Source: Myxococcales bacterium (lineage in GTDB: Bacteria; Myxococcota_A; Polyangia; Polyangiales; Polyangiaceae). From it: a stretch of DNA of 41,195 nucleotides. The notes below the pieces were generated by a model. That model made no database searches. It was not told the origin of the DNA and worked only from the letters and a program-made list of their open reading frames with translations. The position numbers and the translations under genes were made by a program. Positions 1 to 41,195 of the stretch are shown piece after piece (position 1 is the stretch's first letter; each line of letters begins with the position of its first letter). Location of the stretch: positions 1 to 41,195 of the forward strand of contig JAAFHV010000054.1 in assembly GCA_013297655.1 (NCBI GenBank). Direction: 5' to 3'.

Positions 1-9
1 TCATGAGTC

Positions 10-801
10 TTAAGTGGATATTCCCAAATCGCCAATACACACTTCGTCATCCAGGCGGGTGACGACCTCGCAGCCGTCGTGAGTCACCACGATCGTGTGC
101 TCGAACTGCGCGGAAAGACTCCCGTCTCGGGTGACGACCGTCCAACCGTCGCCGAGAGAAAAAACATCGGCGCCGCCGAGATTCACCATCGGCTCGATGG
201 TCAACGCCATCCCTGCGCGTAGGCGCGGCCCGGTTCCACGGATGCCTACGTGGCTCACGTGCGGAGACATATGCATCTTGCGTCCGATCCCGTGGCCTCC
301 GAAATCACGAACCACGCTGCACCCCTCGCGGTGCGCGAGCTCCGTGATCGCAGCGCCGATATCGCCGAGGCGCGCGCCCTCACGGACGACGGCGATCCCA
401 GCGTCGCGACATGCCCTCGCGACGCGAACGATCTTCGACGCGAGGGGACCAGGAGCACCCACGAAGAACGTGGCCGAAGTGTCCCCGTGGTACCCGCCGA
501 TCTCGGTCGTCACGTCCACGTTCACGATGTCGCCGGCGCGCAAGATCACGTCTGCGCGCGGAACGCCGTGGCACACGACCTCGTTCACGCTCGTGCAGAC
601 GGAGGCGGGAAACCCTTGGTAGCCGAGCTGACTCGGTCGCCCCCCGCGACGTGCCGTCTCTTCTCGCACGAACGCGTCGATCGCGGCGGTGCTCGTTCCG
701 GGGACGAGCACCGCCTTCACCTTCGCCAATGTCTCTGCGGCCACCCGACCGGCGACGCGCATCTTTTGAATCTCGGAACGCGAGAGGAGCTCGATACCCA
801 T
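10..801 (-). CDS. map: Type I methionine aminopeptidase
   Basis: This 263-aa protein removes the initiator methionine from nascent cytosolic proteins using a dinuclear metal centre. The pita-bread-fold ligands are visible: the GDIVNVDV Asp, the GYHGDTSATF Asp, the His of GHGIG, the Glu of TIEPM and the Glu of FEHTI. The substrate-gripping His lies in VVCHGVP. The length matches short bacterial MetAPs, and there is no N-terminal zinc-finger or SH3-binding extension. The ATG is followed by a typical helical N-terminus. The gene is transcribed leftward and ends ten bases from the window edge, so its downstream operon context is not visible. A 170-bp gap separates it from the divergent LysR-like gene. 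Family assignment is secure. Confidence 0.96.
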   Translation of the reverse strand: MGIELLSRSEIQKMRVAGRVAAETLAKVKAVLVPGTSTAAIDAFVREETARRGGRPSQLGYQGFPASVCTSVNEVVCHGVPRADVILRAGDIVNVDVTTEIGGYHGDTSATFFVGAPGPLASKIVRVARACRDAGIAVVREGARLGDIGAAITELAHREGCSVVRDFGGHGIGRKMHMSPHVSHVGIRGTGPRLRAGMALTIEPMVNLGGADVFSLGDGWTVVTRDGSLSAQFEHTIVVTHDGCEVVTRLDDEVCIGDLGIST

Positions 802-970
802 GGCCCTTCTTGCCGGTCCGCGTTCGAGGCGACCAATACCGGCTCGGTATCGCCGCCGCGCATAGGCATAAATCTATATAAATCGGACACTTGCGACCGT
901 TCGAGGCGTCGGCGCGTTGGCGCGCTGCGCAGGCTCGGACGACGGCGGCGCGGGATGCTAAGACAGAGCG

Positions 971-1237
971 GTGAGTCTCGCTCAGCTCGAAAGCTTCGTC
1001 GCCATCGCGGAAGAGGGAAACGTGACCCGAGCGGCGCGTCGCCTCGGGATCTCTCAGCCGCCGCTCACGCGCAAGATCCACGCTCTCGAGGACGAGCTCG
1101 GCGTTCGTCTGTTCGTGCGTGGCGCGCGCGGCGTGTCGCTCTCTCCGTCCGGTGAGAAGCTGCTCTCCCACGCGCGCGACATCCTCGGCCGGGTCGCGAA
1201 CGTCCGCGCCGCGATCGGTGACCCTTCTTCGTCCTGA
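971..1237 (+). CDS. Stand-alone LysR-type HTH DNA-binding domain (88 aa)
   Basis: The protein starts at a GTG and consists almost only of the LysR-family winged helix-turn-helix: [20 protein letters not shown], then [22 protein letters not shown], then [16 protein letters not shown], and the beginning of the linker helix ([20 protein letters not shown]). It then stops, at about 88 residues, whereas a full regulator has about 300. No effector-binding domain is encoded in any frame before the next gene at 1,324, so this is either a natural mini-regulator or an old C-terminal truncation. It probably still binds DNA as a dimer through the linker helix, but has no ligand-sensing domain. It is divergent from the methionine aminopeptidase gene; its targets are unknown. 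Confidence 0.8.
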
Positions 1238-1323
1238 TTCGAGCCGTCACCGCCCCAACGCAGACGCCGTGCCTCGTCCGAAGCCGGCGTAGCGAATGGC
1301 CGTGAGGGGAGCGACGAGCTACG

Positions 1324-2727
1324 TCAGTGGCAGCCTTGGGTGCGACTCACCGCGCTCGAGCCGGGGGTCGTGTTGACGACGGTGCACGCGCCGCAGGTGA
1401 AGTACGAGGCCGTCGAGCCGCACGCGACGGTGGAGTGGAACGCGCTCTGCGACGTGCTCTTGCAGATCGAGCCGGTGATGGGGCTCTGGAAGGTGAGGCA
1501 CCCGTGATAGGCGGTGCGCCCGGCGGTGTCGCAGGTGGGGTCCTTCGCGCACACGCCGCGGACGGACTCGCAGTAGCCGCAGGTGCCGCCGACGAACTCG
1601 GCGAGCTCTTTTTCTACTGTGCCGGAGCAGTTGTAGTCGAACGAGCCGTTCGCGCGCGAGGTGGTGAAGTAGGCGGTCTGGCCGGGCTTCGCGTTGGCGT
1701 TCGTGTCGTCGCAGTCGGTGTGGTCCTTCACGAACGGGTCGGGGGTGCCGTCGGTCGGGGCAGCGCCCGCGACGCAGCCCGGGATCGCGTTCCCGTTCGC
1801 CGCGGTGCCGTTCATGTCGCCGAAGCCGTCACGATCTTTGTCGCGGTACCAGAGCATGCACGCGCCGCCGCTCGCGCAAGCCGGGCAGGTGCACTGGCCT
1901 ACTTTGCCGGCCGCCACGCACGAGCCGCCGATGCCGGCGCACGAATCGTTGCAGCATACACCATCTACGCAATTGCCCGTTTGGCACTGCGCCACGCTGG
2001 TGCACACCGCGCCGTTGGCGAGGCGCGCCTTGCACGTGTTGCTCGGGTCGCAGAAGTGGGTGGATGCGCAGTCGGCAGGGCCGGTGCACGTGGTCTTGCA
2101 CGACGCGGCCCCGCTCGGGCAAGCGTAGGGATCGCACACGTCGAGCCCGAGTTGGCAATGACCCACGCCGTCGCACGCGGCGCGGCCTTGTGTGCTGCCG
2201 GTGTTGCAGAACGTGGTCCCGCACGTCTTCGTCTTGTCGGGGTAGCCGCAGGCGCGCTTGCCGTTGCACTTGCCGGCGCACGGTTTGTCGTCCGTCGTGA
2301 CGCCCGCCTCGGGGACGTTGATCGCGAGGCCGGCGTCACCGCCGTCGTCCTCGACCACCGCGCCGCCGTCGGGCTGGGCGAGGGGAGCCGTCGGGCACTC
2401 GTTCGCCGGATCTTCGCCGTCCGGGATGGGCTCGCACTTTCCGCCCTTCCCGGGGAGGTTGCACGATTCACATTTCCCGGAGCAAGCGCTCTCGCAGCAC
2501 ACGCCGTCGGCGCACGAGCCGGACTTGCAGTCGTTGGCGACGGTGCACGTCTCACCTGGGTTTTTGCCGTTCGGGTTCCCTGGCGTCGAGGTGTCCTTGT
2601 CGGAGGGCGACCCGCCCGAATCCTGCGCGGCGACCGGATCGTCGCCCGTGCATCCGGAGATCGCGTTGCCCGCCCATGCGGCGCAGACGACGGCGCACCC
2701 CACCAACAACCAGGTCTTCGGTGACAT
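1324..2727 (-). CDS. Cys-rich lipoprotein with MopE-like metal-binding motif
   Basis: A 467-aa secreted lipoprotein. An N-terminal hydrophobic signal ends in a lipobox (AISGC, Cys at about 26), followed by a low-complexity linker rich in D, S, G and P. The body has many CxxxC-type cysteines in short repeats such as CKSGSCADGVCC and CQTGNCVDGVCC, typical of Myxococcota Cys-rich surface proteins. Near residues 290-370, the segment WYRDKDRDGFGD followed by DCDDTNANAKPGQ and DYNCSG matches the MopE-type putative metal-binding motif, with Asp-rich loops resembling Ca- or Cu-binding sites. The role is unknown; extracellular metal binding or adhesion is an inference. It is a single-gene leftward unit. 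A dispersed palindrome lies inside it at 1,960-1,970. Confidence 0.85.
   Translation of the reverse strand: MSPKTWLLVGCAVVCAAWAGNAISGCTGDDPVAAQDSGGSPSDKDTSTPGNPNGKNPGETCTVANDCKSGSCADGVCCESACSGKCESCNLPGKGGKCEPIPDGEDPANECPTAPLAQPDGGAVVEDDGGDAGLAINVPEAGVTTDDKPCAGKCNGKRACGYPDKTKTCGTTFCNTGSTQGRAACDGVGHCQLGLDVCDPYACPSGAASCKTTCTGPADCASTHFCDPSNTCKARLANGAVCTSVAQCQTGNCVDGVCCNDSCAGIGGSCVAAGKVGQCTCPACASGGACMLWYRDKDRDGFGDMNGTAANGNAIPGCVAGAAPTDGTPDPFVKDHTDCDDTNANAKPGQTAYFTTSRANGSFDYNCSGTVEKELAEFVGGTCGYCESVRGVCAKDPTCDTAGRTAYHGCLTFQSPITGSICKSTSQSAFHSTVACGSTASYFTCGACTVVNTTPGSSAVSRTQGCH
1960..1970. repeat. Dispersed palindrome TGYANNNTRCA, copy 1 (TGCAGCATACA)
   Basis: This copy lies inside the Cys-rich lipoprotein gene, in coding phase T-GTA-TGC-TGC-A on the minus strand. 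It belongs to the 16-copy family described in the findings. Confidence 0.7.
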
Positions 2728-2866
2728 GCCATCAGCTTATCGAGGTCGTCCACGGCGGTGAAAGTGATTTGCGCGTGATCCGCGCGGAGCGAACGCGTCG
2801 ATCGCGCGCGAACCAAGGGCTCTCGCGCGCACGATTCGATCGCAAGTGGTTGCCTTCGTTGAGCCT

Positions 2867-3673
2867 TTATCGATCGTGCCCGGGAGCGCTGTCGTCGCGC
2901 TCGACGGTCGCGGCCGTCGACGTGGTGTGCAATCCGAACGCGCGCGGGATCGCGAGGCTCGCCTCGGTTCGTCGACCGGCAGCATCACGAAGCACGAGGG
3001 GCTCCTCGACGAGCGCGCCAGCGAAGCTCCGCGTGAACGTCCAAACGGAGAACAGCGGACTCGGGTTTCCCTCGCGCGCGATGGCGTGAACGGCTTTGAG
3101 CGCGTGGAGCCCGGTCTGCTTCCCTGCCGTCAGCGTTCGCTCCGGCGACCGACCGTCGGCGCACACGACCACGCGCCCGTCGTCGCTCACCGCGTGCGCG
3201 GCGGCGGCCAAATAAGCCTCGATCCCCCCTCGTAGCTCTATCCTCGCGGCGCGCCTTTGGGGATCGGGAGAGCCCGTCGCGGTGCCGAGTGGCAAGTACG
3301 GCGGCGTGCCGGTCACGAGGTCGAAGGTCTGCGCCGGCAGCTCCAACGTGCGCTCACGAAGGTCGCCGTGCAGCAGGCGCGTACGATGGGTGAGCGCGTT
3401 GTGCGCGACGTTCTTCTCGAGGAGCGCGAAGCTCTCTTCCTGCGCCTCGATGCCCACGAGCGAAGCCTCGGGGAACACCGAAGCGACCATCAGCAACACG
3501 GACCCGATCCCGGTCCCGAGGTCGAGCGCGCGCTGCGGTGCCCGCGCCAACGAGCTCACCGCCACGAACGCGGTCGCACGATCGTCGATCGAGAAGCGGT
3601 GCCCACGCGCGCGCTGGAACACGGAGTATTTCGCGGTGATCGGGTCGCAAGTAAGGAGGTCGTCGCTCGTCAT
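2867..3673 (-). CDS. TrmN6-like tRNA (adenine-N6) methyltransferase
   Basis: A 268-aa SAM-dependent class I methyltransferase. The SAM-binding glycine motif is LDLGTGIGSVLL (about residues 50-61), the acidic residue after beta-2 is in LVGIEAQ, and the amino-methyltransferase signature is TGTPPYLPLG, a variant of NPPY. This layout is typical of the YfiC/TrmN6 family that makes m6A37 in tRNA1(Val), but related HemK-type enzymes share it, so the exact substrate is inferred. The N-terminus (LLTCDPITAKYSVFQRARGHRFSIDD) resembles the YfiC lead-in QPKxGYRFSxD. It is monocistronic, with 144 bp to the divergent lipoprotein gene. Confidence 0.8.
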   Translation of the reverse strand: MTSDDLLTCDPITAKYSVFQRARGHRFSIDDRATAFVAVSSLARAPQRALDLGTGIGSVLLMVASVFPEASLVGIEAQEESFALLEKNVAHNALTHRTRLLHGDLRERTLELPAQTFDLVTGTPPYLPLGTATGSPDPQRRAARIELRGGIEAYLAAAAHAVSDDGRVVVCADGRSPERTLTAGKQTGLHALKAVHAIAREGNPSPLFSVWTFTRSFAGALVEEPLVLRDAAGRRTEASLAIPRAFGLHTTSTAATVERDDSAPGHDR

Positions 3674-3816
3674 TCTGAAAGTCCGGGGGCGTCATACCCC
3701 GGATCGCTTTTGGCCGGGTCCTGCGTGACCGGCCCTCCGAACGTAAAAATCCCAAACCCACGGTATTTCGAGCCATTCGTGCGTTTGCGGCTAGTCTCGG
3801 TCGGAGGAGGTCGAGC

Positions 3817-4602
3817 ATGAAACGTCGAGGTATTTTGGTGTTGGGAGCGGTCGTGTGTGGGGTCGCGGTAGGCGTCGCGTGCAGCGGCTCCGAGAGCACC
3901 GACCTCTCCGACGGGGGCACGAGCCCGACCACGACGTCGACGAGCACGGGGACCACGCCGCCCACGAACACGGTGCCCACCACGCCTCCTGTCGACGCGG
4001 CTCCGCCCGGCGATGCGTCGACGGTGACAGACAGCTCCACGCCGACCGACGCGTCGAGGACGGATGCGGGCACGTCGATGAGCTTCTTCGTCACGAGCAC
4101 CGGCTCTGGCAACAGCGGCGGGAACCTCGGCGGCCTCGCCGGCGCGGACACCAAGTGCCAAACGCTCGCCACTGCGGCTGGCGCGGGAGGCCGCACGTGG
4201 AGGGCCTACCTCAGCATCACCGGGACGAACGCGCGCGACCGCATCGGGACGGGCCCTTGGTACAACCAAAAGGGCGCCATGATCGCGGCCAACGTCGCGG
4301 CGCTACACGCGACCGACATCCTCGCGGTGAACGCGATCGACGAGACCGGCGCGGTCGTCCCTACGAACCAGCACGACATCCTCACCGGCACCAACGCCGA
4401 CGGCACCGCGAACGCGGCGACGTGCAACGGGTGGACGTCGAACGCCGGCAACCAGACCGGATTCCTCGGCCATAACGACTCGCAGACCACGGGCAACAAC
4501 GCCGATCGTTGGAACAACGCGCACGTCTCGGGCGGCTGCTCGCAGGGGGCGCTCACCAACACGGGCGGCTCCGGCCGCATTTACTGCTTCGCGACGAACT
4601 GA
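3817..4602 (+). CDS. Lipoprotein with C-terminal lectin-like (DUF1554/endostatin-type) domain
   Basis: A 261-aa exported lipoprotein. The signal is MKRRGILVLGAVVCGVAVG with lipobox GVAC (Cys22). A long Thr/Pro/Ser/Asp-rich linker runs to about residue 87. The globular domain starts at FFVTSTGSGNSGGNLGGLAG and continues with ADTKCQTLA, TWRAYLS, ARDRIGTGPWYN and a terminal GRIYCF. That order matches a family of C-type-lectin-fold domains common in Myxococcota and Leptospira secreted proteins (DUF1554-like). Paired cysteines (KCQ, TCNGW, GGCS, YCF) could form disulfides. The start is supported by a GGAGG ribosome binding site 8 nt upstream. The ligand is unknown. It is likely surface-exposed. 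Confidence 0.85.
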   Translation: MKRRGILVLGAVVCGVAVGVACSGSESTDLSDGGTSPTTTSTSTGTTPPTNTVPTTPPVDAAPPGDASTVTDSSTPTDASRTDAGTSMSFFVTSTGSGNSGGNLGGLAGADTKCQTLATAAGAGGRTWRAYLSITGTNARDRIGTGPWYNQKGAMIAANVAALHATDILAVNAIDETGAVVPTNQHDILTGTNADGTANAATCNGWTSNAGNQTGFLGHNDSQTTGNNADRWNNAHVSGGCSQGALTNTGGSGRIYCFATN

Positions 4603-4738
4603 GCGCCAACGCGCGGCTCACGGGCTCGGGTCGGCACGGTTTCGTGTCACGGCGCGGGCCCGTGGTGTTTTGTCGGATCCACGCTCGCGGGCGACGTTCG
4701 ATCGTTTCGCCGTGTCGGCTCGGTTTAGCCTCGAGCGT

Positions 4739-5663
4739 ATGGAGCTCGACTCGACCTTCGTTGCGCTCGAGTGGACGTTCGGTCTCGCGTCGCTCGGTGC
4801 GGTCGCCGCCCGCGCGCGGATGCGTGTATCTTCCACGCGTCGCAAGGGCGTCGCGGTCGTCGCCGCGGTCGCGCTCGTCGGCCTCGCCGCGCTCGAGTGG
4901 GGGAAGCGAATCGAACCTTATTTCCTCGAGGTCACCACGACTCGTGTGCCGCTGGTTCGCGAGCCGTTTCGTGTCGTTCTGCTCGCGGACCTCCACGCTG
5001 GTCGCATGTCGGCCTCCGATCTCGCGAAGGCGGTGAGCCTCGCGAACGCCACGTCTCCCGACGTGGTCCTCCTCGCGGGCGACTACATCAGCGGCTACGA
5101 AATGATCGACGAACGTGCGCACGCTCTAGAAGGCCTCCGCGGGCTCGTCGCGAAGCATGGCGTGCTCGCGGTGATGGGCAATCACGACTCCGAGCCCTAC
5201 GGCGACGACACGAAGCGCCGCGACGAGGTCGCCACGCGGCTTCGGGGGTTCGGCTACCGGGTGCTCGCGAACGAGGCGCTCGACCTCGGTGCCTTCTGGG
5301 TGGTCGGTCTCGAGGACGTTCAGGCCGCTCGCACCGACGTCGCGCTCGCGCGTCACGGCGTACCTCCCGGGGCGAAGGTGGTCTACCTCGCCCACGATTA
5401 GCACGCGCTCCCTCCAGCGCCTCGATCTCGCCCTCGAGGGGCACACCCACGGCGGTCAGGTCTGTGTACCCTTCACGGACCTATGCGGCGCGCCGTCACG
5501 CGATCGCCCGTTCGTCCGCGGCACCTATGCGTGGCCGCAGGGCGGCACCCTCGTCGTCACACGAGGCGTCGGTCTCGCGAAGGCGCCCCTTCGCTTCGCG
5601 TGCCGCCCAGAGGTCTCGGTCGTGGAGCTCGGCGGCGCGAACGAGGGCGGTTCGGTGCCCTAG
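4739..5663 (+). pseudogene. Calcineurin-like metallophosphoesterase, frameshifted
   Basis: The N-terminal part has hydrophobic segments at about residues 8-25 and 35-50. It is followed by metallophosphoesterase motifs of the YkuE/YaeI type: LADLHAGR (DxH), LAGDYISG (GD), MGNHDS (GNHD) and YLAHD. Directly after AHD the frame hits TAG (5,399-5,401). The remaining signature, LALEGHTHGGQV, and the family C-terminus (TYAWPQGGTLVVTRGVG) lie in the +1 frame up to 5,663. Skipping one base at about 5,399-5,402 restores a full-length protein, so a one-base insertion or a sequencing error is the simplest reading. The truncated product would lack the GHTH metal ligands and be inactive. The intact family hydrolyses phosphoesters at the membrane, for example lipid-linked substrates. 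The exact start is uncertain; the ATG at 4,739 fits the first membrane segment. Confidence 0.8.
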
Positions 5664-5760
5664 CCGTGCCCCACCGATCCATCCGATCGTCCTGCACTTA
5701 CGGGCAGTTGTCGCGAGGGCGGAGCCTCTCTTTTTCGCGTCGGGCGTCTTGGCTTTCGTC

Positions 5761-5789
5761 TTGAACGGACATGCCGGTTGGGTCATAGC
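5761..5789 (+). promoter_or_regulatory. Sigma-70-like promoter of the first tandem lipoprotein gene
   Basis: TTGAAC (5,761-5,766), a 17-bp spacer and CATAGC (5,784-5,789) lie just upstream of the gene at 5,806. The same architecture is conserved upstream of the adjacent paralog at 7,283-7,311, which supports function. The -10 element is weak, so the sigma-factor assignment is tentative. Confidence 0.5.
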
Positions 5790-5805
5790 TGCGTCGAGGT
5801 CTCGA

Positions 5806-7182
5806 ATGTCGCTTGCGAAGCTCGGATGGGTGGGGATTTCTCTGTTGGGCGCGGTCGGGCTCGTCGCCGCGTGCGGGTCCACGGTGCCGCGTGCGGGCTT
5901 CGACGAGGCGGACTCCGCGGTCAACCCGTTCGCGGACGGCTCGGCGGACGGCCCGAGCTTCCTCGACCCGGACTCCGCGACGACCGGCAACTGCGCTCCG
6001 GGCTCCGAGACGCGCATCACGGGCAAGGTCTACGACCCGGCCGGTCGGAATCCCCTCTACAACATCCAAGTCTACGTCCCGAGCGGCGATCTCCCCGAGG
6101 TGAAGGTCGGTCTCCCCGATCCCCCCGCTGGCGAGGTCGTTTGCAAAGGGCAGACGTGCGACACCGAGGTGCAGAACCCGGTCGCCGCCACGCTCACCAA
6201 CACGAAGGGCGAGTTCGACCTGAAGAGCCCGCGCCTCTTCGCCGGCAAGAACGTGCCGCTCGTGATGCAGGTCGGGAAGTGGCGCCGCAAGATCGTGATC
6301 CCGGAGGTGAAGGCCTGCCAGGAGAACAAGCTCCCCGCCGGCGACACGCACCTCCCGCGCAACGGCAGGGAGGGCGACCTTCCGCAAATCATGATGGTGC
6401 TCGGCGACTACGACGCGCTCGAATGTCTCCTCTACGGCATCGGCATTTCGAACGACGAGTTCGAGGGCGGTTACACCACGCCGTCCAAGCACATCCATGT
6501 CTTCCGCGGGCTCGGCGGTGGCACACGGGTGAACGGTCAGGCGATCCCCGACGTCTCCAACGTGTGGGACGCGGCCTACAAGATGCAGAAGTTCGACATC
6601 ACGATGCTCGCGTGCGAGGGCGATCCCACCCTCTCGAACAAGCCCGCGGCGATGAACACGATGCGTGACTACACGACCGTATTCGGGGGGCGCGTATTCG
6701 CGACGCACTACCACTCCCAGTGGGCGTTCCGTTCGGGGTGGGGCGAGACCGTCGTCAAGAGCGGGGGTAGCGCGGGGGCGAACCCGTACCCCATCAACAC
6801 GAGCTTCCCGAAGGGGCAGGCGTTCGCCGACTGGCTCCTGAACGTGGGCGCAACCAGCACCCCAGGCAGGATATCGCTGTCCTCACCCTCGACCTACCAG
6901 GGCGGTCTCGCGTCGCCGAGCGTGGGCCAAGAGTGGATCGGCTCGGGGTCTTCGGCGAAGTACGTGTCGTTCAACACGCCGGTCGGTGTCCCCGCCGCGC
7001 AACAATGTGGCCGCTTCGTCATCAGCGACGTGCACGCTGGCGGCGATGGCTCGGGTGGCAACGATTTGCCGAACTCGGCGTGTGGTGGCCTCAACGCCCA
7101 GCTCGCCGCGATCGAGTTCATGTTCTTCGATCTTTCCTCGTGCGTGCAGGACGAAAGCAAGCCGCCGGAGCCGCCGAAGTAG
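5806..7182 (+). CDS. Lipoprotein, carboxypeptidase-regulatory-like family, paralog 1
   Basis: A 458-aa lipoprotein with lipobox VAAC (Cys about 22) and an Asp/Ser-rich linker. A beta-sandwich-like segment follows (ITGKVYDPAGRNPLYNIQVY ... TNTKGEFDL ... VPLVMQVGKWRRKIVI), resembling carboxypeptidase-regulatory/Cna-B-like domains. The second half contains ALECLLYGIG, KHIHVFRG, FDITMLACEGD and GGRVFATHYH, which recalls a class I glutamine-amidotransferase or ThuA-like Rossmann fold; that is inference only. It ends in the tail QDESKPPEPPK. The true start is the ATG at 5,806; the longer open frame upstream is the antisense-like +1 frame of the phosphoesterase. It has clear paralogs at 7,334 and 23,741. 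The function is unknown; an outer-membrane or surface location is likely. Confidence 0.85.
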   Translation: MSLAKLGWVGISLLGAVGLVAACGSTVPRAGFDEADSAVNPFADGSADGPSFLDPDSATTGNCAPGSETRITGKVYDPAGRNPLYNIQVYVPSGDLPEVKVGLPDPPAGEVVCKGQTCDTEVQNPVAATLTNTKGEFDLKSPRLFAGKNVPLVMQVGKWRRKIVIPEVKACQENKLPAGDTHLPRNGREGDLPQIMMVLGDYDALECLLYGIGISNDEFEGGYTTPSKHIHVFRGLGGGTRVNGQAIPDVSNVWDAAYKMQKFDITMLACEGDPTLSNKPAAMNTMRDYTTVFGGRVFATHYHSQWAFRSGWGETVVKSGGSAGANPYPINTSFPKGQAFADWLLNVGATSTPGRISLSSPSTYQGGLASPSVGQEWIGSGSSAKYVSFNTPVGVPAAQQCGRFVISDVHAGGDGSGGNDLPNSACGGLNAQLAAIEFMFFDLSSCVQDESKPPEPPK

Positions 7183-7282
7183 GCTGTAAGTACTCGTAAG
7201 GAATGAGGATGATTCAGGGGAGTCTTCCTCCGAAATCGCCGAGCGGAAATCGTCGTGAATGTCGGGTGCGCGGCATTTCGTC

Positions 7283-7311
7283 TTGAATCGAGCTGACGAT
7301 TGCGTCATAGC
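7283..7311 (+). promoter_or_regulatory. Sigma-70-like promoter of the second tandem lipoprotein gene
   Basis: TTGAAT (7,283-7,288), a 17-bp spacer and CATAGC (7,306-7,311). The block TTTCGTCTTGAA and the downstream GTCATAGC are shared with the promoter at 5,761, while the spacer has diverged, as expected if the two genes arose by duplication with their promoter. Confidence 0.5.
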
Positions 7312-7333
7312 GTGAAGCGAAAGAGGTTCCCGA

Positions 7334-8701
7334 ATGGCTCTGCATAAGCTTGGGTTGGCGTCCGTGCTCGTCATCGGCGCGGTGTGTGCGGCGACGGCCT
7401 GCTCGTCGACCGTTCGCAACCAGTTCGACGACGTCGACTCCTCGGTGGACCCGGGCCTCGGCGATTCGGGCGGCACCGACGGACCGAGCCTCCTCGACCC
7501 GGACAGCTCGTCGACGGGCAACTGCCCCGAGGGCTCCGAGACGAAGATCACCGGCAAGGTCTACGATCCCGGTGGTCGGAACCCGCTTTACAACATCCAG
7601 GTCTTCATCCCGAGCGGCGACCTGCCCGAGATCAAGACGGGTCTCCCGGCCCCCAAGGCCGACGGCTTCTGCCCCGGCCAGGCCTGCGACTCGCAGGTGC
7701 TCAACCCGATCGCGGCCGCGCTGACGAACACGAAGGGCGAGTTCGAGCTGAAAGGCCCGCGCCTCTTCCCGGGCAAGAACGTGCCGCTCGTCATGCAAAT
7801 CGGCAAGTGGCGTCGCAAGATCGTGATCCCCGAGGTGAAGGGCTGCGAGACGACCAAGCTCGCCGCATCCGACACGCGCCTCCCGAAGAACGGGACCGAA
7901 GGCGACATGCCGCAGATCGCGCTCACCACCGGCGGCTGCGACGCGCTCGAGTGTTTGCTCGCTGGCATCGGCATCGACAACAGCGAATTCGAGGCCGGCT
8001 ACGCCGACCCCAAGAAGCACATCCACATCTTCCAGGGCTCCGGCGGCGGGTCTTCCGTGAACGGTCGCACGCCCCCGGCCGCGAACACCATGTGGTCTGG
8101 CGTGGCTCAAATGGGCCAGTACGACATCGCGATGCTGTCGTGCGAGTGCGGCGAGAGCAACGACACGAAGGGCGACCTTCAGTCGATGCGCAACTTCGCC
8201 AACGCAGGTGGCCGCGTGTTCGCGACCCACTTCCACTACACGTGGATGAAGAACAACCCCGCGTGGGCTTCGAGCATCCTCGACTTCTCCTCCTCCGGCA
8301 GCGGCACCAGCCCGTTCGACGTCAACACGAGCTTCCCGAAGGGCCAAGCGCTCGCCGACTGGCTCGTCGAGGTCGGCGCTTCGCCCACGCCCGGCAAGAT
8401 CGCCCTCACCGGCGTGACGAACAGCCAGGCCGGCCTCGCGAGCGGCTCGCCCGCGCAGCAGTGGGTCGGCGCGGGCCGGAACGGCAAGTACTACAGCTTC
8501 AACACGCCCGTTGGCATCCCCGTGGCCGACCAGTGCGGCCGCTTCGTCTTCAGCGACCTCCACAGCGCTGGCGACGGCGGCGACCCGTTCCCGGGCTCGT
8601 GCAGCTCGCTCAACGCCGGTCAGACCGCGCTCGAGTACATGTTCTTCGACCTCTCGTCGTGCGTGCAAGACGAGACCAAGCCGCCGGAGCCCCCGAAGTA
8701 G
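7334..8701 (+). CDS. Lipoprotein, carboxypeptidase-regulatory-like family, paralog 2
   Basis: A 455-aa paralog of the preceding gene and collinear with it over the whole length. It has a signal peptide and lipobox (ATAC, Cys about 22), an acidic Ser/Asp linker, ITGKVYDPGGRNPLYNIQVF, TNTKGEFELKGPRLFPGKN, GKWRRKIVIPEVK, DALECLLAGIGIDNSEFE, YDIAMLSCECG, GGRVFATHFHYTW, INTSFPKGQ-like VNTSFPKGQ, and the Pro-rich tail KPPEPPK. The near-identity of the core against a divergent linker suggests a tandem duplication under purifying selection. It has its own promoter and is followed by a strong terminator, so it is a single-gene unit. The biochemical role is unknown. Conserved His/Asp/Cys positions shared by the three paralogs are the first candidates for an active site or disulfides. 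Confidence 0.85.
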   Translation: MALHKLGLASVLVIGAVCAATACSSTVRNQFDDVDSSVDPGLGDSGGTDGPSLLDPDSSSTGNCPEGSETKITGKVYDPGGRNPLYNIQVFIPSGDLPEIKTGLPAPKADGFCPGQACDSQVLNPIAAALTNTKGEFELKGPRLFPGKNVPLVMQIGKWRRKIVIPEVKGCETTKLAASDTRLPKNGTEGDMPQIALTTGGCDALECLLAGIGIDNSEFEAGYADPKKHIHIFQGSGGGSSVNGRTPPAANTMWSGVAQMGQYDIAMLSCECGESNDTKGDLQSMRNFANAGGRVFATHFHYTWMKNNPAWASSILDFSSSGSGTSPFDVNTSFPKGQALADWLVEVGASPTPGKIALTGVTNSQAGLASGSPAQQWVGAGRNGKYYSFNTPVGIPVADQCGRFVFSDLHSAGDGGDPFPGSCSSLNAGQTALEYMFFDLSSCVQDETKPPEPPK

Positions 8702-8731
8702 TCGGCGCTCGGGCAAGCACCCGCGCGAAAG

Positions 8732-8770
8732 AACGCGCGACCTCACGACTGGTGGGGCCGCGCGTTTTCT
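8732..8770 (+). terminator. Rho-independent terminator after lipoprotein paralog 2
   Basis: CGCGCG (8,734-8,739) and CCTCAC pair with GTGGGG and CGCGCG (8,759-8,764) around a short loop, with one internal mismatch. The stem is followed by TTTT. It starts 30 bp after the stop codon and separates this unit from the convergent gene at 8,783. Confidence 0.7.
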
Positions 8771-8782
8771 CGTTCGAGTCTC

Positions 8783-9160
8783 TCACTCCGCGGCGGCCGC
8801 GACCCCTGCTCCCACGGCCTCGAGCTCGCCGAGCACGCGCTCCTTCGTCGCCTGCAGCTTGCCGAGCCCCTCTTCGATCTCGAGCTCGACCATGAGCTCA
8901 CCCGCGAGGACGTGGGCCTCCTCCGCCGCGCGTCGTAGCTTCTTGAAGCGGCCGATCGAAGGCCCGCCGTTGGCGATCGCGACCACGGGGGCGGTGCCCT
9001 TCGAGAGGGCCTCGAGCAGCGCCTCCAGCGAGGAGCGGGCAGCGGCGATGGTCTCGAAGGCGACGAGCTGCTGGTCGAGGCGTCCGAGCTCCCTCTCGGC
9101 TTTCTCTCGGACGGCGGCGCGGACAAAATCGGATACGGCGGGGCTCGAGGATGGCTTCAT
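8783..9160 (-). CDS. Small helical protein of unknown function
   Basis: A 125-aa soluble protein predicted to be almost wholly helical, with heptad-like Leu/Ala/Glu patterns in FVRAAVREKAERELGRLDQQ, ARSSLEALLEALSKG and GLGKLQATKERVLGELEAVG. A central glycine-rich break (APVVAIANGGPSIGRF) may form a turn or linker. I do not recognise a family. It is transcribed leftward, divergent from the PAS histidine kinase gene, so the two may share control. There is no Shine-Dalgarno sequence before the ATG (GGGCCC precedes it). A promoter placed 7-10 bp upstream suggests a leaderless message. Confidence 0.65.
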   Translation of the reverse strand: MKPSSSPAVSDFVRAAVREKAERELGRLDQQLVAFETIAAARSSLEALLEALSKGTAPVVAIANGGPSIGRFKKLRRAAEEAHVLAGELMVELEIEEGLGKLQATKERVLGELEAVGAGVAAAAE

Positions 9161-9166
9161 GGGCCC

Positions 9167-9195
9167 ATTGTATACGCGTGTTCAGTGGCGCTCAA
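9167..9195 (-). promoter_or_regulatory. Promoter giving a probable leaderless transcript
   Basis: On the minus strand TTGAGC (9,195-9,190), a 17-bp spacer and TACAAT (9,172-9,167). The predicted start of transcription falls at or next to the ATG at 9,160, so there is little or no 5' leader. Confidence 0.5.
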
Positions 9196-9251
9196 GTGTT
9201 CAGCTTTCGGGCTGGGTTGTCTTCGCGGCCGGGACGGGGCAAGGTTAAGTC

Positions 9252-10523
9252 ATGGGGGACGCGGGAGCTTCGGCGCTCGAGAGCGCGATATTGTCCGACG
9301 CTGGCCTGGGATCGCCCGAGCTCCTCGCGGTGCTCGATCACATCGCGCACCCGATCTTCGTGAAGGATCGCAACTTTCGCTGGGTCCTCATGAACGCGGC
9401 CGCCGAGAAGCTCATGGGCTTCCCGCGCGTGGAGATGCTCGGTCGCACCGACCACGATTATTTCCCGAAGGACGAGGCCGATTTTTTCCGCTCGAAGGAC
9501 GTCGAGACGTTCCGTACCGGCAACACCGTCGTCGTCGAGCAAGAGGCGCTGACCGACGCGAAAGGCGAGCTCCACACCCTCGCGACCACGAAGACCCCGC
9601 TCCGCGACAAGACGGGCGCGATCACTCATCTCGTCGGCATCATCCACGACGTCACGGCGCTCGTTCGTGCCGAAGGCGCGCTTCGGGTGGCGAACGAAGA
9701 TCTCGAGCGACGCGTCGCCGAACGAACACGCGCGCTCGAGGCTGCGCAGCAAGATCTCGTCCGCAAAGAGCGCCTCGCCGTCCTCGGTAGGCTCGCGGGC
9801 GGCGTCGCCCACCAGATTCGCAACCCGCTCGGCGCGATCCGAAACGCGGTCAGCGTTATGGCGCGCCATTCGGACGATCCGACGCACCCGAGCTTTCGCG
9901 AAGCCATCCGCATCCTCCAAGACGAGTCGATCCACGCGAACCGGATCGTGACCGACTTGGTCAGCTACGCGCGCGTGCGGAGCCCATTGCCGCGCCCCCT
10001 CTCGCTCCCGGAGATGGTGCGTGAGCTCGTCGACGGGCTCGGGGTGCCGGTCCACGAGCGCGGGTCGCACGAGAGCACCGCCGAGACGAGCGGTCCGTTG
10101 CTCGTCACGGGCGAGCCCGGGCACCTCGTCGCGCTCGTCGTCGACGACGTCCCCGACGCCTACGTCGACGAGCTGCAAACCTACGAGGCGCTGCGAAATC
10201 TGCTGCGAAACGGGATCGAGGCGATGCCGCTCGGCGGAACGCTCCATGTCACCGTCGACTGCCCGGAGGCCGCGTTCGTGCGGGTCGTCGTGGAGGACGA
10301 GGGCGAGGGCATTCCGGAGTCGGTCCGTCGCCGCATGTTCGAGCCGCTCGTGACGACGAAACCCACGGGGCTAGGCCTGGGGCTCGTCACCGCGCAGTCG
10401 CTCGTCGTGAGCCAGGGAGGGCGCCTCGAATGGCATCAACACGAGGGTCGCGGGGCGCGCTTCGAGGTCCTCCTCCCGCTCGCGCGCGCGCGGCAAGTGA
10501 ACGTGAGCGCGCGCTCGGCTTGA
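9252..10523 (+). CDS. PAS-domain sensor histidine kinase
   Basis: A 423-aa cytoplasmic kinase with no membrane segment. A PAS domain (about residues 23-140: IFVKDRNFRWVLMNAAAEKL ... GRTDHDYFP ... TPLRDKTGAITHLVGIIHDV) is joined by a coiled coil (ANEDLERRVAERTRALEAAQ) to a HisKA domain. The phospho-accepting residue is His187 in GGVAHQIRNPLG. The HATPase domain shows the N box (LRNLLRNGIEAMP), the G1 box (VEDEGEGIP), an F box (MFEPLVTTKPTGLGLGL) and the G2 glycines. No response regulator gene is adjacent, so the partner is unknown. The architecture resembles NtrB-type kinases, which sense cytosolic cues. The start ATG is preceded by AAGG. Confidence 0.92.
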   Translation: MGDAGASALESAILSDAGLGSPELLAVLDHIAHPIFVKDRNFRWVLMNAAAEKLMGFPRVEMLGRTDHDYFPKDEADFFRSKDVETFRTGNTVVVEQEALTDAKGELHTLATTKTPLRDKTGAITHLVGIIHDVTALVRAEGALRVANEDLERRVAERTRALEAAQQDLVRKERLAVLGRLAGGVAHQIRNPLGAIRNAVSVMARHSDDPTHPSFREAIRILQDESIHANRIVTDLVSYARVRSPLPRPLSLPEMVRELVDGLGVPVHERGSHESTAETSGPLLVTGEPGHLVALVVDDVPDAYVDELQTYEALRNLLRNGIEAMPLGGTLHVTVDCPEAAFVRVVVEDEGEGIPESVRRRMFEPLVTTKPTGLGLGLVTAQSLVVSQGGRLEWHQHEGRGARFEVLLPLARARQVNVSARSA

Positions 10524-10538
10524 GGCTCCCACGGCGCA

Positions 10539-10549
10539 TGTAACCTGCA
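10539..10549. repeat. Dispersed palindrome TGYANNNTRCA, copy 2 (TGTAACCTGCA)
   Basis: Located in the short gap between the convergent kinase and parvulin genes. A near-copy TGCGCTATGCA follows at 10,560-10,570, 21 bp (two helical turns) downstream. Confidence 0.7.
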
Positions 10550-10600
10550 CGCAAATGCGTGCGCTATGCACATGTGTCGCGGCGACGGCGATCTCGAGCG

Positions 10601-11131
10601 TTACTGGTTGCGCTTGATGACGTGGAAGCCGAACGGGGTCTCGACCGGGTCGCTCACCGCGTCGATCTCGAGGGCGAACGCGGCGTCGGAGAAGGGCTTC
10701 GCCATCTTCTCGCGGGTGAACTTTCCGAGGCTGCCTTGGCGCTCCTTCGCGCCCGGGTCGTCGGAGTATTCCGCGACGAGCGAGCTGAAGTCGGTGCCCT
10801 TCTCGCGTGCCTTCTTCGCGACCTCGTCGGCGCGCTTCTTCGCTTCGGCCTTGGTGCGGCTCACGCCCTTCGGGCTGCGCTCGGCGCCCTTCCATGCGAC
10901 GAGCACGTGCTGGGCGGTGACGTGGGTCGGAGGCTCGTGGGCGCTCGATGGTGCGCGCGCGGACGGGGGCGACGGGGGCGAAGAGGGCGAGGGCACGACG
11001 GAAGCCGTGCTCGCCGTGCTCGTCGGGAGGCTCGACGAAGGAGGAGCGTCTTTCTTGTCGTCGCACGCGGCCGAGCACGCGAGCGCGAAGGTGACGGCGA
11101 TGACGGTCGTGAAACGAGCCGAGGCGTTCAA
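10601..11131 (-). CDS. Parvulin-type peptidyl-prolyl isomerase lipoprotein
   Basis: A 176-aa protein that begins at a TTG. The signal is VIAVTFALACSAAC (lipobox Cys about 19), followed by a Ser/Pro/Thr-rich linker. A PpiC/parvulin rotamase domain covers roughly residues 75-176: VTAQHVLVAWKG, KKRADEVAKKAREKGTDFSS, LVAEYSDDPGAK, GSLGKFTREKM, FSDAAFAL, DPVETPFGFHVIKR. It should assist folding of exported proteins in the periplasm or at the outer membrane. The TTG start is supported by a GGAAG ribosome binding site 7 nt upstream and by the TTGA overlap with the stop of the preceding gene, which implies translational coupling. Longer upstream reading in this frame is not coding. Confidence 0.85.
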   Translation of the reverse strand: MNASARFTTVIAVTFALACSAACDDKKDAPPSSSLPTSTASTASVVPSPSSPPSPPSARAPSSAHEPPTHVTAQHVLVAWKGAERSPKGVSRTKAEAKKRADEVAKKAREKGTDFSSLVAEYSDDPGAKERQGSLGKFTREKMAKPFSDAAFALEIDAVSDPVETPFGFHVIKRNQ

Positions 11132-12018
11132 CGTCCGGCTTCCGTTCGTTGGTAGCGGGGTCCGCCCGCGACGAAGGTGCGCAGCGGGCGACGCCCGATG
11201 TACGGCGCGAGGCCCATCGCGTGAGAGCTGTCCGGTGTCGCGTAGAGCCAGGCTTTTCGGAGCTCCGCGTCGTACACCGGGGGCGCGACAGGCCCACCAG
11301 AGACCCCGAGGACCGCGAGCTTCGGGGCCTCGCTCGCGAGCACGCTGGTGCCAGCCGCACGCTCGAGCTCTTCGCCGCGGAGGAGACGGGATGCGAGCTC
11401 CTCGTCGAACAAGTCGGTGGCGCGTGCGTAGACAAAAAGCGACGTGGTCGCGGGGCGGCGGACAGCTTCCTCGCCGTGCCAGGCGACGTGGGGGGCGCGC
11501 GGTCCCCAGCCCACGACGCACGCGCGCGGGTCGCCGGTTTGGCAGCCGTCGCCGACGCGGAACGCGACCCACGCCCCGGAGTAGCGACGACCAGGGACCC
11601 AAGCCCACGCTCCGCGCCGCGCGATGTACGTCCAGCGCCCGTAGTGGAACGTGACCCAGCCCCACGCGACGTCGCTCACCCAGACGTAATCCGGACGGCC
11701 CTGGTTCTCGCGGTAGGCGAAGTGACCGTGCGAGGCATATGGGACGAAGCCCTCGCCCACTTCTTCGCTGCGCGGCACCCAGACCATGCCCGCTACGTCG
11801 TCTTCCACCCACGTCCCGTAGGGGGCGAGCTCCGGACGGAAGAGCGAGAGCGCTTGCGGGTCCGCGTCGTCGAACTCGGTCGCGGCGGTGGCCTGCGTAG
11901 GATGCGTGCTCACCCCGACCGGCCCCTGGAGGTCAATCGAATGCCCGCACCCCACGACGAGCATCGGCGCGAGCGCGAGTAGGATCGGGGATTGCGCGAG
12001 GGCACGTACGAGGCGCAT
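11128..12018 (-). CDS. Trp-rich DUF6600-like lipoprotein
   Basis: A 296-aa lipoprotein starting at the ATG of MRLVRALAQSPILLALAPML with lipobox VVGC. The mature part has repeated Tyr/Trp-rich beta segments: LAPYGTWVEDDVAGMVWVP, HGHFAYRENQGRPDYVWVSD, WGWVTFHYGRWTYI and GAWAWVPGRRYSGAWVAF. This is the signature of the DUF6600-type proteins found in Gram-negative envelopes, which have no established biochemical role. The C-terminal third (residues about 190-296) is not recognisable. It is translationally coupled to the downstream parvulin lipoprotein (4-nt overlap), so the two probably act together in the envelope; the parvulin may help fold this Pro- and Trp-rich protein, which is inference. 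Confidence 0.8.
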   Translation of the reverse strand: MRLVRALAQSPILLALAPMLVVGCGHSIDLQGPVGVSTHPTQATAATEFDDADPQALSLFRPELAPYGTWVEDDVAGMVWVPRSEEVGEGFVPYASHGHFAYRENQGRPDYVWVSDVAWGWVTFHYGRWTYIARRGAWAWVPGRRYSGAWVAFRVGDGCQTGDPRACVVGWGPRAPHVAWHGEEAVRRPATTSLFVYARATDLFDEELASRLLRGEELERAAGTSVLASEAPKLAVLGVSGGPVAPPVYDAELRKAWLYATPDSSHAMGLAPYIGRRPLRTFVAGGPRYQRTEAGR

Positions 12019-12261
12019 GGGCCGACTCCAGACCACCTCTCGGCGGCGATACGAGATGAGACAATGATGGGAGCGCACGGAAAGCTCGGTGTCAACGCAG
12101 CGCCCGACAAATCCTTCCAAGTTCGTAAGGTCGACGGCCGAGCCCGTTGGGGGGCGGTAGCGACGTGGCGGGCGGGGAGCGACGAGCCTTTCGTAAGGTC
12201 TCGGAATGGGGCGCTTCTTGTCGTGCGGTTGGTCGCTTCGGCGGATTTCGGCCACGAGGGC

Positions 12262-12861
12262 TCACGCGCGGCGTTTAGGCTCGCGCGTAGCCCGCGCGAC
12301 GTAGGCTGCACACGCGCCGAGGAGCCACACCGACTGGTCCTTGATCATCGTCGAGCGCACGACGTACGGGTCGAGGTCGCGCTTGCGACGCGTGACGAGG
12401 ACGACCAGCCCGGCGACGAACGCGACGACACTGACGAGCGCCAGCGGAGCGCGGAGCTCGAGGTCTGCCATGAGCGTGAGCCCACCGGGGACGAGCATCA
12501 CGGCGACCGCACCGAGGGCGACCTTGCGGAACGCGCGACGCCGCTCTTCGAGGACGAGGTGACAGCTCTGGCAGAACGAGAGCTGCAACGTGACGGAGCG
12601 TCGGAACATGAGCGCTCCGAGCGCCCCGAACGCGAACCGAGCCCATGGCGGTACGTACTCGAACGGCGAGGCGATCTCGGTGAGGTCGACCTTGGTCGCG
12701 CACTTGATGCATCGCTTCGGCAGCCGCGAGCTCTCGTGAACCACGAGCGCGTCACCGTCGACCCGAGGGCGGCGCGCGCGGTCGTCGCCGCCGACCTGGT
12801 TTCGCTCGGGGGTTGCCCTCGTCGCTGCCTCTGGCGGCGCGTAGGGATTCTCGTCGCCCAT
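12262..12861 (-). CDS. Zinc-ribbon membrane protein of unknown function
   Basis: A 199-aa protein with an N-terminal NPYAPPEA motif, often seen at the start of small membrane proteins. Two CxxC pairs (RCIKC at about 51-54 and FCQSC at about 96-99) could bind zinc. Between them lies a short amphipathic segment (PPWARFAFGALGALMF). A helical hairpin follows (KVALGAVAVMLVPGGLTLMA and LALVSVVAFVAGLVVLV), then a basic stretch and a C-terminal cytosolic tail. No enzymatic motif is seen. It precedes the coupled lipoprotein pair on the same strand, separated by 243 bp, so it is probably a separate unit. The function is unknown. Confidence 0.75.
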   Translation of the reverse strand: MGDENPYAPPEAATRATPERNQVGGDDRARRPRVDGDALVVHESSRLPKRCIKCATKVDLTEIASPFEYVPPWARFAFGALGALMFRRSVTLQLSFCQSCHLVLEERRRAFRKVALGAVAVMLVPGGLTLMADLELRAPLALVSVVAFVAGLVVLVTRRKRDLDPYVVRSTMIKDQSVWLLGACAAYVARATREPKRRA

Positions 12862-12920
12862 CGTCGAAGGCTAGAGCATCTGGCCAGCCGAGCCCATCCG
12901 CCTTCTACCGGAGGCGACAA

Positions 12921-12953
12921 AACGAAAAACCCGTGACTTGGGGTCACGGGTTT
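12921..12953 (-). terminator. Rho-independent terminator of the rpsL-rpsG operon
   Basis: AAACCCGTGAC (12,927-12,937) and GTCACGGGTTT (12,943-12,953) form a perfect 11-bp stem with a 5-nt loop. Read on the minus strand it is followed by TTCGTTTT. It lies about 80 bp past the rpsG stop and ends the unit without fusA or tuf. Confidence 0.9.
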
Positions 12954-12978
12954 CGACCGGCATTCGAGCACCGGCGCT

Positions 12979-13045
12979 GGAAGCTCACCGCGCCGGAAGA
13001 TGACCGGTGCCGGAAGCTGAACCGCGCCGGAAGATCACCAGCGGT
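12979..13045. repeat. Tandem 33-bp repeat overlapping the end of rpsG
   Basis: Two copies of about 33 bp (12,979-13,011 and 13,012-13,044) each consist of two GGAAG-headed half-units of 16-17 bp (GGAAGCT then GGAAGAT). The right copy includes the last codons and stop of rpsG, so the repeat looks like a duplication of the gene end, now filling the 3' untranslated region before the terminator. Confidence 0.7.
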
Positions 13046-13505
13046 AGTGAGCGAACGCCTTGTTGGCCTCGGCCATCTTGTGCGTGTCGTCGCGCTTCTT
13101 GACCGCGTTGCCACGGCCGTTCGCCGCGTCGAGGAACTCGGCCGCGAGGCGCTCGCGCATGGTCTTCTCGCCGCGGTCGCGGGAGTAGGTCACGATCCAG
13201 CGCATCGCGAGGGCGACGCGGCGCTCGGGACGAACCTCGACCGGAACCTGGTAGGTCGCACCGCCGACACGGCGGCTCTTGACCTCAAGCTTGGGCTTCA
13301 CGTTGTCGAGGGCCTTGCGGAACACCTCGATCGGGTCCTCCTTGAAGCGCTCGCCGATGACGTCGAACGCGCCGTAGAGGATACCCTCTGCGGTGGCCTT
13401 CTTGCCGCCGTACATGAGGGTGTTCGTGAACTTCGAGACGAGCTTGTCCTTGAACTTCGGATCGGGTGTGATCTTGCGCTTGGGGACTTCGCGGCGACGA
13501 GGCAT
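13035..13505 (-). CDS. rpsG: 30S ribosomal protein S7
   Basis: This 156-aa protein nucleates assembly of the 30S head by binding the 3' major domain of 16S rRNA and contacts the E-site tRNA. Family landmarks are [70 protein letters not shown] and the ending [13 protein letters not shown], the standard S7 length and C-terminus. It lies 97 bp downstream of rpsL on the same strand. Unlike the usual str operon, no fusA or tuf follows: a terminator comes first. In other bacteria S7 represses its own operon by binding the rpsL-rpsG intercistronic mRNA; whether the 97-bp spacer here does so is untested. Confidence 0.98.
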
Positions 13506-13602
13506 CGGATACTCCTACGAAACTCTAAATCTTGAATATGTTCGCGTGCTTGCGGCGGATGTTGCCGACGAGCGACGCGGTTGGCGAATCAGGCGCCGCG
13601 AC

Positions 13603-14001
13603 TCAAGCCTTGGGGCGCTTGACGCCGTACTTGGAGCGCTTGCGGTTGCGGTTGGCCTTGTTCGTCGAGGAGGGGCCGATCGCGCCGGCCGCGTCGAGCG
13701 TGCCGCGGACGACGTGGTAACGAACGCCGGGGAGGTCCTTCACGCGGCCACCGCGGATGAGGACGACCGAGTGCTCTTGGAGGTTGTGCCCCTCGCCCGG
13801 GATGTACGAGGTGACTTCCATGCCGTTCACGAGACGAACGCGGCAGACCTTACGAAGCGCCGAGTTCGGCTTCTTCGGGGTGGTCGTGTACACGCGAACG
13901 CAGACGCCACGCTTCTGCGGGCAGCTCTTGAGGGCCGGCGAGGCCGTCTTCCAGCGGGCAGCCTCGCGGCCGTGGTTGATGAGCTGATTGATCGTCGGCA
14001 T
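13603..14001 (-). CDS. rpsL: 30S ribosomal protein S12
   Basis: This 132-aa protein sits at the decoding centre of the small subunit and controls accuracy. Typical motifs are [84 protein letters not shown] and [11 protein letters not shown]. The Lys residues at which streptomycin-resistance changes arise in other species (in TPKKP and GRVKDLPG) are wild type here. Compared with the short 123-124-aa forms it carries a few extra C-terminal residues, as in many other phyla. It is the first gene of a two-gene operon driven by a strong promoter at 14,147-14,174. Confidence 0.98.
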
Positions 14002-14146
14002 GGGCAGATTCTCGTTCCGAAAGCGTTATTGCGATGGTGGCGATGGGTGGCGGACAGCTTGGATGCGGGACCGAGACGGAACCAGGCTCGCACCTTCCCG
14101 TCGGAGAAAGCGCGCGAACGCAGCTTTTTCCCCTTGGGAGGGCGGC

Positions 14147-14174
14147 ACTCTACACATGGAAAGAGGGGTGTCAA
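14147..14174 (-). promoter_or_regulatory. Promoter of rpsL-rpsG
   Basis: On the minus strand TTGACA (14,174-14,169, a consensus -35), a 16-bp spacer and TAGAGT (14,152-14,147). The long leader to the ATG at 14,001 is about 140 nt. The -10 region sits inside GTGTAGAGTGCC, a one-mismatch copy of the dispersed palindrome family. Confidence 0.7.
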
Positions 14175-14190
14175 GCGTCGCTGGCAGACG

Positions 14191-14997
14191 TCAGACGAAG
14201 ACATCCTCGATTCGTGCCGCGATGGCGGCCTTGGCCGTCCACGCGGTGAGCTTCGTGGAGGAGCGCTCCTCCATCAAGAGGGCCTCGTGGGCCGCGGTCG
14301 GGGTGAATCCACGGGCGGCGAGCACGGCGCGAAGGCCGGCCCGGGCAGCTCCTGCGGCCCCTTCTTCGCGTCCTTCTTCGCGCCCTTCTTCGCGCCCTTC
14401 TTCGCGAACGGCGTCGAGGCTCGCGTAGCCGCGGCGCTCGAGGAGGTTCTTCAGGGTGAGCTCGTGGGCGCGCTCTCGGTCGTACAGAGCTTCGACGGGG
14501 ACGTCGTTTTTGAGGATGCCAGGGGCGCGCAAGACGGCGCCGGGGCCGCGCGTGACAGCGGGTTTTCCGGGCTCGTAGACCTCGACCCGACGCGCTCCGA
14601 GCAGGCGGACGACCCACACGAAGCGGGTCCCCGCAGCGAGGAGCTCGGTGATTTTTTCCTGGAGCTCGACCTCGTCTTGGCCTGCGCTCGCGTATTCCAC
14701 CGCGAGGGGAGGGACGCCGCGGATGAAGCCGCGTTGGTCGGGGACCGCGCCGACGGCGATGTCCGGCGCGCGCAAGCTACCGTCACCGAAGGTGTATCCG
14801 GCGTCGATTCCGGTCTCGGTGACGTCGGGATCCGTGTCGAGGACCTGGGCGCCGACCACCGTTCCGCGTGCGCCATCGCCGCCGGTGGGGCCACAGTAGT
14901 AGGCGTGACCGTTCGAGAGCTCGTAACGATCGCCCGGCTTCAAATGCTCGACGCGAAAGGGACCGGGCTGGCCTTCTTTCTTGCGGGCGTCGCTCAT
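14191..14997 (-). CDS. Uma2-family (DUF820) PD-(D/E)XK nuclease-like protein
   Basis: A 268-aa protein starting at MSDARKKEGQ. The core carries YELSNGHAYYCGP, LRAPDIAVGAVPD and PLAVEYASAGQD ... LQEKITELLAAGTRFVWVV. This is the Uma2/DUF820 arrangement, where the Asp of PDIAV and the acidic residue after LAVE belong to a restriction-endonuclease-like fold. The classical Lys of the motif is not obvious here, so activity is uncertain. A C-terminal acidic/basic repeat (EEGREEGREEGREEG) precedes a short helical tail, as often seen in Uma2 and Rpn-like proteins. These genes are frequently multi-copy and of unknown role. It lies upstream of, and on the same strand as, rpsL but has a separate promoter. 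Confidence 0.75.
   Translation of the reverse strand: MSDARKKEGQPGPFRVEHLKPGDRYELSNGHAYYCGPTGGDGARGTVVGAQVLDTDPDVTETGIDAGYTFGDGSLRAPDIAVGAVPDQRGFIRGVPPLAVEYASAGQDEVELQEKITELLAAGTRFVWVVRLLGARRVEVYEPGKPAVTRGPGAVLRAPGILKNDVPVEALYDRERAHELTLKNLLERRGYASLDAVREEGREEGREEGREEGAAGAARAGLRAVLAARGFTPTAAHEALLMEERSSTKLTAWTAKAAIAARIEDVFV
14361..14406. repeat. 12-bp tandem repeat encoding GREE units
   Basis: Four near-perfect copies of CTTCTTCGCGCC on the plus strand, encoding the Gly-Arg-Glu-Glu units of the Uma2-like protein. A repeat of this kind can change copy number by slippage without shifting frame. Confidence 0.85.
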
Positions 14998-15092
14998 GAC
15001 CGCAGTATAGCGCGCGGGCGGCGGCGGCGGGGTGGGCGTGAAAAAAAGCGGCACGCGCGCGGACATCGGCGGTAAACGCGAGACCCTTTCGA

Positions 15093-17396
15093 ATGGCGTC
15101 GCACGAGAACCTCGGCCCGAAGGGCGGCCCGCGGCCAGAAGGCCGAGCGAAGCGCGTCGCGTTCGTCGGGATCGTCGTGTACGCGGCGGTCGCGGCGCTG
15201 CGTGCTACTTCGTTGCAACATGCACCCACCTGGCTGACGGCGGGGCTCGCGGTGCTCCTCGCGTATTTCGGCTCGAAGCCGCGTCTGCTCGACGACGCCG
15301 CCGACGACGGGCCGCGCCAGCTCGCCACCCTCGGGTTCGCGATGACCCTCGCGACGAGCGCGATCCCCGAGGCGCTGCCCCTCCCGTCGACCCTCGCCGC
15401 GATCGGGAGCGCGCTCGGTGTCACCGGTGGGCTCCGTGCCCTCGCGCGGGCGAGCGGCCCGGAGAGCGTCGTGACGAAGCGCGGGCACGTCTCGTTCGTC
15501 TACACGCTCGCCGCGTTCGCGCCGGCGGTGCTCGCGGTGGTGAAGCTCGCCCTCTCCGGCCTCGGGAAAAAGGCGCTCGCGTCGGACTTGCCGAATCGCC
15601 CCGCGATCGAAGCGATGATCCCCGCGGGGGCGCTTTTTTTCGCCGCGATCGCGCGAATGCTGTCGGCGCGCCTGGAGCTCGGGACTCGTGAGCGTACCCG
15701 CGTCGCGTTCGGGTTGACGGTGCTCTTCCCCGCGATCGCGGCGGTCCTCGCCGCCACCTCGAGCTCCCCCGTGCTCTCCCACGTGCGCTTCTTCGCTGCC
15801 GGCTCGGGGGTCGCGATCGCGTGGGTGTGCGGTCACGGTGAACCGGTGCAGATTGCACAGATCTCGCGACGCGCCCTCGCGCTCGGGGTCTACCTCGGAC
15901 CGGCGTGCATGCTCGGGGCGCTCTTCACCGCTACGCACGAGAACGCGGCCCCGGCGTACACGTTCGTCACCGGGGTCGTGGTGCTCGCGCTCTCCCTCTT
16001 CGTGTCGTCGTTCGAGACGTCGTTCTTGCCTGCCTCGGGGAAGCTGCTTACCGCGGTGTCGCGCGCGCATTCGGCGCTCTTGGAGAGCGAAGCGAGCGAA
16101 GCCGTGCGGCTCTCGCTCGAGAGGGTTCGAGAAGCCTCCGGGCCGAACGATGGCTCGCCCGAGCTGTGGATGCTGGCCCCGCCGCGGGTGCTCGCGATCG
16201 ACGCGGCAGGCTATCCGCACACCCGAAAAGCGGAGCTCCCGACGACCATGATCGACGTGTGCTCGCGCGAGCCGTTCGGCGTGCTGCGGACCGAGGTCCT
16301 GCGCGCGCTCGAGGTGCGACGTCCCGACCTTCGTGGCCTCCTCGCGTGGCTCTCGGATCGTCACGCTTCGGCTGCTGTCCTCGTCGCGGCGGGAGGTGAG
16401 GCGGAGGGGCTCTTGCTCGTCCCCGGAGGCTCGCGCGAGGAGCCTTTTGCGCTCGAGGAGGCGGTCGCCCTGAAGCGACTCGGCGACGCGCTCTCGGCCG
16501 CGTGCCAAGGGGAGAGCGCGCTCACGCGGAGCCTCGGACGCGAGAAAGACGCCCGCGACCGCGCGGAGATCGCGACCGATCACGCCGAACGCATCCGCCA
16601 TCGCGCCTCACTCGACGAGAACCGGAACGTCGCGGCGACGACGCGGCTCGCCCGCGCGGCTCACGTTGGTGTGTATTCTACATCGATTAGGATGGCCTAC
16701 GAGACGCTCGAACGCCGCGTGCAGCGCGGCGCGCCGGTCGCGGTCGTCGCAGCCTCGGGGAGCGCGGCGGTGCCGTACGTCGCGCGGGCGCACCTCGCCG
16801 GGCCCCGTCGTGCGCGTCCCCTCGTGGTCGTCGATGGCGCTGCGACCCAAGAGCACGATCTCGCGTCGTGGAGGGACGAGGCCACCTCGCCGCTCGGCCT
16901 CGCCGACGGGGGCGTCCTCCTTCTCGTCGACGTGGGCGCGCTGCCGCTCGACGTGCAAAAGCTGGTCGCGCGTGCGCTCGCCGACAAAAAATGCCCTTGG
17001 GAGCGTCCCGAGCCGCTCGACATTTGTCTCGCGGTGACGTCGTCACGCCCCCCGGAGGAGCTCGCCGACGAGGGGGAGCTCGATCCACAGATCGTGGCGC
17101 GCCTCGGCGACGCAGCGTTCGAGCCGATTCGGTTCCCGGCCCTCGGCGAGAGGGCCGAAGATCTCCGCGCGCTCGTCGCCGACGCGCTCGCGCGAGAGGG
17201 GCTGCGCCTTCGTGGCAGAGCGATTGGCCTCGACGATCGTGCGTTCGCGGTGCTGGTCGATCACGACTTTCGCGGGGAAGACGCGGAGCTCGCCGCGCTC
17301 GCGAAGCGATTGGTTCGCGGGGTAAAACCCGAGGTCGACGTGGTCTCCGCTGCCGACGTGCGCCGCGAGCTCCCGAACGTCGCGACCGACGAGTGA
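15093..17396 (+). CDS. Membrane-bound, degenerate sigma-54-activator-like AAA+ protein
   Basis: A 767-aa protein. The N-terminal half has about eight hydrophobic segments (to about residue 315, e.g. VAFVGIVVYAAVAAL, LTAGLAVLLAYFG, VYTLAAFAPAVLAVVKLAL, FVTGVVVLALSLFV). A GAF-like region follows (about 330-480), ending GLLLVPGGSREEPFALEEAV, then a coiled coil. The C-terminal region (about 515-767) follows the fold of bacterial enhancer-binding AAA+ domains: VVAASGSAAVPYVARA at the Walker A site, GGVLLLVDVGALPLDVQKL at Walker B, CLAVTSSRPPEEL at sensor I and FPALGERAEDLRALV. However, the Walker A GxxGxGKE and the GAFTGA sigma-54 loop are gone, Walker B reads DV instead of DE, and no C-terminal Fis helix-turn-helix follows. 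It is therefore unlikely to hydrolyse ATP or drive open-complex formation. A scaffold or decoy regulator at the membrane is a hypothesis. Confidence 0.75.
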   Translation: MASHENLGPKGGPRPEGRAKRVAFVGIVVYAAVAALRATSLQHAPTWLTAGLAVLLAYFGSKPRLLDDAADDGPRQLATLGFAMTLATSAIPEALPLPSTLAAIGSALGVTGGLRALARASGPESVVTKRGHVSFVYTLAAFAPAVLAVVKLALSGLGKKALASDLPNRPAIEAMIPAGALFFAAIARMLSARLELGTRERTRVAFGLTVLFPAIAAVLAATSSSPVLSHVRFFAAGSGVAIAWVCGHGEPVQIAQISRRALALGVYLGPACMLGALFTATHENAAPAYTFVTGVVVLALSLFVSSFETSFLPASGKLLTAVSRAHSALLESEASEAVRLSLERVREASGPNDGSPELWMLAPPRVLAIDAAGYPHTRKAELPTTMIDVCSREPFGVLRTEVLRALEVRRPDLRGLLAWLSDRHASAAVLVAAGGEAEGLLLVPGGSREEPFALEEAVALKRLGDALSAACQGESALTRSLGREKDARDRAEIATDHAERIRHRASLDENRNVAATTRLARAAHVGVYSTSIRMAYETLERRVQRGAPVAVVAASGSAAVPYVARAHLAGPRRARPLVVVDGAATQEHDLASWRDEATSPLGLADGGVLLLVDVGALPLDVQKLVARALADKKCPWERPEPLDICLAVTSSRPPEELADEGELDPQIVARLGDAAFEPIRFPALGERAEDLRALVADALAREGLRLRGRAIGLDDRAFAVLVDHDFRGEDAELAALAKRLVRGVKPEVDVVSAADVRRELPNVATDE
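15214..15224. repeat. Dispersed palindrome, copy 3 (TGCAACATGCA)
   Basis: A perfectly symmetric copy inside the degenerate activator gene, coding phase TG-CAA-CAT-GCA. Confidence 0.7.
15847..15857. repeat. Dispersed palindrome, copy 4 (TGCAGATTGCA)
   Basis: A symmetric copy in the same gene, coding phase TG-CAG-ATT-GCA, 633 bp after copy 3. Confidence 0.7.
16672..16682. repeat. Dispersed palindrome, copy 5 (TGTATTCTACA)
   Basis: The only copy with TGTA on one side and TACA on the other. It is the third copy in the degenerate activator gene and lies in a locally AT-rich patch at the junction before its AAA+ part. Confidence 0.7.
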
Positions 17397-17416
17397 GCCC
17401 CTGCTTCGGCGAGGGA

Positions 17417-18517
17417 TCAGCGAATCGTGAACGGATCGGCGCAGACGCGGCTCTCGAGCACCTCGGCGCTCGGGAGCGCGTCGCGTAGACGCGCGACGAG
17501 CGGGGCCATCGCTTTGCGCTCGCTGTTCGAGTGGAGAGTCGCGACCACAGTCACGCCGGCCTTGGCGGCGGCGAGGGCGTCGTGGTGGCGCATCTCACCG
17601 AGCACGAAGAACGTGGCCTCCTCGCGGCGGACGTCCGGCAACATGTCGCCGCACGCGCCGGCGCCGACCGCGGCCCGCGTCACGGTGCCGCTCGTGGGGC
17701 CGGCGACGAGCACGTGCGAGAGCCCGAGCGCGCCTTTGAGCTTCGTCACCAGGGTGTCCACCTCGATCGGTGCGAGATCGCCCACCCTTCCGTAACCGAT
17801 GGATGCTCTTCCCTTTTCCGGTCCCGGAGCGAGGCGCACCAGATCGTAGGCCGGAGTTTCGTACGGGTGCGACGCGAACAGGGCGGCGACGACGGCGGGT
17901 GACTTTGCGATCGGACAGACGACCTCGAGCCGAACCTCCGGCGCGTGCTGGAGCACCCCGCGCGTGCCCACGACCGGGTTCGTCGTGTCGCCACCGAGGA
18001 ACGTGCCGACGCCGGGCCCGCGAAACGTGCAGTGTGCATAGTCTCCGATGACGCCTGCTCCCGCTTGCCCGAGCGCCCACGCCACCGTCTCGACCGCCTC
18101 GGTGGGAACGAACGTGACGAGCTTGTAGTCTGCATCTTTCTCGGGAAGCGCGCGCAGGGCTTTGCGGTTCGTCATTCCGAGCGCGTCGGCGAGTACGTCG
18201 TTCGTGCCCCCCTCCGCCGCGTCGAGGGCCGTGTGGGGGGAGTAAATCGCGATCCCCAGCCGCGCGGCATCGAACGCGACGTCACCGGCGAGGACGCGCT
18301 TCTTCGCTTCGAAAATCGGCGGGTGATACGCCACGATCGAGGTCGCCCCGAGGGCGAGCGCTTCGTCCCACACCGCGGGCGAGAGATCGATGCACACGAG
18401 CACCTTGCCGAGGCTCGCGGCGCGATCGCCGACGAGGAGCCCCACGTTGTCCCAGTGGGCGGCGTTGCGGGTCGGAGCGATGCGGTCCATCGCGCGGCAC
18501 AGGTCGTCTACCTTCAT
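17417..18517 (-). CDS. Nif3-like dinuclear metal-centre protein with YqfO/CutA-like insert
   Basis: A 366-aa member of the Nif3/DUF34 family. The start at MKVDDLCRAMDRIAP has a GAGG site a few bases upstream. N-terminal half: NAAHWDNVGLLVGD, VLVCIDLSPAVWDEAL and IVAYHPPIF, where the His of YHPP is a metal ligand. A central insert (about residues 125-230: DYKLVTFVPTEAVETVAWAL ... HPYETPAYDL) is the PII/CutA-like domain found in longer homologs. C-terminal half: VGAGACGDML, GEMRHHDALAA and VATLHSNSE supply the remaining His and Glu ligands. The family is nearly universal and its reaction is not settled; GTP cyclohydrolase I-like annotations are unreliable. Two dispersed palindromes lie within the insert-coding part. 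Confidence 0.9.
   Translation of the reverse strand: MKVDDLCRAMDRIAPTRNAAHWDNVGLLVGDRAASLGKVLVCIDLSPAVWDEALALGATSIVAYHPPIFEAKKRVLAGDVAFDAARLGIAIYSPHTALDAAEGGTNDVLADALGMTNRKALRALPEKDADYKLVTFVPTEAVETVAWALGQAGAGVIGDYAHCTFRGPGVGTFLGGDTTNPVVGTRGVLQHAPEVRLEVVCPIAKSPAVVAALFASHPYETPAYDLVRLAPGPEKGRASIGYGRVGDLAPIEVDTLVTKLKGALGLSHVLVAGPTSGTVTRAAVGAGACGDMLPDVRREEATFFVLGEMRHHDALAAAKAGVTVVATLHSNSERKAMAPLVARLRDALPSAEVLESRVCADPFTIR
18028..18038. repeat. Dispersed palindrome, copy 6 (TGCAGTGTGCA)
   Basis: A symmetric copy inside the Nif3-like gene; minus-strand phase T-GCA-CAC-TGC-A. It lies 96 bp from copy 7. Confidence 0.7.
18124..18134. repeat. Dispersed palindrome, copy 7 (TGTAGTCTGCA)
   Basis: Inside the Nif3-like gene; minus-strand phase T-GCA-GAC-TAC-A. 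Confidence 0.7.
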
Positions 18518-18638
18518 GGGGCCCTCGTCTCGGTCTTCGCGGTTCGCATGGCACTCGATCGTAGGTGCACGCGATCGGCCGTACCACGGAACGTTTCGGG
18601 TGCCCAACGAGCTGCGCTGCGCTGATAACCTCGGGCGC

Positions 18639-19022
18639 GTGAGCTATCGAGAGTCGGCGGTTCGTGGGCTTCCTGTTTACGTCACGTTCAACGGTCGTGT
18701 CGCGGCCCTCGACGGCGACACAGGGAAGTAGCTCTGGTCGCACGTCGCCGACAACCCGACCGTGGTGCCGAAGATGGTCGCGGACGACAATCGGCTTTAC
18801 GTGCTCACGAGCTCCAGCCTCACCGCGATCGACGGCGTGAGCGGGCGCGGCGCGTGGCGGACGACCTTGCCGTTCGATTCGCCGTCGACGGTCTGGGCGA
18901 TCGCGCGCCATGGCGCGATGATCCTCGTGCGCGGCGGGGGTCGGGTCTACGCGTATTCTTCGATCGAGGGCGCGCTCGTGTGGGAGGCGCGTTGCTCGGA
19001 TCTCACGATCCCGGTCCCCTGA
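18639..19022 (+). pseudogene. PQQ-binding-like beta-propeller fragment with in-frame TAG
   Basis: Reading from the GTG at 18,639 gives RGLPVYVTFNGRVAALDGDTGK, then TAG at 18,729-18,731, then in the same frame LWSHVADNPTVVPKMVADDN, RLYVLTSSSLTAIDGVSGR and VYAYSSIEGALVWEA. These are tandem PQQ-type propeller repeats (hallmark ALDxxTGKxLW). The TAG sits exactly where the hallmark usually has a variable residue, for example Glu, so GAG to TAG is a plausible single change. Even with readthrough the product is only about 127 aa, far short of a whole propeller, and there is no signal peptide. The gene thus looks like a decayed remnant, or the stop is a sequencing error in a short gene. It is divergent from the Nif3-like gene. 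Confidence 0.6.
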
Positions 19023-19034
19023 CGTCGTCCTCGT

Positions 19035-19553
19035 TCAACCTCCGCCGAGCACGTACGCGAGCAAGCCCTCGAGTCGTGATGCCTCTCCGCGCGAGATGCC
19101 GTCGACGTGCGGCGAGTCGACGTCGAGCACGCCGATCACGACGTCGTCGCGCCGACGCACGATGGGAATCACGAGCTCCGAGCGAGAGCGGTCGTCGCAC
19201 GAGATGTGACCCGGATAGGCATGGACGTCGGGGACGAGCTGCGTCTCGCGCGAGCGCGCGGCCGCCCCGCAGACCCCGCGCTCGAACGCGATCCGGAGGC
19301 ACCCCATCGAGCCTTGGTAGGGACCGACGGTGAGCATGTCCTTCGAGGTATGACGGTAAAATCCGCAAAAATTGGCCTGCGCGAGCGTCTCCCACAAGAG
19401 ACAGGCGAGGGTAGCCATGATCGCGACCTCGTCGGTCTCGCCTTCGAGGACGGCGCGGATCTTCGGGAGCGCGAGATCGAGGCGGGCGAGTCGCTCCTTC
19501 TCCGGAAGCAGCGTGCCGCGGGGGACGGCAGGAAGATCGATCCCCTCGCTCAC
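19035..19553 (-). CDS. msrC: Free methionine-(R)-sulfoxide reductase (GAF domain)
   Basis: A 172-aa single GAF-domain enzyme that reduces free L-methionine-(R)-sulfoxide with thioredoxin, part of oxidative-stress repair in the cytosol. All three catalytic cysteines of the fRMsr family are present: Cys85 (GSMGCLRI), Cys95 (ERGVCGAAA) and Cys119 (GHISCDD), close to the numbering of E. coli YebR (84, 94, 118). Other landmarks are WETLAQANFCGFY, VPDVHAYPGHI, SELVIPI and GVLDVDSP. The start is a GTG whose GTGA overlaps the stop of the upstream RNB ribonuclease gene, so the two are translationally coupled. That pairing is unusual but may only reflect operon packing. Confidence 0.92.
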   Translation of the reverse strand: MSEGIDLPAVPRGTLLPEKERLARLDLALPKIRAVLEGETDEVAIMATLACLLWETLAQANFCGFYRHTSKDMLTVGPYQGSMGCLRIAFERGVCGAAARSRETQLVPDVHAYPGHISCDDRSRSELVIPIVRRRDDVVIGVLDVDSPHVDGISRGEASRLEGLLAYVLGGG

Positions 19554-21289
19554 GGGGTGACCTCGCCGAGCTGGATCACCCATCGGTCCTGCTTTTCGTC
19601 GCGCCCCTCGGTGAACACCTCGACCTCGTCGCCGAGGCGGACGACGACCTCGCCGGTCTCCTTGTTGCGGAGGCACGCGCCGCCATCGGCGGTGACGAGC
19701 CACGCGTTCTTGCGGCCGCGGCCCACGTCGCGGAGGTAGAGCTTCACGTCGAGGGGCGGCTCGCGGAGCGCGACGTGGAGCTTCGACGAGGTGAAGCCCA
19801 TGACCGTGCCGCGACGGCGGGGCCGGCTCTCCGGGCCGAGGGCCATGTCGGCGCCGAACACACGATCGAGGTAGTAACGACCGACCAGATCGTTCGCTTT
19901 GCGTTGCGCGTCCTTCGAGCGGTTCGCGGCGACGACGACGGCCTCGCGGAGCGCGCGATCGACCGCGCCTTTGCCGGTGAGGAGCTCGAACATCTCGTGG
20001 TGGACGAACACGCCGACCACCTCGCGCATCGGAGCGGAGAATCGCGCGTACGCCTCGGCGCCGACGCCGTGATGGAGGCCGACCTCGGCGGAGAACGAAG
20101 AGCGCGCGTTGACCACGATCGCTTGGCGATGAATCGCGTCGGCGATGCGGGCCTCGGGGCCGTCGACGGGGAGCGCAGCGAGATATTCCGCGATCGATTG
20201 TTTCTCCGGATCGAACTTGAAACGAGAGCCGAGCTCGTGGACCGCGACGACGCCGTCCAACGTCTCGCGGAGCTGGGCGAGGCGCTCCTCCGGCGGCGAC
20301 GGGTGGACGCGATAGATGGGCTCCACGTGCGCGGCAGGGCTCGCGAGGAGGGCCTCTGCCCCTTCGCGGTTCACGAGGAGTGAGAGCTGCTCGTTGTAGA
20401 GCTCGACCGGGGCGCGCGGAGAGTCGACGAGCTCGAGACGCTCGCCGCGATCGCCGAGGACGCGGAGCTCGGTCTCGCCGCGCCGATAACGGGCTACGTC
20501 GCGGGTGCGCGCCTCGGCGATGAGCGCGTTGCCGACATCGCGCAACGCATCGAGACTCTTGGTGAACTCGGCCTTCGCGAGCGGGCCGGCGCCGCCGTCG
20601 TAGTAGGCCTGCACCTCGGGAAACGAGAGCTTCGCGCGGCTCTTCACCCGCGCCCGGATCACGTTGGTGCCGAGCACGCTCCCGTCCGTCCCGATCTTGA
20701 CGCGGAACACGAGCGCCCTCCGCGGGCCGTCGGGGTTGAGCGAGACCATGCCCTCGGAGAGCTCGCGCGGGAGCATCGGGATCGAGAATCCTGGAAGATA
20801 CACGCTCGCCCCACGCGCGAGCGCCTCGGTGAAGAGCGCGCTCCCCCGTGGGACGAAGTACGCGGCGTCGGCGAGGGCGTAGTCGACGCGAAATCCCCAC
20901 GACGAGGCTTCGACGAAGAGGGCCTGATCGAGATCGCGCGAGGTGGGCCCGTCGATCGTGACGAAGGGGAGGTCGGTGAGGTCCTCGAGCGACGGATCGT
21001 CGAGCGAGGCGGCGAGATCGATACGAGCGACCTCGGCGCGAACGGCAGGCGAAAAATACGGGTTCGACCCGATCTCGAGCGCGACACGGAACATGGCGGC
21101 GCGGGCGGTTCCTCCTTCCGCGAGGCGCGTGTAGCCCGCGATCGTGCCGGCCGGAGAGAGCGCGACCTCGAGGATGTCGCCGGGGCCGACCCCCTCGGGG
21201 GCTTCGGGGAGGGGGCCTTCGTGGAAGGTAGAGGTGAGGGTTCGCGAAGGCGAGACCTCGGCGAGGACAAGGGTCGAATCGGAGCTCAT
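19550..21289 (-). CDS. RNB-domain (RNase II/R family) exoribonuclease
   Basis: A 579-aa 3'-5' exoribonuclease-like protein. After an N-terminal beta-rich part (about 1-95) comes the RNB domain with the metal-binding stretch FVTIDGPTSRDLDQAL (Asp113, Asp119, Asp121). The fourth Asp of E. coli RNase II is Gln here, as in the DLDQ subgroup of the family. Further family features are GSALFTEALARGASVYLPG, PMLPRELSEGMVSLNPDGPR, EAQYY-like VQAYYDG and YARFSAPMREVVGVFVHHE. A C-terminal S1/OB-like segment (RRRGTVMGFTSSKLHVALRE ... LGDEVEVF) would bind RNA. It lacks the long CSD and basic tail of RNase R. The start at MSSDST is preferred because the earlier ATG (21,304) lies inside a dispersed palindrome. 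Confidence 0.88.
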   Translation of the reverse strand: MSSDSTLVLAEVSPSRTLTSTFHEGPLPEAPEGVGPGDILEVALSPAGTIAGYTRLAEGGTARAAMFRVALEIGSNPYFSPAVRAEVARIDLAASLDDPSLEDLTDLPFVTIDGPTSRDLDQALFVEASSWGFRVDYALADAAYFVPRGSALFTEALARGASVYLPGFSIPMLPRELSEGMVSLNPDGPRRALVFRVKIGTDGSVLGTNVIRARVKSRAKLSFPEVQAYYDGGAGPLAKAEFTKSLDALRDVGNALIAEARTRDVARYRRGETELRVLGDRGERLELVDSPRAPVELYNEQLSLLVNREGAEALLASPAAHVEPIYRVHPSPPEERLAQLRETLDGVVAVHELGSRFKFDPEKQSIAEYLAALPVDGPEARIADAIHRQAIVVNARSSFSAEVGLHHGVGAEAYARFSAPMREVVGVFVHHEMFELLTGKGAVDRALREAVVVAANRSKDAQRKANDLVGRYYLDRVFGADMALGPESRPRRRGTVMGFTSSKLHVALREPPLDVKLYLRDVGRGRKNAWLVTADGGACLRNKETGEVVVRLGDEVEVFTEGRDEKQDRWVIQLGEVTP

Positions 21290-21299
21290 GTTCGGGTGC

Positions 21300-21310
21300 T
21301 GCATTCTACA
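21300..21310. repeat. Dispersed palindrome, copy 8 (TGCATTCTACA)
   Basis: Located 11 bp upstream of the chosen start of the RNB gene. On the minus strand it contains TAGAAT, which could double as a -10 element. Confidence 0.65.
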
Positions 21311-21496
21311 GGCAGTTCGTGGCTTCCGTCGCGCGGCGCGAACGAGCCTCGCGATCGCAGACGGGGGGTGATTCGTTCGACTTGCGGCGCGAGGCGAGCG
21401 ACGGGAGGCCTCGAAGCCTCGACGGATCCGGTGGTCGGCGCGCTCGGCGGCGAGCGCTCGGCGGCGTCTCGGGTGGGCTCTCGGTCGCGCGGCTCC

Positions 21497-22597
21497 TCAG
21501 CGCGCGACGTGCTCCACGGCGACGACGTGGGTGGTGGTCCGCGCCCCTTCGGCCTGCTCGACGAGCGCGTAGACACACGTGGCCGCGCTGGCGACGGCGG
21601 TGGCGCCCTTCGCGCTGGTGAGCTCGTTGGCTTCGTGGGGACGCACCGCGCGAGACGCGAACGCGAGGCTCTCCGGGCTCTCTGCGCAGGGGTAGCTCTC
21701 CTTGGTCGCGAACGCGAGGCGCGCTCCGTCGGAGGCGAGTCCGACCACGTCGACGTCGGTCGGGCCGCACGCGGGGGTGGCGCGGGCGGGGATCGGGAAG
21801 AGCTCGGTCTCTTCCTCGAGCGGGCGGAACATCGCGAGGCGCCGATCTTTTGCGGCCCCGGTGACGAACGCGACGAAGCCGGCGCCGACGGCGAGAGGCG
21901 CACGCGCGCCGGTCGCGACCTTCCGGAGCCCGACGTCGGTACCCGTGTAGAGTGCACCTTCCGTGTCGACGACGGCCATCGTGCCGGCGCGGGCGTCGAA
22001 CGCGGTGATGCCCGCGATCGTGCACGTGCTGCCGAGGCAGACCGGCTGCGCGGGGGATCCGTCGAGCGGGTGACGAACGACCTTCGCGCCAGTGACGACG
22101 ACCAGGTCTTTGTCGCGAAAGCCGAGAAACGTGGCCGCGCCGGTGTCGAACGCGCGTTTCGTGCCGCCGCTCAACGCGACGACGGTGGTCTTCGTGTCGT
22201 CGGCGAACGCGACGTGGGTGGCCGACGCCGCGACCGCGCCGCTCCCGCCTTTCACCGCCGCGATCTCTTCGAGGCCGTTCTTGGCGTCGCGGAGGAGCCT
22301 CACATGGACGAGGCCGGCTCCGTCCTTGGAGGTGGCGACGACGGCACCGGTCTCGGCCGAGACCGCGATGTGGAGGGGGACCTCGCCGGAGAACGACCCT
22401 AGCTTGCCGGACGTGCAGGGGATCGCGCGCGCCGCGACGCCGCCATCGCTCGCGGGGACGGTCGGGGGCGGGAACGCGGTCGACGTGGGGGAGGCGGTCG
22501 GGGCGGGCGTAGCGTCGCCGTCGCCGACCCTTCCGCCGCACGACGCCGTGACCAAGAGCACGAGAAAGCCCGTCGATCTCCCCCAGGGACCTTGCAT
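21497..22597 (-). CDS. Lipoprotein with propeller-like repeats, function unknown
   Basis: A 366-aa lipoprotein. The start MQGPWGRSTGFLVLLV leads to the lipobox TASC (Cys about 20), then a Thr/Pro/Ser linker to about residue 55. The rest is built of short beta-strand repeats with alternating hydrophobic residues and GT/GA turns (IAVSAETGAVVATSKDGAG, VALSGGTKRAFDTGAATFLG, AGTMAVVDTEGALYTGTDVG, LRKVATGARAPLAVGAGFVA). This resembles a low-similarity WD/PQQ-like beta-propeller, but no catalytic motif is visible. A few cysteines (CTSGKLG, CLGSTC, ACGPT, PCAES, ATCVY) could pair. It is divergent from the lipoprotein gene at 22,781, with a 183-bp gap that must hold promoters for both. Confidence 0.75.
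   Translation of the reverse strand: MQGPWGRSTGFLVLLVTASCGGRVGDGDATPAPTASPTSTAFPPPTVPASDGGVAARAIPCTSGKLGSFSGEVPLHIAVSAETGAVVATSKDGAGLVHVRLLRDAKNGLEEIAAVKGGSGAVAASATHVAFADDTKTTVVALSGGTKRAFDTGAATFLGFRDKDLVVVTGAKVVRHPLDGSPAQPVCLGSTCTIAGITAFDARAGTMAVVDTEGALYTGTDVGLRKVATGARAPLAVGAGFVAFVTGAAKDRRLAMFRPLEEETELFPIPARATPACGPTDVDVVGLASDGARLAFATKESYPCAESPESLAFASRAVRPHEANELTSAKGATAVASAATCVYALVEQAEGARTTTHVVAVEHVAR
21946..21956. repeat. Dispersed palindrome, copy 9 (TGTAGAGTGCA)
   Basis: Inside the propeller-like lipoprotein gene; minus-strand phase T-GCA-CTC-TAC-A, flanked as GTGTAGAGTGCACC. Confidence 0.75.
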
Positions 22598-22717
22598 CGG
22601 CCGACCGTACCGAGGGGGAGGTCGAATGGAAAGAGCGACGTGCACCGCCGGCGCCACGGAAGGAACCGTTCCTCGTGCAACAATCGAGAACCATTGAAAT
22701 TCCAAAGGAGATTTCTC

Positions 22718-22768
22718 GTGCTTCGAGCACGCCGTACGTGCTTGTCCCGCTGGGAAAGACCGTGGTAA
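22718..22768 (+). CDS. Possible 16-codon leader peptide upstream of a lipoprotein gene
   Basis: A GTG at 22,718 is preceded at 7 nt by AAAGGAG, the best Shine-Dalgarno match seen in the window. It opens a short frame of 16 codons (MLRARRTCLSRWERPW) ending in TAA at 22,766, only 12 nt before the ATG of the lipoprotein gene at 22,781, which has no good ribosome site of its own. A small hairpin GTGCT-TCG-AGCAC overlaps the start codon. Either this peptide is translated and re-initiation feeds the lipoprotein gene, or the lipoprotein start is wrongly placed. Two Trp codons and several Arg codons raise the idea of attenuation; this is speculative. Confidence 0.35.
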   Translation: MLRARRTCLSRWERPW

Positions 22769-22780
22769 ACCCCCCGGTCA

Positions 22781-23479
22781 ATGCGCACGCGTCCGCTCCT
22801 CCTGTCCTTCTCGCTGCTCACGTTCGGCTCCTTCGGGGCTCTCACGGTCGGTTGCGGCAACGCGGACGAGCCCTACAAGGCGACGCCGGCGTGGTCGGGC
22901 AAGAAGGCGAACATGCCGCCCGTGCCCCAGCTCCCGACGAACCCGATCAAGTCGGGCGACGCGTTCACGATCTTCGGCGCGCGGCATCACCTCCAGAGCC
23001 GCATCCACGACAAGGAGGTCACCTCGAAAGAGATCTCCATCGTCGGCTACATCGTCAAAGAGAACGTCACCGACGCCCCCGAGTGCGCGATCCACAAGAC
23101 CGGCAAGGCCGATCCGGAGAACTGCAAATCCGAGATCCCCTCGTTCTGGATCGCCGACGCCAAGGGCGAGAACAAGGTGATGATCCGCGTCCTCGGCTGG
23201 GCGAAGAACTACGCCACCATCTTCGAGGCGATGGACAAGTACAAGAACGCGAAAGAGGCTCCGAAGGAGCTCTACAAGGACGAGGTCTGGAGCATCGACG
23301 TCCCGTACCCGCTCCCCGCCGTCGGCGCGAAGGTGAAGGTCACCGGCAAGTACGGAACCACGTTCTCCAAGTCGAGCACCGGCATCGTGAGCGATCCGAT
23401 GAACGGCGTGCTCACCTACGCGAAGATCGAGTACCTCGAGCCCGGCGCCGCCCCGCTCGCCTTCGCGAAGAAGAAGTAG
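22781..23479 (+). CDS. Lipoprotein of unknown function, OB-like core
   Basis: A 232-aa lipoprotein. The signal MRTRPLLLSFSLLTFGSFG is followed by the lipobox TVGC (Cys25). The mature protein begins with a Pro-rich stretch (PPVPQLPTNP) and then FTIFGARHHLQSRIHDKEVT, EISIVGYIVKENVTDAPECA, IPSFWIADAKGENKVMIRVL and VPAV-type beta strands (YPLPAVGAKVKVTGKYGTTF). The pattern of a VGYIV strand, a charged loop and VKVTGKYG suggests an OB-like beta barrel, as in proteins that bind nucleic acids or small ligands. Two cysteines (ECA, NCK) are 15 apart and may form a disulfide. I do not recognise a named family. A terminator follows, so it is a single-gene unit apart from the possible leader peptide. Confidence 0.8.
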   Translation: MRTRPLLLSFSLLTFGSFGALTVGCGNADEPYKATPAWSGKKANMPPVPQLPTNPIKSGDAFTIFGARHHLQSRIHDKEVTSKEISIVGYIVKENVTDAPECAIHKTGKADPENCKSEIPSFWIADAKGENKVMIRVLGWAKNYATIFEAMDKYKNAKEAPKELYKDEVWSIDVPYPLPAVGAKVKVTGKYGTTFSKSSTGIVSDPMNGVLTYAKIEYLEPGAAPLAFAKKK

Positions 23480-23504
23480 CTCGCGGCTTCGGCCGTGAAT
23501 CGAG

Positions 23505-23539
23505 AGAGCCCTGCGAGCGATCGCGGGGCTCTTCGTTTT
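23505..23539 (+). terminator. Rho-independent terminator
   Basis: AGAGCCCTGCGA (23,505-23,516) pairs with TCGCGGGGCTCT (23,521-23,532), with one G-U, around a GCGA tetraloop. TCGTTTT follows. It ends the lipoprotein gene at 23,479. Confidence 0.88.
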
Positions 23540-23683
23540 GGTGGCGGCGAGACGTGCGCCGGGTGAGCGACGTCGAGGTCCGGTTTCTGCGCTTCGGGTA
23601 TGAGCGCGAGGCGAGGCGAGGCGTGACGTTTTCGGGGCGCGAGGCCTCCCGATGCCTCGTCCGAGCGCGAGGGATCGTATGCA

Positions 23684-23694
23684 TGTAGGATGCA
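23684..23694. repeat. Dispersed palindrome, copy 10 (TGTAGGATGCA)
   Basis: In the intergenic gap between convergent genes. It is embedded in a larger AT-rich patch, TATGCATGTAGGATGCATCG, with an extra TGCA four bases to the left. Confidence 0.75.
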
Positions 23695-23740
23695 TCGATA
23701 CGGCCGCGAGGATGGGTGGACCCATCCACGCGCTCCGCGA

Positions 23741-25153
23741 TCAGCGAATGACGGGGGGAGGCTTCGGAGGATCTTTGTCGTTCTGGATGCAGGACGAGAG
23801 ATCGAAGAACATGAACTCGAGCGCCTTCTCTTGGGCGGAAAGATCGCCTGTTTTGCACGAGGCGGGGAAGATGCTCGACGTGGTCTGCGCGTTCGCGGAC
23901 ACGTGAAAATCGCTGTAGACCACACGGCCGCATTTGCGATCTTCGGTCGCGCTGAGGGGCGTGTTGAAGGTCATGTGCTGAACCGACGGGCCGGCGGTGG
24001 TGGGGCCGTAGACCCAGCGCTGCGAGGGCGGCGATTTTTCCGCGTCGAGATCGTGGCGCCACTCGCTCACCGAGAGGGTGCCGCGGGTGGTGCTCGCGCC
24101 GACGTTCTCGAGCCACTCCGCGAAGGCCATGCCCTTGGGGAAGCTCGTGTCGATCGAGAAATCGCGGGACGCCGTGAGGCCGCTCGCCTTCTCCGGCGCG
24201 AACGTGCCGGTCGACGCGAACGCGCGGTTGCCTTGGTCGAGCCACGTGTAGCCGTAGTGGGTCGTGAAGAGGCGACCGCCCGCATTCGTGTAGAGTGCAA
24301 TGTTCGTGTCGGGGCCCGGCTTCGGGATCGCGGCGCCCTCGCAGGGCAGCATCACGATGTCGTACTTCTTCAGCGTATCGAGGCTGTTCCACAGCGTGTT
24401 CGCGAGCGCGGTGGGCGGGCTCGTGTCGACCCCGTTCGCGCGGTAGACGTGAACGCGGCCGGGGGCGATCGGTAGGGTCATCTCCGCGAGATCGATGCCC
24501 ATTTTGGTGAGGAGGCACTCGAACGGATCGGCCGAGCCGGTGGCGAGGGCCATCTGCGGCATGTCGCCTTCGCGCGTGTTCTTGGGGAGGCGGAACGTCT
24601 CGGGGGTCGTGATCTCGAGCGTCTCGCAGGCTTTGACCTCGGGCACCTTCACGAGCTTGCGCCACTTGCCGACCTGCACGACGACGGGGATGTCTTTGCC
24701 TACCGGAACGTTCGAGAGGGTGAACGTACCGGTCGCGTCGGTGAGGGCGGAGACGAGCGGATCCCCGGAGACCGCGCCGCAGCGCTCGCACGAGGCGCCG
24801 GTCTTCACCGGAGCGAGGGCCGCGTTCGGTACGTAAACCAGCACGTTGTAGAGCGGCACTTTCCCAGCAGGATCGTGCACCTTGGCGCGAATTTGGGTGC
24901 TCTTGCCCGCCTCGCAGGCGACCTGCTGCAAGCAGAGGCCGGTGCACGGCTTGGGCGCGGCGCTGTCGCTCGCGGCGTCACTGAAGAGCGGTGGGGTCTC
25001 GGGGCTGGCGCCGTCGACACCGGGGCCGACGTTTCCCCCGTCGTCGTCGACGAGATCCGGGGTGGTGGAGCTGCCGCACGCCGCCGCGAGGGCGAGGGCG
25101 AACGAAGCGGTACCGAGAGCGACCGTCGAACGAAACGATGCGGGAAGGCTCAT
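23741..25153 (-). CDS. Lipoprotein, carboxypeptidase-regulatory-like family, paralog 3
   Basis: A 470-aa distant paralog of the tandem pair at 5.8-8.7 kb. It has the signal peptide LGTASFALALAAAC (lipobox Cys about 26), an acidic linker with LVDDDGG, a Cys-rich stretch CTGLCLQQVACEAG, and AKVHDPAGKVPLYNVLVYVP. These are followed by TDATGTFTLSNVPVGKDIPV, VQVGKWRKLVKVPEVKAC, TREGDMPQMALATGSADPFE, KKYDIVMLPCEG, GGRLFTTHYGYTWL, IDTSFPKGMAFAEWLENVGA and a DKDPPKPPP tail. Order and spacing of the blocks are the same as in paralogs 1 and 2, but identity is clearly lower and two extra Cys (ASCERCG) appear. It is transcribed alone. The function is unknown; surface exposure is inferred. Confidence 0.85.
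   Translation of the reverse strand: MSLPASFRSTVALGTASFALALAAACGSSTTPDLVDDDGGNVGPGVDGASPETPPLFSDAASDSAAPKPCTGLCLQQVACEAGKSTQIRAKVHDPAGKVPLYNVLVYVPNAALAPVKTGASCERCGAVSGDPLVSALTDATGTFTLSNVPVGKDIPVVVQVGKWRKLVKVPEVKACETLEITTPETFRLPKNTREGDMPQMALATGSADPFECLLTKMGIDLAEMTLPIAPGRVHVYRANGVDTSPPTALANTLWNSLDTLKKYDIVMLPCEGAAIPKPGPDTNIALYTNAGGRLFTTHYGYTWLDQGNRAFASTGTFAPEKASGLTASRDFSIDTSFPKGMAFAEWLENVGASTTRGTLSVSEWRHDLDAEKSPPSQRWVYGPTTAGPSVQHMTFNTPLSATEDRKCGRVVYSDFHVSANAQTTSSIFPASCKTGDLSAQEKALEFMFFDLSSCIQNDKDPPKPPPVIR
24289..24299. repeat. Dispersed palindrome, copy 11 (TGTAGAGTGCA)
   Basis: Inside paralog 3; same 11-mer as copy 9 and same coding phase, although the two genes are unrelated. The two tandem paralogs lack the site at the matching position. 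Confidence 0.75.
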
Positions 25154-25275
25154 GGGGATAAGGCGCGATGCGCGAGAGCGCGCCGAACGAAGTTACGCGA
25201 TCTTCCGCCGTCCGCCGAGCCTCTCCGCGGGCGTGGGCGTTGACGTCGCGCCACTTAAAGTTACGCTTCCTCCCC

Positions 25276-25467
25276 ATGAGCAAGACGCGTTCGGATGTGG
25301 TCGCTGAAGGTCAGCGCAAGGGAATCTACGCGGGCGCTGCCACGGTCGGAGCGGTCGCTGCCGGCATCGTGATCGCGCCCATCGCCGGCGCGGTGGTCGC
25401 CGTCCCCGCGCTCTTCCTCGGCTACAAATGGTGGAAGCACCGGGCCGAGAACGGGATCAAATTCTGA
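25276..25467 (+). CDS. Small membrane protein (63 aa)
   Basis: A 63-aa protein with a polar N-terminus (MSKTRSDVVAEGQRKGIYA) and one long hydrophobic stretch (AATVGAVAAGIVIAPIAGAVVAVPALFLG) ending in an aromatic/basic cap (YKWWKHRAENGIKF). The Gly/Ala-rich helix with internal Pro could be one or two short membrane helices. The alanine/glycine pattern resembles glycine-zipper proteins of bacterial membranes. No good ribosome site precedes the ATG, so translation may start from a short leader. It is divergent from paralog 3. Unknown function. Confidence 0.6.
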   Translation: MSKTRSDVVAEGQRKGIYAGAATVGAVAAGIVIAPIAGAVVAVPALFLGYKWWKHRAENGIKF

Positions 25468-25583
25468 AACCGCGAACGAACAAGCGAGGCTCCAAGAAGC
25501 CTCGTGGTCAGAGTGAGCGCTTGGCGGAACGGCTTACGGCGTACGCGTCGCGCGCGCATTTCGTGACCTGCCGCGACTCGTCG

Positions 25584-26339
25584 TTACTCGATGCGCTTCG
25601 GCTCTCCCGCGGGAAGCAGCGCCACGAAGGCATCTTTTGCGGCTTCCACGCGAGCGGCGTCTTGGCCGTCGAAGGTCAGCTTCGTCTTGTACGTGGTGTC
25701 CGCCCACTTCGGATACGAGCCGATGGAGACGTCGGCAAAGGCCTTCACCACGACGTCGAGGAGGGGCATCAAGCTCCCCTCGTCCATTTGCGTGTAGACT
25801 GCACGTGATACCCAGGCCCGCCCGGCGCCGAGCGATGCTCGGAGCCACGCGACGAGGACGGGCAGCTTGAGACGGAAAATCTCGGGGACGCCGGGGAAGA
25901 GCCACGTGTTCTCGTAGCGGATCGTGGGCCAGCGCACGTCGACCGAGGTCTCGAGGGCGGCGCCGCGTGGCACTCGCGCCATGAGCAGGTGGTTGTCCGT
26001 GCAGCGCTCCTGGTAGTGCTCGCGGAGGAGCGCTACGAGCTCGGGGTCGAGATCGACCGGCACGCCGAAGGCCTTCGCGACGCCGTCGACGGTGAGGTCG
26101 TCGTGGGTGGGGCCGACGCCACCGGACGTGACCAGTACGTCGTGCGATCGCGCGAGGGAGCGCACTTCGTCGGCGATGGTGTTCACGTCGTCGTGGATGG
26201 TGACGACGCGGCGGAGATCGACCCCGAGGCCGCGCAGGGCGCGCGCGAGCACGACGAGGTTCGCTTCCTCGACCTTCCCGGAGAGGAGCTCGTCGCCGAC
26301 GAGGAGCAGCGCGGCGGTCTTGGGGCGGGCGTCGTCCAC
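25584..26339 (-). CDS. CinA N-terminal-like molybdopterin-binding protein
   Basis: A 251-aa protein with the MoCF-binding fold: LLLVGDELLSGKVEEANLVV, LARALRGLGVDLRRVVTIHD, VLVTSGGVGPTHDDLTVDGV, AFGVPVDLDPELVALLREHY, and LFPGVPEIFRLKLP. These match the N-terminal domain shared by CinA and YfaY-type proteins and by eukaryotic FAD synthase, which hydrolyse nucleotide pyrophosphates such as ADP-ribose or FAD. The C-terminal deamidase domain of CinA is absent; instead a short alpha/beta tail (VSIGSYPKWADTTYKTKLTF) follows, as in stand-alone family members. It is probably a nucleotide pyrophosphatase in the cytosol. The competence link of the name comes from CinA and need not apply. A dispersed palindrome lies within it. 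Confidence 0.88.
   Translation of the reverse strand: MDDARPKTAALLLVGDELLSGKVEEANLVVLARALRGLGVDLRRVVTIHDDVNTIADEVRSLARSHDVLVTSGGVGPTHDDLTVDGVAKAFGVPVDLDPELVALLREHYQERCTDNHLLMARVPRGAALETSVDVRWPTIRYENTWLFPGVPEIFRLKLPVLVAWLRASLGAGRAWVSRAVYTQMDEGSLMPLLDVVVKAFADVSIGSYPKWADTTYKTKLTFDGQDAARVEAAKDAFVALLPAGEPKRIE
25793..25803. repeat. Dispersed palindrome, copy 12 (TGTAGACTGCA)
   Basis: Inside the CinA-like gene; flanked as GCGTGTAGACTGCACGTG, minus-strand phase T-GCA-GTC-TAC-A. Confidence 0.75.
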
Positions 26340-26437
26340 GCCGACACCTTAACCCGGAAGGCCACGCGCGACGCAGACCCCCCACGTTTCGCTGCGAAAT
26401 ACACGCGACCCGATGACCACGTCGCAGAATTCGGCCC

Positions 26438-26659
26438 GTGATCGCTCCGAAACGCGCCGCTCGCTTCGGCCCGCCTCGCTCCGCGCGCGACGTGGTCTCC
26501 CGTCTCCTCCGGCGCCCCACCTCCGCGGGTGCCGCGCGGTACGTGAACGCCGCCGTTTCCGTGGGGCTCGTCGATCGTGTGCGTCGCCTTGGCCACGCGG
26601 GCGAAGGTGAAATAGACTCGCGTTTCGTGCCGCCTTCACCCCCGAGCCTCGAGGCCTAG
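26438..26659 (+). CDS. Possible small protein before cheA (73 aa)
   Basis: This frame fills most of the 325-bp gap between the CinA-like gene and cheA. It starts at a GTG, has a GC-rich third codon position like real genes here, and stops 5 nt before the cheA ATG. The sequence (SARDVVSRLLRRPTSAGAAR and VNAAVSVGLVDRVRRLGHAG) is basic and Ala-rich, with no recognised motif. It could equally be a leader region. Apart from this frame I see nothing in the gap except the cheA ribosome site. Confidence 0.35.
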   Translation: MIAPKRAARFGPPRSARDVVSRLLRRPTSAGAARYVNAAVSVGLVDRVRRLGHAGEGEIDSRFVPPSPPSLEA

Positions 26660-26664
26660 TACCG

Positions 26665-28821
26665 ATGCCCGATCTCGGGGACAAAGCGCGCGAGGACTTC
26701 TTCTCCGAGGCGCAGGAGATCGTCGACGGTCTGAGCGGAGATCTTCTCCGCCTCGACGAGATCGTGCGTCGCGGCGACTCGGACGCCGAGCTCGTCAACG
26801 ACGTGTTCCGCGCCGTGCACACGATGAAGGGGCTCTCGGGGCTCTTCGGCGTCACGATGATGTCCGGGCTCTCGCACGAGCTCGAAGAGCTGCTCGACGA
26901 CCTCCGCCTCGGACGCGCGGAGCTCACGTCGGGGGTCATGGACGTGCTCTTCCGCGCCGTCGACCTCTTCGGCCGGATCCTGATCGCGGCGCGTGGCGAC
27001 GGGCCGGAGCCGGCCGACGAGGTGAAGGAGCTGCTGGCCTCGCTCGGCAACGTGGCCGACACGAAGGCGGGCGGTGGCGCGGGCGTGGTCGCGCAGTACG
27101 AGCTCGATCCGGGCGTGCTCGGCGTGCTCACCGAGTACGAGGAGCACCGGCTCCGCGTGAACCTCCAAGCGCAGAACCGCCTCTACCGGCTCCGGGTCGC
27201 GTTTCCGCTCGCGACGATCGACACCGCCCTCGACGAGCTGAAGGCCAAAGCGCGCCCACAAGGCGAAATCATTACGTATTTGCCGGTCGGGGATGGCGGC
27301 GATCCGGACGCGGTGGAGCTCGAGATTCTGCTCGCGAGCAAGGTCGCGGAGCACGATTTGCTGTCGTCGCTCGCGGCGCCGAACGTGGTGATCGAAGAGG
27401 TCAAGAAGCGCCCTCTCGCCGGCAGCTCGGACCGCCTCTCGTCCGGGCGTCCCGTGTTCGCGGAGGCCGAGATCGGCACCGGCGGCAAGATGCCCTCGCT
27501 GCGCGCCGACGAGAGCCGAGAGGCGAGGCCATCGCAAGACGAGCCCTCCCCGGGCACCCACGGCGCGGGCACGATGTCGCTCAAGTCGGTGAGCCAGACG
27601 GTGCGCGTCGACATCCGGCGCCTCGATCACCTGATGAACATCGTGGGCGAGCTCGCGATCGTGCGCGGGCAAGTGGAGCGTCTCGCCGAGCGCACGCGCG
27701 CGACCCCGCAGCTCCGTGAGATCAACGCGGAGGTGCAGCGCCTCCATCGCGCGTTCGAGCGCCACCTCACCCAGATGCAGAACGGCATCCTCGAGGTGCG
27801 CATGGTGCCGCTCGGGCAGGTCTTCGAGAAGCTCGCGCGCGCCGTTCGTCAGATCTCGCGTGAGGTCGACAAGCCGGTGAACCTCGTCGTCACCGGGGCG
27901 GAGACCGAGATCGACAAGCTCATCGTGGAGGAGCTCTCCGACCCGCTCGTTCACATGATGCGAAACGCGATCGACCACGGGATCGAGTCGCGTGACGGCC
28001 GGATGATGGTCGGAAAACCCACCGTCGGAACGATCGCGCTCAACGCATTCCAGAAGGGAAATCAGGTCGTCATCGAGGTCGAGGACGACGGGCGCGGGAT
28101 CGATCCGAAGGCGGTCCTCGCCGCCGCGTTGCGCCTCGGGTTCACGACGCAGGATGAGGCCGCGCTCCTCGGGGAAAAAGAGATGCTCTCGTTCCTCTTC
28201 TCGCCCGGGTTCACCACGCGGGCAGAGGCGACGCACCTCTCCGGCCGCGGCGTGGGGCTCGACGTGGTGAAGACGAACATCGGGCGCCTCGGCGGTGTGG
28301 TCGGTGCTTCGAGCGATCTCGGCATCGGCACGAAGATGACGATCACGCTCCCGATCACGCTCGCGATCATGTCGGTGCTCGTGCTCGAGGCGGGCGGCCA
28401 CACGTTCTGCATGCCGCTCGCGAGCATGGAAGAGGCTATTTTTCTCGATCCACGCGAGGTACGAAAGGTGGAGGGGCGCGAGGTGATGACCCAGCGCGGG
28501 CAGACCTTGCCGCTCGTGCGCCTCGCGCATCTGTTCGGCTTCGAGGAGAACGACGACATGCGGCGCGGCGAGCCGATGCGAAAGTACGTGGTCATCGTCT
28601 CGGTGGGACCGAAGCGCGCGGGCTTCGTCGTCGATCGCCTCCAGGGGCAACAAGACATCGTCATCAAGGCCCTCGGGCGCTCGCTGAGAGGCGTGCGGGG
28701 CTTCGCGGGCGCGACCGAGCTCGGTGATCAACGCGTGGGCCTCGTGCTCGACGCCGGCGCGCTCCTCGACGACGCGGTGACGCTCGGCGAGAGCCGTCAG
28801 CTCCCGGAGGCGCGCGCATGA
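26665..28821 (+). CDS. cheA: Chemotaxis histidine kinase CheA
   Basis: A 718-aa hybrid-free CheA. The P1 Hpt domain carries the phospho-acceptor His52 (FRAVHTMKGLSGLFG). A P2-like segment (about 150-260: RLRVNLQAQNRLYRLRVAF ... VELEILLASK) is followed by a Ser/Pro linker. The P3 dimerisation helices (VRVDIRRLDHLMNIVGELAI) precede the P4 ATPase with MMRNAIDHGIE (N box), VEDDGRGIDP (G1), FLFSPGFTTRAEATHLSGRG (F/G2) and GLDVVKTN. The P5 CheW-like domain is TLPITLAIMSVLVLEAGGHT ... GFVVDRLQGQQDIVIKALG. It is the first gene of a unit with two cheW genes, each overlapping by 4 nt. In the cell it would phosphorylate CheB and an unlinked CheY-like partner. Confidence 0.96.
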   Translation: MPDLGDKAREDFFSEAQEIVDGLSGDLLRLDEIVRRGDSDAELVNDVFRAVHTMKGLSGLFGVTMMSGLSHELEELLDDLRLGRAELTSGVMDVLFRAVDLFGRILIAARGDGPEPADEVKELLASLGNVADTKAGGGAGVVAQYELDPGVLGVLTEYEEHRLRVNLQAQNRLYRLRVAFPLATIDTALDELKAKARPQGEIITYLPVGDGGDPDAVELEILLASKVAEHDLLSSLAAPNVVIEEVKKRPLAGSSDRLSSGRPVFAEAEIGTGGKMPSLRADESREARPSQDEPSPGTHGAGTMSLKSVSQTVRVDIRRLDHLMNIVGELAIVRGQVERLAERTRATPQLREINAEVQRLHRAFERHLTQMQNGILEVRMVPLGQVFEKLARAVRQISREVDKPVNLVVTGAETEIDKLIVEELSDPLVHMMRNAIDHGIESRDGRMMVGKPTVGTIALNAFQKGNQVVIEVEDDGRGIDPKAVLAAALRLGFTTQDEAALLGEKEMLSFLFSPGFTTRAEATHLSGRGVGLDVVKTNIGRLGGVVGASSDLGIGTKMTITLPITLAIMSVLVLEAGGHTFCMPLASMEEAIFLDPREVRKVEGREVMTQRGQTLPLVRLAHLFGFEENDDMRRGEPMRKYVVIVSVGPKRAGFVVDRLQGQQDIVIKALGRSLRGVRGFAGATELGDQRVGLVLDAGALLDDAVTLGESRQLPEARA

Positions 28822-29342
28822 GCCGCGACGTGTCGCGGCGAAATATGGTGAAGGCGGGGGATCCGCGCCTCGCGCAGGCGATCGAGCGCGAGCCCTCGGC
28901 GGTGCTGCGTTTGCCGATCGACGGCCCTCAGGAGTGCCTTCTTTTCCTGCTCGGCAACGATCCCTACGCCCTGCCGATCGGGGTCATCTTGGAGATCCTG
29001 AAGCTCATGCCGATCACGACGGTGCCGCGCGCGCCGGAGGGGGTGGCGGGGCTCGCGAGCGTGCGTGGGCAGCTCATCACGGTGCTCGATCCGCGGCCGA
29101 AGCTGGGCCTGCCGGATCGCCCGCAAGATCGCAAGACGCGCATCTTGCTCGTCGACTCGGGCGAAGAAATCATGGGCATCTTGGTCGAAGAGGTCCGCGG
29201 CGTGCAGCGCTTCGAGCCGAGCCAAATCGAGCCTCCTCAGGTGCTGGGGGGAGAGCCACCGGCCCACGTCGCCGGGGTCGCGCGAAACGAGGAGAGCTGG
29301 TGTCTCTTGCTCGATCTGCGGCCGATCTTGGAGGTTCGATGA
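28818..29342 (+). CDS. cheW: CheW adaptor 1
   Basis: A 174-aa CheW-domain adaptor linking receptors to CheA. An N-terminal tail of about 35 residues (LAQAIEREPSAVLRLPIDGP) precedes the double beta-barrel core: LLFLLGNDPYALPIGVILEI, LMPITTVPRAPEGVAGLASV, RGQLITVLDPRPKLGL, RILLVDSGEEIMGILVEEV and SWCLLLDLRPILEV. Its ATG overlaps the cheA stop (ATGA), implying coupled and stoichiometric translation. The 35-aa extension is longer than in typical CheW and may mediate a specific contact. Confidence 0.94.
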   Translation: MSRDVSRRNMVKAGDPRLAQAIEREPSAVLRLPIDGPQECLLFLLGNDPYALPIGVILEILKLMPITTVPRAPEGVAGLASVRGQLITVLDPRPKLGLPDRPQDRKTRILLVDSGEEIMGILVEEVRGVQRFEPSQIEPPQVLGGEPPAHVAGVARNEESWCLLLDLRPILEVR

Positions 29343-29878
29343 ACACCGCCGGCCCGCCGAAACGACGCCGCCTCGACCCACGAAAGAGCCTCGTCGGCTT
29401 CGTGGTCGGCGAGGTTACGTACGCGGTCGCGGTCGAGAGCGTGCGCGAGGTCACGAACCCGCTCACGGTGGTGGCGCTGCCGCAGTCGCCGCCCGCGGTG
29501 GTCGGTGTCGCCGATTTTCGCGGGGTGATCGTGCCGGTCGTCGATTTGCGAGCGCGCTTCGGGCTCGAGCCGCTCCCCGTCACGCGAAAGACGAAATGGA
29601 TCGTGATCGAAGCTTCGTCGCGCCTCGTCGCGCTCGTGGTCGACCACGCCACGGAGGTGTTCGGAACGATGGGGGCGGGGCTACGTCAAGCGCCGCCGCT
29701 CGGGCCGGGGGATGCCGTTCGTGGCATCGCGGGGGTGGTCGACGCGCCGACCGGAATGGCCTTCGTGCTCGACGAGCAGCCGCTCGTCGACCTCGTCCGC
29801 GGCGTCTCGGTCGGGCGCGAGGTGGGTCGATCGGCGCCACCTCCCTCGCCTCGAAAGCCCGAAAAGTCCAGCCCTTGA
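29339..29878 (+). CDS. CheW adaptor 2
   Basis: A 179-aa second CheW-domain protein, starting at the ATG that overlaps the stop of the first (ATGA). The core is LVGFVVGEVTYAVAVESVRE, VTNPLTVVALPQSPPAVVGV, ADFRGVIVPVVDLRARFGL, WIVIEASSRLVALVVDHATE and MAFVLDEQPLVDLV. It differs clearly from CheW 1 in sequence, so the two are not a recent duplication. Two distinct CheW proteins in one cluster suggest either different receptors or different roles in array architecture. It has a short basic N-terminus and a Pro/Ser-rich C-terminal tail (APPPSPRKPEKSSP). A 189-bp gap then precedes cheB, with no other gene in it. Confidence 0.93.
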   Translation: MNTAGPPKRRRLDPRKSLVGFVVGEVTYAVAVESVREVTNPLTVVALPQSPPAVVGVADFRGVIVPVVDLRARFGLEPLPVTRKTKWIVIEASSRLVALVVDHATEVFGTMGAGLRQAPPLGPGDAVRGIAGVVDAPTGMAFVLDEQPLVDLVRGVSVGREVGRSAPPPSPRKPEKSSP

Positions 29879-30067
29879 GCCTGTTCCGCGGGCCCTCGGG
29901 CCTCGCCTCGTGGCGGTCACGAGCGGCTCGTTTCGCGACACGACCCGGCATCGAGGGCCGTGTACGCCGTGCTGGGACGGGGGCCATAATCTTCGTTCGA
30001 GGTTGAAAAGCCCCCTCCGTTCGCCCCATCATGAAGCGGCGCCCGCCGTCGGGGCGTCCTTCACTCA

Positions 30068-31123
30068 ATGAAAGACGAACGTCTCAGGCTGCTCGTCGTC
30101 GACGACTCGGCTTACAACCGCCGTGTCATCGCCGAGATCTTCGACGGTCACCCCGACGTGGAGGTCGTGGGGAAGGCCGCCGACGGCGAAGAGGCGCTCA
30201 GGCTCGTGGGCACCCTCAAGCCCGACGTGCTCACTCTCGATCTCGAGATGCCGAAGATGGACGGGTTTACGTTCCTTCGCATCGTCATGTCGCGGTTTCC
30301 CGCGCAGGTGATCGTCGTGTCGAGCTACGCGCAGCGCGAGAACGTGTTCAAGGCGCTGGAGCTCGGGGCGCTCGATTTCGTCGCCAAGCCGAGCCAGAAC
30401 ATCGGCGACGACGCCCACAACCTGCGCGAAGAAGTGCTGCAGAAGGTGCTCCTCGTCAAGTCGATGCAGAATGCACGTAAGCGGAGCGTGCCGCCGGTCG
30501 ACGGTGCGGCATCGGTGCGTCGGATGGCGACCGAGAGCCGGCCTCCCTACGTCGCGCCGAAGCACGTCGTCGCGGTGGGCGCGAGCACGGGCGGGCCAGC
30601 GGCGCTCCTGGAGATTTTCTCGAAGCTCCGCCCTACGTCGAACGCGTCGATTTTGGTCGCGCAGCACATGCCGGACAAGTTCACGCGCACGTTCGCGGAG
30701 CGGCTCGACAAGCGCGGCGCGTTCCGTGTGACGGAGGCGACCGGCGGCGAGCTCGCGGCGCGCCGATCCGCGTTCGTGTGCCCGGGCAGCCAGTGCCTCG
30801 AGATCTCCGCCGGGGTCGACAACGAGATGAAGCTCGAGCTCGTCGCGCCCTCGCCGCAGGACGCCTACGTGCCGAGCGCGAATCGCCTCTTCGCGAGCGT
30901 GGCGAAGGTCGCGAAGGAGCGCGCGATCGCGGTCATTCTCACCGGGATGGGCGACGACGGAGTCGAGGGCGCGCGCATCGTGAAGGCCAACGGCGGCCTC
31001 GTCATCGCCGAGTCGCACGAGACCGCGGTCGTGAACGGCATGCCCGGCGCCGCGATCAAAGCGGGGGTCGTGGACGAGGTGCTCACGCTCCCGGAAATCG
31101 CCGAGCGGCTCGCGACGCTGTAG
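30068..31123 (+). CDS. cheB: CheB receptor methylesterase/glutamine deamidase
   Basis: A 351-aa response regulator fused to a methylesterase. The receiver domain has the acidic pair Asp12-Asp13 (LLVVDDSAYNRR), the phospho-acceptor Asp58 (LTLDLEMPKMDG), a Ser switch (VVSSYAQ) and Lys in FVAKPSQ. A linker of about 40 residues joins the catalytic domain with the triad Ser173 (VGASTGGPAAL), His200 (VAQHMPDKFT) and Asp296 (TGMGDDGVEGA). It removes methyl groups from chemoreceptors to adapt signalling. No cheR, receptor or cheY gene is in the window, so methylation must be supplied elsewhere. A palindrome lies in the linker-coding part. Confidence 0.96.
   Translation: MKDERLRLLVVDDSAYNRRVIAEIFDGHPDVEVVGKAADGEEALRLVGTLKPDVLTLDLEMPKMDGFTFLRIVMSRFPAQVIVVSSYAQRENVFKALELGALDFVAKPSQNIGDDAHNLREEVLQKVLLVKSMQNARKRSVPPVDGAASVRRMATESRPPYVAPKHVVAVGASTGGPAALLEIFSKLRPTSNASILVAQHMPDKFTRTFAERLDKRGAFRVTEATGGELAARRSAFVCPGSQCLEISAGVDNEMKLELVAPSPQDAYVPSANRLFASVAKVAKERAIAVILTGMGDDGVEGARIVKANGGLVIAESHETAVVNGMPGAAIKAGVVDEVLTLPEIAERLATL
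30465..30475. repeat. Dispersed palindrome, copy 13 (TGCAGAATGCA)
   Basis: A symmetric copy inside cheB, in the linker between its two domains; phase TG-CAG-AAT-GCA, flanked by GA and CGT. Confidence 0.75.
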
Positions 31124-31131
31124 AGCGTGCC

Positions 31132-31156
31132 GGCGAGGGTTTGCAAAGTCCTCGCC
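31132..31156. terminator. Hairpin between convergent genes, possible weak terminator
   Basis: GGCGAGG (31,132-31,138) and CCTCGCC (31,150-31,156) form a 7-bp stem with an 11-nt loop between cheB and the convergent metallopeptidase gene. No T-tract follows on either strand, so intrinsic termination is doubtful. Confidence 0.3.
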
Positions 31157-31191
31157 GCGGCCTGGGTGACGGCGTGTAAAATTCTCCGGAT

Positions 31192-32487
31192 TTAGTCTTG
31201 CTTTCGGCCGTTTACGGGCTTCGGGACGGCGGCCTTGGCGGTATCGATGACGTGCCGATAGCCGGCTTCGACGGGGCCCAGATCGAGGCCGTCGAGGAAC
31301 GACGTGAAGGAGAAATAGGGGAGCAAGGTCTCCCAGTCGCGGAGCCAGCGGGGGAGGAGCTTGGGGCGCGTGACGAGGCCGAGGCGATCGAGGGCGACGA
31401 GCGCCGTGATGTCGTCGAGGTCGATGCGGCCGGCCATGACGAGCTCGCACTCGTCGCGGAAGCCGCCGCGGACGAACGTGGCGAGGAACGCGTAGGTGCG
31501 GAGGAGGCCCGAGATGTAGACCGTGTCTTTCGTGAACACGCTGCCGCCGCGGACGTCGCCGCCGCGGAACAGGCGCTGCGCGTCGAGGAAGGCGTCACGT
31601 GGGGCGGCCCCCTCGCCGTCGACGAGCGCGCGGTACACGTCGAGGAAGGTGGCGCCGTCCTCCGCCATCGCGCACGTCTTCACGCGGAGAGCGAGGCGCC
31701 GTAGCCGCGGGGTGGCGAGGGCGCGATGGTAGAGCTCCGCGAACACGGCGAGGCCCTCTTGTGTTTCGGTGGTGCGCGGGCCGCCGCTCTTCAGGAAGGG
31801 CATCGCGCGCTGTGCGGCGCCGTTCTGGGCGGAGAAGGCGTGCGTCTCGATTTCGTGGCGGTAGAGGCCTTCGACCTCCCATGGGTGGAAGGTGGCGCCC
31901 TCGCGGATGCGCACGCGGGTGGCGCCGGCGATCGCCTTCGAGGTGAGCTTGGGATCGATCACGACGCGGAGCTCGAGGTTCTTTTTTCCTGCGACGCGCG
32001 ACTCGAATCGGTCGCGGAGATCTTCGGCGCCGATGTCCGGCTCGGCCTCCGGGCGCCTGCGATCCCAGCCGTGCGACGTGATCCGCGCGAGGAGGTGCTC
32101 GGCGAGCTCGAGCTTGGTCCTCCCGAGGAACGTGGTCCTCGCGCCTCCGTAAATTTCGTTCGAGACGCGACCGAGCTCGCTCGTGCCGACGCTGGAGAGG
32201 AGCCGCGCTTTGTCGATCGCGGAGGAGACCGCGCCGCGCAAGCTGACCAGGATGGGGTGGTCGCCCTCGAGCTTCTCGCGGACGGCGACGAGGCGCGCGA
32301 TTTCGTCGTCGTGGGTGTGTGCGGCGGGGGCGTACTCCACGACCGGGAGCTCCTGCTCGCCGTCCGCGAAGAAGCGCTCTTCCACTTCGCGCGGCCACGC
32401 GATCTCGTCGAGGAGCGCACCGCTCGTCGTGTCGGAGAGGGCGGCGCCGGCGAGCTCGAGGTACGTCGTAGCGGCGGTCGCGTCCAC
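31192..32487 (-). CDS. DUF1704 (QEGLA-motif, MATCAP-like) metallopeptidase
   Basis: A 431-aa member of the family annotated as flavohemoglobin expression-modulating QEGLA protein and related to the eukaryotic tyrosine carboxypeptidase MATCAP. The putative zinc site is RHEIETH (His211, Glu212, His216, an HExxxH motif), followed by the QEGLA motif TETQEGLAVFAEL with Glu244 as third ligand. Other conserved parts are ELRVVIDPKLTSKAIAG, FHPWEVEGLYRHE, DGATFLDVYRALV and a C-terminal WETLLPYFSFTSFLDGLD. The start at a GTG is supported by AGGAAGG 6 nt upstream. It lies 2 bp behind the stop of the helical gene at 32,490. Substrates of bacterial members are not established; a peptidase trimming a protein C-terminus is inferred from MATCAP. 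Confidence 0.85.
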   Translation of the reverse strand: MDATAATTYLELAGAALSDTTSGALLDEIAWPREVEERFFADGEQELPVVEYAPAAHTHDDEIARLVAVREKLEGDHPILVSLRGAVSSAIDKARLLSSVGTSELGRVSNEIYGGARTTFLGRTKLELAEHLLARITSHGWDRRRPEAEPDIGAEDLRDRFESRVAGKKNLELRVVIDPKLTSKAIAGATRVRIREGATFHPWEVEGLYRHEIETHAFSAQNGAAQRAMPFLKSGGPRTTETQEGLAVFAELYHRALATPRLRRLALRVKTCAMAEDGATFLDVYRALVDGEGAAPRDAFLDAQRLFRGGDVRGGSVFTKDTVYISGLLRTYAFLATFVRGGFRDECELVMAGRIDLDDITALVALDRLGLVTRPKLLPRWLRDWETLLPYFSFTSFLDGLDLGPVEAGYRHVIDTAKAAVPKPVNGRKQD

Positions 32488-32489
32488 GC

Positions 32490-33503
32490 TCAGCCTTCCT
32501 GATCGAGAAACTCGCCGACGATCGTGGACGACCACGCGAGGAGCACGTCGCTCGTCACGGTGCGCTCGACGAGGGGCCACGTGGCCTCCGCGAGGGCGTC
32601 GAAATCGGGCGCGTAGTCGATCCCGTAGGCGGCGCGAATGGCCTCGAGGGTCTGCTTTTCGTGTTTTGTGTAGAATGCATGAATCGCGGCGCTGACCTCG
32701 ACCGCCAGATCGGGCGACGCGGCGACGGCTTGCGCGATTTGCACGCCCGCTTCTTGGCCGAGCTTCACCGCTTCGGCGTCTGCGCCTTTGGTGAGCTCGC
32801 CGATGGGTTGGGCGTAGAGCCACGCCGCGATCGCCTTCCGGAGCTCGACGAACTTGGGCGAATCTCCCTTGTCGATCATGAGGTTGGCGGTGCGGTCGAG
32901 GGCCTTCTTCGAGAAGGCGGCGAGGAACTTCTTCATCTCGGGATCGAGGCGCTTGTCGAACTCGCCGCGAACGGCTTCGAGCGACTTCAGCACCGCGCCG
33001 GAGCCGATCGGCATCACCTTCTTCACGATCCCGGGGATGCCCCAGTCGGCGAAGAAAGGGTTCACCTTCTCGTTGAACTCTTTCAGCGCGTCGAAGAGCA
33101 CGTCCTTCATGAGGTCTTCCATCGCCTCTTGGGCGAGGATCTCGCGGACGAGCTTCGGGTTCACGAGGTTCGGGCGGGCGAGGAGGGCGTCGATGTTCGC
33201 GCGCGCGGCCGGAGGAACGTAGCTTCCGAGCGTCGCCTGGTGAGCGATCACACGCGGGTAGGTGTCGGCGTGAACGGCGGCGGCGATCTTCGCGATCGCG
33301 CGGGTGTAGAGCTCGGGCTTCTTCGCGAGCTCGACGAGGTGGAGGAGCGCGGCCTCCGGGAGCGCGTCGCCGAGCGTGCGCGCCATGAGCTCGCGGTAGC
33401 CCTTCTCGAGGTTCTCCCGCCACTCCACGCGCGCGGCGGGAGAGGTGAGGCGGGCCTTCAAAAACGCGGCAAATCGCTGCTTCTTCGCTTCGAGATCGGA
33501 CAT
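32490..33503 (-). CDS. Helical protein of unknown function coupled to the DUF1704 peptidase
   Basis: A 337-aa soluble, predominantly helical protein starting at MSDLEAKKQRFAAFLKARL. It has no signal peptide or membrane segment. Many amphipathic helices with Ala/Leu/Lys are seen, e.g. ALLHLVELAKKPELYTRAIA, ANIDALLARPNLVNPKLVRE, ILAQEAMEDLMKDVLFDALK and LMIDKGDSPKFVELRKAIAA. No catalytic or binding motif is recognised. It is upstream of, and nearly abutting, the DUF1704 metallopeptidase gene, so the two form an operon and the helical protein could be a substrate, regulator or partner of the peptidase. A dispersed palindrome lies near its 3' end, coding IHAFYTKHEK. Confidence 0.7.
   Translation of the reverse strand: MSDLEAKKQRFAAFLKARLTSPAARVEWRENLEKGYRELMARTLGDALPEAALLHLVELAKKPELYTRAIAKIAAAVHADTYPRVIAHQATLGSYVPPAARANIDALLARPNLVNPKLVREILAQEAMEDLMKDVLFDALKEFNEKVNPFFADWGIPGIVKKVMPIGSGAVLKSLEAVRGEFDKRLDPEMKKFLAAFSKKALDRTANLMIDKGDSPKFVELRKAIAAWLYAQPIGELTKGADAEAVKLGQEAGVQIAQAVAASPDLAVEVSAAIHAFYTKHEKQTLEAIRAAYGIDYAPDFDALAEATWPLVERTVTSDVLLAWSSTIVGEFLDQEG
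32669..32679. repeat. Dispersed palindrome, copy 14 (TGTAGAATGCA)
   Basis: Inside the helical partner gene, in the locally AT-rich string TTTTGTGTAGAATGCATGAA; minus-strand phase T-GCA-TTC-TAC-A. Confidence 0.75.
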
Positions 33504-33684
33504 GGGGTACCTACTGACGGCGAGTTTATAGGCCGCGCGAGGGGGGCCCGACAAGCTGTCGCCGTGTGGGTTCCGCGCGACCGGCCGATCCGAGGACGCG
33601 CAGGGCGACCGAAGCGTCGTCCTGGTCGGGGAATAAGCATGTTGAACGCACGCAACTCGCGGTCGAGCGGTCGATGGGTGCCGG

Positions 33685-34758
33685 TCAGAGCGAGCGTTTG
33701 GCGTCGCCGGGCGTGTTCTTGTGAGCCTGGATCATGCGGCGGAGAAGGGGGTTTCGCTTCACGATCGGCTGCTTCGCGAGGTGAGCGAGGAGCGGCGGAG
33801 GTGCTGCCGGGAAGCGCGCCATGCTGGTGATGAACATGGTCGTGAACGAGCTACGGCCGCACAAGATTTGGACCGCGCGAGCGTCGATCGTGCAGTTCGT
33901 GAGGAGCACGAGGCAGCGACCCTCGGTGCTCAAGAGGAGCTCGACGCGCTCTTCGGGCTGCGCGCTCGCCCAGCGGCGGTGGAGCACGGTGCGCGCCTTT
34001 TGCCTCGTGCGCTCGAGCACGTCGCGATCGATGCAGGTCTTGTAGACCTCGCCGAGGCGCTTCGGCATGAGGATGCGATGGAGGAGCGGCTCCGACACTT
34101 GCGGGTTGCGGAGGAGCCTGCGCTCGACCTGCTTGTCGCGGAGCATCGCGGCGTCGGCGGCGACGTGATCGAGGCCTTGCGGCGACCGGTGCCACACGGC
34201 GACGTAGCGGGCCTGATCGAAGCCGAAGAGCGGGTTTTTTACGAGCGCGAAGATGACACGAGGGTCGGGGTCGAGGCAGAGCGCCATCAGCTCCGGGCCT
34301 TGGGCCGTCACCGCGTAGGCGACACGATCGTCGGTGCCCATCGCGCGGAAGCGGTCTTCGTAGATCTTGCGGTAGTTGCGCTCTTGGACCTGCTGTTCGT
34401 CGTCGTCCGCGGGCTCGGGATCGTCGGAGGCCTCGAGGAGATCGTCTTCCGAGGTCTCGGAGGGGAGGGGCTCTTCCTCGTCTGGGCGGACCGACTCCCG
34501 TGGCGGTGCCGGCGTGGACGCTGGTGCGACCGAGGCGACAGGTTGTGACCCGAGGCTTCCGCCCTCCGTCTCGATGACGCCGAGGCCGGAGAGCTTGTCG
34601 ACGATGGCGTCGATGCGCTCCTCTTCGAGCCCGGTGAGCGCGACGAGATCGCGCGTGGTCGTCGGGGAGTCGACGCGCGAGAGCACGAACCCCTCCTCCG
34701 GCGTGAGGGTGAGCCGCGAGTAGTCGATCGGGGATCCCTGCGGGCGAACGCGACGCAT
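33685..34758 (-). CDS. Winged-helix plus helical-repeat protein, unknown function
   Basis: A 357-aa soluble protein. The N-terminal part has a winged-helix-like segment (LTLTPEEGFVLSRVDSPTTT, RDLVALTGLEEERIDAIVDK, LSGLGVIETEGGS), then a Pro/acidic low-complexity linker (about 75-130: PPRESVRPDEEEPLPSETSE). The C-terminal part is a run of HEAT-like helices (PDPRVIFALVKNPLFGFDQA, AAMLRDKQVERRLLRNPQVS, LHRILMPKRLGEVYKTCID). The pattern of a helix ending in NP followed by a new helix suggests variant leucine-rich or HEAT repeats. The ATG at 34,758 is preferred: the earlier GTG has its purine run directly abutting it. The gene follows the cation diffusion facilitator gene on the same strand by 19 bp, so they may be cotranscribed. 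Confidence 0.7.
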   Translation of the reverse strand: MRRVRPQGSPIDYSRLTLTPEEGFVLSRVDSPTTTRDLVALTGLEEERIDAIVDKLSGLGVIETEGGSLGSQPVASVAPASTPAPPRESVRPDEEEPLPSETSEDDLLEASDDPEPADDDEQQVQERNYRKIYEDRFRAMGTDDRVAYAVTAQGPELMALCLDPDPRVIFALVKNPLFGFDQARYVAVWHRSPQGLDHVAADAAMLRDKQVERRLLRNPQVSEPLLHRILMPKRLGEVYKTCIDRDVLERTRQKARTVLHRRWASAQPEERVELLLSTEGRCLVLLTNCTIDARAVQILCGRSSFTTMFITSMARFPAAPPPLLAHLAKQPIVKRNPLLRRMIQAHKNTPGDAKRSL

Positions 34759-34777
34759 GTTCCCGGAGAGCGTACCT

Positions 34778-35764
34778 CTATTCGTCACCCTCTTGGGCGG
34801 GCATCGGCGGCGGGGGATCCGACTTGTCGCGCTCGGCGCGATCGATGTCCGGCTCGACGAAAATCCAACGAACCTCCGGCACCCGCGCGCGAAGCTTCGC
34901 CTCGAAGCTGTTGATCACGTCGCACACTTGGCGAATCGTCAAGTCGTCGTGGAACGAAAGCTTAATGGATACGAAGACTTCGCTCGGGCCCTGCTGGAGC
35001 GTCACGCAGTTGAGGACGCGTTTCAGCTCGGGGAACTCGAGGGCCGATTTGCGCGCCGCTTCTTCGATCTCGGGGTCGGCCGCTTCGCCGAGGAGGAGTG
35101 ACTTGACCTTGGTCGCGAGGAACACGGCGACGAGGACGAGGACGAGCCCGATCGCCATGCTTCCCGCGCCGTCCCAGCGACCGTCCTTGGTGAGGTAGGC
35201 GAGGCCGAGCGCGATCATCGCCAAGGTGAGGCCGAAGACGGCGGCCGAGTTTTCGCCGAACACGACGACCAGATCGGAGTCTTTCGTCTGCCCGAGGTAG
35301 GCGAAGAACGGACGCTTGCCGCGGCGCTTGTTGAGCTCGCGAATGTTCGAGATCGTCGCGCCGCCCTCGAGCACGAGCGAGACGCCGAGGATGACCATGC
35401 CGAGCCACACGTGCTCCACCGTCTCGGGGTGAGTGACCTTCTCGTAGCCTTCGTAGATCGAGAAGAGCCCGCCGCCCGTGAAGAGCATCATCGCGACCAT
35501 GAACGACCAGAAGTAGAGCGCGCGGCCGTACCCGAGCGGGTGCGATGCGTCCGGTGGACGCTTGGCTTGGCGCACGCCGACGAGGAGGAGGATCTGGTTG
35601 CCGCAATCCGAGAACGAGTGGAGCGCCTCGGCGAGCATCGCGCCAGACTTGGTGAAGTAAGCCGCGACCGCCTTGATCGCCGCGATGAGCAGGTTCACCC
35701 CCAACGACTGGATGATGTGCCCGGTGCCGTGCTCGCCCTCTTTCTCGGATTCTTTGTCGCTCAT
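34778..35764 (-). CDS. Cation diffusion facilitator (ZnT9-like subgroup)
   Basis: A 328-aa six-helix metal/proton antiporter of the CDF family. Helices include GHIIQSLGVNLLIAAIKAVA, AMLAEALHSFSDCGNQILLL (with the site-forming His and Asp of HSFSD), LYFWSFMVAMMLFTGGGLFS, VWLGMVILGVSLVLEGGATI, FGENSAAVFGLTLAMIALGL and SMAIGLVLVLVAVFLATKV. Helix V reads ENSAAVFG instead of the canonical HxxxD, as in the SLC30A9/ZnT9 branch, so metal binding differs from FieF. A C-terminal cytoplasmic domain (LKRVLNCVTLQQGPSEVFVS, VPEVRWIFVEPD) has the ferredoxin-like fold. Zinc is the likely but unproven substrate. Confidence 0.88.
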   Translation of the reverse strand: MSDKESEKEGEHGTGHIIQSLGVNLLIAAIKAVAAYFTKSGAMLAEALHSFSDCGNQILLLVGVRQAKRPPDASHPLGYGRALYFWSFMVAMMLFTGGGLFSIYEGYEKVTHPETVEHVWLGMVILGVSLVLEGGATISNIRELNKRRGKRPFFAYLGQTKDSDLVVVFGENSAAVFGLTLAMIALGLAYLTKDGRWDGAGSMAIGLVLVLVAVFLATKVKSLLLGEAADPEIEEAARKSALEFPELKRVLNCVTLQQGPSEVFVSIKLSFHDDLTIRQVCDVINSFEAKLRARVPEVRWIFVEPDIDRAERDKSDPPPPMPAQEGDE

Positions 35765-35995
35765 AAGCGGCGCAAGTATGGAGCTTTTGGGCCGCTCTCG
35801 TCGATGCGTTTTCGATGACGCGCGATGCGGTAGCGGCGGATGTGGTCGTCGAGGGAGGCGTATGTCTCACGCGAGAGCGATCGTCAGGAGAGCGCGCGAC
35901 GCGCGAATGCTGCGGCGATTGCCGCGTGGAGCGAAGTGGCGGCGCGGCATCGCGGTAGCCTTCCTGGGGCTCGGGGGATCCTTTATGCTTCCGAG

Positions 35996-36538
35996 GTGCA
36001 AAGGCCACCCCCCCGCTTTCTTCGCGCTCTCCCTTTCGCCACCTTCCTTTTGCTCGCGGCGGCCCAGACCGGGTGCGTGAGCAAGCCAACGATGCGCCTC
36101 AACCACGCCGAGGTCTCCGGCGTTCAGCTCGCGACGTTCCCGCCGAGCCTCGGCGTCGTGATGACCGTGGTCATCGACGTGCACAACCCGAACTCGTACG
36201 ACGTCGCCATTCGCGCCGTACACGGCACCGTGTACATGGCCGAGCGCTACCCGGTGCAGGTGAACTACCAGGCCCCGGGCGATGGCCTCTGGCTGCCCTC
36301 CGACACCACCACGCCGGTGCGCGTGCCGATCGCGATCCCGGTCGAGCTCGCGATGGCGGTGCTCCGCGAGGCCTATCAGAGCCCCATCATCCCCTATCGA
36401 TTCGTCGGCAGCGCGAACGTGACCGGCACGCGCACCTTCAAGATCGAGAAGGACGACTACGCGGTCGACGAGCACGGCTCGGTCACGCGCCAGCAAATCG
36501 AAGCCATTTTGCCGAATACGCTCTTCGGCCCTCGCTGA
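35996..36538 (+). CDS. LEA14-like (WHy domain) lipoprotein
   Basis: A 180-aa lipoprotein. A probable GTG start gives VQRPPPRFLRALPFATFLLL with lipobox QTGC (Cys about 27). The mature part is a single LEA_2/WHy-type beta sandwich: MRLNHAEVSGVQLATFPPSL, VVMTVVIDVHNPNSYDVAIR, the hallmark NPN, VHGTVYMAERYPVQVNYQAP, TPVRVPIAIPVELAMAVLRE, and PYRFVGSANVTGTRTFKIEK. These proteins occur in desiccation- and stress-linked contexts; the bacterial function is not established. The start is uncertain, since the frame is open for another 150 bp upstream but lacks a signal there. The 231 bp upstream of this start hold no other recognised gene. Confidence 0.8.
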   Translation: MQRPPPRFLRALPFATFLLLAAAQTGCVSKPTMRLNHAEVSGVQLATFPPSLGVVMTVVIDVHNPNSYDVAIRAVHGTVYMAERYPVQVNYQAPGDGLWLPSDTTTPVRVPIAIPVELAMAVLREAYQSPIIPYRFVGSANVTGTRTFKIEKDDYAVDEHGSVTRQQIEAILPNTLFGPR

Positions 36539-36575
36539 GGAAATTCGTAGCGAAGGAGGTCACGAACCGCGAGGC

Positions 36576-37196
36576 GTGGACGACGACGTGGAGATGCACA
36601 TCTCTCGTCGTCATGCGATCGCGGCGGCCCTCGCCTTCGGCTTTTCGTCTTCGTCTGCCCCGGCGCGCGGCGACGCGGTCGCGCCCGTGCTCTCCGAGCG
36701 CCTCAAGAATCCGAAGCTTCGCAGCCCGCTCCCCGGGGGCGTGATGGCCGGATACGCGGGAGATACGGGCCTCGACATCGGCGGCGCTTCGCTCTCCGTG
36801 CATGCCATAGCGGACGGCACACTCGACTACGCCGAGCGCGGGCACACGCGATGGACCGGCCCGCGCGACACCGCGATGAGCGTGCGCCTCGCTCTCGACG
36901 AGCCGATCCCTTGGGGCAAGCACAAGGTGACGCATGTGTACTACACGCATATGGCGCGCCTCGATTTGCAGAAGGCCGAGGGCGAAGCGAAGGTGATCCG
37001 CGTCGCCGCTGGTCAGCGCCTCGGCACATCGGGCACCGCGAACGGGATCCCGCACCTCCACCTCGGGCTCTTGTGCGACGGCCAAGTCGAACAAGACTCG
37101 TGGGAGTTCATCTTGCGCGAGAACGAGGTGCGCAAGCTGCTCGGCGGTTACGCGAACGGCGAGAGGCTCGCGCCGCTCGTCGCGAGGACCACGTAA
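36576..37196 (+). CDS. Exported M23/LytM-like protein with altered metal site
   Basis: A 206-aa protein with a Tat-like signal (SRRHAIAAALAFGFSSSSAP). The mature region follows the LytM/M23 peptidase layout: LRSPLPGGVMAGYAGDTGLDIGG, VHAIADGTLDYAERG, VTHVYYTHMARL, AAGQRLGTSGTANGIPHLHLGL. The HxH pair (HLH), the YTH His and the Asp of GLD are present, but the first zinc ligand His of HxGxD is Asp (DTGLD). The enzyme may have changed metal chemistry or be a non-catalytic peptidoglycan binder or regulator. The first GTG (36,576) and an ATG at 36,594 are both possible starts. It follows the LEA14-like gene by 37 bp and may share its transcript. Confidence 0.75.
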   Translation: MDDDVEMHISRRHAIAAALAFGFSSSSAPARGDAVAPVLSERLKNPKLRSPLPGGVMAGYAGDTGLDIGGASLSVHAIADGTLDYAERGHTRWTGPRDTAMSVRLALDEPIPWGKHKVTHVYYTHMARLDLQKAEGEAKVIRVAAGQRLGTSGTANGIPHLHLGLLCDGQVEQDSWEFILRENEVRKLLGGYANGERLAPLVARTT

Positions 37197-37283
37197 GTCC
37201 TTCGCCGGGCCGTGGTTTTTCACCCTCGAACGCGTTGTCACAGGAACGACACATCGGCCTAGTACGAGCGTCGCCCCGGAAGT

Positions 37284-38351
37284 ATGACGACCCTTCGTTT
37301 GCCCGGGCTCGCGGATCCTCACGTTCATGTGCGCGGCCTCGGGCAGCGTCACAAGGAAGATTTTGCGTCGTGCACGCGGGCGGCGCTCGCGGGGGGATTC
37401 ACCACGATCCTCGCGATGCCGAACACGAAGCCCGCGATCGTGGCCGAGCCGGCGCTTCGCGAATACCAGGCCGAGGCGCGGGTGGAGGCGCACTGCGATT
37501 ACGGCTTCCACCTCGGCGCGACGGAGGACAACGCCGGAGAGGTCGCGCGGCTCGCTCCCTTGTCCACCGGGTTGAAGCTTTACCTCGATCCGACCTTCGG
37601 TGACTTGAAGCTGCAGAAGCTCACCGCGCTCGTCGAGCACGCCGCGACGTTCCCGAAGCACGTGCCGATCCTCGCCCACGCGGAGGAGCACAGCTTGGCC
37701 TCGGCGATGCTCGTCGCCCACCTCGCCGGGCGCCCGATTCACATCTGCCACGTGAGCCGCAAAGTGGAGATCGAGCTCGTCGCGCGCGCGAAGGACAAGG
37801 GTTTCGACGTGACGTGCGAGGTGTGCCCTCATCACCTCTTCCTCGACGAGCACGGGCACGGGTTGCCGGCCGGGTTCTGCGAGGTTCGCCCCGTGATCGG
37901 CACGAAAGAAGACGTGCGCGCCCTCTGGCAGAACCTCGACGCGATCGATTGTTTCGCGACCGATCATGCGCCCCACACGCGCGCCGAGAAGAGCAGCGAC
38001 AAGCCTCCGCCCGGGTTTCCCGGCCTCGAGACGGCGCTCCCGCTGTTCCTCACCGCCGTCCACGAGGGCAAGCTCACGATCGCGGACGTGGAGGCGCGGA
38101 TGGCCCTCAACGTGCGGCGCATCTTCTCGCTCCCCGTTCAAGACGACACCTACATCGAGATCGACCCCGACGAAGCCCACGTGTTCGAGGCGGCGCGCGG
38201 CGAGTCTCGTGCGGGATGGAACCCGTTCGAGGGCGTGCCGCTCCGCGGGCGCGTGCTGCGGGTGGTGCTCCGCGGGAAAGAGGCGTACGCGGGGGGAAGG
38301 ATCGTCGGCGCTCCTGGCGACGGTCGTGACGTAAGAGGAGGTACCCCGTGA
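37284..38351 (+). CDS. pyrC: Dihydroorotase
   Basis: A 355-aa amidohydrolase closing carbamoyl-aspartate to dihydroorotate, the third step of pyrimidine synthesis. Metal ligands are visible in DPHVHVRG (about 11-18), the carbamylated Lys of [11 protein letters not shown], the His of [14 protein letters not shown] and the Asp of FATDHAPH. Further family parts are [20 protein letters not shown] and [13 protein letters not shown]. It is closer to the CAD-type/class I-II than to the short E. coli form. The ATG has GGAAG just upstream. It is the first gene of a compact operon, and its stop is overlapped by the GTG of pyrB. No PyrR or attenuator is visible upstream. Confidence 0.95.
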
Positions 38352-39289
38352 CGAGTCTCGAGTGGCTGCGTGGGCGCGACGTTCTCGGCACCGCGGGGCT
38401 CGATCGGGAGAACCTCGACGCTCTCTTCGCTTCGGCGCGCAGGATGCGGTCGATCGTGAAAGATCGCGGAGGCACCGACTTGCTCCGCGGGCGCGTGCTC
38501 GCGAACCTGTTCTACGAGCCGTCGACCCGCACGTCGTCGTGTTTCGTCGCGTCGATGACGCGCCTCGGGGGCTCCGTGATCCCAATAAGCGAGGTGCGGT
38601 ACTCGTCGGTATCGAAGGGCGAGTCGCTCCGCGACACGGTGCGCACCCTCGAGGCGTACGCCGACGTGATCGTGCTGCGGCACCCGGAGGAGGGCGCCGC
38701 GAAGATCGCCGCCGACGCCGCGAAGAAGCCGATCATCAACGCGGGGGATGGCCCCGGCGAGCACCCCACCCAAGCGCTCCTCGACCTCTTCACCATCCGC
38801 GAGGAGCTCGGTCGTCTCGACGGGCTCACCGTCACGTTGCTGGGCGACTTGAAGCACGGGCGCACGGTGCACTCGCTCGCGAAGCTGCTCGCGCTCTACG
38901 GCGGCCGCGTTCGCTACGTGTCGCCCGAGGCGGTGCGGATGCCGGATCCCCTCGTCGCCGAGCTTCGTGGCCGCGGCCTCGCGCAGAGCGAGCATCGGTC
39001 ACTCGACGAGGTCGTCGCCGACACCGACGTGCTCTACGTCACGCGGGTTCAGAAGGAGCGCTTCGCGTCCGAGGACGAGTACGCGAAGGCGCAGGGCAGC
39101 TACCGGGTCGACCTCGCGACGGTGGCGCGGATGAAAGAAAAAAGCTGCATTATGCATCCTTTGCCGCGGGTAGGGGAGATCGACGAGGCGGTCGACGACG
39201 ATCGGCGGGCGGCGTATTTCCGGCAGGTCGAGAACGGGATGTACGTGCGGATGGCGCTGCTCGCGGCGGTGCTCGGGAGCCCGGCATGA
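38348..39289 (+). CDS. pyrB: Aspartate carbamoyltransferase catalytic subunit
   Basis: A 313-aa enzyme joining carbamoyl phosphate and aspartate. Signature motifs: [12 protein letters not shown] (phosphate binding), [11 protein letters not shown] (the 80s-loop equivalent, Ser and Lys), [14 protein letters not shown] (carbamoyl binding), [26 protein letters not shown] and [13 protein letters not shown]. The start is a GTG in a GTGA overlap with pyrC. No regulatory pyrI or inactive-DHOase gene is adjacent, so it probably works without allosteric PyrI. A dispersed palindrome falls exactly on the conserved MHPLP codons, where the gene uses ATT-ATG-CAT. Confidence 0.96.
39146..39156. repeat. Dispersed palindrome, copy 15 (TGCATTATGCA)
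   Basis: A symmetric copy inside pyrB; phase TGC-ATT-ATG-CA, the only copy in the third codon phase. Confidence 0.7.
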
Positions 39290-40686
39290 GCTTCTTTTCT
39301 CGGGTCGCGGCGCGTTCCGCGGCGATCGGTAGTCACGTCTGCGTGGGCCTCGATCCGCGTGTGCTCCGCGCCGAGGAGCTGCTCCCCACGTGCATGCGGG
39401 TGGTGGAGGCGACGCACCCCCACGCGGCGGCGTTCAAGCCCAACGCGGCCTTCTTCGAGGCGCACGGCTCGGCGGGGATGCACGCCCTCGAGGTGCTCCT
39501 GAAGGCGCTCCCGTCGGACGTTCCATGCCTGCTCGACGCGAAACGAGGCGACATCGGCGCGACGAACGCGGCCTACGGCATCGCGGCGACCAAGCTCGGC
39601 GCCCACGCGCTCACGGTGAGCCCCTACCTCGGTGTCGGCGCGCTCGCGCCTTTCCTCGAAGACTCGACGCTCGATTTGTTCGTGCTCGCGCGCACCTCGA
39701 ACCCAGAGGCCGAGAGCGTGCAAGATGCACGTTTGTGGGGCGGCGACGCGGTGTTCGAGCGCGTGACGCGCGACGTGGTCGCTTCGCCGCAGGCGGCGCG
39801 GATGGGCCTCGTCGTGGGCGCGACGGAGCCCTCCGCGATCGCACGTGTCCGTTCGATCGCGAAAGACGCGTGGTTGCTGTTGCCGGGGGTGGGGGCGCAG
39901 GGCGGCGACCTTCGGAGCGCGGTGCGAGCGGCGCGTCGCGCGGATGGCTCGGGGTTCCTCGTGAACGTGTCGCGGGCGGCGCAAGACGCGAAGTCGCCGC
40001 GCGCGTACGTGGCCGATCTCGCTGCGCAAATCGAGGCGCTGCGGTCGGAGAAACAGGAAGACACGCCGTCGAACGAGGCGCACGAGGGGCTCGTCGCGCG
40101 GCTCGCGGAGGTGCTCTTCGCGTGCGAGGCGATCCGGTTCGGATCGTTCACCCTGAAGAGCGGCGTCACGTCGCCCGTTTACGTCGACCTTCGCCGGCTC
40201 GTGACGTATCCGCGCGCGCTCGCGGTCGTGGCCGACGTGCTCGCGGAGAAGCTCGCGCCGCTCTCGTTCGATCGTATCGCGGCGCTCCCCTACGCCGCCT
40301 TGCCGATCGGGACCGCCGTCGCGCTGCGCATGGATCGCCCGCTCGTGTACCCGCGTGGACAGGCGAAGACGTACGGCGCCAAGGCGTCGATCGAGGGTAT
40401 TTTCAAGCCTGGCGAGCGGGTGGTTGTGCTCGACGACATCGCGACCCGCGGCGACGCGAAGATCGAGGCGCTCGGGCCGCTCGCGGAAGCGGGGCTCTTG
40501 GTTTCCGACGTGGTGGTGCTCGTCGACCGAGAGCAAGGCGCGCGAAAGCTGCTCGCACAAAAAGGGATCGAGCTTACCGCCGTCGTCACGCTCCGCGAGC
40601 TCGTGGACTGTCTCGCGAGGCTCGGGAAGATCGAGGCCTCCGCGCGCGACGAGGTGCGGGCGTTCCTCGCGACGGAGAGCGCGTGA
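39286..40686 (+). CDS. Bifunctional OMP decarboxylase-orotate phosphoribosyltransferase
   Basis: A 466-aa fusion of the last two UMP-synthesis enzymes. The N-terminal half (about 1-260) is an OMP decarboxylase of the long type: [29 protein letters not shown], the catalytic [13 protein letters not shown] (Asp84, Lys86, Asp89), [16 protein letters not shown] and [16 protein letters not shown] short linker ([14 protein letters not shown]) leads to the phosphoribosyltransferase half: [40 protein letters not shown], and the PRPP loop [14 protein letters not shown] (about 382-395). The order, decarboxylase first, is the reverse of animal UMPS. It begins at an ATG overlapping the pyrB stop. Channelling of OMP between halves is plausible. 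Confidence 0.93.
39719..39729. repeat. Dispersed palindrome, copy 16 (TGCAAGATGCA)
   Basis: A symmetric copy inside the decarboxylase half of the fused gene; phase TG-CAA-GAT-GCA, flanked as GCGTGCAAGATGCACGTT. Confidence 0.75.
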
Positions 40687-41195
40687 GCTTCTCGGTCGCC
40701 GCCCTCGGCAAGCTCCCCCCCGAGGTGGCGCACAAGGCGGCCCTCTCCGTCGCGTCGCGCTTGCCCACCGCGGCGCTCGCCGCCCTCGCGCGGGCGAACG
40801 TGGTCCGCGATCCCTGCCTCGAGGTGCGCGCGTTCGGCCTCGTGTTCCCGACGCCGCTCGGCCTCGCCGCCGGGTACGACAAGGACGCGGTCGCGACCCG
40901 CGCGTCGTTCGCGTTCGGCTTCGGGCACGTCGAGCTCGGCACCGTCACGCGCAGGCCGCAGCCAGGAAATGACGGCGCGCGGCTCTTTCGTGTGCGGGAG
41001 GCGCGCGCGCTGGTAAACCGCCTCGGTTTCCCGAACGAGGGGGTCGAGAAGGCCGTCACCCGTATTCGTGCCGATCGCGAGAAGGGCGGAATTTCCGGGA
41101 TCGTGGGCGTCAACGTAGGAAAGAACAAAGACGTCGCGCTCGAAGACGCTCCCGCCGAGTACGCCGCCCTCTACCGCGACGTCGCCGACGTGGCC
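40683..41195 (+). CDS. pyrD: Dihydroorotate dehydrogenase (quinone, class 2), partial
   Basis: The first 171 residues of a membrane-associated dihydroorotate dehydrogenase that passes electrons to quinone. The N-terminal helices (VAALGKLPPEVAHKAALSVA, LPTAALAALARANVV) are the class 2 membrane/quinone tunnel element. Then come FPTPLGLAAGYDKDAVATRA, VELGTVTRRPQPGN, RLFRVREARALVNRLGFPNE and GIVGVNVGKNKD, which hold FMN-binding residues. It starts at a GTG in a GTGA overlap with the upstream fusion gene and runs off the window. It completes four of the pathway's last steps in one operon. Confidence 0.94.
   Translation, partial: MSFSVAALGKLPPEVAHKAALSVASRLPTAALAALARANVVRDPCLEVRAFGLVFPTPLGLAAGYDKDAVATRASFAFGFGHVELGTVTRRPQPGNDGARLFRVREARALVNRLGFPNEGVEKAVTRIRADREKGGISGIVGVNVGKNKDVALEDAPAEYAALYRDVADVA

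Follow-up and report, generated by a model that had tools for sequence, protein, structure and literature searches.

The closest described relatives of the protein reported here are NtrC-type activators, and several of their defining residues have published consequences. In PspF, the RxDxxxR set is reported to be required, and the Walker A change K42A is reported to impair ATP binding and related activities (PMC3419264). Activators without GAFTGA are already known: the NtrC proteins of Rhodobacter capsulatus and Caulobacter are described as missing the motif through deletion of loop 1, and activity at sigma-70 promoters is reported for GAFTGA-less activators, of which VpsR does without ATP, R. 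capsulatus NtrC requires ATP binding and Caulobacter NtrC requires its Walker residues (PMC10274813). Activators are also reported to hetero-oligomerize (PMC9542535; PMC7057263). Among the open-access papers listed, judged by title and opening of the abstract, none describes a member of this family that is both membrane-anchored and Walker-less; within the same scope there is none on an activator that combines loss of its whole ATPase site with anchoring in the membrane and retention throughout most of an order of bacteria. Such silence, confined to open-access coverage, is no proof of absence.

Here we describe a protein encoded in the window (the whole 41,195-nucleotide stretch of DNA that was analyzed) whose inner end is an activator motor domain minus its fuel-binding and target-touching parts, yet which most of the Polyangiales genomes examined retain. 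We regard its identity as a membrane-anchored pseudo-enhancer-binding protein, conserved across the order, as very likely. Our best reading of its function, to which we assign a probability of roughly 0.55, is that of an ATP-independent, membrane-tethered pseudo-activator acting through protein contacts in the window's lineage.

Architecture of the window protein

The limits and length of the gene hold as a preceding sequence-only reading had called them (Table 1). A full-length model of the window protein (pLDDT 91.5) comprises ten helices in the N-terminal part, a GAF-like alpha/beta domain, a helix and an AAA+ head, and the membrane helices are consistent with hydropathy averaged over the family. 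That reading had counted about eight membrane helices; the membrane part stands and the count does not, since the model gives about ten and the hydropathy agrees. Its GAF-like region is corroborated by modeled secondary structure and by profile matches but not by Pfam, which placed the region below cut-off or did not list it in the family members scanned. For the window protein Pfam listed no receiver domain and, at E values up to 10, neither HisKA nor HATPase, with the HMMER filters discarding most matches above about E 0.1.

Table 1. Positions in the window of the gene, its domains and motifs, and neighboring genes
Feature	Residues	Window positions	Strand	Basis or remark
Whole gene	767 aa	15093..17396	+	Open reading frame and translation
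About ten transmembrane helices	16-302	15138..15998	+	Model helices; family-averaged hydropathy
GAF-like domain	334-450	16092..16442	+	Model secondary structure; profile matches to membrane histidine kinases
Long helix	454-524	16452..16664	+	Model; putative signaling role
AAA+ alpha/beta core, catalytic residues gone	530-683	16680..17141	+	Homology, fold, alignment
Degenerate Walker A	553-560	16749..16772	+	Lys replaced by Ala; central Gly 556 retained
W-x-D-x3-S-P stretch	593-600	16869..16892	+	Site of the deleted loop 1 with GAFTGA
Walker B remnant	606-618	16908..16946	+	Asp gone; Glu replaced by Asp 613
AAA+ lid	684-745	17142..17327	+	Best conserved region; sensor II Arg gone
C-terminal tail without HTH		17328..17393	+	Alignment; no HTH family in Pfam scan of the window protein
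DUF6600 protein		11131-12255	-	
Ribosomal protein S7		13038-13505	-	
Uma2-type protein		14194-15066	-	
NIF3 protein		17420-18607	-	
RNB-domain protein		19553-21304	-	
Lipoprotein-like ORF		22769-23476	+	Named by eye
CheA-like protein		26665-28818	+	

The GAF end of a profile built on the front half matched nine fetched proteins, in which the membrane part of the profile had no significant match. Seven of the nine (710 to 813 residues; all but the longer L233 and L235) were scanned and are histidine kinases by NCBIfam; the five of these seven that were also scanned with Pfam contain HisKA and HATPase. Because the GAF end matches histidine kinases, the layout resembles the sensor half of a kinase followed by the output half of an activator, and both the kinase core and the receiver are missing.

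An NtrC-type fold without its motor residues

An NtrC-type order of AAA+ elements had been proposed for the C-terminal region, and both sequence homology and an NtrC-family fold with its lid bear this out. The window protein alone fell just under the cut-off of Pfam Sigma54_activat (E 0.0016), matched NCBIfam ntrC over residues 533-761 (E 4e-8) and, by phmmer against the PDB, matched FleQ/NtrX at about 1e-9. The C-terminal part of a profile of 59 family sequences, the window protein among them, matched ZraR in the PDB at 5.2e-48 and also NtrX, NifA, NtrC1 and PspF. A model of residues 506-767 (pLDDT 96.1) had sigma-54 activators as its best Foldseek matches (1.7e-14) and aligned to NtrC1 (1ny5) with a Z of 23.3 and an rmsd of 2.4 over 236 residues. 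Structure comparison assigns the head to the NtrC1/FlrC/PspF type of fold, and an unrelated fold for the C-terminal region is rejected because the model matches sigma-54 activators. The Pfam family AAA_lid_14 is weak in the window protein and over cut-off in L083, L089 and L109.

We read motif positions against one ordinary activator of the window's genome (L003) in an alignment of 73 family rows, which includes the truncated L054, L105 and L108 as well as L096 with its unread bases; of the five comparison rows in the alignment, L004 and L005 are wrong-strand readings and no activators. The Walker A Lys is present in none of 72 rows, with A559 at its place in the window protein, and Gly556 at the center of the motif is retained in 70 of 72. 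The Walker B Asp is likewise found in none of 72 rows (V612 in the window protein), and the Walker B Glu in two of 72, with Asp standing there in 58 (D613 in the window protein). Of the six GAFTGA columns, the first has a gap in 17 of the 73 rows and Gly in 3 of the remaining 56, and each of the other five has a gap in 63 to 72 rows. The first finger Arg occurs in 1 of 71 rows (D664 in the window protein), on which count we judge a clamp-loader-like finger-donor role unlikely. The second finger Arg occurs in 37 of 70 rows, the sensor II Arg in 10 of 70 (A731 in the window protein) and the complete RxDxxxR set in none of the 69 rows that remain when L054, L105, L108 and L096 are dropped. By alignment, the 34 residues that follow the sensor II motif of the window protein contain no HTH.

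A pattern test found neither Walker A nor GAFTGA in any of 109 family AAA segments (those of at least 180 residues and at least 60 bits). The same test recognized Walker A in 34 of 34 and GAFTGA in 26 of 34 rows of ordinary activators, which come from six genomes of the order, the window's among them, were picked for a good match to the family profile and include two identical pairs. Eight of these ordinary activators (L206, L216, L226, L227, L211, L222, L010 and L006) have Walker A and no exact GAFTGA-type pattern, and may be additional cases in which the usual contact with sigma-54 is not used.

The losses of Walker A, of the Walker B Glu, of GAFTGA and of the C-terminal DNA-binding helix claimed by the sequence-only reading are thus upheld, the last by Pfam as well as by alignment. 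So is its description of an ATPase-null, membrane-tethered relative of sigma-54 activators: the catalytic residues are gone, the fold is kept and the membrane helices are modeled. The head is predicted to keep the NtrC-family fold and, by alignment, is missing the residues on which normal ATP use and sigma-54 contact depend; a head of this kind would serve as a nucleotide-independent switch or as an oligomerization surface. A point that counts against our best reading is that Walker loss by itself may be compatible with binding of another nucleotide. The fold matches listed include structures of FleQ and VpsR, some of whose titles name bound c-di-GMP, and the head might bind a nucleotide such as c-di-GMP as those two proteins do; the residues of the ATP pocket are gone, however, and we hold this to be improbable.

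Retention across the Polyangiales

A profile search detected the membrane-plus-GAF half, at E 1e-10 or better, in 166 of 183 Polyangiales genomes, some of these matches being partial at contig ends; the AAA+ head was examined in the fetched subset. Counted by quality and genus, the half is present in 103 of 111 good-quality genomes of the order and in 75 of 83 genera, nearly always as one match per genome, and 17 genomes of the order, 8 of them good-quality, have no match. Outside the order, the matches listed came from 8 genomes in a class sample of 192, with the GAF end only (profile positions about 423-514), and from 1 genome in a phylum sample of 140, with the same GAF segment. Of 13 named loci, two are distant matches and eleven belong to MAG records labeled Myxococcales, Polyangiaceae or Labilithrix. 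The order is taken to be the Polyangiales from one named relative, Labilithrix luteola, which is a member of it.

A single branch divides the dead heads from ordinary activators (84 versus 34 rows, SH-aLRT 100) in a tree made by a quick search without bootstrap, from whose 118 rows 25 of an original 143 had been removed by hand as near-copies, cut or short. Relatives' frames were read from stop to stop, so that their N-termini are approximate; L168, L166 and L148 are the same genes as L091, L099 and L106, and match the profiles. A search for orthologs with the same losses, and for any that retained Walker A or GAFTGA and so pointed to local decay, had been suggested by the sequence-only reading. 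All 109 segments lack both motifs, and we reject local decay of the window copy because the motifs occur in none of the relatives examined. A phage origin is also rejected, with no PHROGs match. Similarity by chance is excluded because the protein is conserved across the order, and the fact that most of the order genomes examined keep the protein suggests a function without the motor.

Mean identity to the window protein rises along the chain in the ten nearest rows, from 23% (membrane part) through 48% (GAF-like domain) and 53% (core) to 59% (lid); the corresponding values for the full set of rows are 19%, 37%, 35% and 43%. The lid, highest by both measures, is the best conserved part. We calculated dN/dS by a simple counting method in 15 hand-picked close pairs, two of which share L079 and none of which contains the window protein. 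The ratio was below 1 in all 15 pairs, ranging over 0.10-0.39 in the core, 0.08-0.39 in the GAF-like domain and 0.07-0.76 in the membrane part; in the lid it was 0.06-0.24 in 14 pairs and 0.65 in one with a dS of 0.06. The core exceeded the lid in 13 of the 15 pairs and the GAF-like domain in 12. The core is constrained, less so than its neighboring domains, and its higher dN/dS, together with an all-row identity slightly below that of the GAF-like domain, implies that part of it may be mere spacer. Both these higher core ratios and the missing catalytic motifs would suit a decaying remnant whose head has no function. That idea is largely refuted by the conservation of the lid, by ratios below 1 in every pair and by retention of the front half in so many genomes of the order, and we consider it very improbable indeed.

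HTH-bearing relatives and the probable order of losses

Not every member of the family lacks a DNA-binding domain. A pattern recognized a Fis-type C-terminal HTH in 31 of 106 members, all 31 from Polyangiales families other than the window's; the count dropped L054, L105, L108, L169, L096 and L110, five of which were among 111 rows. The pattern was tuned to the family, so that its zero score for ordinary activators is meaningless, and it missed a degenerate HTH-like end in L100. Pfam placed HTH_8 over cut-off in all three HTH-bearing members scanned (L083, L089 and L148), and their sigma-54 domain match was well above cut-off in the first two and just below it in L148. By the pattern test, the AAA+ heads of the HTH-bearing members lack Walker A and GAFTGA too.

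On the tree the HTH state requires four changes, and a single HTH-less set of 51 rows (SH-aLRT 99) is made up of the window's family and family f8. Because the HTH persists on the motor-dead heads of 31 members, death of the motor apparently preceded loss of the HTH, an order of events that we infer from the tree. Because other families keep the Fis-type HTH, the older job of the family was probably DNA-bound regulation without sigma-54 contact. At the site of loop 1, W593, S599 and P600 each occur in 46 of the 51 HTH-less rows, and HTH rows have G (16 of 16) and W (14 of 16) at the last two positions of the stretch. The alignment suggests that in HTH-less rows a new conserved W-D-SP stretch apparently took the place of the sigma-54 contact. 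Relatives with and without the HTH offer a natural experiment in how an AAA+ motor becomes a non-motor signaling part.

These HTH-bearing members raise the prospect that the protein is a membrane-tethered DNA-binding regulator throughout, with the window's lineage binding DNA through another surface such as the tail. Besides the HTH counts, it can call on the 31 of 75 HTH-less members whose tails are basic, with at least 7 K/R among the last 25 residues. Yet the window protein has neither an HTH nor a basic tail (3 K/R and 6 D/E in its last 25 residues), 7 of the 31 HTH members are basic-tailed as well, and five HTH-less members are acidic-tailed. Set against one another, the two frequencies of basic tails leave the basic tail unsupported as a general substitute for the HTH, and we find DNA binding throughout the family quite unlikely. 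Strongly acidic tails occur in the HTH-less L149, L162 and L163, which have 9, 10 and 11 D/E, respectively, in their last 25 residues.

The HTH-bearing members also bear on the possibility, raised by the sequence-only reading, of a dominant-negative poison or sponge whose dead head enters mixed rings and traps active activators at the membrane. The dead head retains the activator fold, and with RxDxxxR incomplete in all 69 rows any mixed ring would be impaired. The window's genome has at least 62 other activator-like matches (150 of 294 candidates scored), and there is precedent in reported HrpR/HrpS hetero-hexamers and in VnfA paralogs that are reported to interact in two-hybrid tests (PMC9542535). 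The incomplete trans-acting RxDxxxR set, however, fits an inert subunit and equally amounts to a changed subunit interface, which makes mixed rings less certain. Residues of that interface are altered, the HTH-bearing members have no need of such a role, and the mostly single-copy state of the gene speaks for one specific partner over general poisoning. Given the HTH in related members, a pure sponge or poison could fit HTH-less lineages only; it may fit the window's, and overall we rate it as rather unlikely.

Genomic context

In the window, the gene is preceded by a Uma2-type gene and the gene for ribosomal protein S7 and followed by NIF3 and RNB genes; these four are encoded on the opposite strand. 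Farther along, the window encodes a CheA-like protein with Hpt, dimerization, HATPase and CheW domains. In relatives close to the window protein, permease/ABC-like ORFs precede the gene and a lipoprotein-like ORF follows it, both named by eye from sequence. Homologs of the lipoprotein-like ORF of the window lie directly downstream of the gene in L040, L041, L043, L044, L045, L048 and L109. Neighbor clustering gave, among the matches listed, no order-wide operon partner and only clade-level partners.

At 14 of 74 loci an ORF for a Ser/Thr kinase overlaps the gene's open frame or is no more than 400 bases away from it, a count in which many loci end at contig ends and near-copies such as L092 and L093 are entered separately. 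The kinases occur in four arrangements: downstream on the same strand (L055, L058, L066, L067, L071 and L115), upstream on the same strand (L084 and L086), divergent (L082, L089, L090, L092 and L093) and convergent (L107). There is no Ser/Thr kinase within about 10 kb on either side of the window gene. A functional link to the adjacent kinase is possible; since such kinases are very numerous in these genomes, with at least 95 to 103 PF00069 matches in each of 12 genomes, adjacency is only a weak lead.

A model for function

We return to our best reading, the ATP-independent pseudo-activator tethered to the membrane. The membrane helices and the GAF-like domain would sense a signal at the envelope, and the long helix would relay the resulting state to the AAA+ head. 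The output would then differ by lineage. HTH-bearing lineages probably carry out membrane-tethered transcription regulation without sigma-54 contact, and could be seen as GAFTGA-less activators fixed to the membrane. For the window's lineage we expect protein contact to be the sole output, the likeliest partners being other activators or some other membrane-held protein.

A more specific form of this scheme can be imagined, in which the protein, retained throughout the order, acts from the membrane as a brake on sigma-54 control. An ancestral tethered transcription factor would have lost its motor and afterwards its DNA-binding end; in the window's family it would have turned into an anti-activator gated by a signal, using the motif that stands in place of the GAFTGA loop to hold at the membrane one or more of the many active enhancer-binding proteins of the cell. 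We offer this version tentatively and think it unlikely as it stands.

Comparison with known regulators

Of the known systems, the sigma-54-dependent enhancer-binding proteins (NtrC1, FlrC, FleQ, ZraR and PspF) share with this family the AAA+ fold, the lid and the order of residues in the core. The family differs from them in having no Walker A Lys, no Walker B Asp, no GAFTGA and no complete RxDxxxR set, and the window protein differs further in its approximately ten membrane helices and in its want of an HTH. The GAFTGA-less activators of sigma-70 promoters (R. capsulatus NtrC, Caulobacter NtrC and VpsR) resemble it in combining an NtrC-type AAA+ domain with the absence of GAFTGA. In contrast to the membrane-anchored window protein, these activators are not described as membrane proteins in the passages cited (PMC10274813), and unlike the NtrC proteins among them the window protein has no listed receiver domain and no DNA-binding domain. 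Membrane histidine kinases with a GAF domain, of the AtoS/PrsK-like kind, are matched by the GAF end of the front half; where those kinases carry HisKA and HATPase, the window protein carries a dead AAA+ head.
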